DNA of 64,000 bases from Sinorhizobium medicae (GTDB taxonomy: Bacteria; Pseudomonadota; Alphaproteobacteria; Rhizobiales; Rhizobiaceae): assembly GCF_007827695.1 (NCBI RefSeq), contig NZ_VITA01000008.1, positions 124,001-188,000 on the forward strand, written 5' to 3'. Shown piece after piece: positions 1 to 64,000 of this stretch (position 1 is its first letter; each line of letters begins with the position of its first letter). The position numbers were made by a program, and so were the translations under genes. The notes below the pieces were generated by a model, which was not told where the DNA came from, did not search any database, and saw only the letters and a list, made by a program, of their open reading frames with translations.

Positions 1-137
1 TCGCGCTTGCCCGCACGGTCGGCTGGATTGCCCAGTGGAACGAAATGATCGAGGATCCGGAGCAGCGCATCGGCCGGCCGCGCCAGCTTTATGTCGGCGC
101 ACCGCTGCGCGACTATGTGCCGATCACCAAGCGCTGA
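1..137 (+). CDS. gltA: Citrate synthase, C-terminal fragment
   Basis: This is the last 44 residues of a gene that begins before the window. It reads in the third frame to a TGA at 135-137. The fragment contains [16 protein letters not shown] and ends DYVPITKR, which matches the C-terminal end of type II bacterial citrate synthases (oxaloacetate plus acetyl-CoA to citrate, TCA cycle entry, cytoplasm). It converges on lpxB, and the two genes are separated by a pair of palindromic repeats. Only the tail is visible, so catalytic residues cannot be checked. Confidence 0.85.
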
Positions 138-172
138 ACGGCGAACGCAGGCAACAAAAAGCCCCACCAACC

Positions 173-201
173 GTCATCCTCGGGCTTGACCCGAGGATGA
201 C
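173..201. repeat. Rhizobial palindromic repeat, intact copy
   Basis: Perfect inverted repeat: 12-base arms GTCATCCTCGGG (173-184) and CCCGAGGATGAC (190-201) around a CTTGA loop. Short palindromes of this form recur between genes in rhizobial genomes (RIME-like class). It lies 35 bases past the gltA stop and could also fold at the end of that transcript, although no T-run follows. The 185 bases between gltA and lpxB hold nothing else I can name. Confidence 0.75.
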
Positions 202-322
202 GCGAGGGGCGTCGCGGCACGTTCGCAAAACCTATGATTGCCTCGGCCGTTCGCAGTGCGGACCACCAGCCGATGGCTGCACGGACCGCCCCGTGCCGTT
301 CTCGTGCGCTACCCCACCACTC

Positions 323-351
323 GTCATCCTTTGGCTTGACCCGAGGATCCC
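323..351. repeat. Second copy of the palindromic repeat, overlapping the lpxB end
   Basis: Reads GTCATCCTTTGGCTTGACCCGAGGATCCC, matching the copy at 173-201 in 25 of 29 bases (changes in the left arm and the last bases). On the minus strand it supplies the last residues (SSGQAKG) and the TGA stop (324-326) of lpxB. The insertion therefore appears to have replaced the original lpxB terminus. Confidence 0.7.
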
Positions 352-1523
352 TTCCGCCCCGCTTGAATATAGGTCAAAACGATGTCCGCCGCCTTTTCGC
401 CTGGCGGACGATCCGTCTCCATTCGCTGCTGCACGAGCGCGAACCCGTCGAGCATCGCGCGTCGTTGAGGCGTGTCACAGGAAAGCCGCTCGAACCAGCG
501 CGTCAGGGAGGCCGGCCGTATCATCTTGTTGAAATATTCCGGAACGACCGGAAAATCCGCGATCAGGTTCGGAAGCGCTGCGGTCCAGATCCGGATGCGG
601 GAATGCAGGAGGCTTACGAGCCAGTCGGCAGAATAGGTGGAGACGACGGGAACGCCGGCGAGCGCCAGCTCGAGGATAACCGTACCCGATGCGGCTATGG
701 CCGCGTCGGCTTCGGCGAAAGCCTCCCATTTCCTTTCCGAAGTTACACTGATCGCGGGTTGCACCCTCCAGGAGGCCGTCATCGCCCTCACCCGTTCTTC
801 CTGCCGAGGCACAGTTGGCAGAAGGAAGCGGATGCCTTCGTTCCGATCAGCGAGTTCTTCGACTGTGTCGCGAAAGACAGGCAGCAGGCGGCTGATCTCG
901 CTTCCGCGTGAGCCGGGTAACAGGAGACAGGCGTTCGCCCCGCCCGGTTCCTGCGCCTGTTGCTTCAGCCGCTGGCGCTGCCGTACGGCAAGCACGTTGC
1001 TGTCCAATGCCAGCCTGTGACCGACATAGGTGGTCGGCGGGCCGCCGAGTTTCACCATCACGTCCGGTTCGAACGGCAGAACCGCCAGCACGTGATCCAC
1101 ATAAGCCCGCATGCGCGGCGCCCGTTCCGGCTTCCATGCCCAGACGCTCGGGCAGACATAATCGATCACCGGCAAGTCCGGCAGTGCGGCGCGGACGCGC
1201 TGCGCCACTCGGTGAGTGAAATCGGGGCTGTCGATTATAACCAGAGCATCCGGCCGCGCAGCGGTGATCGCGCTCGCGGTCTGTCGAATCCGCGCCAGGA
1301 GCTTGGGAAGATTTGCCAGGACCTGCGAGAAGCCCATGATCGAGAGTTCGGAATAGTCGAACAACGGCCGAAGCCCTTCGGCCTCGAGTGCCTCGCCGCC
1401 GATACCAACGAGTTCGACGGTACCGTCCGCCCGATCGCGCAGGGCCCGCACGAGGTCGGCGCCGAGCAGGTCGCCGGAAACTTCGCCGGCGATGACCGCC
1501 AGCCTGTAGGCTCTATCGGTCAT
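324..1523 (-). CDS. lpxB: Lipid-A-disaccharide synthase
   Basis: Joins UDP-2,3-diacylglucosamine to lipid X to form the lipid A disaccharide at the inner membrane (GT19 family). The 399-residue protein starts with the family N-terminus (AVIAGEVSGDLLGADL) and carries the conserved YVCPSVWAWKPERA and LLPGSRGSEI blocks and the C-terminal sugar-nucleotide region (SGTVILELALAGVP). Its ATG overlaps the lpxI stop as ATGA (1520-1523), so translation is probably coupled. It is the last gene of the lpxD-fabZ-lpxA-lpxI-lpxB run. The final seven or eight residues are encoded by a palindromic repeat and are not expected to be conserved. Confidence 0.95.
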   Translation of the reverse strand: MTDRAYRLAVIAGEVSGDLLGADLVRALRDRADGTVELVGIGGEALEAEGLRPLFDYSELSIMGFSQVLANLPKLLARIRQTASAITAARPDALVIIDSPDFTHRVAQRVRAALPDLPVIDYVCPSVWAWKPERAPRMRAYVDHVLAVLPFEPDVMVKLGGPPTTYVGHRLALDSNVLAVRQRQRLKQQAQEPGGANACLLLPGSRGSEISRLLPVFRDTVEELADRNEGIRFLLPTVPRQEERVRAMTASWRVQPAISVTSERKWEAFAEADAAIAASGTVILELALAGVPVVSTYSADWLVSLLHSRIRIWTAALPNLIADFPVVPEYFNKMIRPASLTRWFERLSCDTPQRRAMLDGFALVQQRMETDRPPGEKAADIVLTYIQAGRKGSSGQAKG

Positions 1524-2407
1524 TCCCGCTCCCTGCGGAGATTGCGCTCGATACCCAGTACAAACATACCGCTCCTGTCGGCCGCCTCCACAAGGCGTGT
1601 CCGCTCCAGAACCAGCGCGCGCCCCGCCTCGATGGCAATGCCCGCGAGGCCGGCTGCATGCGCTTCTGCAACGGTTGACGGACCGATCGAAGGCAGGTCC
1701 GCCCGCTCGTCCTGTTGCGGTTTGCAGAGCTTCACGAGAACACCGCGGCGGCGGACGGATATTCGCCCGTCTTTCCTGAGGTCGGAAACTCTCGCCAACA
1801 TGGCGTCCGTTCCTTCCGCGCCTTCAAGCGCCACAACCCTGCCGCCGACGGCGACGGCACCCTGGCCGACGTCGAGCGCACCCAGTGCATTTGCCGCGGC
1901 AATGCCTGCCCGGATGTCGCGCTGGTCCTCGTCCGTGGGTGCGTGCCTGCCAAGCGGACCGACATCCGCAAGAAGCCCAGGAACGACTTCGTGCGCACCG
2001 ATCACATGTGCGCCGCTCGCCTCGATCAGCTCGATCACCATGCGCAGGACCGCATCGTCACCACCGGACATCAGGGTGCGGAAAACGCGCGGCACCTTGG
2101 CCAGCGTCTTCAATGTAGGACGAATATCGCGCCACTCCGGACGCCGTCGCACTGCACCCGAAAGGACCACTCGATCGATCTTCTCGGCCTCGAAGGTGTG
2201 GCTGATTGCGGCAAAGTCCCCGATTGCGCAAACCGTATGGTCGAAGCCGGTCCAATCGGCATCGGCCTCCCGCGACAGCGCAATTATGAACGGGTTTTCC
2301 CCCTGACGGCGTGCCGCCTCGGCGACATGATGGGGAAGTGCACCGGCACCGGCAATGATGGCGAGCCTGCCTTTTGACTGCGGCAGGCGATGAATCGCCA
2401 CCGACAT
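1520..2407 (-). CDS. lpxI: UDP-2,3-diacylglucosamine pyrophosphatase, LpxI type
   Basis: Hydrolyses UDP-2,3-diacylglucosamine to lipid X and UMP, the step between LpxD and LpxB. Alphaproteobacteria use LpxI (former DUF1009) instead of LpxH, and no lpxH is seen here. The 295-residue protein opens with GRLAIIAGAGALPHHVAEAA and has the family features SGAVRRRPEW, GAHEVVPGLL and the late RTRLVEAADR segment. The start at 2407 overlaps the lpxA stop as TGATG. A longer reading frame upstream lies inside lpxA and is not used. The protein is followed directly by lpxB. Confidence 0.93.
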   Translation of the reverse strand: MSVAIHRLPQSKGRLAIIAGAGALPHHVAEAARRQGENPFIIALSREADADWTGFDHTVCAIGDFAAISHTFEAEKIDRVVLSGAVRRRPEWRDIRPTLKTLAKVPRVFRTLMSGGDDAVLRMVIELIEASGAHVIGAHEVVPGLLADVGPLGRHAPTDEDQRDIRAGIAAANALGALDVGQGAVAVGGRVVALEGAEGTDAMLARVSDLRKDGRISVRRRGVLVKLCKPQQDERADLPSIGPSTVAEAHAAGLAGIAIEAGRALVLERTRLVEAADRSGMFVLGIERNLRRERE

Positions 2408-3219
2408 CAGCCTTTGGCGCCGCGATTCGGCGACGACAGCGCGCGGTCGCTCTCGGCGGCGATAAAGTCCAGGATCTCTAGAGCCGGTGCGCAATCGAGA
2501 TACTCGTCGCGGATTGCGGCTGCGTTTGCACGGATCGAGCCATCCCCCTCGAAAATCTGCTTGTAGCACCGCCGAACCCGATGAATCGTCGAACGATCGA
2601 ACCCTGCGCGAGTCATCCCGACGACGTTGAGGCCGCTCAAGAGCCCGGGATTGCCGTTGAGCATCCCGTAGGGAATAACGTCATAGCTCACCGCGGACAG
2701 CCCGCCGATGAAGGCCTGCCGGCCGATACGGGTGAACTGGTGAACTGCCGAACCGCCGCCGAGGATGGCGCGGTCCGCAACGGTGACGTGCCCCGCAAGC
2801 ATGACATTGTTGGAGAGGATGATATTGTTTCCGAGGCGGCAATCATGCGCTACGTGCGAGTAGGCAAGGAAAAGATTGTTATCGCCGACAATCGTTGCAC
2901 CGCCATGCTCCACCGTGCCCGTATTCATGGTCACGCCTTCGCGGATGGTACAGTTCTCGCCGATCACCAGCGTGGTATTCAATGCGCTATGGTGCATGCT
3001 CTGCGAATCGCCGCCGATAACCGCTCCCGGAAAGATCTTCGTCCCCTTGCCGACGGTGGTACGGCCGATGACTGTGACGTGGCTCAGAATTTCGACTTCA
3101 TCGGCAAGAACGACATTCGGCCCGATATGGCAGAACGGGCCGATCTTAACGTTTTCGCCGATTACCGCCCCGCCCTCGATCGCCGAGGACGGATGGATCT
3201 TCGCACTTGATGCTATCAT
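2407..3219 (-). CDS. lpxA: UDP-N-acetylglucosamine 3-O-acyltransferase
   Basis: First enzyme of lipid A synthesis, moving a hydroxyacyl chain from acyl carrier protein to UDP-GlcNAc. The 270-residue protein is a left-handed beta-helix: hexapeptide repeats run from residue 5 to about 190 (for example [17 protein letters not shown]), followed by the helical C-terminal domain. SHVAHDC carries the expected catalytic His. It starts two bases after the fabZ stop and ends in a TGATG overlap with lpxI. Confidence 0.96.
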
Positions 3220-3221
3220 TC

Positions 3222-3686
3222 TCAGACGTCTTCCTTGCTGACAATCATCGCGCCGATATCAGCTTCGGCGACGAGTTGCCCGTCAACTTTTGCATCACAG
3301 TGAAACTTCCAGATATTGCCGCGCTGCTTTTGCTTTACGACATGAAATTCTACCCGGTCTCCCGGTACGACGGGCTTGCGGAAGCGGGCGTTGTCGATCG
3401 TCATGAAATATACGAGATTGCTTCCGCCCCCCGTCTTGCGGGCACAGATCGCGCCGGCCGTCTGCGCCATGCCTTCGATCAAAAGGACGCCCGGCATGAT
3501 CGGCTTCTCGGGGAAGTGGCCCGTGAAATGCGGCTCATTGGCCGTCACGTTCTTGATCCCGATGGCCGAATTGTCGCTATCGATCTCGATGATGCGATCC
3601 ACGAGCAAGAAGGGATAACGATGGGGAAGAAGCTTCAGGATTTCCTGTATGTCCGCGGTTCCGAGGACCGTTGCAGCTTCATTCAT
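3222..3686 (-). CDS. fabZ: 3-hydroxyacyl-[acyl-carrier-protein] dehydratase
   Basis: Dehydrates 3-hydroxyacyl-ACP in fatty acid elongation and competes with LpxA and LpxD for hydroxyacyl-ACP. The hot-dog fold signature is present: [13 protein letters not shown], then [23 protein letters not shown] with the catalytic His and Glu. I place the start at ATG 3686 (MNEAATV), with the AAGAAGG Shine-Dalgarno nine bases upstream; a GTG at 3695 is possible but has no spacer. The start overlaps the last eight bases of lpxD, which suggests coupled translation. Confidence 0.95.
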
Positions 3687-4743
3687 CCTTGCCACCCTTC
3701 TTCTTCTGCCTCTCGCTCGACCTCAGCGCCATTTCAGCGACATCGCGGAGAAAGTCGCGCATCGGCCGCGCCGGAATACCGCCGTAGCGTTCGCCGGCCG
3801 GCACATCGCTTGCCACGCCACTCATTGCTGCGATCTGCGCACCACTTCCGATGCTGGTATGCCCGTTGACCCCGACGCCTCCGCCGATCATCACTCCGTC
3901 GCCGATCTGGGCGCTGCCGGCAATGCCGACCTGACTGACGATGCCGCAATAGCGGCCAATGCGCACGTTGTGGCCGATCTGCACGAGATTGTCGATCTTC
4001 GTCCCCTCGCCGATCACCGTGTCGTCCATGGTGCCACGATCGATCGTCGTGTTGGCACCGATCTCAACGTGATCCTGTATGATCACCCGTCCGACCTGGA
4101 CGATTTTGATCATCCCGCCCGTCGGACCAGGCGCATAGCCGAACCCGTCCTGGCCGACGCGCGTTCCAGGGTGAATGATGACGTTGTTGCCGATCAGCGC
4201 GCAAAGAATGCTCACACCCGCGGAGATGGTGCAATCGCGGCCGATCCGCACACCGGGTCCTATCATGGCGCCCGCAGCGATTCGCGTGCCGCTTCCGATT
4301 TCAGCGCCGGCACCGATCACCGCCATCGGCTCGACCTCTACGCCTGCCTCCAGGCGCGCCGTGGAATCGACGAAGGCTCCCGGAGATACGCCTCTCTCAC
4401 TCGTATTATAGGATGGCCGCATGGCCCTTTCATGAAGCAAGGTGCCTGCAAGCGCAAAGGCGGTATGCGGCTTCGCGGTCAATAATACGGGAATGGTATC
4501 GGGAACGAGCGACGATATCGCCTTGTCGCAGATGATCGCAGTGGCGCTGCAGGTCTGCAATTCCTCGCGGCTTTTGCGCGACAGCATGTAACAGACGTCG
4601 CCGGCCTTGGCGCGATAGACCGGCGCGACCGCACGCACTGCGCGGTCGGCGGCGGTAGCATCCAGCAATTCCGCCCCAATCTGATCCGCAAGGTCGCCCA
4701 AACGAATCCCGTCATGGGGCGGGAAAAACCAATTCTTTTCCAT
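3679..4743 (-). CDS. lpxD: UDP-3-O-(3-hydroxyacyl)glucosamine N-acyltransferase
   Basis: Adds the amide-linked hydroxyacyl chain in the third step of lipid A synthesis. The 354-residue protein has an N-terminal uridine-binding domain (about residues 1-100), then hexapeptide repeats, with the catalytic His in [11 protein letters not shown], and a lysine-rich end ([12 protein letters not shown]). Start ATG 4743 (MEKNWFFPP) has GGAG five bases upstream; further upstream in-frame codons run into bamA. It follows bamA by 43 bases with no skp/ompH between them, the arrangement seen in rhizobia. Confidence 0.95.
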
Positions 4744-4786
4744 GGACACTCCAGAACGATTTTCTGGCAGTTCTGGACTGCTCTTA

Positions 4787-7120
4787 TCAGAACGACGAGT
4801 TGATTCCGAACTTGAAGTTCTGAATTTCGTCGAAGTCTTCCTTTGCAACCGGCACCGCGTAGTCGACACGCAACGGACCGAAGGGCGAAGCCCAGATCAA
4901 GCTGACACCCACGGAGGCACGCAGCGAGGCGTCGTTCCCGCGGACTGATTCACCCGGACCGGTCAGCTCCAGATCGTTGTCATAGAGGGTGCCTGCGTCG
5001 ACAAAGAGCGCGCCGCGGAAGCCGCTGTCACGCGGAAGACCCGGCAGCGGGAACGTCGCTTCCGCAGATGCCGTGAAATAGGTCGTGCCGCCCAAAGCGT
5101 CGCCATTGTTGACACGCGGGCCTACGCCGTTGCGCTCGAAGCCGCGAATATCGTTGCTGCCCAGCTGGAACTGATCGAAAACCTCCAGCGTACCGGATGT
5201 TTTGAACAGGTGGCCGGCGCTACCGGCGAGCGATCCGATAATGTCGGCCTCGTCGTGCAGCGTGTAGTACCATTTGGCCTTACCGGTCAGCTTGTAGAAG
5301 TCCGACGTGCCGCCGAGGCCGGCAAATTCCTGCGTCACCGAGGCGAGAATGCCCTCATGCGGCAGCTGCGCATCGTCCAGCGTGTTGTAGGTGATCGACT
5401 GCGAGATGGACGAACGTGTCCAGGTGCCACCGTCCACGACACGGTCATAAGGCGACGAGAGTTCGTCCGTGTCGCCGAAATATTCCAGCTCCGTATAGTT
5501 GTAACGCAGCGTTGTCGAAAGGTTTTCAGTGATCGGCGCCGTCACGCGCAGGCTGAAGCCCTGATCATTGTAGCTGTAATTGTCGTCGTCGAAGTCGTTT
5601 TCGTTCTTGAAGAGATCGAAGCCCGCCGCGAGGCGATAGCCGAGGAAATAGGGCTCGGTGAACGAAACATTGTAGGTCTGGCTGTCTTCGCCCTTACCGG
5701 CGGCAAGTCGGATATACTGGCCGCGACCAAGGAAGTTCTTCTCCTCGATCGAAGCCTCAACGAGGAAGCCGCCGCCGTCGCCGGCGGAATAGCCGGCGCC
5801 GATGCCGAACGAACCGGTCGACTGATCCTGCACATCGACGACGATGATGACACGGTCAGCTGCACTGCCGGGCGTCGTCGAAATGTTCACCGACGAGAAA
5901 TAGCCGAGCGCTTCCAGGCGACGCTTGGCGCGCGCGACCATTTCCTGGTTGAAGGCGTCGCCCTCGCCGACATCGAATTCGCGCCGGATGACGTAATCAC
6001 GCGTGCGCGTGTTGCCGCGTATCTCGATGCGCTCGACATAGGCCCGCTCGCCCTGATCCACGAGATAATCGACGGCAATCGTGTGATTGGCGAGATCGCG
6101 GTTGCCGCGCGGCGTGACGCGGGCAAAGGGATAGCCCTCCGACGCGACGCGCTTCGAAATCTCGCTCATCGTGCTCTGAATGTCCTTGGCCTTATACACC
6201 GAGCCTTCGTGGCTCTGAACAAGTCCCCTCAACTCTTCGGCATCGACGCCTTCAACAGTCGATTCGATATTGACCGGACCGAAGTCATAGCGAGGACCTT
6301 CCTCGACCGTAATCGTGACCGTGTATTCGTTGGTTGCCTCGTTGAGCGCAGCCTCGGACGAGACGACCTGGAAATCCGCGAAGCCGCGATTGTAGTAGAA
6401 CTGGCGCAGCAATTCCTCGTCGGCCCGCAGCTTGTCCGGATTGTAGACGTCCTTGCGCGTAAGGAACGAGAAGATGCCCGATTCCTTGGTCGCGATTACC
6501 GACTGCAGGCGGCCGTCGCTATAGGCCTCGTTACCTACGAAATTGATCTGGGTGATCTTCGTGCGCTCGCCTTCGTTGATGACGAAGGCAAGATTGACGC
6601 GCCCTTCGGCAATCGGAACGACCTGGGTCGTCACCGTTACATCGCTGCGGCCGATGGCCGAATAAGCGTCCCGGATAGCCTGAATGTCGGTTTCGACGGT
6701 AGCTTCGCTATAGGGGCCGAGCGGCTGGGTCCGGACGATACCCTGGAGCTTATCGTCCTTGATCTTGCGGTTGCCGTTGAAGACGACCTGATTGACGAGC
6801 TGGTTCTCACTGACGGAGACGACAAGCGATCCTCCGGAAACCGTAATGCTGACATCGGAGAAATAGCCGGTCGCATAGAGGCGCTTCACGGATGCGTCGA
6901 TGTCGGCATTGCTGAAGCTCTTGCCGGGTACGATGGTGATGTTCGCGCGAACGGTTTCCGCGCTGACCCGCGTCGCACCGCGCACCTCAACACGATTGAT
7001 GACCGCGGCCTGCGCGACTGAGGTGCTGGCAACAAGCCCAACCCCGGTACCCGTGGCGACCATGCTTGCTGACAGCGCAAACGCCGACACCGCGTTCAAA
7101 AACCTTGAACCAGCTTTCAT
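4787..7120 (-). CDS. bamA: Outer membrane protein assembly factor BamA
   Basis: Omp85-family core of the beta-barrel assembly machine in the outer membrane. The 777-residue precursor has a signal peptide (about residues 1-38, ending SVAQA), five POTRA repeats (about 39-430; the first begins [18 protein letters not shown]) and a C-terminal 16-strand barrel. The barrel includes the region around [10 protein letters not shown], close to the VRGF-like loop, and the last residue is Phe as expected of an outer-membrane barrel. It lies 43 bases upstream of lpxD and 248 bases after rseP, so it probably also has its own promoter. Confidence 0.96.
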
Positions 7121-7368
7121 GTCAAAATCTTACCTTTTCCCAACGTCCCGCGGCAATTTCGTGCCGACTCCGGTCACGGTTGCCGTTTTAACCGCTTTTC
7201 CCATACAAGCAAGTCAGCTCGTTAATTTCTGTTTACTTCAATTGCAACCGTGGCTTAACAGCCACTACGGCGTCTTATTATCGTAAACAAACTGTTACTG
7301 AGCAGCCCGGCGAAACTCACTTGCTCCCCGAATCCTTAACTATTCCGCTCCCACCCAAGGCTCCGCTC
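7121..7368 (-). promoter_or_regulatory. bamA leader region
   Basis: 248-base gap between rseP and bamA, more AT-rich than its surroundings. On the minus strand TTGCAA, a 17-base spacer and TAACGA (about 7217-7245) would make a plausible sigma-70 promoter for bamA. A small hairpin GTGGCT-TAAC-AGCCAC lies at 7250-7265 and could end rseP transcription or act in the leader. No T-run follows it. No gene is seen in the gap. Confidence 0.35.
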
Positions 7369-8493
7369 CTATCCGAAGAGCCAGTTGATATCGTTCCAGG
7401 CCGCAAAAACCGTCAGCATGAGCACCATGGCAAAGCCGATGCGAAATGCGAGATCCTGGGCGGCGGGACCCACCGGCCTGCCGCGCAACGCTTCGACGGC
7501 ATAGAACATCAGGTGGCCGCCATCAAGCACCGGCACGGGCATGAGATTAAGCAATCCAATGGAAACCGAAAGCACGGCCGCGAAATTCAGCACCTCGGCA
7601 ATGCCGAGCTTCGCCATCTGGCCGGACATCTGCGCGATACGAATCGGTCCGCCGACCTGGTCGGCGCTCATGCGGCCGACAAAGAGATTCGAGAGATAGT
7701 CGAGCGTGCCGGTTACGATTCGCCAGCTCTGCAGTGCCCCTTGTCCCACGGCCTCCACAGGTCCGTAGGTCTCGACCCGGAAATTGCCGGCCTCCTGGTT
7801 CGTGCCGATGCCGATCTTGCCCTCTTCCATTTTATTGCCAAGGGGATCGACGGATTCGGTGCGCTGCGGCACCATCGGCACGTCGATCGCAGCGCCCTCG
7901 CGCTCGATTCGAACGGTGATCGGCAGTTCGGGGCGGACGCTCACATATCGGCGCACGTCGTCAAAGGTAGCGATCGGCTCTCCGTCGATCGACAACAGCC
8001 TGTCTCCGGGCAGGACCCCTGCCTTTTCCGCGGCACTGCCCGGCGCGACGAAAGCGACGACGGGATCGGCGACGGCACGGCCGTAAATGGAAAAGAGGAC
8101 GGCGAAGATCGCAATTGCCAGAAGAAAGTTCGCGATCGGCCCGGCCGCGACAGTCGCCGCGCGCTTCCAGAGCTTTGCGCCCAGGAATGTCCGGCCACGC
8201 TCTTCCGGCGCGATCGTTTCGAGCCGCCGGTAGTCGGGCGTGCTCGCGGCGTCTTCGTCGCCGAAGAACTTCACATAGCCGCCGAGCGGGATCGCACAGA
8301 ATTTCCAGCGGGTGCCGTGACGGTCGGTCCAGCCGAAGAGTTCGGGTCCGAAGCCAACGGAAAAGGCCAGGATGCGAATGCCCGACCAGCGGCCCACCAG
8401 GTAGTGTCCCATCTCGTGAACGAAGACCAGCAACGTCAGGAGGAACAGGAACGTGGGGATCGTGTACTGAAGATTGTCAAGCAGAAGGCTCAT
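7369..8493 (-). CDS. rseP: Site-2 protease, RseP/MmpA family
   Basis: Intramembrane zinc metalloprotease that cleaves membrane-bound anti-sigma factors or other single-pass proteins. The 374-residue protein has the active-site HEMGH motif at residues 26-30 in the first membrane helix, a periplasmic PDZ domain (about residues 120-200, with APGSAAEKAGVLPGDRL) and the second metal-ligand motif MPVPVLDGG near the C-terminal helices. Start ATG 8493 has AGGA six bases upstream, favouring it over the ATG at 8499. It lies between cdsA and bamA, its usual position in alphaproteobacteria. Confidence 0.94.
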   Translation of the reverse strand: MSLLLDNLQYTIPTFLFLLTLLVFVHEMGHYLVGRWSGIRILAFSVGFGPELFGWTDRHGTRWKFCAIPLGGYVKFFGDEDAASTPDYRRLETIAPEERGRTFLGAKLWKRAATVAAGPIANFLLAIAIFAVLFSIYGRAVADPVVAFVAPGSAAEKAGVLPGDRLLSIDGEPIATFDDVRRYVSVRPELPITVRIEREGAAIDVPMVPQRTESVDPLGNKMEEGKIGIGTNQEAGNFRVETYGPVEAVGQGALQSWRIVTGTLDYLSNLFVGRMSADQVGGPIRIAQMSGQMAKLGIAEVLNFAAVLSVSIGLLNLMPVPVLDGGHLMFYAVEALRGRPVGPAAQDLAFRIGFAMVLMLTVFAAWNDINWLFG

Positions 8494-8623
8494 AGTCATT
8501 CCTAACGCGTCCGCTGCCACGTCCGCCTGTTCAATTTGCAAGGTAGAGGTCGCGCAGCCATCGTTCGCATGGCCACATGATAGTCCCGTTTCGCGCTCGA
8601 TATAAGGACTACACCTTTCGCCT

Positions 8624-9457
8624 TCAAAGACCCAGCAGAACCGAGCCGAATCCGACCTCGCGGCCGCCCGCCACCAGAAGTTGTCCAAGTACCAGACCCA
8701 GCGCGGCAATGCAGGCGAATATCAATCCGTCGACCCGGTCCATGACACCACCATGGCCCGGGATCAGCCTGCTCGAGTCCTTGACGCCGAAGCGGCGCTT
8801 GACGAAGGACTCGAAAAGGTCACCTGTCTGACTTGCGACGGACAGGACCAGCGCGATGACCGGAATGCGCAAATCCTCGAGTGAAAAATGAGCCATGAAA
8901 ACGGCAACACCCGCAAAAACGCCGAAAATCGCCCCGCCGATTGCGCCCGACCAGGTCTTGCCCGGGGAGATAGCCGGAGCCAGCTTGGGTCCGCCGATCG
9001 CGCGTCCGGTGAAGTAGGCGAAAATATCCGTGGCCCATACGACGGCGAACACGAACAGCATCGCCGTCAGCCCGAGATAATCCGCCCCACGGATCGCCGC
9101 GAGCGAAATGCTCGTCAGGCCCGCATAGACGATCCCTCCCGGCAGCCACCAGCTGGTGCCCTTTGTCAGTACCCAAAGCGATGTCGCGAGCACGCATATG
9201 GCAAGGCCAGGAAGGCTGACATGCATATAATCGAAAAGAACGAGCCCCGCGATCACCACCTGCGCCAGCCAGCCAAGGGCATTGCCCTGAAAATCCTGCT
9301 CCGGCAGCTTTGTGATGGTGGACCACTCATAGTAGACGAGGAGACCGATCGCGACGGAGAGGAGTCGGAATGCGAAGTCGCCGACCCAGGTCGCAGCAAG
9401 AACCGCCGCAGCGAGAACTACGCCTGAAGCGATGCGAAGTTTGAGTTCCGCCTGCAT
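8624..9457 (-). CDS. cdsA: Phosphatidate cytidylyltransferase
   Basis: Makes CDP-diacylglycerol from phosphatidate and CTP, the precursor of all membrane phospholipids. The 277-residue protein is hydrophobic with about eight membrane helices. It carries the CDP-DAG synthase signature SFVKRRFGVKDSSRLIPGHG followed by GVMDRVD near the C-terminus. Its ATG overlaps the uppS stop as TGATG (9455-9459). The gap to rseP is 130 bases. A dxr gene often sits in this position in related gammaproteobacterial clusters but is absent here. Confidence 0.95.
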   Translation of the reverse strand: MQAELKLRIASGVVLAAAVLAATWVGDFAFRLLSVAIGLLVYYEWSTITKLPEQDFQGNALGWLAQVVIAGLVLFDYMHVSLPGLAICVLATSLWVLTKGTSWWLPGGIVYAGLTSISLAAIRGADYLGLTAMLFVFAVVWATDIFAYFTGRAIGGPKLAPAISPGKTWSGAIGGAIFGVFAGVAVFMAHFSLEDLRIPVIALVLSVASQTGDLFESFVKRRFGVKDSSRLIPGHGGVMDRVDGLIFACIAALGLVLGQLLVAGGREVGFGSVLLGL

Positions 9458-10215
9458 CAGGAGCCGACCGCCAGAGTCGGTTGCGCCAAACCACCGAAAC
9501 GGCGCTCTCGGCAGGCATATTGTTCGATCGCCGCGAGAAACGTCTCGCGCGTGAAATCCGGCCAGAGTTCCGGAATGAACAGCAATTCGGAGTAGGCGCC
9601 CTGCCACAGGAGAAAGTTGGAGAGGCGCTCCTCGCCGCTCGTCCGGATTATGAGATCGGGATCCGGAACCCCCGCCGTGTCGATCGTTGCCGAGATTCTT
9701 TCGGGGGTGATCTCATCCGGCCGGAGACGACCGGCGGCGACGTGTTCCGCCAGATGGCGCATGGCCCTCGCCAGCTCGTCCCTGGCGCCGTAATTGAATG
9801 CAATGATGACCGTGATGCCGCTATTGGCGATCGTCGTCTCCTCCGCTTCGATGAGCAGCGGCAGGATATCTCCGCTCAGATTCGAGCGGTCTCCGATGAC
9901 CCGTATGCGGACATTCTCACGGTGGAGATCGGCGAGGTCCCGGCGGATGAAAGCCTTGAGCAGGCCCATGAGATCGCTGACTTCGTTTTCGGGCCTGTTC
10001 CAGTTCTCCGACGAGAAAGCGAACAGCGTCAGATATCGGATGCCTAACTCAGCAGCCGTCTTCACCGCGCCACGGACCGCCTCGACGCCCTTGCGGTGCC
10101 CCATGGTGCGCGGCAGTCCGCGCGCATTCGCCCAGCGACCGTTGCCGTCCATGATGATGGCGACGTGCGCCGGCACGTTTGCGGGATTGAATTCTTGCAT
10201 GGGCTGTCCGGACAA
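9457..10215 (-). CDS. uppS: Isoprenyl transferase (undecaprenyl diphosphate synthase)
   Basis: Condenses isopentenyl diphosphate onto farnesyl diphosphate to form the C55 carrier lipid used for peptidoglycan and polysaccharides. The cis-prenyltransferase motifs are [13 protein letters not shown] (catalytic Asp), [16 protein letters not shown] and a C-terminal [15 protein letters not shown] block. Two starts are possible. TTG at 10215 has AGGTGAG five bases upstream and gives 252 residues. ATG at 10200 (MQEFNPAN) gives the more usual 247 residues but has no nearby ribosome site. I use the TTG because of the Shine-Dalgarno, with moderate certainty. Confidence 0.93.
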
Positions 10216-10236
10216 TAAGACTCACCTATCCGCAGG

Positions 10237-10797
10237 TCAGACCTGCATGATTTCCTTTTCCTTGTCCGCGAGCAAGCGGTCGATTTCGGAAATCACGTCA
10301 TCGGTCATTTTTTGGACACGCTCGGACTGAGCACGGCTCTCGTCCTGGCCGATTTCGCCGTCCTTTTCAGCTTTTTTCAGATCGTCCATACCGTCACGGC
10401 GAACGTGGCGAACGGCGACCTTGCTTTTCTCGGCGTAGTCGTGTGCGACCTTGACCAGAGACTTGCGGCGCTCCTCGTTCAACTCGGGCAGCGGAATGCG
10501 CAGGTTCTGCCCGTCGACGATCGGGTTGAGCCCGAGATTTGACTCGCGTATCGCCCGCTCCACGGCGCCGACCATGGACTTGTCCCAGACCGAAACCGAA
10601 AGCATCCGCGCTTCCGGAACGGTGATGTTTGCCACCTGGTTCAGCGGCATGCGCGAACCGTAGGCTTCGACGGTCACCGGATCGAGAACGTTCGCCGAAG
10701 CGCGACCGGTCCGAAGAGATGCGATGTCGTGCTTGAAAGCGGAAATCGCGCCGTCCATGCGACGCTTGAGTTCCTTCAGATCCACACCTTCACTCAT
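10237..10797 (-). CDS. frr: Ribosome recycling factor
   Basis: Splits post-termination ribosomes together with EF-G. The 186-residue length is standard. The sequence has the family hallmarks [57 protein letters not shown] and a C-terminal coiled-coil helix. It sits between pyrH (51 bases upstream) and uppS, the conserved order rpsB-tsf-pyrH-frr-uppS. Confidence 0.97.
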
Positions 10798-10848
10798 GGT
10801 TCGAGACTCCCGTAATTTTCAGCGGCCTTGCGGGCCCCCAGCAGCTAG

Positions 10849-11571
10849 TCAACTATCGGTCACGATGGTGGCACGACCGCCACCCGTCAATATCTCCGTG
10901 AAGCCGTCTTTCTCATGGATCGAGAAGACGACGATCGGAATGGCATTTTCCCGCGCAAGTGCCACAGCGGCAACATCCATTACCGCGAGGCCTTTCTCGA
11001 GAACTTCGCTGTGCGTCAGGCGATCGAAGCGGGTGGCGGAAGGATCCTTCTTCGGATCGGCGGAATAGATGCCGTCGACCTGTGTCCCCTTGAAAATCGC
11101 CTCGGCGCCCATTTCCGCCGCGCGGAGCGCGGCTGCCGAATCCGTCGTGAAGAACGGATTGCCTGTGCCACCAGCGAAAATCACAACGCGACCGAGCGAA
11201 AGATGGTAGAGCGTCGCGCGCTGCGAAAAACTCTCGCAGATCTCCGGCATCGCGATTGCCGACAGGACGACGGTGTCGATGTCGAGCTTGCGCAGCGACG
11301 TCGCCAGAGCAAGCGCGTTGATGACCGTCGCCAGCATCCCCATGTGGTCGCCCGTCACGCGATCGCCGCCCTTGGAAGCGACAGCGACGCCGCGAAATAT
11401 GTTGCCACCGCCGACGACGACGCCGACTTCGACCCCCATGGCCCTGGCTTGCGCGATGTCGGAAGCGATTCGATCGGCAACGGCAACATCGATGCCAAAT
11501 CCCTGGCTTCCCATCAGCGCTTCGCCGGAGGCTTTGAGAAGAACGCGCTTGTAGATTGGTTGTGCCGACAT
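10849..11571 (-). CDS. pyrH: Uridylate kinase
   Basis: Phosphorylates UMP to UDP; a hexameric member of the amino acid kinase family. The 240-residue protein starts MSAQPIYKRVLLKASGEAL and contains VVVGGGNIFRG, DHMGMLATVINA and GTGNPFFTTDSAAALRA, all typical of bacterial PyrH. The start at 11571 is chosen by family alignment; upstream in-frame sequence has no similarity. Together with frr downstream it forms a conserved pair. Confidence 0.96.
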   Translation of the reverse strand: MSAQPIYKRVLLKASGEALMGSQGFGIDVAVADRIASDIAQARAMGVEVGVVVGGGNIFRGVAVASKGGDRVTGDHMGMLATVINALALATSLRKLDIDTVVLSAIAMPEICESFSQRATLYHLSLGRVVIFAGGTGNPFFTTDSAAALRAAEMGAEAIFKGTQVDGIYSADPKKDPSATRFDRLTHSEVLEKGLAVMDVAAVALARENAIPIVVFSIHEKDGFTEILTGGGRATIVTDS

Positions 11572-11700
11572 CGTCACTCCTGAAGTAGACCGGCTCGCCT
11601 GCGCAGCATGTGGCGCACAGCGGCGTAAAGGAAAAACTCCGCTGCGTGGTATCAACCGCTCCGGCGGGTCCTACGCATCGACTGGAGCCGGATACACGAA

Positions 11701-11727
11701 GGGCACCGCGTTGTCACGCGATGCCCC
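11701..11727 (-). terminator. Hairpin terminator after tsf
   Basis: On the minus strand, about 27 bases past the tsf stop, GGGCATCGCG-TGACAA-CGCGGTGCCC forms a ten-base-pair stem with one mismatch, followed by TTCGTGT. It could end the rpsB-tsf transcript or reduce readthrough into pyrH. The T-tract is weak. Confidence 0.5.
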
Positions 11728-11754
11728 CACGTTTTCCTGTTCGATGTGAAGAAA

Positions 11755-12678
11755 TCAACCCTTCGCGGCAGCTGCCACTTCAGCCGCGAAATCGCTTTCT
11801 TCCTTTTCGACACCTTCGCCGAGCAGCAAACGGGCAATGCCAGCGACTTCGATGGGCGCACCAACGGATTTTTCCGCTTCCTTGATCGCCGCTTCCACCG
11901 TCTGATCAGGATTCATGACGAAAGCCTGCGAGAGAAGGGCAACTTCCTCGAAGAACTTGCGCATGCGGCCATCGACCATCTTCTCGATGATATTGTCCGG
12001 CTTGCCGGAAGCGCGCGACTGCTCGATGAACACGTTGCGCTCGCGTTCGGCGACCGCAGGGTCGATTTCGCTCGAACGGACGGCGAGCGGGTTGGTCGCG
12101 GCCACGTGCATTGCAACCTGGCGGCCGATCGCGTTCAGGGCTTCCTTGTCGCCGGAGGACTTCAACGCAACGAGCACGCCGAGCTTGCCGATACCCTCGC
12201 CTGCGGCATTGTGCACATAGGTCGCGACGACGCCGTCCTCGACCTCGAGCATTGCCGAGCGGCGCAGCGTCATGTTCTCGCCGATGGTGGCGATAGCATC
12301 CTTGATCGTATCTTCGACGGACTTGCCGGTGGCCGGATAGGTCGCCTTTGAGACCGCTGCGACGCTGCCGTCCGTACCGAGCGCAACATTGGCGACGCCG
12401 CGGACGAGCTCCTGGAAGGCATCGTTGCGGGCAACGAAGTCGGTTTCGGAGTTGATTTCGACGACGACGGCCTTGGCGCCTGCGCTGGCAATGCCGATGA
12501 GGCCTTCTGCGGCAGTGCGGCCGGACTTCTTGTCAGCCTTGGCGATGCCCTTGGCGCGCAGCCAGTCGATGGCGGCTTCCATGTCGCCATTGGTTTCGGC
12601 AAGCGCCTTCTTGCAGTCCATCATGCCTGCGCCGGTCTTTTCGCGCAGCTCCTTCACCATTGCGGCGGTAACAGTCAT
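11755..12678 (-). CDS. tsf: Translation elongation factor Ts
   Basis: Nucleotide exchange factor for EF-Tu. The 307-residue protein opens with [19 protein letters not shown], the diagnostic UBA-like N-terminal domain, followed by the core with [11 protein letters not shown], where the EF-Tu-contacting Asp-Phe pair lies, and MHVAATNP. Start ATG 12678 matches the family; a longer in-frame reading extends into the rpsB-tsf spacer and is rejected. It lies downstream of rpsB, as in nearly all bacteria. Confidence 0.97.
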
Positions 12679-12792
12679 CTTGTGCCTCTTTATCTGTTGC
12701 TGGCGCGCCGACCGGGATTGGCGCAGTGCCAGAAGGTTTGGCAGGAAATGGCCCTTATGTGTGACATCGTTATGAAGCCACTTTAGCGATGT

Positions 12793-12877
12793 TCGCGCGC
12801 TCCCTGCGCGCGATCGCGCCGGGCCATTCCGGCTGATAAAGAACAAGGCCGTTCAGATTCGACATCACAAACGGCCT
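12793..12877 (-). promoter_or_regulatory. Two tandem hairpins in the rpsB-tsf spacer
   Basis: The 247-base spacer contains two inverted repeats: AAGGCCGTT/AACGGCCT (12845-12877, 16-base loop) and a perfect TCGCGCGC-TCCCT-GCGCGCGA stem at 12793-12813. Neither is followed by a strong T-run on the minus strand. They fit an attenuator or processing site that adjusts the S2 to EF-Ts ratio, as known for the E. coli rpsB-tsf spacer; the function here is inference. Confidence 0.4.
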
Positions 12878-12925
12878 CGCCCCGATATTTCATGTATGGC
12901 AGCGTTCGTCTGCCAGTCGGGCCGA

Positions 12926-13693
12926 TCAGGCTTCGGACGCTTCCTCGAGGGCCGGCTCGACCGGAACCTCTTCCGACGCGCCGAGATCACGGCCGGACGC
13001 GCCCTGCTGGCGTGCAATGCCGTCGATGGCGGCGCGTGCGATCAGATCGCAGTAGAGTGCGACTGCGCGCGATGCGTCGTCATTGCCCGGGATCGGATAG
13101 TCGATCTGGTCCGGATCGCAATTGGAGTCGATGACGGCAACAACCGGAATGCCAAGGCGCTTGGCTTCTTCGATCGCGATCGATTCCTTGTTGGTGTCGA
13201 TGATGAACATCAGGTCCGGCGTTCCGCCCATGTCGCGGATACCGCCGAGCGCACGGTTGAGCTTCTCGCGCTCGCGCTCGAGGTTCAGACGCTCTTTCTT
13301 CGTGAAACCGGAAGCTTCCGAAGCAAGGATTTCATCGAGCTTGCGCAGGCGCTGGATCGAGTTGGAAATCGTCTTCCAGTTCGTCATCATGCCGCCGAGC
13401 CAGCGGGCATTAACGTAGTACTGCGCCGAACGCTTCGCAGCATCCGCGATGATCTCGGAAGCCTGGCGCTTGGTACCGACGAAAAGCACGCGGCCGCCGC
13501 TGGCGACGGTGTCGCTGACAACCTGCAGGGCGCGCGACAGCATCGGTACGGTCTGAGCGAGATCGATGATGTGAACGTTGTTACGATCGCCGAAGATGTA
13601 CGGCTTCATCTTCGGGTTCCAGCGGTGCGTCTGGTGACCGAAGTGCACGCCGGCCTCGAGAAGCTGGCGCATAGTGAAATCAGGCAATGCCAT
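12926..13693 (-). CDS. rpsB: 30S ribosomal protein S2
   Basis: Small-subunit ribosomal protein. The 255-residue protein starts [20 protein letters not shown], contains [28 protein letters not shown] and FIIDTNKE, and ends with an acidic tail rich in Glu and Ala (about the last 25 residues), common in alphaproteobacteria. AAGGAG lies just upstream of the ATG. It is the first gene of the translation-to-envelope run. A TTGACG element near 13890 could be part of its promoter, but no convincing -10 was found. Confidence 0.97.
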
Positions 13694-13888
13694 GCCTTTG
13701 TCTCCTTTTCCGGTTGAACCTCCGCAAGGCGTCGAACGCATTCATGATGCGCCCACCGGCGGAACGATCCGGATTTCTCCCGGACAATCCCATGCCTCAC
13801 GTGTGGAATGGCTGCCCCATACCGGCAACCGCCCGAGAAATCAAGCCATCATGTCGCTTTTTCAGAGCCACATACTCGTCAACACACT

Positions 13889-15502
13889 TTAAGGGGCAGC
13901 TATTGCCCACCGCCTGTCGTTCGCTTGATCCGATTGCATGTCGAGGCTCAGACCCCTGCTTCGCAGACCAGCCAGCACCTCAGCGCTCCTATGCTCCGGA
14001 GTATCGCCGATCTCGGCCATGCGCGCATCGAGCTTGGCAAGCAATTCTTCGAAAATTTCCGAATAGGCCGGGTCGTTCGCGCGGTTATGAAGTTCGAATG
14101 GGTCCTTCTCACAATCGAACAGCTCCCACTCCGGAGGTTCAACACCGGAAAAGGCGCCGAGTTGCCCGAGCGGATCGTTATACCAATAGATGAGCTTATA
14201 GCGCGCGTCACGAACGCCGTAATGCGCGAACGCGTTGTGGAACTCGTCCTTGTGCATCCAATATCTGTGATAGGCGAGGCCCGTGTCGCCGTCATCTGCC
14301 GTTCGGTCGAAAATCGGGCGCATGCTCCGTCCCTGCATGTAACTGGGGATCTGCAAGCCGGCATAATCGAGAAAGGTCGGCGCAAAGTCGACATTGGTCG
14401 CGATGTGGCTGGCCTGCACGCCGGCCTCGATGCCTTGCGGATAGCGGATCAGGAAAGGCATCTGCATTGATTCTTCGTACATGAAGCGCTTGTCGAACCA
14501 GCCGTGTTCGCCGAGAAAGAAGCCCTGGTCGGACGTGTAGATGACGATGGTGTCGCCGCGCAGTCCTTCCGCGTCGAGATAGTCGAGCAATCGGCCGACA
14601 TTGTCGTCCACGGCGGCGATGGTCTGCAGATAACGCATCATGTAGCGCTGATATTTGAAAAGAGCCAGCTTCTGCGGATCGGTGAAGAGGTAGTTCTCAC
14701 CTGTCGCCCCGTCGATTAGACGCAACGATCCACCTTCCGCGATATCGGGGACCTTGCGCTGCGTCCAGCCCGGCAGGAGCAGTTCGCCAGTCTCCTCGCC
14801 GCCTTCGGGCTGGACGAGACCGAGGTCCTTATACGTCATGTCGGAGCGGACGCGCATTTTCGCGGCGGCGGCAGCGGCGGCGCGGTTGGAATAGTCGTCG
14901 GAAAATGTTTCCGGAACCGGCAGATTCCCGTCTGCATAAAGTTGTTTGTAGCGTGGATGCGGCTCGAAGCTCCGATGTGGGGCCTTGTGATGGCACATCA
15001 GGAAGAAGGGTCTTCCGATATCGCGCCTGCTGAGAAAATCGAGGCATTTGTCGGTGATGATGTCGGTGGCGTAGCCCTTCTCCATGCGGGAGCCGCTCGG
15101 GTCGATCATCACCGGATCGAAATACTCACCCTGGCCGGGAACCACGGACCATTCATCGAAACCCGAAGGCTCGTGCGCCTTTCCCTCGCCCAGATGCCAC
15201 TTGCCGAAGATCGCCGTCTGATAACCACCGGCGCGCAAGTGCTTGGCGACGTTTGGGAGCCGATTATCGATATGGGTGTCGAGCGTGGTGACCATGTTCA
15301 CATGGTTATAGGTACCGGTCAAAATAGCGGCGCGGCTGGGCGTGCAGATCGAATTGGTGACATAACACCGATCGAGCCGCATCCCCTCATTGGCGATGCG
15401 GTCGATGTTGGGCGTGCTGTTCAGGCCCGAGCCGTAAGCCGATATCGCCCGGGCGGCATGGTCGTCCGACATTATGAACAGAATATTTGGCTGCTTGGTC
15501 AT
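13889..15502 (-). CDS. Sulfatase family protein, cytoplasmic
   Basis: Predicted type I sulfatase hydrolysing a sulfate ester to alcohol and sulfate. In the 537-residue protein the catalytic signature CTPSRAAILTG has Cys53, which would be converted to formylglycine. Metal-site residues appear in SDDHAARA (residues 12-19) and YTSDQGFFLGEHGW. There is no signal peptide, so it should act in the cytoplasm on an imported substrate. It is the last gene of the operon regulator-permease-ATPase-binding protein-sulfatase, 56 bases after the binding protein. The substrate cannot be named from sequence: choline-sulfatase and sugar- or alkyl-sulfatase subgroups are all possible. No formylglycine-generating enzyme gene is in the window. 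Confidence 0.88.
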   Translation of the reverse strand: MTKQPNILFIMSDDHAARAISAYGSGLNSTPNIDRIANEGMRLDRCYVTNSICTPSRAAILTGTYNHVNMVTTLDTHIDNRLPNVAKHLRAGGYQTAIFGKWHLGEGKAHEPSGFDEWSVVPGQGEYFDPVMIDPSGSRMEKGYATDIITDKCLDFLSRRDIGRPFFLMCHHKAPHRSFEPHPRYKQLYADGNLPVPETFSDDYSNRAAAAAAAKMRVRSDMTYKDLGLVQPEGGEETGELLLPGWTQRKVPDIAEGGSLRLIDGATGENYLFTDPQKLALFKYQRYMMRYLQTIAAVDDNVGRLLDYLDAEGLRGDTIVIYTSDQGFFLGEHGWFDKRFMYEESMQMPFLIRYPQGIEAGVQASHIATNVDFAPTFLDYAGLQIPSYMQGRSMRPIFDRTADDGDTGLAYHRYWMHKDEFHNAFAHYGVRDARYKLIYWYNDPLGQLGAFSGVEPPEWELFDCEKDPFELHNRANDPAYSEIFEELLAKLDARMAEIGDTPEHRSAEVLAGLRSRGLSLDMQSDQANDRRWAIAAP

Positions 15503-15558
15503 TTTCAGTCTCGATGGAAAATGCCGGCGAGGTTACCCGCCGGCGTGTTGGCCTTTGA

Positions 15559-16545
15559 CTAATTGCCCGCGTAAAGGTCGGCGAGATAATAATCCTCCGG
15601 GTCGAGCGGGTCCTGCATCTTGCCGAAAGCAACGAACTGGTCATTGAGTCCCTTCAGCCAGCCGGCCACCGTGCCATCCTTGCTGGCGGCGGCAAGCTCC
15701 TCCGAAGTCAAAAACTTGCCGTTCTCGCTTTCGACTTGAAGCGGTTCTATCGGCACGCCGAGGAATTTGGCGGTGATTTCGACCGAGCGCGGCACGTCGG
15801 CAGCGCGATAGTCGTTGGCCTCCTTCATCGTGGCGACGAACTTTCCGGCCATGTCGATGTCGTCGGTGATCACCTCATTTCGGGCGACGAAGGCCGACGG
15901 GAACGAATTTTCCGGATAGAATTCGTCGCTCTTGGCGACTTCAACCAGATCCGGGACGGTCTTTCTGATAATGCCAACCAGGGGATACCAGATGCCGGCG
16001 CCATCGATCTGCTTCGACGCAAAGGCCGCAACAACGGTCGATGGGTCCATTTTGACCACTTCTATGTCGGAAATCGACATGCCGGCCTTGGCGAGCCCTA
16101 GACGCAAAAGCATGTCACCTGACGTGCCCTCCGGAACGCCGACCTTTTTCCCCTTCAGATCCGCCACCGAGTTGATGCCTTTCTGCGCAATCACACGGTC
16201 GGACAGGCCGAGCGCATTGATCGCGACGAGTTTGGCCTTGCCCATGGCCGGAAGCCAAAGGGCACCGGGACCGACATAGCCGAAATCGAGGCTGCCCGCG
16301 CCCAACGCCTGGATCTGGATCGGGCCGTTGGTGAACACCTTCAAGTCGGGCTCGAGGCCATGTTTGGCCCACAAGTTCTGGTCGGTGGCGATGGCCGTTA
16401 GGCTCGTGCCGAAATAGTCGGCGATGTAACCTATTCTTACGGGCTTGACCTGAGCGTAACCGCGTCGCGTGGCGACACCCAGCATCGGGGTTGCGAGCGC
16501 TCCGGCAGCGGCAGCACCAAGAAAACTGCGTCGGGTAAAAGTCAC
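15559..16545 (-). CDS. ABC transporter substrate-binding protein, sulfonate/nitrate (NMT1/SsuA) type
   Basis: Periplasmic receptor of the importer encoded by the two genes upstream. The N-terminus TRRSFLGAAAAGALATP is a twin-arginine type signal, with cleavage expected near GYAQ. The mature part shows the SsuA/TauA-type fold: RIGYIADYFGTSLTAIA, later GVPEGTSGDMLLRLGL and FASKQIDGAGIW. I choose GTG 16545 over ATG 16560 because AGGAGG lies six bases before the GTG, inside what would otherwise be the first codons. About 328 residues. Neighbouring sulfatase suggests an organosulfate ligand; this is inference. Confidence 0.88.
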   Translation of the reverse strand: MTFTRRSFLGAAAAGALATPMLGVATRRGYAQVKPVRIGYIADYFGTSLTAIATDQNLWAKHGLEPDLKVFTNGPIQIQALGAGSLDFGYVGPGALWLPAMGKAKLVAINALGLSDRVIAQKGINSVADLKGKKVGVPEGTSGDMLLRLGLAKAGMSISDIEVVKMDPSTVVAAFASKQIDGAGIWYPLVGIIRKTVPDLVEVAKSDEFYPENSFPSAFVARNEVITDDIDMAGKFVATMKEANDYRAADVPRSVEITAKFLGVPIEPLQVESENGKFLTSEELAAASKDGTVAGWLKGLNDQFVAFGKMQDPLDPEDYYLADLYAGN

Positions 16546-16567
16546 GGTATTCCTCCTCATCGTGAGC

Positions 16568-17371
16568 TTAGTTTGTCCGGGTATTCTGGTGATAGACGGC
16601 GTGCCAAACCTGATTGCGGATTTCCGCGAATTCAGGCGACAACCGCATTTCCTCCGTGCGCGGATATGGCAGGTTTACGGGGATTATCTTGTGCAAGCGG
16701 CCCGGCCGCGCAGCCATTACTATTACGCGGTTCGCAAGATAGACCGCCTCATCGACATCGTGGGTGATGAAGATCACCGTCCTTCGCTCGCGATTCCAGG
16801 TATCGAGCAACTGGTCCTGCATGTTGACGCGGGTCAATGCATCCAGCGCACCGAACGGTTCGTCCATGAGGAGGATCGTCGGATTGACCGCATAGGCACG
16901 CGCTATGGCGCAACGTTGCTTCATGCCGCCGGACAGCGTCTTGGGCAAAGCATCGGCAAAATCCTTCAACCCCACGAGGCTGATGAAGTGATCGGCGATC
17001 CGCCTGCGCTCGGCTGCCGGCATACGCTTGATGCGCAGGCCGAACTCGACATTCTGGCGAACCGTCAACCAGGGGAAAAGCGCATACTGCTGAAAGATCA
17101 CACCGCGCTCGGGCCCCGGCCCGTCGACCGGCTTGCCATCGACCAAGACGCGGCCATCCGACACGTCGGTCAGGCCGGCTGCAATGTTCATTGCTGTCGA
17201 TTTGCCGCAACCGGATGGCCCCACCACGGTGACGAATTCGCCGTCGCCGACGTCGAGGTTCAGCCGGTCAAGCGCGAGGAACGAGGCCTCGCCCTCGCCG
17301 AACCGGCGAGTCACGTTCTGAAACGAAATCTTCGGGCCAGAGTCCGCGTCCTGAACAGGTTTCTCGATCAT
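16568..17371 (-). CDS. ABC transporter ATP-binding protein, SsuB/TauB type
   Basis: Drives uptake by the importer. The 267-residue protein has Walker [10 protein letters not shown], the ABC signature [14 protein letters not shown], Walker [13 protein letters not shown] and the switch His in [12 protein letters not shown]. The sequence style matches the nitrate/sulfonate/taurine importer family. ATG 17371 overlaps the permease stop as ATGA and has AGGAG eight bases upstream; a TTG at 17389 is rejected. It lies between permease and binding-protein genes. Confidence 0.92.
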
Positions 17372-18171
17372 CGGGCACGCTCCTGCCAACGGGTTAGACG
17401 CCGCTCCGTCGCCTGAACAATGCGGTCCATGAGGAGGCCGAGAATGCCGATGGTGACGAGACTGACGAAGATGGTGGGAAGATCGTAATAGAGCTGGGCC
17501 TGTTGCATCCGGAAACCAAGACCGGATTGCGCGGCGATGAGTTCGGCTGCGACGACCGTTGCCCAGGCCGAGCCGAGCCCGATCCGGACGCCGACCAGAA
17601 TGAAGGGTATTGAAGCCGGGATGATCACGCGATGAAAAAGAACTCCGTCATTGGCACCGAGCACGCGCGCCGCACTGATCAGCGTGCGGTCCACGCTGAT
17701 GACGCCCTGATACGTGGCCACGACACAAGAGAGAAACGAGGCGAGAAAGATGACGAAGACCTTCGGCGCTTCGTCGATACCCATGGTTACGATAGCGAGC
17801 GGAATGATCGCCAAGGGCGGGACCATACGGAAGAACTGGATGTAAGGCTCGATCAGTGCGCGGACGGGGCCATACCAGCCCATCAGGAAACCGACGGGGA
17901 TGGCCGCTGCTACGCCAAGCAGAAAGCCGGTCAGCACACGGCGGAGACTGGAGGCGATGTCCAGCGGCAGCTGCCCACTTGCGATCAGCTCTATTGCGCG
18001 CTGGAAGACCTCGGCCGGTCCGGGAAGAACGACCAGCTTGGCCGCTGTGATACCCCACCAAAATCCGATGGCCAACGTGAAAGCGATCAAGTTCAAGGCA
18101 ATGGGAGCCAGGTTTGCCGATGAAAGCCGCTTCGCAGCGATATCCTCGTCTTTTGTCGTCAGGGTACTCAA
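17368..18171 (-). CDS. ABC transporter permease, SsuC/TauC type
   Basis: Inner-membrane channel of the importer. The 267-residue protein has about six membrane helices and the cytoplasmic EAA-like loop around [27 protein letters not shown], characteristic of the SsuC/TauC group. The start is TTG at 18171, overlapping the regulator stop as TTGA, with AGGAG seven bases upstream. The short overlap on both sides (TTGA with the regulator, ATGA with the ATPase) indicates one transcript with translational coupling. Confidence 0.91.
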
Positions 18172-19283
18172 AGGCGGGCTCCTGAATAGAAAAAGTGATC
18201 CAAGGCGACCGCAGCACCGCCGATCGGGCCCGACTGCGACCCAAAGCTGGTCCGCTCAAGGCGCAGTATCTCGCGCATGTGCGGCATGACGCGTGGCGGC
18301 AGGTGTTCCCGCAGGTGCGAGAAAAGGCTATCCGGCGCGTCGCCGAGATGGCCGCCGAAGACGATCAGATCGGGCGTCAGGAGACTGATCGCGATGGCGA
18401 GTGAGTCAGTCAGGCGCGCCAGTGTCGGTTTCCAGGATGCCGTGCGTTCCAACTGCATCAGCAGATCGGCCGGTGCGGACCCCTCCGACCCAAGAGAGCG
18501 CATCAGAACGCGCTCGTTCACATAGCTCTCAAGGCAGCCATGGTTGCCGCAACTGCACAGCGGCCCGTCTTGCGATATCTGGATGTGACCGAGTTCGACC
18601 GCACCATGTCCGCCTGGTCGGAACGGCATTCCATCGACGACCAGCCCTGCCCCGAGACCAGAGCGCAGATAGACGAACAGCACCGCCGCAACATTGCGCC
18701 CGAGCCCAAAGCGCGCTTCGGCAACTGCCATTGCACTTACGTTATGCTCAAGCACCACGGAAAGGCCCGTTCGCCGTTCCAGCATGCCGGCCAGCGGCAG
18801 ATTGCGCCAACCGGTATTGATCGACGCCAGGATGGATCGTTGGCCGGCATCGACCGGCCCCGGCACGCCCACTCCGACGCCGAGCAGATCTTCGACGCCG
18901 CTGACGGCCTTCAGCCTTTCAATTTCGTCGGCGATCCGGGTGGTCAAGGCTTCTGGCGATGTGTTCGGAAGGCCGTACTCGAATGAAGCTGCGGCCTTTG
19001 GCGAGCCCAGGAGATTTGTGACCGTTAACTGCACGAGCCCGGCGCCGATATGCACGCCGGCGACATGATGAGCATCGGGCAAGAGTCGGATCGCCAAGGC
19101 GGGTCGGCCGAGCCCACCACTAGCCCCAGGTTCCTCCTCGACAACAGAACCGTCCGCGAGAAGCTGCGCCGTGACATGAGTCAGAGTCGTCGCGGACAAT
19201 TTGCTCCGGCGCGCGAGGATAGCTCTCGAGTTGGGGCCCTCGTCGCGCAGAATGCGCAGAACCTGGCCGTGATGCAGACCCAC
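18168..19283 (-). CDS. ROK-family transcriptional regulator
   Basis: Probable repressor of its own operon. The 371-residue protein has an N-terminal winged helix-turn-helix (about residues 5-55, [23 protein letters not shown]) and a ROK sugar-kinase-like effector domain with [11 protein letters not shown] and the zinc motif [10 protein letters not shown]. NagC, Mlc and XylR belong to this family and bind palindromic AT-rich operators; effectors are usually sugars or sugar derivatives. The start is GTG 19283. A perfect palindrome lies 27-53 bases upstream. A ROK regulator in front of a sulfonate-type importer and a sulfatase hints at a sulfated sugar, but the ligand is unknown. Confidence 0.9.
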
Positions 19284-19309
19284 CTGTAGTCGTTCCCCTT
19301 CGTCTCATA

Positions 19310-19336
19310 TTTATTTTCTAAACTTTAGAAAATAAA
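19310..19336. promoter_or_regulatory. Perfect 27-bp palindromic operator for the ROK regulator
   Basis: TTTATTTTCTAAA (19310-19322) and TTTAGAAAATAAA (19324-19336) are exact reverse complements around a single C at 19323. Its AT content stands out in this GC-rich sequence. It resembles ROK-family operators such as the NagC/Mlc sites with TTATTT half-sites. It overlaps the -10 of the promoter described separately, the arrangement expected for autorepression. Confidence 0.75.
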
Positions 19337-19350
19337 TCGGAAGATGTCAA
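19322..19350 (-). promoter_or_regulatory. Sigma-70 promoter of the ROK-ABC-sulfatase operon
   Basis: On the minus strand TTGACA (19350-19345), a 17-base spacer, and TAAAGT (19327-19322). The -35 is a perfect consensus match and the -10 sits at the centre of the palindrome at 19310-19336. Transcription would start near 19315, giving a leader of about 30 bases before the GTG at 19283. Confidence 0.65.
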
Positions 19351-19884
19351 TTTGCGATCGCAGAGGGTTCATGCGTCGGCTCCGGATGGCGGCAGGTTTC
19401 CTGAGGCTGGGGTCACAAAGGCTATCACTCTTTGGCCCGTCGGCTTGAAGGCACATTCCATCGATAGAGCCAAGCTCTCGCAAGGGAGTCACGAGCTGCT
19501 GGCGCGGCTATGTGGCGTCGTGGAGCATAGATGACGGAAGGCTTCGCATTCCGGCTGATTGGTTCTCGGGAGAATTGATTGTCGGCGTTGGTGAAGGCTC
19601 ACGCGGCATGCTGCACGGTTATGGCCATTTCGAAAGCTATAAGATATTCATGATCGATAGGTGCCCGATACAATTCGAGCGCGACCAGAATGAGCACCCC
19701 CTGCAAATGCCACCCCGAAGCTGAGACGGGTCGGATCAACGGCGGCCGCGAGGCCGCACTTAAGTTGCCATGCTGACCGGCGTCACCCCACTATCCGTCC
19801 ACAACATGGCGTCAGCCCTGGAACACAAATTTACCGATCCCGGAGCCGCCACCTAGGTTCGCAGCCTCGCGCGTTCGCCGGCGT
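19351..19884. other. Gene-poor gap between the ROK operon and eipB
   Basis: About 530 bases with no supportable gene. Short plus-strand frames at 19352-19534 and 19512-19724 show no recognisable motif and no ribosome site. The sequence has a lower GC stretch around 19630-19680 and one small hairpin GCGGCC-GCGA-GGCCGC (19742-19757). It could hold a degraded gene, a small RNA, or simply the terminator region of eipB; nothing in it decides the matter. Confidence 0.4.
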
Positions 19885-20703
19885 TTACTTGCACTCTGCG
19901 GTGTCGAAGACCTCGAGCTCGGCGAGTTTGCCACTCAGGGCGAAGTCTCCGTAATCCATGGTAAGGTCGCGCGTCACGCCGTTTTCATAGAGTTTGAAGG
20001 ACATGCGATATACAGGCAGGGCATCACCGCTCGCTTCGTCGGTGAAATAGGCGATCGTCACGGGCCAATAGCTCTCTTCCCCGAGCTTGCCGGCCTTGCC
20101 GACATCAACGTCGCCGGGCGCCGGTTTGCGCGGCTTGCCGACGAAGGTCGACGTAATCAGCGTCTTGTCGCCGGAATCGGAACCATCGAAGATGCGCGCC
20201 TCGAAAAACGTCTCCCCCTTTTTTGCCCGTTCGATCACCTCCAGCATATGCTCGGTCGGAAAACGGCTTGCCGCAAGTGCCACCTGACGCTTGTCGGGCG
20301 CGGTCAGTTCGACTTTGACGCCCGATTTTTCGTCATGCGCGCTGCCGCGTACTTCCTTGTCCAGCTTCTCATCGGTGAATGATCGGGTGAGGAAACGGAA
20401 ATTTCCGTTCTTCATGTCCTCGTAGGTGGTGGTCTGCTGATCGGTAAGGCGAACTTCGTCGCCCGTATCGACCTGGGTGACGAAGCGGAAGCTGACGGTG
20501 TAGCCCTCGCAGGCGGAGCCGTTGAACTCATAGACCATGCGCCCATACATTCCGGAGATGCCGGAGCGCTCGGAGGCGTCCTTCAATTCCAGATCGTAGA
20601 CCGCGCGATGGGGAACGAGCGCACTGGCCTGTGCGGCGCCCGCCGTCATGACGACGACACAGACACTTCCCAGAGTGACAAGACCGAAGCCTTTACGAAA
20701 CAT
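19885..20703 (-). CDS. eipB: Cell envelope integrity protein EipB (DUF1849)
   Basis: Periplasmic beta-spiral protein known from Brucella, where it supports envelope integrity. The 272-residue precursor has a signal peptide (about residues 1-26, ending GAAQA) and then ALVPHRAVYDLEL, the start of the DUF1849 domain. Two Cys remain in the mature protein, Cys65 (GSACEGY) and Cys271 (penultimate, AECK), matching the conserved disulfide reported in the family. AGGAGG lies upstream of the ATG. It is transcribed away from ridA. Confidence 0.87.
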   Translation of the reverse strand: MFRKGFGLVTLGSVCVVVMTAGAAQASALVPHRAVYDLELKDASERSGISGMYGRMVYEFNGSACEGYTVSFRFVTQVDTGDEVRLTDQQTTTYEDMKNGNFRFLTRSFTDEKLDKEVRGSAHDEKSGVKVELTAPDKRQVALAASRFPTEHMLEVIERAKKGETFFEARIFDGSDSGDKTLITSTFVGKPRKPAPGDVDVGKAGKLGEESYWPVTIAYFTDEASGDALPVYRMSFKLYENGVTRDLTMDYGDFALSGKLAELEVFDTAECK

Positions 20704-20843
20704 CGGTTTCCTCCTGTTGGACTCGCCGCCAATGCGATAAACAAGCTTTCGGCAGAAACAAGGCAGGTCGGTTCTGGTCCACGCCTGTCACGATCTGCTT
20801 TGCATGCCGGATTTTAGCACAAAAGACAACAACGGAGCCTTAC

Positions 20844-21311
20844 ATGTCCGCAGAGATCGAGACCCGCCTCACCGAACTCGGCATCGTCCTTCCGCAGGCT
20901 GTTGCGCCTGTCGCAAATTACGTGCCCTACGTCTTCTCCGGGTCGATGCTGTATATATCCGGCCAGTTGCCAATGGAGAGCGGCAAGGTCGCCGTAGTCG
21001 GCCATGTCGGCAAGGACGTCGATGTCGAGACTGCGCAAAAGGCGGCCGAACTCTGCGCGATCAACATTCTGGCCCAGGCCAAAGCGGCTCTTGACGGCGA
21101 TCTCGGCCGCATCCGCCGCCTGGTCAAGATCAACGGCTTCGTCGCGTCCGTTCCGGATTTCGTCGAACAGCACCTCGTGATCAACGGAGCGTCCAATCTG
21201 CTCGCCAATGTGCTCGGCGAGGCCGGCAGGCACGCCCGGGCTGCCGTCGGTATGGCGTCCCTGCCCTTCAATGCGGCCGTCGAGATCGACGCCATACTCG
21301 AAATCGCATGA
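20844..21311 (+). CDS. RidA/YjgF/YER057c family protein
   Basis: Probable enamine/imine deaminase-family protein. The 155-residue length is that of the longer RidA subgroup (COG0251). Features include YVFSGSMLYISGQLP, VKINGFVASVPDF and the late GASLPFNAAVEIDAIL-like block (GMASLPFNAAVEIDA). The canonical substrate-binding Arg seen in RidA proper is not obvious at the usual place, so the activity may differ. GGAG lies six bases before the ATG. First gene of a four-gene plus-strand run. Confidence 0.86.
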   Translation: MSAEIETRLTELGIVLPQAVAPVANYVPYVFSGSMLYISGQLPMESGKVAVVGHVGKDVDVETAQKAAELCAINILAQAKAALDGDLGRIRRLVKINGFVASVPDFVEQHLVINGASNLLANVLGEAGRHARAAVGMASLPFNAAVEIDAILEIA

Positions 21312-21324
21312 CCAAGGACATCCA

Positions 21325-22050
21325 ATGAGGGACCTTTCCTGGCTCAAGGCCCAGCCGATCGCCCATCGCGGCTTCCACGACATGAACCGCGAGGTTTGGG
21401 AGAACACGCTTTCGGCCTTCTCCCGCGCGGCCGAAGCGGGTTTCGCGATCGAGTGCGACCTTCAATTCGCAGCAGACAGCATCCCTGTCGTCTTCCACGA
21501 CCACGACCTGCGGCGGCTATGCGGGATCGCCGGCGACGTGAGGGCAAAGACATCCGCCGAACTCGGGCTTCTGTCCGTCGGCGGCACCAGCGACAAGGTC
21601 CCGACGCTCACGCAGATGCTGCGCCTCGTCGCCGGCCGTGTTCCGCTCATCATCGAGCTCAAGGGGCGAACGGGTGACGACGAGGGCTTTGCCGCCGCAG
21701 TGCTCGACACGCTGGAAGGCTATGAAGGTCACGTCGCGCTGATGAGCTTCGACCATTGGCTGCTCAGGGACCTGAAAGAGCTCGACGCGCCTTATCCACT
21801 CGGCCTCACGGCCGAAGGCTCCAGGCCCGAGACCTTCTTCGTGCACGAGGAGGCAATGCATCTTGGGCTCGATTTCATCTCCTACCATTATGGCCATCTT
21901 CCCAATCCCTTTACGGAGAAGGAGCGTGCGCTTGGCCGCACGATCATCACCTGGACGGTACGGGACAAACAGGCCCAGGAGCATACCTTCGCCAATGCCG
22001 ATCAGATGACCTTCGAGGGCTTCGATCCGCGGGAGACCATGATTTCATAG
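21325..22050 (+). CDS. Glycerophosphodiester phosphodiesterase
   Basis: Predicted to hydrolyse glycerophosphodiesters to glycerol-3-phosphate and an alcohol, a role in phospholipid turnover. The 241-residue protein has the GDPD signature IAHRGFHDM, ENTLSAFSRAAEAGFAIECDLQ and VVFHDHDLRRLCG, with the two catalytic His residues and acidic metal ligands. No signal peptide, so cytoplasmic, like UgpQ. AAGGA precedes the ATG by six bases. It starts 13 bases after ridA and ends four bases before the next gene. Confidence 0.92.
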   Translation: MRDLSWLKAQPIAHRGFHDMNREVWENTLSAFSRAAEAGFAIECDLQFAADSIPVVFHDHDLRRLCGIAGDVRAKTSAELGLLSVGGTSDKVPTLTQMLRLVAGRVPLIIELKGRTGDDEGFAAAVLDTLEGYEGHVALMSFDHWLLRDLKELDAPYPLGLTAEGSRPETFFVHEEAMHLGLDFISYHYGHLPNPFTEKERALGRTIITWTVRDKQAQEHTFANADQMTFEGFDPRETMIS

Positions 22051-22054
22051 GCGC

Positions 22055-23242
22055 ATGACAGAGGCGATCAACATCCGCATAGAACATTCGTTCACCTCGA
22101 TATCGCCGGCAAGCTGGAGCAGGCTTGCCGGCGCCTCGAAGGGGCAAGCCGGCGCGCCCTATAATCCCTTCGTTTCGCATGCCTACCTTTCGGCGCTGGA
22201 GGAATCGGGATCGGCAACAGCCGAAACGGGCTGGCTCGGTCAGCATCTGCTGATCGAGGAAGCGGACGGTTCCCTGCGCGGAGGCCTTGCCTGCTACATC
22301 AAGAGCCACAGCCAGGGCGAGTATGTTTTCGACCATGGATGGGCGGATGCCTTCGAGCGGGCCGGCGGCCGCTATTATCCGAAACTCCAATGTTCCATTC
22401 CCTTCACGCCGGCGACGGGCCCGCGGCTGCTTGCGGCCGAGGGGTGCGATCAGCAGATGGTTCGCACAGCGCTGGCGGCCGGGCTCAAGGAACTTACACG
22501 CCGGCACCATCTATCCTCAGCCCATGTGACCTTCGTCCCCGGGGACGAAATTGCCACCCTGGAGCAAGCGGGGTTTCTGCATCGGGTGGACCAGCAGTTC
22601 CATTTCTTCAATGAGGGCTATGGATCGCACGGCGACTTTATCGGCACGCTCGCCTCGCGAAAGCGCAAGGCATTGAAAAAAGAGCGCCGAGCGGCCGTCG
22701 AAAACGGCATAACCATCGACTGGCTGACCGGCAGGGATCTGACGGAAGAGATCTGGGACCAGTTCTTTGCCTTCTACATGGACACCGGCGGACGCAAATG
22801 GGGCAGACCCTATCTGACGCGCGCGTTCTACTCCCTGATCGGCGAGAGAATGGCCGACGACATATTGCTGGTCATGGCCAAGCGCGGCGGGCGATACGTC
22901 GCGGGCGCGATAAATTTTATTGGCGGCGATGCGCTTTATGGCCGACACTGGGGCTGCATCGAGGACCACCCCTTCCTGCATTTCGAAATCTGCTACCATC
23001 AGGCCATCGATTATGCGATCGCCAAGGGACTGAAACGCGTCGAGGCCGGCGCTCAGGGAGAGCACAAGCTTGCACGGGGTTACATGCCCGTGACGACGCA
23101 TTCCGCGCATTTCATCAGCCATCCGGGACTTGCACGCGCCGTTGCCGATTATCTGGAACGCGAGCGCCGGGATGTGGAAGAAACCGGCGAGTTTCTTGCG
23201 GAGCACGGACCTTTCCGCAAGGGTGAGCATCAGGACAATTGA
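22055..23242 (+). CDS. GNAT-fold protein of the DUF482 / COG3146 family
   Basis: 395-residue protein of the peptidoglycan-biosynthesis-like acyltransferase family (COG3146); biochemical role not established. Recognisable blocks are NPFVSHAYLSALEESGSA, AYxKSHSQGEYVFDHGWADA-like (CYIKSHSQGEYVFDHGWADA), YPKLQCSIPFTPATGPRLL, RKRKALKKERR and GAQGEHKLARGYMPVTTHSAH. The start ATG 22055 is four bases after the GDPD stop. Such proteins often lie near HIT-family genes in alphaproteobacteria, as here. Confidence 0.85.
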   Translation: MTEAINIRIEHSFTSISPASWSRLAGASKGQAGAPYNPFVSHAYLSALEESGSATAETGWLGQHLLIEEADGSLRGGLACYIKSHSQGEYVFDHGWADAFERAGGRYYPKLQCSIPFTPATGPRLLAAEGCDQQMVRTALAAGLKELTRRHHLSSAHVTFVPGDEIATLEQAGFLHRVDQQFHFFNEGYGSHGDFIGTLASRKRKALKKERRAAVENGITIDWLTGRDLTEEIWDQFFAFYMDTGGRKWGRPYLTRAFYSLIGERMADDILLVMAKRGGRYVAGAINFIGGDALYGRHWGCIEDHPFLHFEICYHQAIDYAIAKGLKRVEAGAQGEHKLARGYMPVTTHSAHFISHPGLARAVADYLERERRDVEETGEFLAEHGPFRKGEHQDN

Positions 23243-23286
23243 AGCGGCGAGGCTTCGCCGTCGCGCGCCAGGCAAGAGGAAATGAC

Positions 23287-23706
23287 ATGAGCGCCTATGA
23301 CACCAACAACATCTTCGCCAAGATACTGCGCGGCGAAATTCCCTCGCATCGCGTCTATGAGGATGAGGCCACGGTTGCGTTCATGGATGTGATGCCGCAG
23401 GCCGAAGGCCACGTTCTGGTGCTGCCGAAGGCACCGTCACGCAACATCCTCGATGTCGAGCCGGCTATCCTCGCCAGCCTGATCGTCACCGTCCGGAAGA
23501 TTGCCGTTGCCGCCAAGGCCGCCTTCGATGCGGACGGCATCACGATCATGCAATTCAACGAGGCACCGGCCGGACAATCCGTCTTCCATCTGCATTTCCA
23601 CGTGATCCCCAGGCGGGAGGGCATTGCGCTGAGGCCGCATTCCGGCAAGATGGAAGATGGCGACATTCTCGCTGCCAATGCCGAGAAGATACGCCGGCAC
23701 CTCTGA
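23287..23706 (+). CDS. HIT family protein (Hint-like nucleotide hydrolase)
   Basis: 139-residue histidine-triad protein. The triad HLHFHVIPR sits at about residue 98; the N-terminal IFAKILRGEIPSHRVYED is the classical Hint start. Family members hydrolyse AMP-lysine or AMP-amine derivatives. The ATG at 23287 has a GAGG seven bases upstream; the frame upstream lies in the 44-base spacer after the DUF482 gene. It converges with azlD. Confidence 0.92.
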   Translation: MSAYDTNNIFAKILRGEIPSHRVYEDEATVAFMDVMPQAEGHVLVLPKAPSRNILDVEPAILASLIVTVRKIAVAAKAAFDADGITIMQFNEAPAGQSVFHLHFHVIPRREGIALRPHSGKMEDGDILAANAEKIRRHL

Positions 23707-23773
23707 CCAAAAATCAGAACGATGCATATAATCAGACGGTTGTGTCTTTTCTTTTCTACGATGATTTAATCTC

Positions 23774-24118
23774 TTAGAACCCCAGCCACCAGAGGCCGAC
23801 GGCCAAGGCAGCGACTGCCGTCGCGATGCCGACAGCGGGCTTCTGGCGGGCGAGGAAAAAAGCGATCGCGCCCACTGCGACGGCGCCGAGCCGGAGCCAA
23901 AGCGGCGATTGCGCAAGAACGCCTGTCGGGTAAAGGATGAGCTTGGCGATGACCGCTGCGACCAGCGCCGTCGCCACCGCCCTCACCCAGTTCAATGCCT
24001 CCGAATCGTCGCGAAGCCGATTTCCCGCGAGTACCCCGAGCCATCGCCAGATATCGGTCGCGAGCCAGCCTGCGATCGCGATGAACGCGTAGGCCCACCA
24101 TCCGTCCATCCAGTTCAC
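23774..24118 (-). CDS. azlD: AzlD domain branched-chain amino acid export subunit
   Basis: Small integral membrane subunit of an AzlCD-type exporter. The 114-residue protein has about four hydrophobic segments, starting WWAYAFIAIAGWLATDIWRWLG and ending ALAVGLWWLGF. I use GTG 24118, which overlaps the azlC stop as GTGA and has GGAG six bases upstream; an ATG at 24109 is the alternative. Partner of the azlC gene just upstream. Confidence 0.82.
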   Translation of the reverse strand: MNWMDGWWAYAFIAIAGWLATDIWRWLGVLAGNRLRDDSEALNWVRAVATALVAAVIAKLILYPTGVLAQSPLWLRLGAVAVGAIAFFLARQKPAVGIATAVAALAVGLWWLGF

Positions 24119-24861
24119 GCGCTCTTCTCCCGTTTCGAGCGCCAGAGGCGCTCGCCCGCCCAGGCAATCGTGCCGCCGCCTAGGCCGGCGAGCAAAATGT
24201 CGAACTCCGGTGCGATCCAGTAGCAGAGCGGCCCGGCAACAAGCCCTAAGGCGAGGGCGGCGTAAACGACCGGATGGCGCGCGGAATTCCAGATGGAGGC
24301 GAGGAAATAGACCGGCGTCAGAAAGAAGAGACAGCCGGCGACTACAGGCGGGAAATCGGCGACAAGCCGGTAGACTATCCCGACCAGCGCCATATTGGCG
24401 GCAACGAGAGTGATGCCAAAGCCGGCGAAGAACGTCGTACGGTGCTGACGCGGAACGTCCTGCACGCGCTCCATGGCGAAGACCCAGGCTGTGATGGCGA
24501 TGAAATGCGAAAGCACGAGAAGCAGCCATGTCGGCGTTTTCGGCGTGCGAAGTTCCGGAACGAGCGCGGCAACCATAGGCATCAGGCGTACCGAAGAAAG
24601 GGTCACGGCCAGGAAGGCCGTAGCGAGACTGGCGTCGCTGAGGATCGAACTCACCAGAATGACCTTTGCCGGCAGGGCCCAGACGATGCCGGTCATGAAC
24701 ACGACCTGTCCCGGCGGGATGCCTGCCTGAACCGTAAGCGAGCAGAAGCCCACGAAGGAAAGCATGAGGATTATGGCCGGAAGGCTGAAAATCCCTCGGG
24801 CACCGGCCAGAAACCAGACAAGCGAGGAACGCTCATCTTCGATTGGGTCTACGGAATTCAC
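24115..24861 (-). CDS. azlC: AzlC family branched-chain amino acid permease
   Basis: 248-residue membrane protein of the AzlC/YgaZ family, the large subunit of an exporter for branched-chain or related amino acids. About five to eight hydrophobic helices are visible; AzlC-like elements include GARGIFSLPAIILMLSFVGFC, LSSVRLMPMVAALVPEL and FFLTPVYFLAS. It overlaps azlD by four bases and lies 74 bases after clpA, from which it is separated by a terminator. Confidence 0.86.
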   Translation of the reverse strand: MNSVDPIEDERSSLVWFLAGARGIFSLPAIILMLSFVGFCSLTVQAGIPPGQVVFMTGIVWALPAKVILVSSILSDASLATAFLAVTLSSVRLMPMVAALVPELRTPKTPTWLLLVLSHFIAITAWVFAMERVQDVPRQHRTTFFAGFGITLVAANMALVGIVYRLVADFPPVVAGCLFFLTPVYFLASIWNSARHPVVYAALALGLVAGPLCYWIAPEFDILLAGLGGGTIAWAGERLWRSKREKSA

Positions 24862-24889
24862 GAGAACGACGCTCCCCGCTCACAAGAAA

Positions 24890-24912
24890 GTGCCGGGCAA
24901 CTCGCCCGGCAC
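24890..24912 (-). terminator. Rho-independent terminator of clpA
   Basis: On the minus strand GTGCCGGGC-GAGTT-GCCCGGCAC is a perfect nine-base-pair stem followed by TTTCTT. It begins 23 bases past the clpA stop, before azlC. Confidence 0.8.
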
Positions 24913-24935
24913 AGTCACACGCAATCTCGATCGCG

Positions 24936-27452
24936 CTATTTCTTTCGCGGCACCTTCGGAACCGTACGTCCCCTGAGAGGAGCGGTATCGGAACCGCCAC
25001 CGCTCTTGTTCGCGGATTTGGCCGTCGTCTTCTTCGACTTGGCTTTGGCACCCTCTCCGGCCGCGGCCACGCTCTCCTTTTCGCTTGCCTTCTTGGGTTT
25101 CGCGCCCTTGCCGGCCGGCCGCGAGACCTCGGCTTTGGGCTTGATCGGAGCGGTTTCCGGCACAGCTTCGAGCATGAGCCCTTTCGCACCGTCTTCCTTC
25201 GTACCGATCGTCACTTTGACGACGCCGCCCTTCTTGAGCTTGCCGAACAGAATTTCGTCCGCGAGAGGCTTCTTGATGTTTTCCTGGATGACGCGCGACA
25301 GCGGCCGCGCACCCATCTTCTCATCATAACCCCTCTCGGCAAGCCAGGCGATCGCATCGGGCGCGAGATCGAAGGTGACGTTGCGCTCGGCAAGCTGCGT
25401 CTCGAGCTGCATGACGAACTTCTGAACCACCTTGTGGATGACCGGAGTCGGCAGGGAATTGAACGGAATGACCGCGTCCAGGCGGTTGCGGAATTCCGGC
25501 GTGAAGAGACGATTCAGTGCCTCCACGTCCTCGCCGGTCCGCTTGGAAGAACCGAAGCCGATTGCCGCCCGAGCCATATCGGACGCGCCCGCATTGGTCG
25601 TCATGATAAGGATGACGTTCCGGAAATCGATCTTCTTGCCGTTGTGGTCGGTCAATGAACCGTGGTCCATCACCTGCAGGAGGATGTTGAATAAGTCCGG
25701 ATGCGCCTTTTCGATCTCGTCCAGAAGCAGCACGCAGTGCGGATGCTGGTCGACGCCATCGGTCAGGAGCCCGCCCTGATCGAAGCCGACATAGCCCGGA
25801 GGTGCGCCGATCAGTCGGGAAACCGTGTGGCGTTCCATGTACTCCGACATGTCGAAGCGCAGCAGCTCGACGCCGAGCGAGGTGGCGAGTTGCTTTGCCA
25901 CTTCCGTCTTGCCGACACCTGTCGGGCCGGAGAAGACGTAGCAGCCGATAGGCTTGTTCGGCTCTCTGAGACCCGCCCGTGCCAGCTTGATCGACGAGGC
26001 CAGCGCCTCGATCGCCAGATCCTGGCCATATACGACGGACCGCAGTTCTTGCTCCAGATTGGCGAGCACCGCCTCGTCGTCCTTGGAGACCGTCTTGGGC
26101 GGGATGCGCGCCATTGTCGCGATCGTCGCCTCGATCTCCCTCTCCGTGATCAGCTTGCGGCGCTTGCTGACGGGCAGAAGCATCTGCGCGGCACCGGACT
26201 CGTCGATGACATCGATCGCCTTATCCGGGAGTTTCCGGTCGTTGATGTAGCGTGCGGAAAGCTCCACCGCCGCCTTTATGGCATCGTTGGTGTATTTCAG
26301 CCGGTGGTAGTCCTCGAAATAGGGCTTCAAACCCTTCATGATCTCGATTGCGTCTGCAATTGTCGGCTCGTTAACGTCGATCTTCTGGAAACGGCGAACA
26401 AGCGCCCGGTCTTTTTCGAAGAACTGGCGGTACTCCTTGTAGGTCGTCGAGCCGATGCAGCGGATCGCGCCGGAAGAAAGCGCGGGCTTCAGGAGGTTCG
26501 ACGCATCCATGGCGCCGCCGGATGTGGCGCCGGCTCCGATAACCGTATGGATCTCATCGATGAAAAGCACCGCGCCGGGATAGTCTTCGAGCTCCTTGAC
26601 TACCTGCTTCAACCGTTCCTCGAAGTCGCCGCGGTAGCGCGTGCCGGCGAGCAGCGTCCCCATGTCGAGCGCGAAAATCGTGGCGTCCTGCAGCGCCTCT
26701 GGCACTTTCTTTTCTATGATGCGCTTGGCGAGACCTTCGGCGATCGCCGTCTTGCCCACGCCCGGATCGCCCACATAGAGCGGGTTGTTCTTGGACCTGC
26801 GGCAAAGGACCTGAATCGTCCGGTTGACCTCCGCATGACGCCCGATCAACGGATCGATCTTGCCGGACTTCGCCTTTTCGTTGAGGTTCACGCAATAGGC
26901 GGTGAGCGCATCCTGCTGTTTCTTCGGACCGGTTTCCTCGCTCTCGCGCGATGCCTTCTGCTCGGAGTCCTGGTCTTCAGCCCCGCGCACCGGCCGCGCC
27001 TCGGAACTGCCCGGCCGCTTGCCGATACCGTGCGAAATGAAATTGACGGCGTCGTAACGCGTCATTTCCTGCTCCTGCAGGAAATAGGCAGCATGACTCT
27101 CGCGCTCGGCGAAGATCGCCACGAGCACGTTGGCGCCCGTCACCTCCTCGCGGCCGGACGACTGCACATGGATGACGGCGCGCTGGATTACGCGCTGAAA
27201 ACCGGCCGTCGGCTTGGAATCTTCATCATAACCGGTGACCAGGTTCGACAATTCATTGTCGACATAATCGGTCACGGTCTTACGAAGCGTATCCAGATTG
27301 ACATTGCACGCGCCCATCACAGCCGCCGCATCGGCATCGTCGATCAATGCCAGCAGCAGGTGCTCGAGCGTCGCATATTCATGATGGCGCTCGTTGGCAA
27401 AAGTCAGTGCCTGATGCAGCGCCTTTTCGAGGCTGGGCGAAAATGTTGGCAC
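24936..27452 (-). CDS. clpA: ATP-dependent Clp protease ATP-binding subunit ClpA
   Basis: Unfoldase that feeds substrates to ClpP. The 838-residue protein has an N-terminal Clp_N repeat domain (FSPSLEKALHQALTFANER onward, residues 1-140), AAA+ module 1 with Walker A GDPGVGKT and VLFIDEIH, and AAA+ module 2 with GPTGVGKT and VLLLDEIEKAHPD. After the D2 domain (to about residue 770) comes a basic tail of some 70 residues rich in Lys, Ala and Ser, which E. coli ClpA (758 residues) lacks. clpS lies nine bases upstream, so both are on one transcript. Confidence 0.95.
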   Translation of the reverse strand: MPTFSPSLEKALHQALTFANERHHEYATLEHLLLALIDDADAAAVMGACNVNLDTLRKTVTDYVDNELSNLVTGYDEDSKPTAGFQRVIQRAVIHVQSSGREEVTGANVLVAIFAERESHAAYFLQEQEMTRYDAVNFISHGIGKRPGSSEARPVRGAEDQDSEQKASRESEETGPKKQQDALTAYCVNLNEKAKSGKIDPLIGRHAEVNRTIQVLCRRSKNNPLYVGDPGVGKTAIAEGLAKRIIEKKVPEALQDATIFALDMGTLLAGTRYRGDFEERLKQVVKELEDYPGAVLFIDEIHTVIGAGATSGGAMDASNLLKPALSSGAIRCIGSTTYKEYRQFFEKDRALVRRFQKIDVNEPTIADAIEIMKGLKPYFEDYHRLKYTNDAIKAAVELSARYINDRKLPDKAIDVIDESGAAQMLLPVSKRRKLITEREIEATIATMARIPPKTVSKDDEAVLANLEQELRSVVYGQDLAIEALASSIKLARAGLREPNKPIGCYVFSGPTGVGKTEVAKQLATSLGVELLRFDMSEYMERHTVSRLIGAPPGYVGFDQGGLLTDGVDQHPHCVLLLDEIEKAHPDLFNILLQVMDHGSLTDHNGKKIDFRNVILIMTTNAGASDMARAAIGFGSSKRTGEDVEALNRLFTPEFRNRLDAVIPFNSLPTPVIHKVVQKFVMQLETQLAERNVTFDLAPDAIAWLAERGYDEKMGARPLSRVIQENIKKPLADEILFGKLKKGGVVKVTIGTKEDGAKGLMLEAVPETAPIKPKAEVSRPAGKGAKPKKASEKESVAAAGEGAKAKSKKTTAKSANKSGGGSDTAPLRGRTVPKVPRKK

Positions 27453-27461
27453 GTTAGTTCC

Positions 27462-27815
27462 TCATTTCTTTTCCATGACGCATTGCAACGGGTGTTGATG
27501 CTGCCTGGCGAAATCCATCACCTGCGTCACCTTGGTTTCGGCGACCTCGTAGGTGAAGACGCCGCATTCTCCAACGCCGTGGTTGTGGACATGTAGCATT
27601 ATGGTGGTCGCCTCTTCCCGGTTCTTCTGAAAGAAGCGTTCGAGGATGTGAATGACGAATTCCATTGGCGTGTAATCGTCATTCAAAAGCAGAACGCGAT
27701 ACAAACTCGGCTTCTTGGTCTTCGGCTTGGTGCGCGTGATGACGGACGTGCCACGATTCGGGCCGCCTCCGTTTCCATCGCTTCCCTGCTGCATCCGGAC
27801 CGGCATGGCGATCAT
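27462..27815 (-). CDS. clpS: ATP-dependent Clp protease adapter ClpS
   Basis: Delivers N-degron substrates to ClpA. 117 residues with a flexible N-terminal tail, then the adapter core [22 protein letters not shown] (the Asn-Asp pair that binds the substrate amino terminus) and [20 protein letters not shown]. Start [10 protein letters not shown] at 27815 is the longest; ATGs at 27806 and 27794 are possible because the tail is not conserved. Directly upstream of clpA. Confidence 0.94.
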
Positions 27816-28031
27816 TCTTGTTCATTCCTTTGACGGCCGCGGATCCTTATGCTTTTGGCCACGACGTACTCGCCCTTATCTAATAGTTCGTTCCTGGATT
27901 TTAAGACCGAACCGACGCACTGCAATCATATTCGCACGGTGAAACACAAGATTGATCAAATTTCTTCTTCGGCAGCGGCATGTTTCACGCTGCGCGGAGG
28001 GATCGATGATACGTAGCTCCGAATAGACGAA

Positions 28032-28058
28032 GGCCGGCCGCGGCATCCGCGACCGGCC
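28032..28058 (-). terminator. Hairpin terminator after the phasin gene
   Basis: On the minus strand GGCCGGTCGCGG-ATG-CCGCGGCCGGCC makes a 12-base-pair stem with one G-T pair, followed by TTCGTCTATT, 27 bases past the phasin stop. The remaining bases up to clpS (to 27816) hold no gene and should contain the clpS promoter. Confidence 0.65.
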
Positions 28059-28084
28059 CTCTGCAAAGGTGATGAACCTGATCG

Positions 28085-28438
28085 TCAGGCGGCGGCCGCC
28101 GTCTTGACCGCAGCGGTCGCCTTGGCAACCGGGGCCTCATAAGGCTTGTAGGCGTCCTTGGCCAGGTCGGCATACATCTCACCGATCTTCGTCGCTTCGG
28201 TGAAGAAACCTTCGTAGCTTGTCTTCAGGAAATTCGTCTGAAGTTCAAATGCTGCTTCAAGGCTTCTGGCACTGGTAAGCCTTTCGAGATGAGCAACGCC
28301 GTCCTCGAAGGATTTCTTCGAATAGTCGGCCGCCTCGGTCGCAATAGCCTGAAAGCCTTTGGTCATGGCGGAATAGCTCTTCACGGCCACGTCGAGGGCT
28401 TCCTTGCTCTTTTTGTTCGCATCGTCGAAGTTAAACAT
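28085..28438 (-). CDS. Phasin family protein
   Basis: Polyhydroxyalkanoate granule-coat protein. The 117-residue protein is helical and Ala/Lys rich, with the phasin pattern FDDANKKSKEALDVAVKSYSAMTKGFQAIATE and SLEAAFELQTNFLKTSYEGFF, ending in an Ala-rich tail. ATG 28438 has AAGGAG seven bases upstream; the upstream extension is in the leader. It is a single-gene unit bounded by its own promoter and terminator. Confidence 0.9.
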   Translation of the reverse strand: MFNFDDANKKSKEALDVAVKSYSAMTKGFQAIATEAADYSKKSFEDGVAHLERLTSARSLEAAFELQTNFLKTSYEGFFTEATKIGEMYADLAKDAYKPYEAPVAKATAAVKTAAAA

Positions 28439-28477
28439 CGGGTGTCTCCTTGTGACGGCTCGGCTGGAACGCAATTC

Positions 28478-28506
28478 AGTCTATGTGCACCGCACAAAAA
28501 GTCAAG
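28478..28506 (-). promoter_or_regulatory. Sigma-70 promoter of the phasin gene
   Basis: On the minus strand CTTGAC (28506-28501), a 17-base spacer and TAGACT (28483-28478), close to the rhizobial CTTGAC-N17-CTATAT consensus, about 40 bases before the ATG. Confidence 0.6.
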
Positions 28507-28583
28507 TTCAGTGTGCGCCGCAACAAAGACAGCTTTCACAGCGATGAAAACCACGATGACTTCGGAATTTTGATCTTATAGCG

Positions 28584-28618
28584 AAAAAACCGGCCTGATT
28601 GCTCAGGGCCGGTTTTTT
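28584..28618 (-). terminator. Bidirectional-looking terminator after the DUF3126 gene
   Basis: AAAAAACCGGCC (28584-28595) and GGCCGGTTTTTT (28607-28618) with an 11-base loop. On the minus strand it lies about 68 bases past the DUF3126 stop and ends in six Ts, a strong Rho-independent terminator. It can also work on the plus strand, although no plus-strand gene ends here. Confidence 0.85.
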
Positions 28619-28685
28619 CAGGGCAATGATGACGGCGCCGCGCGCTTCGCCTCCACTGTGGCAAGTGGTCTGAACGAGCCCGCTC

Positions 28686-28889
28686 TCAGAGGTCGATGTC
28701 GAGGATCGCCATCGAGAAATTGTAGGAGAGCTCGCCGTCCTCCTCGTCGCGGAAGACCACACCGAGAAATTCGTCGCCGAGATAGACTTCGGCGGATTCG
28801 TCCTTCTTCGGGCGAGCCTTGACAACCATGGACTGATTGAACGTGCGCTTAAGATAGGCCTCAAGCTTGCGGATTTCTTCGGGCTTCAA
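28686..28889 (-). CDS. DUF3126 family small protein
   Basis: 67-residue protein of unknown function restricted mainly to alphaproteobacteria. It reads KPEEIRKLEAYLKRTFNQ, then RPKKDESAEVYLGDEFLGVVFRDEEDGELSYNFSMAILDIDL; the C-terminal half is acidic. The start is TTG at 28889 with GGAG seven bases upstream. Without this codon the frame runs back into the spacer after cysE, where nothing is conserved. It may be cotranscribed with cysE, which ends 153 bases upstream. Confidence 0.82.
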   Translation of the reverse strand: MKPEEIRKLEAYLKRTFNQSMVVKARPKKDESAEVYLGDEFLGVVFRDEEDGELSYNFSMAILDIDL

Positions 28890-29042
28890 AACTATTCTCC
28901 GTAGCCGTTTAATTTGCCGCGCTTGTGACACGGGCCGTTGGCAGGTGTAAACCCGTTTCAGCACCGAGCCCAGGCGGAGAGGTGCACCACTTTCCGAACC
29001 TCTTGAAACGCCGCGACAATTTTTCCCGTAACCTGGGGTCGC

Positions 29043-29870
29043 TCAGATATCGAACGACGCCAGGATCTGGTCCATCTGACGCGACGGCTCGGAACAGCCA
29101 GCCTCGCCGACGACCTTCGCCGGCACCCCGGCAACCGTTGATTTCGGAGGAACGGCTTTCAGCACGACTGAGCCGGCAGCCACGCGCGAGCAATGGCCGA
29201 TATGGATATTGCCGAGAATCTTGGCTCCGGCACCGATCAGCACGCCGTTGCCGATCTTCGGATGGCGGTCGCTGCCTTCCTTGCCGGTGCCGCCAAGCGT
29301 CACGCCGTGCAAGATCGAAACATTGTCGCCGATGATTGCGGTCTCGCCGACGACGAGGCCCGTCGCATGGTCGAGGAAGATGCCGCGCCCAATGCGGGCG
29401 GCCGGATTGATGTCGGTCTGGAAGACGCTGGAGGAGCGGCTCTGGAGATAGAGCGCAAAGTCTCGCCGACCACGATTCCACAGCCAGTGCGCCAGACGGT
29501 GCGTCTGTATGGCATGGAAGCCCTTGAAATAGAGCACGGGCTCCACGAAGCGCGTGCAGGCGGGATCGCGATCGTAGACCGCCTGGATATCGACGCGCAG
29601 GATGGCGCCCCATTCGGGCCAGTCGTCCAGCATTTCGGCAAAGGTTTGATGCAGGAGGCTTGCCTGGAGATCGGGATGGTCCAGCCTCTCGCAGATCCGG
29701 TAGATAACACAGTCTTCCAGGGAATGCTGATTGACCACCGTGGAATAAAGAAAGGCGGCAAGCATCGGGTCGCGCTCGGCGGCAAGACGCGCCTCTTCAC
29801 GCAGGCTGTCCCAGATCGGGTCGATCGCGTCGAGCGATTCCGTGTGACGAAGTTCTGTTTTGGCGACCAT
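29043..29870 (-). CDS. cysE: Serine O-acetyltransferase
   Basis: Makes O-acetylserine, the carbon acceptor for sulfide in cysteine synthesis. 275 residues: an N-terminal helical domain (IWDSLREEARLAAERDPMLAAFL) and C-terminal hexapeptide beta-helix with PAARIGRGIFLDHATGLVVGE, where the catalytic His lies, and DNVSILHGVTLGGTG. ATG 29870 has AAGGAG upstream. Its product links to the cysG-cysI operon further right. Confidence 0.95.
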   Translation of the reverse strand: MVAKTELRHTESLDAIDPIWDSLREEARLAAERDPMLAAFLYSTVVNQHSLEDCVIYRICERLDHPDLQASLLHQTFAEMLDDWPEWGAILRVDIQAVYDRDPACTRFVEPVLYFKGFHAIQTHRLAHWLWNRGRRDFALYLQSRSSSVFQTDINPAARIGRGIFLDHATGLVVGETAIIGDNVSILHGVTLGGTGKEGSDRHPKIGNGVLIGAGAKILGNIHIGHCSRVAAGSVVLKAVPPKSTVAGVPAKVVGEAGCSEPSRQMDQILASFDI

Positions 29871-30056
29871 GGTCGCGCTCCTTCCTGGGTGGTCCCTCGG
29901 CGGGGCATCTTGGGCCGGCCGGTCCGTGGCCGGTTCGTTGCCGGCATATATAGGCCAATTCCGGGCCGACATAAATGGGCTGACCCGATTTCACCTCCCG
30001 GTAGTGGCTCGGAGTTGATCCAAGTCGGGTAAATTGCGTCCTGAAATTATCGATAT

Positions 30057-30842
30057 TTAGGCGCGCCCGACCTCGGCAAGGAATTCCAGCACGGCCTTCT
30101 TGAACACGCGGTCACCCACCGCAAGCATGTGATCGCGCCCGGGAATGTCGAGTGCCAGGGCATGCTGCATCAGCGCGGCAAGCTCCTGGGCCGATCCGGC
30201 GATGTCGTCCTTTGTCCCGACGCCGATCAGCACCGGCACGTCTATGCGGCCGACCTCTTCGGCGCTAAGCAGATCACGCGACGTCGATATGCAGGCGGCG
30301 AGCGCCTGACGATCGCTTTTCGTCTGGTCTGCAAAGGCGCGAAACGTCCGGCCGCGCTCGTGCGTCACATCCTCCAACGAAGGTGCAAGCAGCGCGTCGG
30401 CAATTGGATCCCACTCTCCCACGCCGGTGATCATGCCTATTCCGAGACCACCGAACACCAGCGAACGAACCCTGGCCGGGTGTTGCAGGGCCAGGAAGGC
30501 AGAGATCCGCGCGCCCATCGAATATCCCATGACATGCGCTTCGCCGATCCCGAGATGCACCAGAAGCGCTGCCGCATCCCCGGCCATCTGATGCGGGTGA
30601 TAGAGCGAGGGGTCATGCGGCTTGCTGCTTTGCCCGTGTCCGCGATTGTCCAGCGCGATGACCCGGTATCCGGCGTCCCCAAGCGTCTTGAGCCAGCCCG
30701 GAAATACCCAGTTCACATTGGCGCTCGAAGCAAAGCCGTGAATGAGCAGAATCGGATCGCCCGACGGGTCGCCCTCGTCGAAATAGGCGATTTCCAGTCC
30801 GTCATGCACGAAGCGGGAAAATAGCGGAGGATTCAAGTCCAT
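30057..30842 (-). CDS. Alpha/beta hydrolase
   Basis: 261-residue alpha/beta hydrolase of unknown substrate. The oxyanion region is LLIHGFASSANVNWV, the nucleophile elbow GYSMGARIS (Ser), and the catalytic His lies in IPGRDHMLAVGD; DNRGHGQSSKPHDP is typical of the esterase/haloalkane-like superfamily. I choose ATG 30842 (MDLNPPLF), which has AGGA seven bases upstream; an ATG at 30866 would add eight residues but lacks a ribosome site. Divergent from the zinc-finger gene. Confidence 0.88.
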   Translation of the reverse strand: MDLNPPLFSRFVHDGLEIAYFDEGDPSGDPILLIHGFASSANVNWVFPGWLKTLGDAGYRVIALDNRGHGQSSKPHDPSLYHPHQMAGDAAALLVHLGIGEAHVMGYSMGARISAFLALQHPARVRSLVFGGLGIGMITGVGEWDPIADALLAPSLEDVTHERGRTFRAFADQTKSDRQALAACISTSRDLLSAEEVGRIDVPVLIGVGTKDDIAGSAQELAALMQHALALDIPGRDHMLAVGDRVFKKAVLEFLAEVGRA

Positions 30843-31021
30843 CTCGTCTTCCTGGTATTGGTTCATTGGCAAGGAGGTTAGTTGCTGAGGCAACTGCAGA
30901 AAACCCAAAAACCACAGGGGGCAGCATGTTGCTGCTACACATTTTCTCCAAAGCTCACTATGGTGCCAGCAAATTCGACACCCCAAAACAACATCTCAGA
31001 CTGCATATATCGGAGTACGAC

Positions 31022-31267
31022 ATGGCCGGCCACAGCATCCCCCATTTCCAGAACGACGGCGGGCACCGGGTCATTGAGATCGGCGTCAAGGAATTCATGT
31101 GCACGGGCGCTTCCGTCCCGTTCGATCATCCTCACATCTTCGTCGACATGGGCGACGAAAACGAGAAGGTCTGTTCCTACTGCTCGACGCTCTACCGTTA
31201 CAATCCCTCTCTAAAGGCAACGGAAACCATCCCGCCGGGTTGCCTTTTCTCCACCAAAGCCGCTTGA
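31022..31267 (+). CDS. Zinc-finger domain protein of the NDUFS6 / complex I 13-kDa type
   Basis: 81 residues with a zf-CHCC pattern: Cys in EFMCTG, His in FDHPHIF, then CSYC, followed by STLYRYNP. In mitochondria the homologous NDUFS6 binds zinc and joins complex I late in assembly; alphaproteobacterial complex I contains a counterpart. Here the gene stands away from any nuo cluster. GGAG lies six bases before the ATG. Confidence 0.85.
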   Translation: MAGHSIPHFQNDGGHRVIEIGVKEFMCTGASVPFDHPHIFVDMGDENEKVCSYCSTLYRYNPSLKATETIPPGCLFSTKAA

Positions 31268-31294
31268 CCCGGCACAGGCGACGGCGCGGCGTTC

Positions 31295-32464
31295 ATGCAA
31301 AAGGCTGAGCGGGTTGCGATCGTCGGCGCCGGCATCGCCGGGCTGACGACCGCGCTTTGCCTCGCCCGGCGGGGTTACCGGACCGACATCTTCGAGCAGG
31401 CCGACGCGCTGGACGAAGTCGGAGCCGGGCTTCAGCTTTCGCCGAATGCATCGCGCATCCTCATCGAACTTGGCTTGCTGCCCGCTCTCGAAAGCGTCTG
31501 GAGCGAACCGGGGGAGATCTCGCTTGCCGACGGCCGCTCGCTGCGGCAGCTTGCAAGCGTGCCTGCCGGCGCGCATGCCCGCGCGCGCTGGGGCGCACCC
31601 TACGCCGTCCTGCATCGCGCCAGCTTGCAGGCGATCCTCCTGGACGCCGTCCGGGCGGAACCGCTTTGCCGCCTTCATCTGGGAAGCCGCATCGGCGACG
31701 ATCCGCAAGCAGCCATTTTCGAGGCGATCAAGCAAACACCGGCCGCAATCATCGGCGCCGACGGGATCTGGTCGCGGATCCGCACCTCGATTCCAGGCGC
31801 AGGCAGCTCCCGCTTTTCGGGCAATATTGCCTGGCGCTTCACGCTGCCACGTACCCGGGCGCCTGCCTGCCTGCCGCATGACCGAGTTACGGCCTTCCTC
31901 GCGCCGAGGGCCCATCTGGTTGCCTATCCAATCCGAAAGATCGACGGCTTCAACCTCGTTGCGATCGTTGCTGGAAATGCATCTGGGGAAACGTGGGCGG
32001 GGCGGGAAACCGCCGATCGCCGGCGCGCGTTCGAAAGGGCTTTCGGGGATTGGCATCCCGACCTTCGCTCGCTGCTCGACCACGCCGCGCCGGCGACCTG
32101 CTGGCCGCTCTGCACGGTGGCCGATGGAGCCTGGCACAATCGGCGCGACACCATCCTCATCGGCGATGCCGCCCATGCCATGACGCCGTTTGCGGCCCAG
32201 GGCGCGGCCATGGCCATCGAGGACGCCTGGGAGCTCGCCATCCGCATCGCGGACAGCCCGGATACTCCCTCCGCCTTCTCGCGCTATGAAGAGGCACGCC
32301 GGGCGCGGATCGGCCGCGTCCGCAAGCGCGCCGCCTTCAACAGCTTTGCCTATCACGCCGCGGGTCCAGTACGCATCGCGCGCGATTTCATTCTCGCCTC
32401 CAGGAAACCGGAAGCACTTGCCGCGGATTTCGACTGGCTTTTCGGCTATGGCGCGCAAAAGTGA
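31295..32464 (+). CDS. FAD-dependent monooxygenase
   Basis: 389-residue flavoprotein of the aromatic hydroxylase group (PHBH/UbiH fold, salicylate-hydroxylase-like). The N-terminal dinucleotide motif VAIVGAGIAGLTTAL, the internal IIGADGIWSRIR (DG motif) and the C-terminal GDAAHAMTPFAAQGAAMAIEDA are intact. The substrate cannot be read from sequence. It starts 27 bases after the zinc-finger gene and converges with metC, with a GGGGAGGCG/CGCCTTCCCC hairpin between them (32466-32490). Confidence 0.9.
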   Translation: MQKAERVAIVGAGIAGLTTALCLARRGYRTDIFEQADALDEVGAGLQLSPNASRILIELGLLPALESVWSEPGEISLADGRSLRQLASVPAGAHARARWGAPYAVLHRASLQAILLDAVRAEPLCRLHLGSRIGDDPQAAIFEAIKQTPAAIIGADGIWSRIRTSIPGAGSSRFSGNIAWRFTLPRTRAPACLPHDRVTAFLAPRAHLVAYPIRKIDGFNLVAIVAGNASGETWAGRETADRRRAFERAFGDWHPDLRSLLDHAAPATCWPLCTVADGAWHNRRDTILIGDAAHAMTPFAAQGAAMAIEDAWELAIRIADSPDTPSAFSRYEEARRARIGRVRKRAAFNSFAYHAAGPVRIARDFILASRKPEALAADFDWLFGYGAQK

Positions 32465-32506
32465 TGGGGAGGCGCCTCATCGCCTTCCCCACCGCGTCAT
32501 TCGGCG

Positions 32507-33694
32507 TCAGAGCGCATTTGCGGCAGCGAGACCGGCTTCAACATCCCGGCGGATGTCCGGCACGTCTTCGAGCCCGATCTGCAGCCGGATGACCGGCCCC
32601 TCCTGAGGCGCCTTGGCGACCTTGCGATCGGAGAGGTTCACGTGAACGGCGAGGCTCTCGAATCCGCCCCAGGAGTAGCCGAGTCCGAAGATCGAGAGCG
32701 CGTCCAGGAAGGCATGCGCCTTTGCCTTGCCGTTTTCGGGATCGGCCTTGAGCACGAAGGAGAATATTCCGCTTGCGCCGCCGAAATCGCGCTTCCACAA
32801 CTCATGGCCCGGAAAGCTCGGCAGTGCCGGATGAAGCACCCGCGCCACCTCCTCGCGGCCCTCGAGCCATTCGGCAATCGCAAGCGCGCTTGCCTGGTGT
32901 CGCTCCAGGCGGACGCCCATTGTGCGCAGGCCGCGCAGGATCTGATAGCTGTCGTCCGGCGAAACGCAGACACCCAGTGTCACCATCGCCTCGCTCAGTG
33001 CCGGCCAATGGGCCGCGTTGGCCGATACGGTTCCAAGCAGAACGTCCGAGTGACCCGAGGGATATTTGGTCGCCGCGTGGATCGAAACGTCGACGCCGTA
33101 ATCGAGCGGCCGGAAATAGACGGGCGTCGCCCAGGTGTTGTCCATGGTCACGATGCAGCCATGCCGGTGCGCGGCGGCGGCAATCGCCGGTATATCCTGC
33201 ATCTCGAACGTATTCGAGCCCGGCGCTTCGGTATGCACCAGCCGCGTGTTCGGCCTGATCAGATTCTCTATGCCCGCCCCGATGGACGGGTCATAATATT
33301 CAACGGTAACGCCGAGCCTTGTGAGCATAGTGTCGCAGAAGTGGCGGGTGGGAAAATAGACCGAATCGACGATAAGGACATGGTCGCCCGAGGAGAGATA
33401 GGCGAGGAAAGGCACAGTGACCGCTGCGAGGCCCGAGGGAACGAGGATCGTCCCGGCCGCGCCCTCCAGTTCGTTGATCGCCTCACAAAGCGCGTCGGTG
33501 GTCGGCGTGCCGCGCGTGCCATAGGTATATTTCTGAGACCGCGTCTCCATCGTCCTCGCATTCGGGAAGAGCACGGTGGAAGCGTGTACCACCGGTGGAT
33601 TGACGAAGCCGTGATAGTCGGAAGGGTTATTGCCGGTGTGTGCGAGACGGGTATTGATGCCCTGCTCCGCTCGCGCGTTCGTCTTGTCTGCCAT
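32507..33694 (-). CDS. metC: Cystathionine beta-lyase
   Basis: PLP enzyme that splits cystathionine to homocysteine, pyruvate and ammonia in methionine synthesis. 395 residues; Cys/Met-metabolism family features are YTYGTRGTPTTDALCEAINELEGA, the phosphate-binding VPSGLAAVTVPFLA, DNTWATP and the PLP lysine in HAATKYPSGHSD. The ATG at 33694 fits the family start. The gene is divergent from aapJ. No convincing SAM-responsive riboswitch was found in its leader. Confidence 0.93.
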   Translation of the reverse strand: MADKTNARAEQGINTRLAHTGNNPSDYHGFVNPPVVHASTVLFPNARTMETRSQKYTYGTRGTPTTDALCEAINELEGAAGTILVPSGLAAVTVPFLAYLSSGDHVLIVDSVYFPTRHFCDTMLTRLGVTVEYYDPSIGAGIENLIRPNTRLVHTEAPGSNTFEMQDIPAIAAAAHRHGCIVTMDNTWATPVYFRPLDYGVDVSIHAATKYPSGHSDVLLGTVSANAAHWPALSEAMVTLGVCVSPDDSYQILRGLRTMGVRLERHQASALAIAEWLEGREEVARVLHPALPSFPGHELWKRDFGGASGIFSFVLKADPENGKAKAHAFLDALSIFGLGYSWGGFESLAVHVNLSDRKVAKAPQEGPVIRLQIGLEDVPDIRRDVEAGLAAANAL

Positions 33695-34029
33695 TGAAAC
33701 ATCCGCTGTTGAATTCCGCTGCCGACTCATCGGACGGGATACCGGCCGGGTCAAGGAAAAATTCAAGTGGCGAGCCTCGTGGTCCGGAAGGAGGCCAACT
33801 GGCGGTTTTTTGTTCATGACCGGCAATTCCAGCGCCAAACCGCCTAAACTTCTGGCGAGTTTCACGTTTTTCACATCGAAATTCGTAAATTCGGAGACCT
33901 CTCTTGACCCTTCCATGTTTTGAGCATGAGATAGATTGTACTCACGCCAGGAGGGTGGCTGAGGCTGCACGCGCGAAAACGCGCGACTGTGCAGACGGGA
34001 CCAAACGACAACCGAAAAGGTTCAAAAAA
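33695..34029. promoter_or_regulatory. metC-aapJ divergent intergenic region
   Basis: 335 bases. Toward aapJ, TTGACC (33904-33909) could be a -35, with an AT-rich stretch GAGATAGATT about 19 bases on. The transcribed leader carries a hairpin CGCGCG-AAAA-CGCGCG (33970-33985) within TGCA-flanked sequence. Toward metC a CTTGAC on the minus strand near 33749 has only a poor -10. An inverted GGCGGTTT/AAACCGCC pair near 33797-33846 is of unknown meaning. Confidence 0.4.
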
Positions 34030-35055
34030 ATGGCAAGAACAATTCTGACAGCTCTCGTAAGCGCCGCTGTCATGGGGGTAGGCTCATATGCGGCATCGGC
34101 CGCGACACTTGACGACGTGAAGGCAAAGGGATTCGTCCAATGCGGCGTGAATACGGGTCTCGCCGGTTTCGCGGCCCCTAACGCTTCGGGCGATTGGAGC
34201 GGTTTCGACGTCGACTACTGCAAGGCGATTGCCGCTGCTGTCTTCGGCGACGCAACCAAGGTGAAGTACACGCCGCTGTCGGCGAAGGAACGCTTTCCGG
34301 CTCTCCAGTCCGGCGAAGTCGACGTGCTCGCACGCAATACGACCTGGTCGATCAACCGTGACACGGCTCTCGGCTTCAATTTCCGTCCGGTCAACTATTA
34401 TGACGGTCAAGGCTTCATGGTTCGCAAGGAACTCGATGTGAAGTCTGCCCTCGAACTTTCGGGCGCTGCCGTCTGCGTACAGACAGGCACCACGACCGAA
34501 CTCAACCTCGCCGACTACTTCAAGGCGAACAATCTGCAGTACAATCCGGTCGTCTTCGAAAAGCTGGAAGAAGTGAATGCTGCCTACGACGCCGGCCGCT
34601 GCGACGTCTATACAACCGACCAGTCCGGCCTTTATTCGCTGCGCCTCACGCTCTCTAAGCCCGACGATCACATCGTGCTGCCGGAGATTATCTCGAAAGA
34701 GCCTCTCGCACCTGCAGTCCGACAAGGCGACGATCAGTGGTTCGACATCGTCAGTTGGGTCCATTACGCCCTGGTCCAGGCCGAAGAATTCGGCGTCACC
34801 CAGGCCAATGTCGAAGAAATGAAGAAGTCGGCGAACCCTGATGTTCAGCGCTTTCTGGGCGTCGAAGCCGACAGCAAGATCGGCACCGACCTCGGCCTGA
34901 CCAACGAATGGGCCGTCAACATCGTCAAGGCGGTCGGCAATTACGGCGAAGTGTTCGATCGCAACATCGGCGCCGGCAGCCCGCTGAAGATCGAGCGAGG
35001 CCTCAACGCCCTCTGGAACAAGGGCGGTCTGCAATACGCCCCGCCGGTCCGCTAA
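34030..35055 (+). CDS. aapJ: General L-amino acid ABC transporter, substrate-binding protein
   Basis: Periplasmic receptor of the broad-specificity amino-acid importer of rhizobia. 341 residues with a signal peptide ending SYAASA (about residue 24), then TLDDVKAKGFVQCGVNTGLAGFA. The SBP_bac_3 signature GFDVDYCKAIAAAVFGD, the NTTWSINRDT and QTGTTTELNLADYF blocks are typical of AapJ/BztA. First gene of aapJQMP; the 75-base spacer before aapQ may lower expression of the membrane parts. Confidence 0.96.
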   Translation: MARTILTALVSAAVMGVGSYAASAATLDDVKAKGFVQCGVNTGLAGFAAPNASGDWSGFDVDYCKAIAAAVFGDATKVKYTPLSAKERFPALQSGEVDVLARNTTWSINRDTALGFNFRPVNYYDGQGFMVRKELDVKSALELSGAAVCVQTGTTTELNLADYFKANNLQYNPVVFEKLEEVNAAYDAGRCDVYTTDQSGLYSLRLTLSKPDDHIVLPEIISKEPLAPAVRQGDDQWFDIVSWVHYALVQAEEFGVTQANVEEMKKSANPDVQRFLGVEADSKIGTDLGLTNEWAVNIVKAVGNYGEVFDRNIGAGSPLKIERGLNALWNKGGLQYAPPVR

Positions 35056-35154
35056 ACCGGCCAATATGCCCGGGGGCGGCGTCGCCGTTCCCCCGGGCGA
35101 AGAACCCGATAAAGGGGACACCCGAGAAGGGTGCATAAGGGGAAGAGGCATTGC

Positions 35155-36348
35155 ATGGCCATTGGCGTCACCAACGTGCCTGAACGAAGCAAATCCTCAG
35201 GATCGATCATCAATGATCCTCAGGTGCGCGGGATATTCTATCAGGCAATCACCATCATCATTCTCGCAGCGCTCATCTACTGGATCGTCGATAACACTGT
35301 CGACAATCTCAGGCGCGCGAATATCGCGTCCGGCTATGACTTTCTGAGGAGTCGCGCCGGTTTCGACGTCGGGCAGTCGCTGATTTCATTCACCAGCGAT
35401 TCCACCTATGGCCGCGCTTTGCTGGTCGGCTTCATCAACACATTGCTCGTCGCGATCACCGGTATCATCACCGCGACAATCATCGGCTTCCTCGTCGGTA
35501 TCGGACGCCTTTCGCACAACTGGATCATTGCCAAGCTCTCGCTGGCCTATGTGGAGGTGTTCCGCAACATCCCGCCGCTGCTCGTCATATTCTTCTGGTA
35601 TAGCGGGGTGCTGTCGATATTGCCGCAGGCACGAGATGCACTTGCCCTGCCCTTCGATATCTTTCTGAGCAATCGCGGTGTCGCCTTTCCAAGGCCGGTT
35701 GCCGGAGAGGGTGCCGAATACACGCTCCTCGCGTTTATCATCGCAATAGCTGCAAGCGTGTTCTTTACCCGCTACGCGCGCCAACGGCAGTTGGCGACCG
35801 GCGAGCGGCTTCCCGTCCTGTGGACCGTTCTTGGATTGATCATCGGTCTGCCGCTGATCACATTCCTCGTAACCGGTGCGCCGATCGGCTTCGACGTTCC
35901 GGTGGCAGGCAAGTTCAACCTTACCGGCGGTTCGGTCGTCGGACCGGAATTCATGTCGCTGTTCCTGGCGCTCTCATTCTATACGGCAGCCTTCATCGCC
36001 GAGATCGTCAGGGCGGGTATCCGCGGTGTCTCAAAAGGACAGACGGAGGCGGCACATGCACTTGGCATACGCCCATCGCTGACGACCCGCCTGGTGGTCG
36101 TGCCGCAGGCGATGCGCATCATCATTCCGCCGCTGACCAGCCAATATCTTAACCTCACCAAGAACTCCTCCCTGGCGGTCGCAATCGGCTATGCCGACCT
36201 CGTGGCCGTCGGCGGCACCATTCTCAACCAGACCGGACAATCGATCGAGGTCGTAAGCATCTGGCTCATCGTCTATCTCAGCCTGAGCCTCGCGACGTCG
36301 CTGTTCATGAACTGGTACAACGCCCGCATGGCGCTGGTGGAGAGGTGA
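35155..36348 (+). CDS. aapQ: General L-amino acid ABC transporter, permease AapQ
   Basis: 397-residue inner-membrane permease, longer than common HisQ-type subunits as expected for AapQ/BztB. It has an N-terminal helix ([20 protein letters not shown]), further helices, and the EAA loop [28 protein letters not shown] near the end. ATG 35155 has GGGGAAGAGG upstream; the ATG at 35131 is less likely. Ends four bases before aapM. Confidence 0.95.
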
Positions 36349-36352
36349 TATC

Positions 36353-37507
36353 ATGAGCACGCAACAAGCAACTTTCGTTCGTGCTTCGATGATCGAAGCC
36401 TCGCCAGCCCCTTCGCTTGAAAGAGGTGCTGCCTCCTGGCTGCGGCGAAATCTCTTCGCCACGCCGAAGGACAGCGTTCTGACGATCATCAGCCTGCTTA
36501 TCCTGGCGTGGCTGGTGCCCCCCGCAATCCAATGGCTCTTCATCGATGCCGCCTGGAGCGGCGGTGGCCGGGGCGTTTGCGCAACGCTGTCGCAGGGCGG
36601 TTCGCAGCCGGAAGGCTGGAGCGGCGCATGCTGGGCGTTCGTCAATGCGAAATTCGCCCAGTTCCTTTTCGGCCGCTATCCGCTCGACGAGCGCTGGCGT
36701 CCTGCGCTGGTCGGCATTCTTTTCGTCCTGCTCCTCGTGCCTATGCTGATACCCAGGATCCCATACAAGGGACTGAACGCGCTTCTACTGCTGGGCGCCC
36801 TGCCCGTCCTCGCGGCGATCCTGCTCCCCGGCGGCTGGTTCGGCCTTACCTATGTCGAAACGCCGCTCTGGGGCGGCCTGATGGTCACCCTGGTACTGTC
36901 CTTCGTCGGAATAGCCGTTTCGCTGCCGCTCGGCATTCTGCTGGCGCTCGGACGCCGGTCGAACATGCCGGTCATAAAAATGCTCTGCACGGCCTTCATC
37001 GAGGTCATCCGCGGCGTTCCGCTGATCACCGTGCTTTTCATGGCAAGCGTGATGCTGCCGCTTTTCCTGCCGCAGGGCGTCACCTTCGACAAGTTCCTGC
37101 GGGCCCTGATAGGCGTGTCGCTCTTCGCCTCCGCCTATATGGCGGAAGTGGTGCGCGGTGGCTTGCAGGCCATCCCGAAAGGCCAGTATGAAGGCGCCGA
37201 TTCACTGGGCCTCAGCTATTGGCAGAAAATGGGCTTCATCGTCCTGCCGCAGGCACTCAAGCTGGTTATCCCCGGCATCGTCAATACGTTCATAGGCCTC
37301 TTCAAAGACACATCGCTCGTATCGATTATCGGCATGTTCGACCTGCTCGGCATCGTTCGCCTGAACTTCAGCGACACCAACTGGGCAAGCGCCGTCACGC
37401 CGCTGACCGGCCTGATCTTCGCGGGCTTCGTCTTTTGGCTTTTCTGCTTCGGCATGTCGCGCTATTCAGGCTTCATGGAACGCCTGCTCGACAGAAGCCA
37501 GCGGTAA
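36353..37507 (+). CDS. aapM: General L-amino acid ABC transporter, permease AapM
   Basis: 384-residue partner permease. After an N-terminal helix there is a Cys/Gly-rich periplasmic stretch (about residues 60-100), then the typical permease core with [27 protein letters not shown] and the EAA loop [28 protein letters not shown]. It follows aapQ by four bases and precedes aapP by 16. Confidence 0.95.
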
Positions 37508-37523
37508 AAAGGGGAACAAGAAA

Positions 37524-38300
37524 ATGGCAAATACCGCCACTACAACGAAAATGGCTCCATCGGCGACGGATGTCGCGATCGAAATTACCAACATGAACAA
37601 ATGGTACGGTGATTTCCATGTGCTTCGCGACATCAATCTCAGGGTCATGAGCGGCGAGCGCATCGTTGTCGCCGGCCCTTCCGGATCCGGAAAGTCGACG
37701 ATGATTCGTTGCATCAACCGGCTCGAAGAGCATCAGAAGGGTAAAATCGTCGTCGACGGGATCGAACTCACCAACGACCTGAAGAAGATCGACGAAGTGC
37801 GCCGGGAAGTCGGCATGGTCTTCCAGCACTTCAACCTCTTCCCGCATCTCACGATCCTGGAAAACTGCACACTGGCGCCGATCTGGGTGCGCAAGATGCC
37901 GAAGAAGGAAGCCGAGGAAGTCGCGATGCACTTCCTGGAGCGCGTAAAGATTCCGGAGCAGGCCAAAAAATATCCGGGTCAGCTTTCGGGCGGCCAGCAG
38001 CAGCGAGTCGCCATTGCCCGCTCACTTTGCATGCGACCGAAAATCCTTCTTTTCGACGAGCCGACCTCTGCACTCGACCCTGAAATGGTCAAGGAAGTGC
38101 TCGACACCATGGTCAGCCTCGCCGAAGAAGGCATGACCATGATCTGCGTGACACATGAAATGGGCTTCGCGCGACAGGTCGCCAACCGCGTGATCTTCAT
38201 GGACCAGGGCCAGATCGTCGAGCAGAACTCGCCGGCTGAGTTCTTCGACAATCCGCAGCATGAGCGGACCAAGCTGTTCCTCAGCCAAATACTGCACTGA
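37524..38300 (+). CDS. aapP: General L-amino acid ABC transporter, ATP-binding protein
   Basis: 258-residue ATPase with Walker [10 protein letters not shown] (residues 51-59), the ABC signature [15 protein letters not shown], Walker [15 protein letters not shown] and the His switch in [11 protein letters not shown]. It belongs to the polar amino-acid importer group (GlnQ/HisP-like). Last gene of the operon, followed 34 bases later by a long stem-loop. Confidence 0.96.
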
Positions 38301-38334
38301 TCACGTTTGATCCTGTGACGTCTCGAAAGCGGCG

Positions 38335-38382
38335 CCCCTCAACACCTTCTTCCCGTCAGAACGGGGAGAAGGTGCTGAGGGG
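38335..38382. repeat. 22-bp stem palindromic element after aapP
   Basis: Left arm 38335-38356 (CCCCTCAACACCTTCTTCCCGT), loop CAGA, right arm 38361-38382, differing at only two positions, both compatible with G-U pairs. The CTTCTTCCCGT...ACGGGGAGAAGGTG core is that of common rhizobial intergenic palindromes. It probably ends or stabilises the aap transcript; no T-run follows. Confidence 0.6.
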
Positions 38383-38441
38383 CGGCCGCAAATCGGCGTG
38401 AGATACTTCTAGATGGACCTATCGCCTCGGCGCCCCGAGGA

Positions 38442-39254
38442 TCAGCCAACGAATGCGCGTTCGATGACGAACTCGGCCGGCTTGTTGTTGGCACCTTCCG
38501 TCAGGCCAGCGGCTTCGAGGATCTCCTTGGTGTCCTTCAGCATGGCCGTCGAACCGCAGATCATGCCGCGGTCGATCACGGGATCGAGCGGCTGCAGGCC
38601 GAGGTCGGCGAAGAACTTGCCGTTGTTCATCAGGTCGGTAATCCGGCCTTTGTAAGAATAATCCTCACGCGTCACCGTCGCATAGTGCCGGAGCTTATTG
38701 CCGACGACCTCGTTCAGGAACTCGTGATTGCGGATTTCGTCGACAAGATCGAAGCCGTATTTCAGCTCCGCCACGTCGCGGCACGTATGGGTGAGGATGA
38801 CCTCTTCGAACTTCTCGAAAGTTTCCGGGTCGCGGATCAGGCTCGCAAAGGGCGCAATACCTGTGCCGGTCGAGAACATATAGAGCCTGCGTCCGGGCAC
38901 GAGCGCGTCCAGCACCAGTGTGCCCGTCGGCTTCTTGCGCATCAGCACCTGGTCGCCGGGCTTGATTCCCTGCAGATGCGACGTCAGCGGCCCATCGGGC
39001 ACCTTGATCGAGAAGAACTCCAATTCCTCGTCCCAAGCCGGGCTCGCGATCGAGTAGGCACGATAAATCGGCTTGTCGCCAACCATCAGGCCGATCATCG
39101 CAAATTCGCCCGAACGGAAACGGAACTCCTTCGGGCGTGTCATGCGGAAGCGGAAGAGCCGGTCGGTGTAATGTTCGACGCTCGTCACCGTTTCAACGAA
39201 GACACCTGCCGGAGCCTGTACCGCGAAATCTTCTTTTTTTGCCGGAGCATTCAT
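38442..39254 (-). CDS. fpr: Ferredoxin--NADP reductase
   Basis: Bacterial-type FAD enzyme moving electrons between NADPH and ferredoxin or flavodoxin. 270 residues; FAD site RFRSGEFAMIGL and RAYSIASP, NADP site LYMFSTGTGIAPFASLIRD, and HTCRDVAEL. It ends AFVG rather than in an aromatic residue; FNR of the rhizobial/Brucella kind varies here. ATG 39254 is chosen by family. A promoter and palindrome lie directly upstream. Confidence 0.93.
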   Translation of the reverse strand: MNAPAKKEDFAVQAPAGVFVETVTSVEHYTDRLFRFRMTRPKEFRFRSGEFAMIGLMVGDKPIYRAYSIASPAWDEELEFFSIKVPDGPLTSHLQGIKPGDQVLMRKKPTGTLVLDALVPGRRLYMFSTGTGIAPFASLIRDPETFEKFEEVILTHTCRDVAELKYGFDLVDEIRNHEFLNEVVGNKLRHYATVTREDYSYKGRITDLMNNGKFFADLGLQPLDPVIDRGMICGSTAMLKDTKEILEAAGLTEGANNKPAEFVIERAFVG

Positions 39255-39283
39255 CGTGACCACAGTCCTGTAAATGGTGACGC

Positions 39284-39312
39284 TGTCTATCAACTACAAG
39301 CGGATATTCCAA
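39284..39312 (-). promoter_or_regulatory. Putative fpr promoter
   Basis: On the minus strand TTGGAA (39312-39307), a 17-base spacer, TAGACA (39289-39284). The start site would be near 39277, giving a short leader before the ATG at 39254. Confidence 0.5.
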
Positions 39313-39323
39313 CCCACGCCCGA

Positions 39324-39344
39324 TTGGAAGGAATTGCCTTCCAA
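39324..39344. promoter_or_regulatory. Perfect palindrome upstream of the fpr promoter
   Basis: TTGGAAGG (39324-39331), AATTG, CCTTCCAA (39337-39344). Exact eight-base arms ending about 12 bases upstream of the -35, a place typical for an activator. It is too AT-rich at its ends and lacks a T-run to be a good terminator for the cysI operon. The binding protein is unknown. Confidence 0.5.
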
Positions 39345-39398
39345 ATATACCCGCTTTCGAGGATTTCGGCTTGCTTCACACTGTCGCGGCCCACATCT

Positions 39399-39899
39399 TC
39401 AGGAGACGCGGCGCCAGCTGTAGGAATTGATGTTGGCGGAGGGCTTCGCGGCCGGCTGGTAGTGGGTGGAGATCCCCGGCAGCCGCCCCTCCGAAAGCCG
39501 CTTGATCGCCGTGGCGTTGGTTACGGCGAAACTGTCGACGCCGCAGCGCAGCATCAGCGGGATCTGATCGATCAGCACATCGCCGACTGCGCGAAGCTCA
39601 CCTTCGTAGCCAAGGCGCGAGCGCAGCAGCGAAGCGTGGCTGAAGGAACGCCCGTCACTGAAAGCGGGAAATGCCACGGCCACCAGGGCGATCCGATCCA
39701 GGCAAGGGCCAAGCCGCATCACATCATCAGCGGGATTGATCAGAACGCCAAGGTCCGAGGCATCGCTTTCAGAAATTGCTGACAGGAAGCCATCGAGGCT
39801 CAGGATCGCCTTCTCGTTCGATCCGGCCTTGGTGTCTTCGCTCTCGATGACCCAGGGATCGTCGCTCACGAAGCCGGCTTCATTCCAGATTTTCGTCAT
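39399..39899 (-). CDS. DUF934 protein of the sulfite reduction operon
   Basis: 166-residue protein of the DUF934 family, almost always encoded beside cysI; no activity is established. Recognisable blocks are WVIESEDT-like start, LGVLINPADDV, IALVAVAFPAFSDGRSFSHASLLRSRLGYEGELRAVGDVLIDQIPLMLRCGVDSF. It starts 17 bases after the cysI stop and ends the cysG operon. A role in sulfite reductase maturation or electron supply is inference from gene neighbourhood. Confidence 0.85.
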   Translation of the reverse strand: MTKIWNEAGFVSDDPWVIESEDTKAGSNEKAILSLDGFLSAISESDASDLGVLINPADDVMRLGPCLDRIALVAVAFPAFSDGRSFSHASLLRSRLGYEGELRAVGDVLIDQIPLMLRCGVDSFAVTNATAIKRLSEGRLPGISTHYQPAAKPSANINSYSWRRVS

Positions 39900-39916
39900 C
39901 TCTTGTTATCCTTAAG

Positions 39917-41590
39917 TCACGCGGCTGCCTGGGCACCGCCGCCATAGAGCGCATCCTTGAATGGCTGCGGCCCCACACGACGGTAGGCTTCGAGAAACGT
40001 TTCCGACTTGTCCCGGCGCAGCCCGAGATAGGTGTCGACGATCCTCTCGACCGCGTCGGTGACCTTTTCCGGCTCGAAGCCGCGACCGATGATCTCGCCG
40101 ATCGAGGTGTGTTCGTCGCCGGAACCGCCGAGCGTGATCTGGTAAAGCTCCTCGCCCTTCTTCTCCACACCCAGAAGACCGATATGGCCGACGTGATGAT
40201 GCCCGCAGGCATTGATGCAGCCGGAAATCTTGATCTTCAGTTCGCCGATTTCAGCCTGCCGCTCCGCCGAACCGAAACGGTTCGAAATCTCCTGCGCGAC
40301 CGGAATCGAACGCGCATTGGCGAGCGCGCAATAATCGAGCCCGGGACAGGCAATGATATCGGTTATCAGACCTGCATTGGCGGTGGCGAGGCCGGCAGCG
40401 ACCAGGGCTCTGTAGACCGGCTCCAGATCGGCAAGCGCCACATGCGGAAGGATCAGATTCTGCTCATGGCTGACGCGGATCTCGTCGAACGCATATTCCT
40501 CGGCGATTTCTGCGACAATATCCATCTGCTCGTCGCTGGCGTCCCCCGGAATGCCGCCGATCGGCTTCAGCGAGATCGTCACCATGCCGTAATCGGGATG
40601 CTTGTGCGGCTGGACGTTCTGGTGCACCCAACGGGCAAACTCCGGATCGGCCTTCTTCCAGCGGGCGAGGTTGCCCCAGCCTTCCGGCCGGTTCGGCAAC
40701 GTTGCAGGGGCGAAATAGGCGGCAATCGCCTGGATATCCGAATCCGGCAGCTTCAGTTCCGTGTCCTTCAGATTGGCGAACTCTGCCTCCACCTGGCGCG
40801 CCAGTTCCTCGGCACCCGTTTCATGAACCAGAATCTTGATGCGCGCCTTGTACTTGTTGTCACGGCGGCCATGGAGATTGTAAACGCGCATGATCGCGGT
40901 CGTGTAGGATAGCAGGTCCTCTTCCGGAAGGAAGTCGCGGATCTTCTTGGCGATCATCGGAGTGCGGCCCTGCCCGCCGCCGACATAGACGACGAAACCG
41001 AGCCTGCCGTTCTCATCCTTTTTCAGGTGAAGGCCGATGTCATGCACCTGGATGGCGGCACGGTCGCGCTCGGCGCCCGTGACCGCGATCTTGAACTTGC
41101 GCGGCAGGAAGGAGAATTCCGGATGGACGCTCGACCACTGCCTGAGGATTTCCGCATAGGGACGCGGGTCGGCAACTTCGTCGGCGGCCGCACCGGCGAA
41201 ATGGTCCGCCGTGACGTTGCGAATGCAATTGCCGGATGTCTGCAGCGCATGCATTTCGACGCTTGCCAGTTCCTGGAGGATATCAGGCGTATCCGAAAGG
41301 CGCGGCCAGTTGTACTGAATGTTCTGCCGGGTGGTGAAATGTCCGTAGCCGCGGTCATATTTGCGGGCGATATGGGCGAGCATCCGCATCTGTCGGCTCG
41401 ACAAGGTCCCATAGGGAATTGCGACGCGGAGCATGTAGGCATGGAGCTGCAGATAGACGCCGTTCATCAGGCGCAGCGGCTTGAACGCATCCTCAGCGAG
41501 TTCGCCGGACAGCCGCCGCTGGACCTGGTCGCGAAACTGCTCGACGCGTGCGGAAACGAAGGTGTGGTCGAATTCGTCGTAACGATACAT
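39917..41590 (-). CDS. cysI: Assimilatory sulfite reductase, haemoprotein subunit
   Basis: 557-residue siroheme/4Fe-4S enzyme reducing sulfite to sulfide. Duplicated ferredoxin-like and sulfite-reductase domains are seen; the cofactor Cys residues are in IIACPGLDYCAL and ISGCINACGHHHVGHIGLLG. ARKYDRGYGHFTTRQNIQYNW is the siroheme-facing region. Related nitrite reductases share the fold, but the operon with cysG, DUF2849 and DUF934 favours sulfite. No cysJ is present, so ferredoxin or the nearby Fpr could provide electrons. Confidence 0.93.
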   Translation of the reverse strand: MYRYDEFDHTFVSARVEQFRDQVQRRLSGELAEDAFKPLRLMNGVYLQLHAYMLRVAIPYGTLSSRQMRMLAHIARKYDRGYGHFTTRQNIQYNWPRLSDTPDILQELASVEMHALQTSGNCIRNVTADHFAGAAADEVADPRPYAEILRQWSSVHPEFSFLPRKFKIAVTGAERDRAAIQVHDIGLHLKKDENGRLGFVVYVGGGQGRTPMIAKKIRDFLPEEDLLSYTTAIMRVYNLHGRRDNKYKARIKILVHETGAEELARQVEAEFANLKDTELKLPDSDIQAIAAYFAPATLPNRPEGWGNLARWKKADPEFARWVHQNVQPHKHPDYGMVTISLKPIGGIPGDASDEQMDIVAEIAEEYAFDEIRVSHEQNLILPHVALADLEPVYRALVAAGLATANAGLITDIIACPGLDYCALANARSIPVAQEISNRFGSAERQAEIGELKIKISGCINACGHHHVGHIGLLGVEKKGEELYQITLGGSGDEHTSIGEIIGRGFEPEKVTDAVERIVDTYLGLRRDKSETFLEAYRRVGPQPFKDALYGGGAQAAA

Positions 41591-41604
41591 GGCTTCTCAG
41601 GTCC

Positions 41605-41922
41605 TCAGGCAGCAACGTTTTTCGGGCCCGCAAGCCCATTATATCCCGGAGCGTAGGGAATCGATGGTCCCTCGGCGCGTATGCGTTCGCGCATGCGCAG
41701 CGGCCGTAGCGTCCCGTCCACTTCCTCGACGTCGATTACATTGACATCCACGACCTTGTTTTCATCGAAAGAGCGCTTGCCTGTCGCTTCAAGCGCAGCA
41801 ACCGCCTCGGCGTGCCGAGCGACGAAGGCATCCTGAAGCGACTCCACCCAATTGCCGGAGGCGTCAAGCCAGACGGATATGCCATCCGCCAGACGATTTG
41901 CCGTCAGAACCTTTTCCACCAT
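41605..41922 (-). CDS. DUF2849 protein of the sulfite reduction operon
   Basis: 105-residue protein of unknown function, between cysG and cysI (14 bases before cysI, ten after cysG). It begins KVLTANRLADGISVWLD, contains VVDVNVIDVEEVDGTLRPLRMRERIRAEGPSIPY and ends GPKNVAA. The genes are conserved together in alphaproteobacteria, which suggests an accessory function in sulfite reduction. Confidence 0.83.
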   Translation of the reverse strand: MVEKVLTANRLADGISVWLDASGNWVESLQDAFVARHAEAVAALEATGKRSFDENKVVDVNVIDVEEVDGTLRPLRMRERIRAEGPSIPYAPGYNGLAGPKNVAA

Positions 41923-41932
41923 CGCTTCGTCC

Positions 41933-43387
41933 TCAATTCCAAATCGTTTCGCGTTTCGCCGAAGCCTCGACGGCACCGCTGCCATTGCCCCGGGCCGCCG
42001 CCAGCGGCTCGGACCGTTCGAAATTCGCGCCCGCGACCGCTTCGCCGATGATCACCATGACCGGCCCGTCCAGTTCCGTGCGGGTCTCGAGGTCAGGGAG
42101 ATCACGCAAGGTTCCGTGAAGTAGGCGTCGCTCGGCGCGGCTCGCATTTTCGATGACCGCGACGGTCGTGTCCTGCGGCAGGCCCGCCTGCATGAGTCGC
42201 GAAGCGACGGACGCCGCAACAGTGCGCCCCATATAGACCGCGATCGTCGCGCCGGAAACCGCCAGCCGCGCCCAATCGGGAAGGACGCTGCCGGTCAAGT
42301 CGTGCCCGGTCGTGAAAACCAGTGACGACGCCACGCCGCGCAGTGTCAGCGGCAACTCGAAATCGGCGGCCGCAGCAAAGGCGGACGTGATCCCCGGCAC
42401 CACCTCGTAGCTGATGCCCGCCTCGCGCATCGCCGCCATTTCCTCACCGGCCCGACCGTAAACGAGAGGATCCCCCGATTTCAGCCGAACGACACGCTTG
42501 CCCTCGCCGGCGAGCCTCACCAGCAAATGATTGATCTCATCCTGCGACTTGGTGTGGCAGCCCTTGCGCTTGCCGACCGACAGCCGCTCGGCGTCGCGGC
42601 GGCCCATGTCGACGATCGCCTGCGGCACCAGCGCATCATAGACGATCGCGTCCGCTTCCATCATAACGCGCTGGGCTCTGAGCGTCAGTAGGTCTTCCGC
42701 ACCGGGACCGGCGCCGACGAGCCAGACATGACCGCGTACGCCACCGGCCGCATCCAGAAGCTTCGAGGCCTCGCGGCGTGCGGATGCAAGATCGCCAAGT
42801 GCGACGTGATCGGCCACCGGACCGGAGAAGAAGCGCCGCCAGAAGACTCGGCGTGCGACACCGCGCGGAACGAGGCGATCGACGGCGTCGCGATAGCTTG
42901 CCGCCAATGAAGCAACGATGCCCAGCGACGGCGAGAGCAACTGATCGATCTGCGCGCGAATCATCTGCGCCAGAACCGGCCCCGCCCCTTCCGTGCCGAT
43001 CGCAACGGCCACAGGCGCGCGGTTGACGAGTGCGGGCGTCAGAAAATCGCAGTAGTCCGGCTGGTCGACGGCATTTGCGGGGATTTTCCGTTCCCGCGCC
43101 GCGGCCACGATGATCCTGTCGAAAGCCGCATCGCCCGTTGCCGCGAAGACGAGAACGGCGCCCTCGACCTGGCGAGCATCAAAAGGCTTGCGGATGGTAT
43201 CGATACCGTTGGCATTCAGGAACGCTTCGAAAGCCGCCTCGGGCTGATCCGCATAGGCGACGATGCGCGCCTCGGTACTCAGCAGCAGCCGCACCTTGGC
43301 GAAGGCCTCGTCCCCATTGCCGAACACCGCCACGCTTTTCTGCGCGACGCGAAAGAAGGCCGGAAAGACGGATAGTTTCTGCGGCAT
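41933..43387 (-). CDS. cysG: Siroheme synthase, multifunctional CysG
   Basis: Makes siroheme from uroporphyrinogen III for CysI. The 484-residue protein has an N-terminal dehydrogenase/ferrochelatase domain (about residues 1-220; VAVFGNGDEAFAKVRLLL, VFAATGDAAFDR) and a C-terminal methyltransferase domain (VWLVGAGPGAEDLLTLRA, VYDALV, RLKSGDPLVYGRAGEE, YMGRT). First gene of the operon; the 222-base spacer to the deaminase gene must hold its promoter, not resolved here. Confidence 0.95.
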   Translation of the reverse strand: MPQKLSVFPAFFRVAQKSVAVFGNGDEAFAKVRLLLSTEARIVAYADQPEAAFEAFLNANGIDTIRKPFDARQVEGAVLVFAATGDAAFDRIIVAAARERKIPANAVDQPDYCDFLTPALVNRAPVAVAIGTEGAGPVLAQMIRAQIDQLLSPSLGIVASLAASYRDAVDRLVPRGVARRVFWRRFFSGPVADHVALGDLASARREASKLLDAAGGVRGHVWLVGAGPGAEDLLTLRAQRVMMEADAIVYDALVPQAIVDMGRRDAERLSVGKRKGCHTKSQDEINHLLVRLAGEGKRVVRLKSGDPLVYGRAGEEMAAMREAGISYEVVPGITSAFAAAADFELPLTLRGVASSLVFTTGHDLTGSVLPDWARLAVSGATIAVYMGRTVAASVASRLMQAGLPQDTTVAVIENASRAERRLLHGTLRDLPDLETRTELDGPVMVIIGEAVAGANFERSEPLAAARGNGSGAVEASAKRETIWN

Positions 43388-43609
43388 AACGAAGGGTCGG
43401 CTCCTTTTGCAGGCTGCGGCGAATATCCCCTATGGCCGGCAACAAATGAAGGAACAGAAATTTCAATGCTTTTCCGCCCACGTATTGTTTTGCTCGACAG
43501 CCATTCTTTTTGAGCAAATATCTCCGGGGGCCTGAACCGCCGCCGTTTCGGGCATTGCGCCAACCGGCCGACCTCCGTTAAATGCCCGCTCGAAGCGGGA
43601 GACCGAGAC

Positions 43610-44197
43610 ATGAAACAGTACGACCTGGCAGAACGCCTCCTGACCGTCATCGAGCAGGATATTTTACAGCTCACCGAAAAGGGCGTGGCCGGCGGCAACA
43701 AGGTGTTCGGAGCGGCGATCTTGCGCAAGTCGGATCTTTCGCTGGTGCTGGCGGAGACGAACAATGAGACTGAGAATCCGCTCTGGCATGGCGAGGTGCA
43801 CACGCTGAAGCGCTTCTATGAGATGGCGGAGAGGCCCGACACGCGCGAGCTGATCTTTCTGTCGACGCATGAACCCTGCTCCATGTGTCTCTCGGCGATC
43901 ACCTGGGCCGGGTTCGACAATTTCTACTATTTCTTCAGCCACGAGGATTCGCGCGACAGCTTTGCAATCCCGCATGATCTGAAGATTTTGAAGGAGGTCT
44001 TCCGCCTTGAGCCCGGTGGCTACGCTCAGGAGAATGCATTTTGGAAATCGGCCTCAATCGCGGCACTGATGCAGGAGGCGGATCCCGAAATGCGCAAGCG
44101 GCTCACCGAACAGGACGCCCGGATCCGGGCGCGTTATGATCGCCTTTCGGATAGCTATCAGGCGAGCAAAGACCGCAACGCGATACCGCTGAATTGA
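43610..44197 (+). CDS. Cytidine/deoxycytidylate deaminase family protein
   Basis: 195-residue zinc deaminase. The motif HGEVH (His60, Glu62) and EPCSMCL (Cys90, Cys93) is intact. It belongs to the nucleoside deaminase superfamily; substrate not clear, since the overall length and C-terminal helical tail (DPEMRKRLTEQDARIRARYDRL) differ from TadA and guanine deaminase. A CCCGCT-CGA-AGCGGG hairpin (43585-43599) lies just upstream of the ATG. mazG starts four bases after its stop. Confidence 0.88.
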   Translation: MKQYDLAERLLTVIEQDILQLTEKGVAGGNKVFGAAILRKSDLSLVLAETNNETENPLWHGEVHTLKRFYEMAERPDTRELIFLSTHEPCSMCLSAITWAGFDNFYYFFSHEDSRDSFAIPHDLKILKEVFRLEPGGYAQENAFWKSASIAALMQEADPEMRKRLTEQDARIRARYDRLSDSYQASKDRNAIPLN

Positions 44198-44200
44198 ACC

Positions 44201-45037
44201 ATGGAAGCCTCCCGAGACATTCAAAGCCTGCTCGACATCATGGCCGCCCTCCGCCACCCGGAGAAAGGTTGCCCCTGGGACATTGTCCAGACATTCGAGA
44301 CGATCCGGCCTTATACGATCGAAGAGGCCTATGAGGTCGCGGACGCGATCGAGCGTCACGATATGGACGACCTCTGCGATGAGCTCGGCGACCTCTTACT
44401 GCAGGTGGTCTTTCACGCGCGCATGGCCGAAGAGGCCGGAGAATTTTCCTTTGGAGACGTGGTCGAGGCCATAACGCGCAAGATGATCCGCCGCCATCCG
44501 CATGTTTTCGCCCGCTCCTATGCGGACACCGCCGAGGCGGTAAAGCTGCAATGGGAAGAGATCAAGCAGGCCGAAAAGGCCGACCGCCGGCAGCGCCGGT
44601 TACGGCGCGGCTTGCCGCAAGAGGAAGAACAGGCGGGTCATCTCGGATCGATCCAACGCAGCTTTCCGGCTCTGGTGGAGGCGCTGAAGCTTCAGGAGAG
44701 GGCGGCAAAAGTCGGCTTCGACTGGTCCGAGCCCGAGCCGATCCTCGACAAGGTCGAAGAGGAAATAGCCGAACTGCGGCAGGCGTTGAAATCCGGCGAT
44801 CAGGGCAAGGTCGCGGACGAACTCGGCGATCTGATTTTCGCGCTCGTCAATATCGGCCGCCATGTAGGCACCGACCCTGAAATGGCGCTGCGCGGGACGA
44901 ATACCAAATTCCGGCGACGCTTCGGCCATATAGAGAAGGAGCTGGAAGCCGGAGGCGAAACGCTCGACGCCGCATCGCTGGAGCGTATGGAAGAACTCTG
45001 GCAGGCGGCGAAGGCTATCGAAAGGCAGCTGAGGTAA
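44201..45037 (+). CDS. mazG: Nucleoside triphosphate pyrophosphohydrolase MazG
   Basis: Hydrolyses NTPs to NMP and pyrophosphate, limiting abnormal nucleotides. 278 residues with two MazG domains. The first has LRHPEKGCPWD and EEAYEVADAI with DELGDLLLQVVFHA; the second has EEEIAELRQAL and DELGDLIFALVNIGRH. Pairing with a nucleoside deaminase suggests a nucleotide-pool function. It converges on hflX; an inverted repeat GCCGCGTTC/GAACGCGGC (45042-45050, 45113-45121) lies between them. Confidence 0.94.
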   Translation: MEASRDIQSLLDIMAALRHPEKGCPWDIVQTFETIRPYTIEEAYEVADAIERHDMDDLCDELGDLLLQVVFHARMAEEAGEFSFGDVVEAITRKMIRRHPHVFARSYADTAEAVKLQWEEIKQAEKADRRQRRLRRGLPQEEEQAGHLGSIQRSFPALVEALKLQERAAKVGFDWSEPEPILDKVEEEIAELRQALKSGDQGKVADELGDLIFALVNIGRHVGTDPEMALRGTNTKFRRRFGHIEKELEAGGETLDAASLERMEELWQAAKAIERQLR

Positions 45038-45134
45038 GCGAGCCGCGTTCTCCGCTGCTCCCACCGCGGCGCAAGTTCTTGGGTTGAAAGACTCTTCTGC
45101 GTCGAACAAGAGGAACGCGGCGCGCTCTTACCCG

Positions 45135-46532
45135 CTACCAGTCCTCTTCGACAGCCTTCGGGCCGTTGCCCAGCCGGCGTTCGAGTTCGACCGCCTCGCC
45201 TTCGGTCAGGCGCAGGTCCAGACTCACACGTCCATCCTCGAGATCTTCGCGTGCATCGACGATAGCGTGCTGGTAGACCCAAGGCAGAAACTGCAGCTGG
45301 TCGAGCCCAAGAACGATGGTGCATTCGGTCATGACTCCTGACAGGCGTCGACCGATTTCGGTGAGAAGCTCCCCGACACCTTCGCCGGTCATGGCGGAAA
45401 CGGCGACTGTGTTGTCGACGCTTGCCGCCTTCTTCACCAGAACCTCGCGCACCTCCGGCTCAACCTTGTCGATCTTGTTCCAGACCTCGACAATGCGCTC
45501 GGCGCCCTCCTTCTCGTCGATGCCGAGATCGGAGAGGATGCGCAGCACGTCGCTCGCCTGTGCCTGATTATCGGGATCGGACAGGTCGCGTACATGCAGT
45601 ATCAGGTCGGCCTCGAGCACCTCTTCCAATGTCGCCCGGAAAGCGGCAACCAGGTGCGTCGGCAGGTCGGAAATGAAGCCGACGGTATCGGAAAGGATGA
45701 CCATGCGCCCATGCGGCAGCTTCAGCCGCCTGAGCGTCGGATCCAGCGTTGCGAAGAGCATATCCTCGGCAAGAACGCCGGCGCCGGTCATCCGGTTGAA
45801 GAGCGTGGATTTTCCAGCATTCGTATAGCCGACGAGCGCGACGATCGGATGCGGCACCTTCTTGCGCTTCGAGCGGTGAAGCTGACGCGTGCGCCGCACC
45901 TGCTCCAACTCGCGTTCGAGCTTGACGATCCTCTCTTGCAGCAGGCGGCGGTCGGCCTCGATCTGCGTTTCACCGGGACCGCCCATGAATCCCGCACCGC
46001 CGCGCTGCCGCTCAAGGTGCGTCCAGCTGCGAACGAGGCGGCCCTTCTGGTAGTTGAGATGGGCGAGATCCACCTGCAGCGTGCCTTCCCTGGTGGAGGC
46101 GCGGCGACCGAAGATTTCAAGAATGAGGCCGGTCCGGTCGATGACCTTGGCGTTCCACTCCTTCTCGAGATTGCGCTGCTGGACTGGCGTCAACGGGTGA
46201 TCGACGATCACGAGCCCCGCATCCTTGTCGCTCAGAACGTGACCGATCTCCTCGATCTTGCCCGTTCCGAGCAGAGTGCCGGGCTTCGGCTGGGCGACGG
46301 GCACGACCATGCCGTGAACCACTTCGAGATCGATGGCGAGTGCCAGGCCGGTCGCCTCCTCCAGGCGGCTTTGATCCGACCGCGTGGCGCTCTGCGCCAC
46401 TATGTCGGCAGAGACCCTCCCGGCCTTTTTCAGGACCGGGACGACGACCACGGCACGCGAGTCATCACGGAGCCGCTCAAGCTCCGGGATAATCGACGAC
46501 GATTTTGAATCACGCTTGGTAATGTTCCTCAC
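45135..46532 (-). CDS. hflX: GTPase HflX
   Basis: Ribosome-associated GTPase. The 465-residue protein has the glycine-rich HflX N-terminal domain (GTGKIEEIG, GGPGETQIEADRR), a coiled helix region, then the G domain with GYTNAGKSTLFN (G1), LSDTVGFISDLPTHL (G3) and NKIDKV (G4). The start is GTG 46532; hfq ends seven bases upstream, so the pair is cotranscribed as in E. coli. Confidence 0.94.
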   Translation of the reverse strand: MRNITKRDSKSSSIIPELERLRDDSRAVVVVPVLKKAGRVSADIVAQSATRSDQSRLEEATGLALAIDLEVVHGMVVPVAQPKPGTLLGTGKIEEIGHVLSDKDAGLVIVDHPLTPVQQRNLEKEWNAKVIDRTGLILEIFGRRASTREGTLQVDLAHLNYQKGRLVRSWTHLERQRGGAGFMGGPGETQIEADRRLLQERIVKLERELEQVRRTRQLHRSKRKKVPHPIVALVGYTNAGKSTLFNRMTGAGVLAEDMLFATLDPTLRRLKLPHGRMVILSDTVGFISDLPTHLVAAFRATLEEVLEADLILHVRDLSDPDNQAQASDVLRILSDLGIDEKEGAERIVEVWNKIDKVEPEVREVLVKKAASVDNTVAVSAMTGEGVGELLTEIGRRLSGVMTECTIVLGLDQLQFLPWVYQHAIVDAREDLEDGRVSLDLRLTEGEAVELERRLGNGPKAVEEDW

Positions 46533-46538
46533 GTCCCG

Positions 46539-46781
46539 TCAGGAGGCAGCTTCCTCATTCTCGAACATCTGCAGCGGCTGGCCCGGCATGATCGTCGAGA
46601 TGGCGTGCTTGTAGACGAGCTGAGAATGGCCGTCGCGGCGAAGCAGTACACAGAAATTGTCAAACGATGTTACGACACCCGTCAGCTTCACGCCATTGAT
46701 GAGGAAAATGGTCAAAGAAATCTTTTGCTTGCGGACCGTGTTGAGAAATAGATCCTGCAAGTTTTGAGAACGTTCCGCCAT
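46539..46781 (-). CDS. hfq: RNA chaperone Hfq
   Basis: 80-residue hexameric Sm-like chaperone for small RNAs. Sm1 ([26 protein letters not shown]) and Sm2 ([12 protein letters not shown]) are both complete. The C-terminal tail is short, as in alphaproteobacteria. A TTGACA on the minus strand near 46833 could be part of its promoter, but no matching -10 is clear. Confidence 0.97.
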
Positions 46782-46883
46782 CGCGCCGCTTCTTTCTTAT
46801 TTGCCGGCGTTCTTTCACCGGTGCATTTTGTCAATTTTTTAAGGTGCCACGAACGAACCCCGACACCTCCGAGAGGTTTGGTA

Positions 46884-47747
46884 TCAAATCGACGTCTTTT
46901 CCGCAATGTCGAAAAAGGCCTCGCGAATATTCTGTGCTATGCTTCCTGGATGACCGTTCCCGATCGTCTTTCCGTCGACGGAAATGACAGGAAAGCAGAT
47001 GCTGGTAGCGGCGGTGATGAAGACCTCCCGCGCCGCGAGCATTTCCTCCACGGAGAAAGCGCTCTCCTCCACCGTCAGACCCAGCGGCCCGGCGACGTCC
47101 ATGAGCGTGGTACGGGTAATGCCGCGCAAAATGCCGCTTTCCGCCGGACGCGTACGCAGTGTCCCTTCACGATCCACGATCCATACGTTCGTGGCCGCGC
47201 CCTCTTTGACCATGCCGTCCGCGTCGACGAAGATCGCCTCCTGCGCGCCCGCTTCCTTCGCCTGCTGGCGGGCAAGCACATTCGGCAGGAGGCCGATGCT
47301 CTTGATATCGACCCGGTCCCACCGGTTCTCCGGCACGGTTATCGCCGATATGCCCTCGGTGTTTTTGCGGGCGATCGCCCCCGGATCCGTTCGCTTGGCG
47401 GTTACGACGATCGACGGCGGGGTGTCGGCCGCGGGGAACACATGGTCCCGTCGCGCGACGCCGCGGGTCACCTGGAGATAGAAGAGACCGTTGCGGACCC
47501 TGTTTCGGCGCAGCACCTCCCTTATGACATGAACCAGCGCCGCGCGACTCATCGGCCAGCCTATCGCAAGCTCATGCAGCGATCGCCCGAGGCGATCGAG
47601 ATGCCGATTCAAGTCGATGATGAACCGGTGCCGGACCTCGCAGACCTCGTAGACACCGTCGGCAAACTGATAGCCCCGATCCTCGACGTGAATGGCGGCC
47701 TCGGCGTGCCGGACATAAGTGCCGTTGACATAGGCGATTCTCGGCAT
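46884..47747 (-). CDS. dat: D-amino acid aminotransferase
   Basis: Class IV PLP aminotransferase, 287 residues. The PLP lysine is Lys149 in DIKSIGLLPNVLA; VEDRGYQFADGVYEV and GVARRDHVFP are typical of D-amino acid transaminases, while branched-chain and 4-amino-4-deoxychorismate enzymes differ here. It could supply D-Glu or D-Ala. It lies between trkA (11 bases upstream) and hfq. Confidence 0.88.
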   Translation of the reverse strand: MPRIAYVNGTYVRHAEAAIHVEDRGYQFADGVYEVCEVRHRFIIDLNRHLDRLGRSLHELAIGWPMSRAALVHVIREVLRRNRVRNGLFYLQVTRGVARRDHVFPAADTPPSIVVTAKRTDPGAIARKNTEGISAITVPENRWDRVDIKSIGLLPNVLARQQAKEAGAQEAIFVDADGMVKEGAATNVWIVDREGTLRTRPAESGILRGITRTTLMDVAGPLGLTVEESAFSVEEMLAAREVFITAATSICFPVISVDGKTIGNGHPGSIAQNIREAFFDIAEKTSI

Positions 47748-47758
47748 GGCTGAGTCCC

Positions 47759-49135
47759 TCAGAAATATTGAATGCTGACGCGGAAGAGCTGTTCGACATG
47801 ACGGACGGTCTCGGCGGCCGCCAGCAGTACCACGCGATCCTTGGCCTTGATCCGCGTGTCGCCATCGGGACGAACATAGGCCTTGTCGCGATAAAGCGCG
47901 CCGATGCGTATACCGTCGGGCAATTCGAGTTCGCGCAGCGCCTTGCCGACCAAGGGAGAGGTTTCGAGCGCTTCGGCCTCGATGACCTCCGCCATACCGT
48001 TCTGAACCGCGTAGACCGACCGGATACGACCCTTTCGGACATGCTGCAACACGCGCGATATGGTGACTGCGCGCGGATTGATATACGCGTCGACGCCGGC
48101 GGCGCCGGCGAAGTCCTGATAGGCCGGCTCATTGATCAGCACCAGGGCCGATTTCGCACCCTGCTTCCTTGCAAGCATGCTGCCGAGGATGTTGATCTGG
48201 TCGTTGTTCGTCAGCGCGACGACCAGATCCGCCTCCTGGACATCCGCTTGCGCCAGAATCCGCTGGTCCATCGCCGAGCCGTGGAGGACGACCGTGTTGT
48301 TGAGCTTGTCGGCGACAAGCACCGCGCGATCGCGATCGTTCTCGATGAGCTTCACCCGCATGCGCGGCTGCTGCTCTTCGATCATCCGGGCGACGAAATA
48401 GCCGATGTTACCGGCGCCCAGGATGATGATGCGCCGCGCCTCCTGTTCTTCGTGCCCGAAGAGCGCCAGCGTGCGACGGGCATGGTCCCGGTCGCAGACG
48501 ACATAGGCCAGATCGCCGGTCTTCAACTGGTCGGACGAATGCGGGACGATCAGTTCGCCGTCCCGGAAGATACCGGTGACCGTCGCGTGGAGATCGGGGA
48601 AGAGCTCGCTGAGCTGCTGCAAAGGCGTGTCGACGACGGGGCAATCTTCCATGCACTCGATCGCAACCATCGCGATCCGGTCATCCGCGAAGCGCACCAC
48701 GTCGGTCGCGCCCGGAAAGGAAATGCGGCGAAGCACAAGCCGCCCTACCTCTATCTCCGGAGAGATCGTGACGTCGATCGGAACGTTCTCGCGCGAAAAG
48801 AGATCGGAATATTCCGGCGCAAGATAGCTCTGCGCGCGGATGCGGGCGACCTTGGTCGGAACGTTGAAGATCGCATGCGCCACTTCGCATGCGACGATGT
48901 TGACTTCGTCATAAAGTGTCACAGCGATCAACATATCGGCCTGGTCGGCCCCAGCCTTTGCCAACACGTCCGGATGTGCCCCGTGACCGACGTAACCGCG
49001 CACGTCCAGCGCCTCGGTTATAGAGGCAATCAGCGCGGCGGACGTATCGATCACCGAAACGTCGTTATTCTCGCGCGACAGCCGCTCGGCGATCCCGTAG
49101 CCGACCTGACCTGCCCCGCATATGATCACCTTCAT
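47759..49135 (-). CDS. trkA: Trk system potassium uptake protein TrkA
   Basis: 458-residue peripheral membrane regulator of TrkH/TrkG potassium channels. Two RCK modules each bind nucleotide: MKVIICGAGQVGYGIAERL (residues 1-19) and RRIIILGAGNIGYFVARMIEE (around residue 230), each followed by a RCK_C domain. No trkH is in the window. Located 64 bases after ntrX, the usual rhizobial/Azorhizobium order. Confidence 0.94.
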   Translation of the reverse strand: MKVIICGAGQVGYGIAERLSRENNDVSVIDTSAALIASITEALDVRGYVGHGAHPDVLAKAGADQADMLIAVTLYDEVNIVACEVAHAIFNVPTKVARIRAQSYLAPEYSDLFSRENVPIDVTISPEIEVGRLVLRRISFPGATDVVRFADDRIAMVAIECMEDCPVVDTPLQQLSELFPDLHATVTGIFRDGELIVPHSSDQLKTGDLAYVVCDRDHARRTLALFGHEEQEARRIIILGAGNIGYFVARMIEEQQPRMRVKLIENDRDRAVLVADKLNNTVVLHGSAMDQRILAQADVQEADLVVALTNNDQINILGSMLARKQGAKSALVLINEPAYQDFAGAAGVDAYINPRAVTISRVLQHVRKGRIRSVYAVQNGMAEVIEAEALETSPLVGKALRELELPDGIRIGALYRDKAYVRPDGDTRIKAKDRVVLLAAAETVRHVEQLFRVSIQYF

Positions 49136-49199
49136 GGCTGTTCCTTATGTCTGGCCGGTTCTGCGGCTGGCCCGAAAATTGAATTCACGACCGGGATAA

Positions 49200-50564
49200 T
49201 CACACGCCGAGCGACTTCAGCTTGCGATGAAGAGCGGAGCGTTCCATGCCGACGAATTCGGCTGTGCGCGAGATGTTGCCGCCGAAGCGGTTGATCTGGG
49301 CGATCAGATAGTCGCGCTCGAACATCTCGCGCGCCTCCCTCAGCGGCAGGGTCATGATGTGCTGATCGCTTTGCGCCGAAATCTTCGGCAGGGTGTCTCC
49401 AACCTCGTTCGGCAGCATGTCGGCGGTGATCGGCGTGTCCGGACCGTCGCTACGCGCCAGGATCATCAGGCGCTCGATATTGTTGCGCAACTGCCGGATA
49501 TTGCCGGGCCAGTCATGCGCCTGCAGTACGGCGAGCGCATCCTCGCCTATCTTGCGGGGTCGGATGCCGGCCTGCTCGCTGACCTGGCGCATGAACATGT
49601 CGACCAGGAAAGGAATATCCTCGCGGCGCTCCGCAAGAGCAGGAACGCGCACCGGAATAACGGCGAGCCGGTGGTAGAGATCCTCGCGGAACAGGCCCTC
49701 GGCGATCATGTTCTCGAGATTGTAGGCGGTCGAGGAGATGATGCGGACATCGACCTTGACGCGCTTGGACCCGCCTACCCGCTCGAACTGCTGATCGACG
49801 AGGACGCGCAGGATCTTGTTCTGCGTCTCGCGTGGCATTTCGCCGACTTCATCGAGGTAAAGAATACCGCCATGAGCTTCCTCGAGCGCTCCGGTCCGGC
49901 GCGGTTGTCCGGTCGTACCCTCGGTGCCGAACAGCGCGATCTCCATTTTGTCCGGCGTGATCGCAGCCGCATTGAGGGCGACAAAAGGACCGTTGGCGCG
50001 TGCGGATTTGCGATGAATCATCCGCGCAACGAGTTCCTTGCCGGAGCCGGACGGTCCCTGAATCATGATGCGGCTATTGGTCGGCGCCACCTTCTCGATC
50101 ATCTGGCGCAGCTGCGAGACCGCGACGGAGGTTCCGATGAGTTCCACCGGATCGCCCGACTTCCTCTTCAATTCGAAGTTTTCGCGCTTGAGCTTGGAAT
50201 TTTCGAGCGCGCGCTCGGCGATAAGGATCAGCCGGTCGGCCTTGAACGGTTTCTCGATGAAGTCATAGGCGCCGCGCTTGATCGCCGAAACGGCCGTTTC
50301 GATGTTGCCGTGGCCTGAAATCATCACCACCGGCAAATCGGGGTGGCGGCTCTTGATCTCGTCCAGGAGCGCCAGTCCGTCGAGCTTGCTCCCCTGCATC
50401 CAGATGTCGAGGAAGATCAGACGCGGCAGGCGGTCGTTGATCGCCGCAAGCGCACTCTCGCTGTCGAAGGCGGTGCGCGTCTCATGGCCTTCGTCAGAGA
50501 GGATTCCCGAGACGATCTCGCGAATGTCCTCCTCGTCATCTACAACCAGAATATCAGCCGCCAT
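49200..50564 (-). CDS. ntrX: Nitrogen regulation response regulator NtrX
   Basis: 454 residues: receiver domain with phosphoacceptor Asp53 (FLDIW), central AAA+ domain with Walker A GPSGSGKE (about 170-177) and a C-terminal Fis-type helix-turn-helix (RTAEFVGMERSALHRKLKSLGV). The GAFTGA loop expected near residues 212-222 is replaced by TEGTTGQPRR, which matches NtrX proteins that do not act through sigma-54. It starts inside ntrY (11-base overlap). Confidence 0.94.
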   Translation of the reverse strand: MAADILVVDDEEDIREIVSGILSDEGHETRTAFDSESALAAINDRLPRLIFLDIWMQGSKLDGLALLDEIKSRHPDLPVVMISGHGNIETAVSAIKRGAYDFIEKPFKADRLILIAERALENSKLKRENFELKRKSGDPVELIGTSVAVSQLRQMIEKVAPTNSRIMIQGPSGSGKELVARMIHRKSARANGPFVALNAAAITPDKMEIALFGTEGTTGQPRRTGALEEAHGGILYLDEVGEMPRETQNKILRVLVDQQFERVGGSKRVKVDVRIISSTAYNLENMIAEGLFREDLYHRLAVIPVRVPALAERREDIPFLVDMFMRQVSEQAGIRPRKIGEDALAVLQAHDWPGNIRQLRNNIERLMILARSDGPDTPITADMLPNEVGDTLPKISAQSDQHIMTLPLREAREMFERDYLIAQINRFGGNISRTAEFVGMERSALHRKLKSLGV

Positions 50565-52827
50565 TGAAATTACCCTTATCCTTCAAATTATGTTCACCGC
50601 CGGTCTCGCCGGCAGGCGGCAGGATCACCCGGATCATCGCCCCGGCGCCGCCGTCGAAATCCGACGGTGCGTCGTGCAGCTCCAGTTGCCCGCCGTGGTC
50701 CTCGATGATTTTCTTGACGATAGCGAGGCCGAGACCGGTGCCCTTCTCCCGCATGGTCATGTAAGGCTCGAGAATCCGGTGCCGGTTCTCGGTCGGAAGC
50801 CCCTTGCCGTTGTCGACGACGTCGACCACGAAACGGCCGGTCGCATCATCGCGACGGGATCGAATGACCACCGTCGGCGCACCTCGCGACGACCCCGCGG
50901 GGACGGCTTCGATCGATTCCACGGCGTTCTTGACCAGGTTACCAAATGCCTGGCCCAGCATGCGGCCGTCGAACTGGCCCTCGAGCGGTTCGTCGCCGAA
51001 ATCCCGGATGAAGGCGATGTGATTGTTGCCCATCTCGCGCAGGAATACGGCGTCCTTGAGGATGGCCCGCAGATCGGACTCTTCCTTCGTCGGCTTGGGC
51101 ATGCGCGCAAAGGCGGAGAACTCATCGACCATCCGGCCGATATCCTCGACCTGGCGCACGATCGTTTCGGTACACTGGTCGAAAACCGCTCTGTCGTCCT
51201 GATTGATCTGTTTGCCGTAGCGGCGCTTCAGCCGCTCGGCGGAAAGCTGAATCGGCGTCAGGGGGTTCTTGATCTCGTGCGCGATGCGGCGAGCGACATC
51301 CGCCCAGGCGGTGGAGCGCTGCGCAATGACCAGATCGGTGATGTCGTCGATGGTGATCACATAGGAACCATGCGACTCATCACCTTCTTCCTGCGTCACC
51401 TGAACATTCATCGTACGCTCGGTCCCGCCGCGCATGATGTTGATCTGCTTGCGGTAGTCGTTGCGGTAGCGGCTCTCCGCCTCCACGAGCACCGCTTCGA
51501 TTTCCGGGGCCACATCACTTAGCCGCGCGCCGATCAGCCCCGGCGCCGCTTTCCTGAGCACCCCTTCCGAAGACGGATTGAAAATGGTGATGCGACGATC
51601 CCTGCCGACGCCGATGACTGCCGCCGTCACGCCGGAAAGCACGGCCTCGATAAACCGGCGGCGCTGGTCGACCTCGTCCTTCGCTACGAGAATTTGATCC
51701 TGCTGCGTCCGGATTTCGCTCACCATCTTGTTGAACGTGCGCGACAGATTGCCGACGTCGCCGTCGACCGCGCGCACGGGTACGACGACGTCGAGATTGC
51801 CGGAAGCGACGCTGTCAGCCGCGCCGATCAACTGGCGGATCGGACGCACGATGCGGTCGGCGACCGCGATGGCGGTCCAGATCGCCGCCAGCAGCACGAT
51901 CAGGGCGAAGCCGATGTAAAGGACGCCGAAGGCGATCTGAAGGGAAGTGCGCCCGGCCTCCAAGGTCTTGTATTCCGCAGTGTTCTCTTCCATCAGCCGC
52001 ATCGACCGCATGACTTCGGGATCGACGTTGCGGACGGTGTAGAGATAGGTACCGGGGATGTTCTCCAGCGGAATGACCGCTCCCACCAGATTGGTCACGC
52101 CGGGAGGAATGAGGGTCGGTTGACCCGAGACAGTGCTTTTCAGCGCGTCCTGCGGGATCGCAGGCAGCGGACGGTCGGTCGAGATATTGGCCTGAAGTAT
52201 GGCGCTGCCGTCAGCGCGCACGAGGAAAGCGCCAAGCATGCCTCTGCCCCTCGCCTGCCGCGTCATCAGCTCGACGAAGCCTGTGCGGTCGAGGCTGTAG
52301 AGCTGACGATTGCGCTCCAGATCGTTGGCCATCGAGACCGTCTGGCCCTGCAGGTAACTGGCATTCTCAAGGACATAGGCCTGGGCGACGTTCAGCGAGG
52401 AACGGACGATCGCCTGCGTACGCAGCGAGAACCAGCGGTCGAGGCCCACATCGAGAGTGATGCTGGCGAAGATGGCGACGAGGATGGCCGGCGTGATCGC
52501 GACGATCGAAAAGAGTGCGACGATGCGGACATGCAGGCGCGCGGCGGCCCTGCCTTTGCTGCGTGCCCTGAGCAGCCTGAATATCTCGCGGGCGATGAGA
52601 TAGATCAGCCCCACGACGAACAGGCCGTTGACGCCGGCACAGGCGATAACGATGTTTCTCTCAGGCCGGACCGGGGTCAGGCCAAGAAGAACGAGCAGCG
52701 ACAAGGTGGCGCAGACCAGGGCACCGGTGGCAAGCATGAGCCCCGGCAAGGCGAATGAGGCTCGCCTGTCCTGGGCAGCAGTGACTCCGTCCTCCGTGCC
52801 CAATGGCAAGGCCATTCCATCCACCAT
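50554..52827 (-). CDS. ntrY: Nitrogen regulation sensor histidine kinase NtrY
   Basis: 757-residue membrane sensor kinase. Three or four N-terminal helices surround a periplasmic domain (about residues 125-300). Then come a HAMP segment (RPIRQLIGAADSVASGN), a PAS domain, the H-box [25 protein letters not shown] and the ATPase domain (NLVKNAVESIE, DNGKGL, GTGLGLAIVKKI). ATG 52827 has GGGGAAG eight bases upstream; longer forms lack support. Partner of NtrX. Confidence 0.94.
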   Translation of the reverse strand: MVDGMALPLGTEDGVTAAQDRRASFALPGLMLATGALVCATLSLLVLLGLTPVRPERNIVIACAGVNGLFVVGLIYLIAREIFRLLRARSKGRAAARLHVRIVALFSIVAITPAILVAIFASITLDVGLDRWFSLRTQAIVRSSLNVAQAYVLENASYLQGQTVSMANDLERNRQLYSLDRTGFVELMTRQARGRGMLGAFLVRADGSAILQANISTDRPLPAIPQDALKSTVSGQPTLIPPGVTNLVGAVIPLENIPGTYLYTVRNVDPEVMRSMRLMEENTAEYKTLEAGRTSLQIAFGVLYIGFALIVLLAAIWTAIAVADRIVRPIRQLIGAADSVASGNLDVVVPVRAVDGDVGNLSRTFNKMVSEIRTQQDQILVAKDEVDQRRRFIEAVLSGVTAAVIGVGRDRRITIFNPSSEGVLRKAAPGLIGARLSDVAPEIEAVLVEAESRYRNDYRKQINIMRGGTERTMNVQVTQEEGDESHGSYVITIDDITDLVIAQRSTAWADVARRIAHEIKNPLTPIQLSAERLKRRYGKQINQDDRAVFDQCTETIVRQVEDIGRMVDEFSAFARMPKPTKEESDLRAILKDAVFLREMGNNHIAFIRDFGDEPLEGQFDGRMLGQAFGNLVKNAVESIEAVPAGSSRGAPTVVIRSRRDDATGRFVVDVVDNGKGLPTENRHRILEPYMTMREKGTGLGLAIVKKIIEDHGGQLELHDAPSDFDGGAGAMIRVILPPAGETGGEHNLKDKGNFNGG

Positions 52828-53021
52828 GAAAAGTGCTTCCCCAAACCGGCGTACCGACGACACCGGCACATGCCTGCGTTCCGGACCGAGATATCGAACC
52901 TGCGGCGCCGCACCCCATCGGATGCGGAAACGCCCGCCGCGCCGGTTTCCGCACGATCGGCTGCGACCGACCGCCGGCGAATCGGCGCTATGCGCGGTTC
53001 AAGCAACGCATTGTGGCGAAA

Positions 53022-53038
53022 ATGCAACGGTGTTGCAT
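53022..53038. promoter_or_regulatory. Palindrome upstream of ntrYX
   Basis: ATGCAAC-GGT-GTTGCAT, perfect seven-base arms, just after the ntrC stop and about 200 bases before ntrY. It contains CAA-N5-TTG, the type of site reported for NtrX. The outer spacing (TGC to GCA over 15 bases) differs from the 17-base NtrC site. Confidence 0.45.
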
Positions 53039-53043
53039 CTCAG

Positions 53044-54498
53044 TCAAGCGCTACGCGAGCTGCGATAGACAGAGACACCGAGTTCACGGATCTTCTTGCG
53101 CAGCGTATTGCGGTTGAGACCCAGCAGGTCGGCCGCCTTGATCTGGTTGCCGCGGGTAGCCGTCAAGGCCGCGAGAATCAGAGGATATTCCATCTCCGCG
53201 AGGACGCGGTCATAAAGACCAGAGGGCGGTAAACCATCGCCAAAGCTCGCGAAATACTGCCTCATGTTCTCCTCCACGGCCTGCGAGATCGACAGCGAGC
53301 CGGAGCGGGCTGCGGTTTTCTCGATCGGACTGTCCGGGATCTCCGAACGCAGCTCGTTTTCGATGATTTCGCGCGTGATGACGTCCTGTGGATAAAGTGC
53401 CGTCAAACGGCGAATGAGGTTTTCGAGTTCGCGCACATTGCCCGGCCAGGGATGTGCTTTCATCAGCTCCAGCGCCTCCTGATCGAAGCGCTTGACGTCC
53501 AGGCCCTCTTTTTCGGCTTGCTGGACGAAGTGGCGGACGAGATCCGGAATATCCTCGGCCCGGTCCCGAAGCGGCGGCAGGCGAAGCGGCACGACGTTCA
53601 GACGATAGTAGAGGTCCTCGCGGAAAAGACCCTGATTGATCGATTGTTTCAGGTCCTTGTTGGTTGCCGCGACGATGCGGACGTCCGATCTAATCGGCGT
53701 GCGTCCGCCGACGGTCGTGTATTCGCCCTGCTGCAGCACACGCAGGAGACGCGTCTGCGCATCCATGGGCATGTCGCCGATCTCATCGAGGAAGAGCGTT
53801 CCCCCTTCGGCCTGCTCGAAACGACCGGTGGAGCGGGTTTGAGCGCCGGTGAAAGCCCCCTTTTCGTGACCGAACAGTTCCGACTCGATGAGATCGCGCG
53901 GAATCGCCGCCATATTGATGGCGACGAAGGGACCGTTTCTCCGCTTGCCATAATCGTGCAATGCCCGCGCAACCAGTTCCTTGCCGGTTCCCGACTCGCC
54001 GGTGATCATCAGCGTCAGGTCCGTCTGCATCAACCGGGCAAGCACGCGGTAGATTTCCTGCATCGCGGCGGAGCGTCCGACGAGAGGCATGCCGTCCTGG
54101 GAATCGTCGTCGAGTTTCGACGGCCGCCGCTTCGGTTCGGCGAGCGCCCGGCCGATAATGCCGATCAGCTCCGTCAGATCGAACGGCTTCGGCAGATAGT
54201 CATAGGCGCCCTTTTCCGAAGCCTTGATGGCCGTCATGAAGGTGTTTTGAGCGCTCATCACAAGCACCGGCAGATCCGGCCGAGCTTTCTTGATCCGCGG
54301 CAGGAGATCGAAGGCGTTCTCATCCGGCATCACGACATCGGTCACGACCAGATCGCCGTCGCCGGCGGCTATCCAGCGCCATAGTGTGGCGGCATTGGAG
54401 GTGATGCGCACATCGTATCCGGCACGGCTGAGCGCCTGATTCAGAACGGTGCGAATGGCTGCATCGTCATCCGCGACAAGGATCGTTGCACCCGTCAT
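53044..54498 (-). CDS. ntrC: Nitrogen regulation response regulator NtrC
   Basis: 484-residue sigma-54 activator. Receiver with Asp54 (VVTDVVMP), AAA+ domain with GESGTGKE (about 167-174), intact GAFTGA (214-219) and a Fis-type helix-turn-helix at the C-terminus ([25 protein letters not shown]). Its ATG overlaps the ntrB stop as ATGA, so translation is coupled. It controls ammonium assimilation genes under nitrogen limitation. Confidence 0.97.
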
Positions 54499-55637
54499 CC
54501 ATTGGTTCCTTTTGTCATCGGAGTTTCGTCATCTGCCGCTGGGCCCTTGGACGCCGGCATCAGAACGCGGAATATCGTGCGGCTATGCTGGCTGTCGCAT
54601 TCGACGATGCCGCCATGGCCGCCGATGATCTTCGCCACAAGCGCGAGACCGAGGCCGGACCCGTTCGTCTTGGTGGTGATGAAAGGGTCGAAAAGATGCG
54701 GCAGAAGATCGGCGGGTACACCCGGCCCGTTGTCATGCACGCAGAATTCCAGCGGGAGCGAGATTTTTTCGCGCGTACCGGCGACCGAGAGGCGAATGCC
54801 CGGCCTATAGGCCGTCGTCAGCAGAATTTCGCCGTCCGCCCTGTCGCCGATCGCCTCGGCCGCATTCTTTACCAGATTGAGGAACACCTGAACCAGCTGG
54901 TCGCGATTTGCGAAAACGGGCGGAAGCGACGGGTCATAATGTTCGGAGATCTTGATCCGCCGGGCAAAGCCGGCCTTCGCGATTGCCTTGACGTGGTCGA
55001 GTATCGCATGAATGTTAAGGGGCACGCGGTCGACGGGACGCTCGTCGGAGAAGACCTCCATCCGGTCCACGAGCGAGACGATGCGGTCGGTCTCGTCACA
55101 GATCAATCTTGTGAGCGCCCTGTCTTCGTCGTTGACGGAGGTTTCGAGGAGCTGCGCGGCGCCGCGAATGCCGGAAAGAGGGTTTTTGATTTCGTGCGCC
55201 AGCATCGAAGCAAGCCCCGTGACGGATCGCGCCGCCGTCCGATGTGTCAGCTGGCGATCGATCTTGTCCGCCATCGACCGCTCTTGAAAGACGACCACCA
55301 CCGATCCGGGTTGCGAGAGTACCGGGGCCACGTAGAGATCGACGAGCTTGTCGGCCCCGAGGCGCGGAGAGCTGAGGTCTACCCGGTACTCGTTCACCGC
55401 AGCGCGCCGCTCGCGAACCTGATCGATCAGCGTCAGGAGCGGGCTGCCGAAGGGAATGAACGCGCTGATGTCATGCCGCGCAAGATGGTTGGCGCTGGCA
55501 CCGAAGAAGGATTCCGCCTCCCAGTTCGCAAAGGCGACAAAGCCGTTCTCATCCACCAGGATGACCGGATTCTGAATCGCGTTCAGCACGGCCATGGAAA
55601 GATCGTTTGCGCCGTCAGCCGGTGCCTTCTCTGTCAT
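54495..55637 (-). CDS. ntrB: Nitrogen regulation sensor kinase NtrB
   Basis: Cytoplasmic kinase/phosphatase for NtrC, controlled by PII proteins. 380 residues: PAS domain (about 15-120), H-box [21 protein letters not shown] with His148, then N, G1 and G2 boxes ([29 protein letters not shown]). The ATG overlaps the dusB stop (ATGA at 55634-55637). Confidence 0.96.
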
Positions 55638-56647
55638 GCCGCAATCTCCTCCCTCGCCGCCACATCGCCGGAGCGGGCAATGGCGGCCGCAACGCCGTCG
55701 CGCACGAAAACCGTGTCCGTCGATGTGAGGATCGCAGCCTTCTGCGAGACGGGGAGCTCGGTTGCGAAACGATCGAGATACCAGCCGGCATGCTTTCGGG
55801 CAGTGCGAAGGCCGACCTCCACGCCGTAGAATTCAAGGAGCGTCTCGTAATGCTCCGCAAATATGCGTGCGACGCCCGCCGCATCCGGATGGGCAGCCGT
55901 GCCGGCGAGCACGCCCGCATGCCACGGCCGACCCTGGCAAGATCGACCGACCATGACGGCGTCGGCACCCGAGCGGCGCAGGATTTCATGCGCATCCGCA
56001 ACGGAATCAACATCGCCATTGGCGATCAGCGGGACCGAAGTCACCTCGCGGACCGAGCGGATCGCATCCCAATCGGCCTTGCCGTTGTAGAACTGCATGC
56101 GCGTGCGCCCGTGAATGGTGATCGCCTTCACGCCGGCTTCCTCGGCTCTGCGGGCAATCAGCGGCGCATTGATCGAATTCTCATCCCAACCGAGTCGCAT
56201 CTTGAGCGTTACCGGAACCGTCGCTGCTTTCACCGTCGCCTCGATCAGAGACAGCGCGTGATCCGGGTCGCGCATGAGTGCAGATCCGGAATAGCCACCG
56301 GTAACCTTCTTGGCGGGACAGCCCATGTTGATATCGATGATATCGGCACCATTGGCCTCAACGATCCTCGCCGCCTCGGCCATCCAATGCGCCTCACGCC
56401 CGGCAAGTTGGACAATATGCGGATCGATGCCGGAATTCTTCAGCCGCGCCCAGGATTCGGCGGCATTGCCAACCAGCTCGCGACTCGCCACCATCTCGGT
56501 CACGACAAAGCCCGCGCCGAAGCGCCAGGCAAGCATGCGAAAGGGCAGATCCGTCACGCCGGACATGGGCGCAAGCGCTACGCGATTACGGATTTGGACA
56601 TTCCCGATCAGAAACGAAGATGAAAGAGCCGTGGATGGCAAATGCAT
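55634..56647 (-). CDS. dusB: tRNA-dihydrouridine synthase, NifR3/DusB family
   Basis: 337-residue FMN enzyme that reduces uridines in tRNA. Signature pieces are [26 protein letters not shown] with the active-site Cys, [28 protein letters not shown] and VIANGDV-like [10 protein letters not shown]. Historically called nifR3 in the nifR3-ntrB-ntrC operon of Rhodobacter and rhizobia; its own product is not a nitrogen regulator. Confidence 0.95.
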
Positions 56648-56877
56648 ATCTTTCAGGCACCTTGAAATCGTGCACTATTTTTAGACATTGTTCTTCCGCT
56701 TGCCAAGCTTTTTCGGCATGCGGGACAAAATTCCTTTTGGCGCGTCGGTTCGCCTCTAATCCTGCTTCCATGCAGTCGGCCACTCAGTTTTGCACGACAT
56801 ACATTGATGTCTGGCAATAGCGGGACCTTCGCGGTACATGACGGCGATTATTGGCGAAGCGGGACTCCATACAGAAG
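56648..56877. promoter_or_regulatory. dusB-ntrBC / ispDF divergent promoter region
   Basis: 230 bases between divergent starts, with AT-rich stretches around 56660-56690 and 56730-56765. No clean sigma-70 or sigma-54 box pair was found by eye. TGCAC motifs occur near 56673 and 56791, but they do not form an NtrC dyad. Confidence 0.35.
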
Positions 56878-58092
56878 ATGCAAGCCGAAGAACAGTTCTC
56901 CTGCGGTGTCATTGTCGTCGCGGCCGGCCGCGGCGAGCGCGCCGGTCAGTCGAGCGAGGGGCCGAAGCAATATCGCACGGTCGGCGATCGCCCGGTTATC
57001 ACTCATACGCTTGACGTTTTTGCGACATGGGACGGAACGGGACCTGTCGTCGTCGTGATTCACCCCGAGGATGAAGAGCTCTTCGCGTCTGCCCGCAAGC
57101 GGATGGGCCATATGCTGGACCTTACGGTGGTACATGGCGGGGCGACTCGCCAGCTGTCGGTTCTGGCCGGACTGCAAGCGATCGCCGGCGCCGGGGTAAA
57201 ACATGTCATGATCCACGACGCAGTGCGCCCGTTCTTCGACCATGCCCTTCTCGATCGCTGTCGGGCGGCGCTGCGGAACGGCGCGGGGGCGGTCCTGCCG
57301 GCCGTTGCGGTCGCCGACACCCTGAAACGCGCGCAAGCCGGCGGCCTCGTCGCCGAAACCGTACCGAGAACCGATCTCCATGCCGCCCAGACGCCGCAGT
57401 GCTTCCGCCTCGAGGCGATCCTCTCCGCTCACCGGCAAGCGGCGGCAAGCGGCCAAGCGGATTTTACCGACGACGCCTCAATCGCCGAATGGGCCGGTAT
57501 TCCGGTCCATCTGGTGGAAGGCTCGCCGGACAACTTCAAGTTGACGCTCCGGAGGGACCTGTCGATGGCAGATGAGAAACTGACGCGCATGGCAATCCCT
57601 GATGTGCGTACCGGAAACGGATATGACGTGCATCAACTCGTCGAGGGTGACGGCGTCACGCTCTGCGGCGTGTTCATTCCCCATGATCGCAAGCTCTCGG
57701 GTCATTCCGACGCGGATGTAGCGCTCCATGCCTTGACGGACGCCCTGCTTGCCACCTGCGGCGCCGGCGACATCGGCGACCACTTCCCGCCGTCCGATCC
57801 GCGGTGGAAGGGCGCGCCTTCGCACATTTTCCTCGAACATGCCGCACGGATCGTCCGCGAGCGTGGCGGCACTATCACCCATGCGGATATATCGCTGATC
57901 GCCGAGGCGCCCAAGGTCGGTCCGCACCGTCAGCAGATGCGGGAAAGCCTGTCGGCCATGCTCGCGATTGCGATCGACCGTTGCTCCGTCAAGGCGACCA
58001 CCAACGAGAAACTCGGCTTCGTCGGCCGCAACGAAGGCATTGCGGCAATCGCCACGGCGACGGTCGTGTATGCATCAGGGGGTGATGCGTGA
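56878..58092 (+). CDS. ispDF: Bifunctional IspD/IspF enzyme of the MEP pathway
   Basis: 404-residue fusion catalysing two steps of isoprenoid synthesis. IspD part (residues 1 to about 240): [38 protein letters not shown]. IspF part (about 245-404): [13 protein letters not shown] with metal Asp and His, [34 protein letters not shown], and [16 protein letters not shown] 56878 gives the usual length; a TTG 27 bases upstream is the alternative. It supplies precursors used by UppS. Confidence 0.96.
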
Positions 58093-58589
58093 TGTGGCCG
58101 GCCGACATCGAGCAGAAGGCGCGCCACATCATCAGGGATTTCACCGCCCGCGGGCTCAAGCTGGCCACGGCGGAGTCCTGTACCGGCGGGTTGATTGTCG
58201 GTGCATTGACCGAAGTCGCAGGCTCGTCCTCGGTGATCGACCGCGGCTTCGTCACCTATTCCAACGAAGCGAAGATCGAAATGCTCGGGGTGGCCGGCGA
58301 AACTCTTGCCGCGCACGGAGCCGTCTCACGCGAGACGGCAGTGGAGATGGCCCTCGGGACGGTGACGAATTCCGCCGCCGATTTCGCTGTTGCCGTCACG
58401 GGTATCGCGGGGCCAAGCGGCGGTTCCGCTGAAAAGCCGGTCGGCCTCGTTCACCTCGCAGCGGCCGGCCGCGACGGCGCGATGCGACATCGAGAAATGC
58501 GCTATGGCGATCTTGGACGGGAGGCAATTCGGCTTGCCACCGTGCGGACGGCGCTTGATCTGGTCGCTGAATTGGCTCACGCGCCGTAG
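58092..58589 (+). CDS. CinA-family nicotinamide-nucleotide amidase
   Basis: 165-residue stand-alone CinA C-terminal domain (PncC type), which deamidates NMN. Conserved pieces are LATAESCTGGLIVGALTEVAGSS, FVTYSNEAKIEMLGV and FAVAVTGIAGPSGGSAEKPVGLVH. The N-terminal MoaB-like domain of full CinA is absent, as usual in alphaproteobacteria. ATG 58092 overlaps the ispDF stop as TGATG; GTG 58089 is equally in frame. Its 3' end overlaps ratA on the other strand by 13 bases. Confidence 0.92.
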   Translation: MWPADIEQKARHIIRDFTARGLKLATAESCTGGLIVGALTEVAGSSSVIDRGFVTYSNEAKIEMLGVAGETLAAHGAVSRETAVEMALGTVTNSAADFAVAVTGIAGPSGGSAEKPVGLVHLAAAGRDGAMRHREMRYGDLGREAIRLATVRTALDLVAELAHAP

Positions 58590-59026
58590 ATCACGTCCGC
58601 CCGCTTTTCGAATGCTTCAGAAAACATCCGGAATGCGCGGTCGAACATCGAACCCATGAGCGCGCCCAGCAGACGGCTCTTGAACTCGTAATCGATGCAA
58701 AAATGTACGATCGACTGGCTTTCACTCACGGGCTCGAAGCGCCAGACGTTATCGAGGTACTTGAACGGTCCTTCGATATAATTGACGTCGATTATTCGCT
58801 CGGCGCTTTTGAGGAGTACCTGCGTCGTGAATGTTTCGCGGATCGCCTTGTAGCCCACGGTCATATCCGCAAGCAGCAGCACCTTGCCGTCGCGCTCCTT
58901 GCGGGACCGCACGCTGAGCGCTTCGCAGAGCGGCAGGAATTCCGGATAGCGCTCGATATCGGCGACGAGTTTGAACATCTGCTCGGCCGAGTGCTTGACG
59001 ACGTGGTTGGTTTCGAAGTGCGGCAT
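58577..59026 (-). CDS. COQ10/RatA-type START-domain protein
   Basis: 149 residues of the SRPBCC/polyketide-cyclase superfamily. HSAEQMFKLVADIERYPEFLPLCEAL is diagnostic for the RatA/COQ10 group. Mitochondrial COQ10 binds ubiquinone; E. coli RatA has been described as blocking ribosome association. In a bacterium with this neighbourhood a ubiquinone-related role is the more likely one, but this is inference. Confidence 0.9.
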   Translation of the reverse strand: MPHFETNHVVKHSAEQMFKLVADIERYPEFLPLCEALSVRSRKERDGKVLLLADMTVGYKAIRETFTTQVLLKSAERIIDVNYIEGPFKYLDNVWRFEPVSESQSIVHFCIDYEFKSRLLGALMGSMFDRAFRMFSEAFEKRADVIYGA

Positions 59027-59035
59027 GGTTTTGAG

Positions 59036-59598
59036 TTAAGGCTGCTGCGCAAGAAGATCAAGAAGGCGGCGCATTTGTGCCCGGCTTGTTATTTCAAGGA
59101 CCGGGACGGGATACCGCCGCAGCTCCGATGCTATTTTGGGCGCGAACCTGCGTTCGAACGTCCATATGTAACGGAAGAATTCCCAGCTCACGCGCTCCGG
59201 GCAACCCTCGGTCATTTCCGGCCTGGCTTGTCCGCGCCACTTCATCCACCGGCGCATCACGCCCCACAGGCAGAGATGGCGCGGCATGCGCACCCAAATG
59301 AACAGGTCCGCGCGCGGTACCCGCAGGTCGAAGCTCGACGGATTGGTTCCGTCCATGATCCATTCCGGCTCTACTGTTTTTCTGCAATCAGAGCCCTCTG
59401 CTCTTCGCGTGGCCTTGAAATCCAACCGGGCAGCCAGAAGAATGCTTGATCCATAGAAACGAACGGCAGATCGTATCGTGCCGAAAGCCAGCGTGCGAGG
59501 GTCGTCTTGCCGCTACCCGAGCAGCCGATGACGAGGACACGCCGGGCGCGGGAAAGTATCCTCGACGTTTCGCCTATATTGGACAGATAGGTTGCCAT
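59036..59598 (-). pseudogene. Frameshifted P-loop kinase-like (adenylate kinase/topology modulation type) gene
   Basis: Reading from 59598: ATYLSNIGE... with Walker A IGCSGSGKTT, then PFVSMDQAFFWLPGW, halted by a TAG at 59371-59373. The rest of the same domain continues in another frame from about 59388: EPEWIMDGTNPSSFDLRVPRADLFIWVRMPR to RRYIW-like segments, ending at 59036. The two parts join if one A is restored in the five-A run (five Ts at 59377-59381 on the plus strand). Either the gene is inactive, or the shift is a sequencing error. It follows lipA by 127 bases. Confidence 0.8.
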
Positions 59599-59674
59599 TT
59601 CGTTTCAGAGCGTGACGCGTCGTCGCGAACCTTGTCGAACAAAGGAGTGTGGAGCGTTGCTGCAAATCCCCACG

Positions 59675-59720
59675 CCCCGCTCTTGCAGGGAGCAGGTGCC
59701 GCCAGGCGCATGAGGGCGGA
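59675..59720. repeat. Degenerate rhizobial palindromic element
   Basis: CCCGCTCTTGCAGGGAGCAGGTGCC followed by GCCAGGCGCATGAGGGCGG resembles the frequent intergenic pattern of the type CCCGT-N-ACGGGGAGAAGGTGCCGGCAGGCGGATGAGGGG; compare the element at 38335-38382. It lies between lipA and the frameshifted gene. Decayed, so uncertain. Confidence 0.4.
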
Positions 59721-59725
59721 ACCAG

Positions 59726-60697
<972 letters not shown>

Positions 60698-60775
60698 GTG
60701 AATTCCTTCATCGTGACGGGCAAGGCCGCAGGCCAGCCACACCTAACGTCTTATATAAACAGCCGTACATGAAAA

Positions 60776-60805
60776 GTCAGGCCACCATTTGCATGGCAGC
60801 CTGAC
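60776..60805 (-). terminator. Terminator upstream of lipA
   Basis: On the minus strand GTCAGGCTGCCAT-GCAA-ATGGTGGCCTGAC, a 13-base stem with two weak pairs, followed by TTTTC. It ends the transcript from the small membrane protein gene. A TTATATAAA stretch after it (60750-60758) may belong to a lipA promoter. Confidence 0.6.
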
Positions 60806-60878
60806 CGTAAGCGAATGGAAACAAGTCTCTGTTGCACACGTTCGGATGGAAAAACGCTGCACGCTTTCCCGGCAGTGC

Positions 60879-61130
60879 CTACCTTCGAACGGCCCGCGCC
60901 ACGGCGATCAGCAGGCAGGCGCCGATGAACCCGATGATCAGATAGGCGATCCAGCCGGTATACGCCATGCCGAGAGCCGCCAGAATGAAATTCAGCACTA
61001 CAGCACCGATAATGCCGAGAATAATATTCGCGAAGAGCCCCATCTGGCTTTTCATAAATCTTTCCGCCAACCAACCGGCCAACCCGCCGATAATGATCGC
61101 CGCCAGGATACCCACGCCATTCAAGCTCAT
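60879..61130 (-). CDS. GlsB/YeaQ/YmgE family small membrane protein
   Basis: 83-residue membrane protein with three hydrophobic helices: GILAAIIIGGLAGWLAERFM, FANIILGIIGAVVLNFILAAL and WIAYLIIGFIGACLLIAVARAV. The GG-LAGWLA and G-IG-A patterns mark the transglycosylase-associated-protein family, whose function is not settled (stress-induced in E. coli). GGGGAG lies before the ATG at 61130. It follows lpd by 78 bases. Confidence 0.88.
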   Translation of the reverse strand: MSLNGVGILAAIIIGGLAGWLAERFMKSQMGLFANIILGIIGAVVLNFILAALGMAYTGWIAYLIIGFIGACLLIAVARAVRR

Positions 61131-61208
61131 TCGATTCTCCCCTTTGTGGAAACTGCATCCTACAATCAATGCGTGAAAAGCGCAAAATGTTCCGGGCGGC
61201 CGACGGCA

Positions 61209-62654
61209 TCAGGCGTTCAATACCCGACCGTAGGCGTCGAGCACGCTTTCCTTCATCATCTCCGAAAGCGTCGGGTGCGGGAACACCGTGTGCATCAGCT
61301 CCTCTTCCGTCGTCTCCAGGTTCATGGCGACGACGAAGCCCTGAATGAGTTCGGTGACTTCGGCGCCCACCATATGGGCGCCGAGCAATTCTCCGGTCAT
61401 CTTGTCGAAGATCGTCTTGATCAGGCCCTGGTCCTCGCCGAGCGCGATCGCTTTGCCGTTCGCGTTGAAGCTGTAGCGGCCGACGCGAACGTCGCGGCCG
61501 AGTTCCTTGGCCCTGGCCTCCGTGAGGCCGACGGAGGCGACCTGGGGGTCGCAATAGGTGCAGCCCGGAATCTTGCCCTTGTCGAGTGCGTGCACGCCGG
61601 GGACCCCTGCAATCTTCTCGACGCAGATCACGCCCTCGTGTTCTGCCTTGTGCGCCAGCATCGGCGGGCCGGCAACGTCGCCGATCGCATAGATGCCGGG
61701 CACATTGGTTTTGCCGTAGCCATCGGTAACGATGCAGCCCCGGTCGGTCTTGATGCCAAGAGCCTCGAGGCCGAGGTTCTCGATGTTGCCCTGCACCCCT
61801 ACCGCGGAGATCAGGCGCTCGGCCTTCATCGGCGTAACCTTACCGTCCTTCGTCTCGACATGCGCGGTAACGTCGTTGGCGCCCTTCTCGACCTTTGTCA
61901 CCTTGGCGTCGGTGATGATCTTCAGGCCGCGTTTTTCGAGCTGCTTGCGAGCGAAGGCTGAGATCTCCGCATCCTCGACCGGCATGATCTGCGGCAGCAG
62001 TTCGATCACTGTCACGTCGACGCCCATCGAGCGGTAGAAGCTCGCGAATTCGATCCCGATCGCACCGGAGCCCATCACGAGCAGCGATTTCGGAAATTCC
62101 GCCGGCTTCATCGCCTCGAAATAGGTCCAGATCAGCTTCCCATCCGGCTCGATGCCGGGAAGTGCCCGCGGGCGGGCGCCGGTGGCGAGGATGATGTGTT
62201 TAGCGGTATAGGTGCCCTCGCCCTTGACGCCCTTCGGTACCGGATTCTGCGGCTGGACAGCCGGCCTGGACGGGCTGCCTACGACGATTTCGCCGGGCTT
62301 CGTCAGCTTCGCCTCGCCCCAGATCACGTCGACCTTGTTCTTCTTCATCAGGAAGGCGACGCCGCCGTTCAAGCGTGCCGAGACCGCCCGCGACCGGGCG
62401 ACGACATCCTTGACGTTGGCGGTGATCTTGCCTTCGAGCGTCAGGCCGTAGTTCTTGGCATGATTGGCATGGTCGAGGATTTCGGCGGAACGTAGAAGCG
62501 CCTTGGTCGGAATGCAGCCCCAATTGAGGCAGATGCCGCCGAGATGTTCGCGCTCGACGATCGCCGTCTTCAAGCCAAGTTGTGCCGAGCGGATGGCGGT
62601 AACGTAGCCGCCCGGACCCGAACCGACAACGATCACGTCGTAATTCTCAGCCAT
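61209..62654 (-). CDS. lpd: Dihydrolipoyl dehydrogenase
   Basis: E3 component, FAD- and NAD-dependent, of the pyruvate dehydrogenase complex. 481 residues; FAD motif VVGSGPGGYVTAIRSAQLG, redox disulfide GGICLNWGCIPTKALL, NAD site LLVMGSGAIGIEFASFYRSMG, second FAD site YAIGDVAGPPMLAHKA and C-terminal catalytic His in HTVFPHPTLSEMM. Adjacent pdhC assigns it to PDH rather than 2-oxoglutarate dehydrogenase. Confidence 0.97.
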   Translation of the reverse strand: MAENYDVIVVGSGPGGYVTAIRSAQLGLKTAIVEREHLGGICLNWGCIPTKALLRSAEILDHANHAKNYGLTLEGKITANVKDVVARSRAVSARLNGGVAFLMKKNKVDVIWGEAKLTKPGEIVVGSPSRPAVQPQNPVPKGVKGEGTYTAKHIILATGARPRALPGIEPDGKLIWTYFEAMKPAEFPKSLLVMGSGAIGIEFASFYRSMGVDVTVIELLPQIMPVEDAEISAFARKQLEKRGLKIITDAKVTKVEKGANDVTAHVETKDGKVTPMKAERLISAVGVQGNIENLGLEALGIKTDRGCIVTDGYGKTNVPGIYAIGDVAGPPMLAHKAEHEGVICVEKIAGVPGVHALDKGKIPGCTYCDPQVASVGLTEARAKELGRDVRVGRYSFNANGKAIALGEDQGLIKTIFDKMTGELLGAHMVGAEVTELIQGFVVAMNLETTEEELMHTVFPHPTLSEMMKESVLDAYGRVLNA

Positions 62655-62672
62655 GTTTTTCCTACCTTTGCG

Positions 62673-63254
62673 TCAAGCGACGTTGCGGGTGAAAAGCACC
62701 CAGTCGTGTTTCCTGCTGTCTTCGAAGAGTGGAACCGCAGCGGCGCGCGCCACTTCCTCGAAGCCGTTCATCCTGTAGAGTGCCTGTGCCGTTTCATTGT
62801 GGCTTTCGGTGATCAGGCTCACCGGCGCCTGTCCAGCGCGGGAAATCTCGTTCTGCAGCAGCGCCCGGCCCATGCCTTTGCCGCGATGGTGGCGGTAGAC
62901 GCCGAGGCTGTCGATGAACCAATGGCCGACAACCTGCCTCTGCAGGTGGATCAATGGCGCAAGAACCGGATGCTTCGGCTCGAGGGTCAGGATCGATGCA
63001 TCGATGCCGTAGGATACGGACAGGCCGGCGATCTCCCCGCCGATTTCGGCCACCACCGCATCCTGCCACGCACCGGGCTCGTCATCGCGACGCAAAAGAT
63101 TGCGGCCATGCTCCAAAGCGGTTTCCGCGGATTTGTTCAAGACGCCGCCGTACCAGAGCCACGAGGCAAAGCCATGCGAGGCGATATCGATGAGAATCGC
63201 AAGTTCCGCCGCTTCGCTTCGTTTCGCAGGCCTGAGGGTCGCGCCAGCCGTCAT
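62673..63254 (-). CDS. GNAT family N-acetyltransferase
   Basis: 193 residues. The acetyl-CoA motif is VYRHHRGKGMGRALLQNE, followed by LITESHNETAQALYRMNGFEE, typical of motifs A and B. The substrate is unknown. It lies two bases after the SGNH gene and 18 before lpd, so it is in the pdh operon. Confidence 0.9.
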   Translation of the reverse strand: MTAGATLRPAKRSEAAELAILIDIASHGFASWLWYGGVLNKSAETALEHGRNLLRRDDEPGAWQDAVVAEIGGEIAGLSVSYGIDASILTLEPKHPVLAPLIHLQRQVVGHWFIDSLGVYRHHRGKGMGRALLQNEISRAGQAPVSLITESHNETAQALYRMNGFEEVARAAAVPLFEDSRKHDWVLFTRNVA

Positions 63255-63256
63255 CG

Positions 63257-63898
63257 TCAGAGCCCGAGCATCATCCGCACGACGGGTTCCAACCCCCGGC
63301 CGATCGCCCGCGTGTTTTCCGCGTCGAGGTGGACACCATCGATCGGCGACGTCCGGGCCACCGAACCGCCATCGAAAAAGCCGCAGTCGAGCTCGTCGGC
63401 GAGATCGCGATAGAGCGGCGCCAGCATTGCGGATTGCTCGACCCCGCCGGCGAACATGGCGGCGAATGCGCTGTTGGCCGTTTCGCAGAGCGGAGGTGGC
63501 GAAACGATGAGAATATCCGGCCCGTCTTCACCCGGCGTCGGCCAGTCGTGCCTGCGGACCAGATTGACGAGCCGCTCGATGCCCTTCACCGCGCCGAAGG
63601 CAGTGCCGTGGATGATCGGCTTCATGTCGTTCGAACCGAGCATAATCACGATCAGATCGAGCGGGGCGTGCGTGTGCAGCACTGTCGGCAGGACGCGCGC
63701 TCCGTTCCGGTCGCAATCGGCAAGATGGTCGTCATAGGCAGTCGTTCGCCCGTTCAGCCCTTCGGCGATGACATGAGTACCCGAACCGAGCCCCTTCTGC
63801 AGGACGCTCGGCCAGCGATCCTCCAGAGCGTGCCGGCCGGAGCCAACAGCATCAAAACCCCAGGTCAGACTGTCGCCGTAGCAAAGGACTGTCTTCAT
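63257..63898 (-). CDS. SGNH/GDSL family hydrolase (arylesterase-like)
   Basis: 213 residues. The SGNH blocks are complete: CYGDSLTWGFD (Ser10), Gly in EGLNGRTT, MLGSNDMK and the C-terminal IDGVHLDAENT with catalytic Asp and His. It resembles rhizobial arylesterases and acyl-CoA thioesterase I relatives. No signal peptide. It lies between pdhC and the GNAT gene. Confidence 0.91.
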   Translation of the reverse strand: MKTVLCYGDSLTWGFDAVGSGRHALEDRWPSVLQKGLGSGTHVIAEGLNGRTTAYDDHLADCDRNGARVLPTVLHTHAPLDLIVIMLGSNDMKPIIHGTAFGAVKGIERLVNLVRRHDWPTPGEDGPDILIVSPPPLCETANSAFAAMFAGGVEQSAMLAPLYRDLADELDCGFFDGGSVARTSPIDGVHLDAENTRAIGRGLEPVVRMMLGL

Positions 63899-63927
63899 CT
63901 GCCCACCCGTACCGTCGGAGAAAGGGC

Positions 63928-63948
63928 GGACCGGCGCGTGGCCGGTCC
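63928..63948 (-). terminator. Intercistronic hairpin after pdhC
   Basis: GGACCGGC-GCGTG-GCCGGTCC, a perfect eight-base-pair stem nine bases past the pdhC stop. No T-run follows, so it may protect the upstream pdh message or act as a partial terminator before the SGNH gene. Confidence 0.5.
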
Positions 63949-63956
63949 GGATCGCA

Positions 63957-64000
63957 TCAGACGAGCATGCCCATCGGGCTTTCGATGTAGCGCTTGAAGG
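63957..64000 (-). CDS. pdhC: Pyruvate dehydrogenase E2 (dihydrolipoyl acetyltransferase), C-terminal fragment
   Basis: Only the last 13 whole codons are inside the window: FKRYIESPMGMLV then TGA (63957-63959). This is the usual C-terminus of alphaproteobacterial E2 of the pyruvate dehydrogenase complex, and lpd and lipA downstream agree. The rest of the gene lies past the right edge. Confidence 0.8.
   Translation of the reverse strand, partial: FKRYIESPMGMLV

Follow-up and report, generated by a model that had tools for sequence, protein, structure and literature searches.

The window, by which we mean the whole 64,000-nucleotide stretch of Sinorhizobium medicae DNA that was analysed, contains five minus-strand genes in the order regulator, permease, ATPase, binding protein and sulfatase, which overlap or lie at most 56 bases apart (taking mechanical ORF ends). 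The regulator is a member of the ROK family, and the promoter in front of it is covered by a long palindrome. The features of the locus are as follows.

13889..15502, minus strand: sulfatase with the motif CTPSR, best solved relative the GlcNAc-6-sulfatase 5g2v
15559..16560, minus strand: SsuA-family periplasmic binding protein, clearing the cut-off of TIGR01728 (235.7 bits against 163.5)
16568..17389, minus strand: SsuB/TauB/NrtD-like ABC ATPase, from profile matches
17368..18171, minus strand: SsuC/TauC-like ABC permease, from profile matches
18168..19283, minus strand: ROK-family transcriptional regulator with a GTG start, predicted autorepressor (PF00480 and matches to Mlc structures)
19309..19337, minus strand: perfect 29-bp palindrome, predicted ROK operator, from a dyad scan and a dyad with the same core at the orthologous loci
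19322..19327, minus strand: -10 hexamer TAAAGT, a promoter match that spans the palindrome centre
19345..19350, minus strand: -35 hexamer TTGACA, a promoter match, with TTGAC 15-19 nt upstream of the -10 in all 15 rows examined

The regulator, the importer and the sulfatase

The regulator carries the C-terminal ROK domain (PF00480, E=1.3e-45, residues 75-362), and its best solved relatives are 3bp8 (2.1e-39) and 1z6r, which is E. coli Mlc (1.8e-38), with residues 5-369 aligned; 3bp8 is named as a putative NagC-like regulator, and we take it to be E. coli Mlc as well. No separate Pfam HTH match was found in the protein at E 0.001; its N-terminal winged HTH and GRP linker are seen in the alignment to Mlc, which runs from residue 5 and has GRPA in common. 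The zinc motif of ROK repressors reads CxCGxxGCxE and is joined by ExGH, and in the structure-relative alignment the zinc motif and ELGH of the window regulator are similar in kind to those of Mlc. Moreover, residues E230, G232, H233, C243, C245, G246, G249, C250 and E252 are unchanged in 17/17 regulators. At what is presumably the place where ROK kinases have their catalytic aspartate, the window regulator has EHN where Mlc reads QHD. By its domain, its HTH and linker, its zinc motif and the AT-rich, promoter-overlapping palindrome that is its predicted operator, the protein bears the sequence marks of a ROK repressor of the NagC/Mlc/XylR group. The similarity to E. coli Mlc is nearly full-length, HTH, GRPA linker and zinc motif included. 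Orthology to Mlc or to NagC was however rejected, the regulator falling far below both NCBIfam cut-offs (163.6 against 530 for Mlc and 147 against 650 for NagC).

For none of the permease or ATPase models listed (for the ATPase, 25 of 185), the SsuB and SsuC equivalogs included, does the score reach the cut-off: the permease scores 128.8 with the SsuC model, against a cut-off of 347, and the ATPase 185.7 with the aliphatic sulfonates model, against 395. Since both proteins stay below these cut-offs, their matches do not fix the substrate class of the importer. The sulfatase has the CxPSR motif, as CTPSR, and matches 5g2v at E=1.2e-124; the mucin-desulfating sulfatase 7p24 (2.3e-109) and the exo-L-galactose-6-sulfatase 7lha (1.3e-106) come next and score close behind, so that the sugar is not fixed either. 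The stretches WFDKR and HYG, which presumably hold the sulfatase triad, are common to the window sulfatase and to 5g2v, which we take to be BT4656. The substrate triad of S1_11 is described as His and Asp/Arg, about half of S1_11 being without the N-acetyl pocket, and the triad is described as able to serve L-galactose also (PMC10154612). The sulfatase domain begins at residue 5, and a signal peptide on this enzyme is therefore unlikely, as read from the sequence, while the N-terminus of the binding protein is an apparent Tat-type signal. The simplest reading of the operon is that a small sulfate ester would be imported and then desulfated in the cytoplasm.

The palindrome and its promoter

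The sequence-only reading described a perfect 27-bp palindrome with 13-base arms. We find it as TTTATTTTCTAAA-C-TTTAGAAAATAAA at 19310-19336, and a further matching pair at each end brings its true extent to a perfect 29-bp dyad at 19309-19337, with 14-base arms around a single central C (plus strand). When dyads with loops of 0-8 are compared, this is the longest in the window. Perfect dyads with 13-base arms and a loop of 0-1 are expected 0.0034 times per 64 kb at the composition of the window, and 0.043 times if the composition of 19300-19345 itself is used; the longest arm met in 60 first-order Markov simulations (loop 0-1) was 13, and it was met once. The 29-bp palindrome is real and far above chance. 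Its predicted half-site is TTATTTTCT, and 7 bases separate the two half-sites. The second-longest dyad of the window, CGTCATCCTCGGGCTTGACCCGAGGATGACG at 172-202, has 13-base arms and a 5-base loop, and is perhaps a dispersed repeat or a terminator.

The same reading placed a -10 TAAAGT at the centre of the palindrome and a TTGACA 17 bases upstream of it, and both are present on the minus strand, where TTGACA-N17-TAAAGT (19350-19345 and 19327-19322) has 10/12 consensus bases. The dyad centre, at 19323, falls within the -10, and the dyad covers the promoter spacer together with the -10. Two promoter-like matches occur in 18900-19900, the other one on the plus strand, as compared with a mean of 0.4 in shuffles, and the first gene downstream of the minus-strand promoter is that of the ROK regulator.

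A dyad of this length could also be imagined to act in RNA, as a hairpin, terminator or attenuator, and the strand can indeed form a 13-pair hairpin (-11.2 kcal/mol for a 62-nt stretch). However, the z-score of this hairpin is only -1.54, with 19 of 200 shuffles folding equally well, no terminator-like match was found at the dyad, and transcripts from this promoter would lack the left arm, which falls within the spacer. We reject the terminator or RNA hairpin on its position and on the weak z-score, and consider it hardly credible. It is as a DNA site that we follow the palindrome in what comes below.

Conservation with the regulator and one site per genome

A scan of named genomes gave at least 80 loci, seven of them close to the window's (L004-L010, about 65-79% identical) and the other 73 at most 41% identical. 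Searching 394 family genomes and 33 genus genomes gave at least 11 further loci besides the window's own (L120-L130); the family search scored the first five candidates per genome, so that the count of orthologues is a lower bound. Two of L120-L130 have the same promoter stretches as named loci, and 17 distinct rows remain, the window included. In all 17 of these distinct regulator loci (52-100% identical) a dyad with the same core, imperfect in some, lies over the -10. Conservation upstream of orthologous operons was the check that the sequence-only reading had proposed for its palindrome, and it holds throughout, with fewer than 12 of the 14 pairs in four loci. At least 12 pairs are kept in the other 13, as against 25 of 4000 random stretches, a null taken from six operator-bearing loci, which slightly inflates its upper tail. 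The four weaker dyads are those of L129 (11/14 pairs), of L007 and L127 (10/14), and of L004 (9/14, its right arm being shifted); since 9 pairs are also reached by 813 of the 4000 random stretches, L004 alone proves nothing.

When 15 rows are anchored on the dyad centre, arm positions 1-12 on each side carry a mean of 1.75 bits per position, and the flanks carry 0.40 bits at -20 to -14 and 0.18 bits at -55 to -30. The core owes part of its conservation to the -10. The dyad arm that lies in the spacer is no promoter element, and its conservation therefore needs another cause. Differing complementary pairs are found between loci at positions 9 and 13 (at 9 these are T/A, A/T and C/G), though only 10/17 loci are symmetric at position 9.

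The regulator and the three importer genes stand together in 16/17 loci, and the window-type sulfatase in 12/17. In four of the 17 a different PF00884 sulfatase occupies the sulfatase slot beside the same regulator and importer genes (L125 3196-4686, L126 4708-6213, L127 4626-6143 and L128 3125-4633; that of L126 is 23% identical to the window's). At E 1e-30 the window-type sulfatase is absent from the genomes of these four loci, and from the genome matching L007. The locus L007 (6001-7449; the same promoter is found in L123) has lost the importer and has only a scrap of the sulfatase, of 71 residues (444-514), with regulator and operator kept: it is a decaying operon. Within the genus the regulator is found at 85% identity or more in only 4/33 genomes, and in three other regulator-bearing genus genomes the operon lies next to rpsB-tsf, as it does in the window; regulator and operon form a patchy module within the genus. 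In L004 the region upstream of the operon (1317-3770) contains another sulfatase gene as well as a gene like that of the formylglycine-generating enzyme.

The sequence-only reading offered the palindrome as a query for further regulon members, and our searches gave none. With as many as 3 mismatches allowed, the 27-mer has no second site in 6.53 Mb of the window's own genome, and relaxed 25-mers find only the operon site there. The relaxed 25-mer, again at up to 3 mismatches, has exactly one site in each of 12 regulator-bearing genomes, by the regulator start and at 0-1 mismatch, its reversed control matching in 2 of the 12. Across the family, 3/297 genomes contain the 27-mer when up to 3 mismatches are allowed (control 0), and all three matches are this operon. 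The 25-mer patterns and the consensus were drawn from the orthologues, so that matches there are to be expected, but nothing in this choice forces uniqueness or absence elsewhere. In congeners that lack the regulator (21 of 29 such) there are two matches, both at 3 mismatches, and the control matched 2 genomes too. Other ROK loci agree with the consensus at no more than 19 of 27 positions (73 loci, within about 330 bases upstream), or 18 for 16 loci of the same genus, as compared with 24-27 in orthologues. The exact core TTTCTAANNNTTAGAAA occurs in 7/397 order genomes, the window's own included, and 7 is likewise the count for its reversed control. An equally large draw from the order gave the regulator at E 1e-70 in two genomes only, the window's own and G663, the latter not being among the six other core-bearing genomes; we therefore take those six as background. 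Taken together, the searches point to the palindrome as a local switch of one operon.

The same counts bear on who binds the site. Suppose that the palindrome were bound by a regulator encoded elsewhere, and not by the ROK protein: the site is nevertheless found with the ROK gene in all 12 genomes that have the gene, and at 0-1 mismatch in none of the 21 congeners without it, and its layout resembles that of ROK operators as described in PMC4856308, PMC2580772 and PMC9104551. We regard an outside regulator as very improbable, and assume the ROK protein in what follows.

With one site per genome, tied to its regulator, the system would make a clean case for following changes of helix and operator in the ROK family, and the rows suggest that the two partly change together. 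In L127 and L128, left position 5 is A and not C and right position 1 is A and not T, and these are the rows with the recognition helix SPTALT, the others having S(A/P)TT(L/M)T. L129, on the other hand, combines the helix of the window with a G at right position 3 of its operator; a helix is also common to L004 and L010, whose inner operator positions differ. A more distant example comes from another family, where in G663 (locus L143) a 40%-identical regulator, with SAPALTKIASSQL as its helix, stands at the head of the same five genes (identity to the window 65% for the permease, 77% for the ATPase, 56% for the binding protein and 69% for the sulfatase). The palindrome there is different, ATTAATTAA-TCAAG-TTAATTAAT; it was chosen by eye, the best odd register of the scan there being 10/12. 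Its centre lies 44 bases before the GTG and 28 bases after TTGACA, compared with dyad centres 25-29 bases after TTGAC in the orthologues. At E 1e-70, and the window's own genome apart, no such regulator was found in 385 class genomes.

Probable repression, a putative ligand and other ROK systems

We consider it very likely that the palindrome is the operator by which the ROK repressor shuts off its own importer-sulfatase operon, and that a ligand relieves this repression. The sequence-only reading took the layout to be that of autorepression, and the comparative evidence supports it, since the dyad lies on the -10 in all 17 loci and the site tracks the regulator. A ROK dimer would sit on the spacer and the -10, with one recognition helix in each TTATTTTCT half-site, and RNA polymerase would be excluded from a -10 covered in this way. 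The regulator's own gene and the genes of the SsuCBA-type importer and the sulfatase would then be repressed together, until binding of a ligand at the ROK domain released the repressor and turned the operon on. This ligand is probably the imported sulfate ester or what desulfation makes of it, and might be a sugar. Binding by the ROK protein, repression, the ligand and the direction of the response are what we infer here; the imperfect symmetry in relatives speaks against this reading, as do the rows in which helix and operator fail to change in step.

How would the picture change if the regulator were an activator? Some ROK-type proteins do activate, among them SsuR and CysR of C. glutamicum, ROK-type regulators that control sulfonate and sulfur assimilation genes (PMC2580772). 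The window operon is of the same metabolic kind, and the dyad might accordingly be an operator at which the regulator activates, or acts dually on sulfur status, in the manner of these two. However, the window site lies on the spacer and the -10, whereas the four CysR-activated promoters described in PMC2580772 have the site 3 bp upstream of the -35, and the window promoter is by itself already close to consensus. We consider this improbable. As ROK-type proteins serving sulfur metabolism, SsuR and CysR may still be distant precedents, likened by description, for an Mlc-like regulator on an organosulfate operon; they differ from our predicted repressor in being activators or dual regulators, mainly the former, with activating sites upstream of the -35 and with 10-bp inverted repeats (PMC2580772).

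As an operator for repression, the palindrome would be nothing out of the ordinary, ROK repressors with palindromic promoter operators being well known, and inverted repeats of T-rich and A-rich arms are described as typical of the family (PMC4856308, PMC2580772). XylR, a ROK repressor of Bacillus and Paenibacillus, likewise has a 9-N7-9 palindromic operator, ACTTAGTTT-N7-AGACAAAGT, placed in the promoter of its target genes (PMC9104551), but the half-site letters are others, and the xylose genes run away from xylR, whereas here there is one co-directional operon. NagR of Bifidobacterium is also a ROK repressor with palindromic operators over promoter elements, 10 of its 11 predicted operators overlapping a -10 or -35 and a knock-out supporting repression; it differs in that these 11 operators belong to milk-oligosaccharide genes, with GlcNAc and its phosphates as plausible ligands (PMC9599254).

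Pairs of the type TTTATTT...GAAAATAA are frequent upstream of Mlc-like genes as well, a count made without a null comparison. With one mismatch allowed per hexamer, and again without a null, the pair TTATTT/AAATAA is found in 62 of the 73 more distant loci, with a 10-base gap in 37 and an 11-base gap in 14; the gap is thus 10 or 11 in 51 of these 62, and 13 in the window. In L014-L083, which are mostly enterobacterial, a pair like TTTATTTCGAAGCGCGAAAATAA is common, and in most cases it sits 87-92 nt ahead of the aligned Mlc-like gene start. Mlc and NagC each act on several targets, whereas the window regulator appears to have one operon.

What seems unusual is that an Mlc-like regulator should head an organosulfate importer-sulfatase operon. 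We found no published description of this rhizobial ROK regulator or operon in our searches of the open-licence literature, which does not imply its absence from print; the rhizobial network papers PMC11387232 and PMC9611204 may contain a prediction of it. The predicted operator is a sharp one for a rhizobial ROK regulator, and it links a family of sugar sensors to the scavenging of organosulfates. Substrate and ligand are the main points of interest, and the regulator offers a handle for finding the substrate of the operon. As a tentative speculation, rather doubtful in its full form, one may picture a ROK switch with a single target that responds to a sulfated sugar or amino sugar, or to the desulfated product, and that controls an SsuABC-type importer and a cytoplasmic GlcNAc-6-sulfatase-like enzyme, the sulfatase gene being exchangeable and the rest constant. 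If true, this would mean that sulfonate-type transporters import sugar sulfates, and that the sulfatase can be swapped while regulator, operator and importer stay.

On the other side of the promoter, a stretch of the window of about 545 bases (19340-19884) that contains no ORF of 80 codons reaches from the promoter to an EipB-like gene, compared with about 107 bases between EipB and the regulator in L120 and L130.
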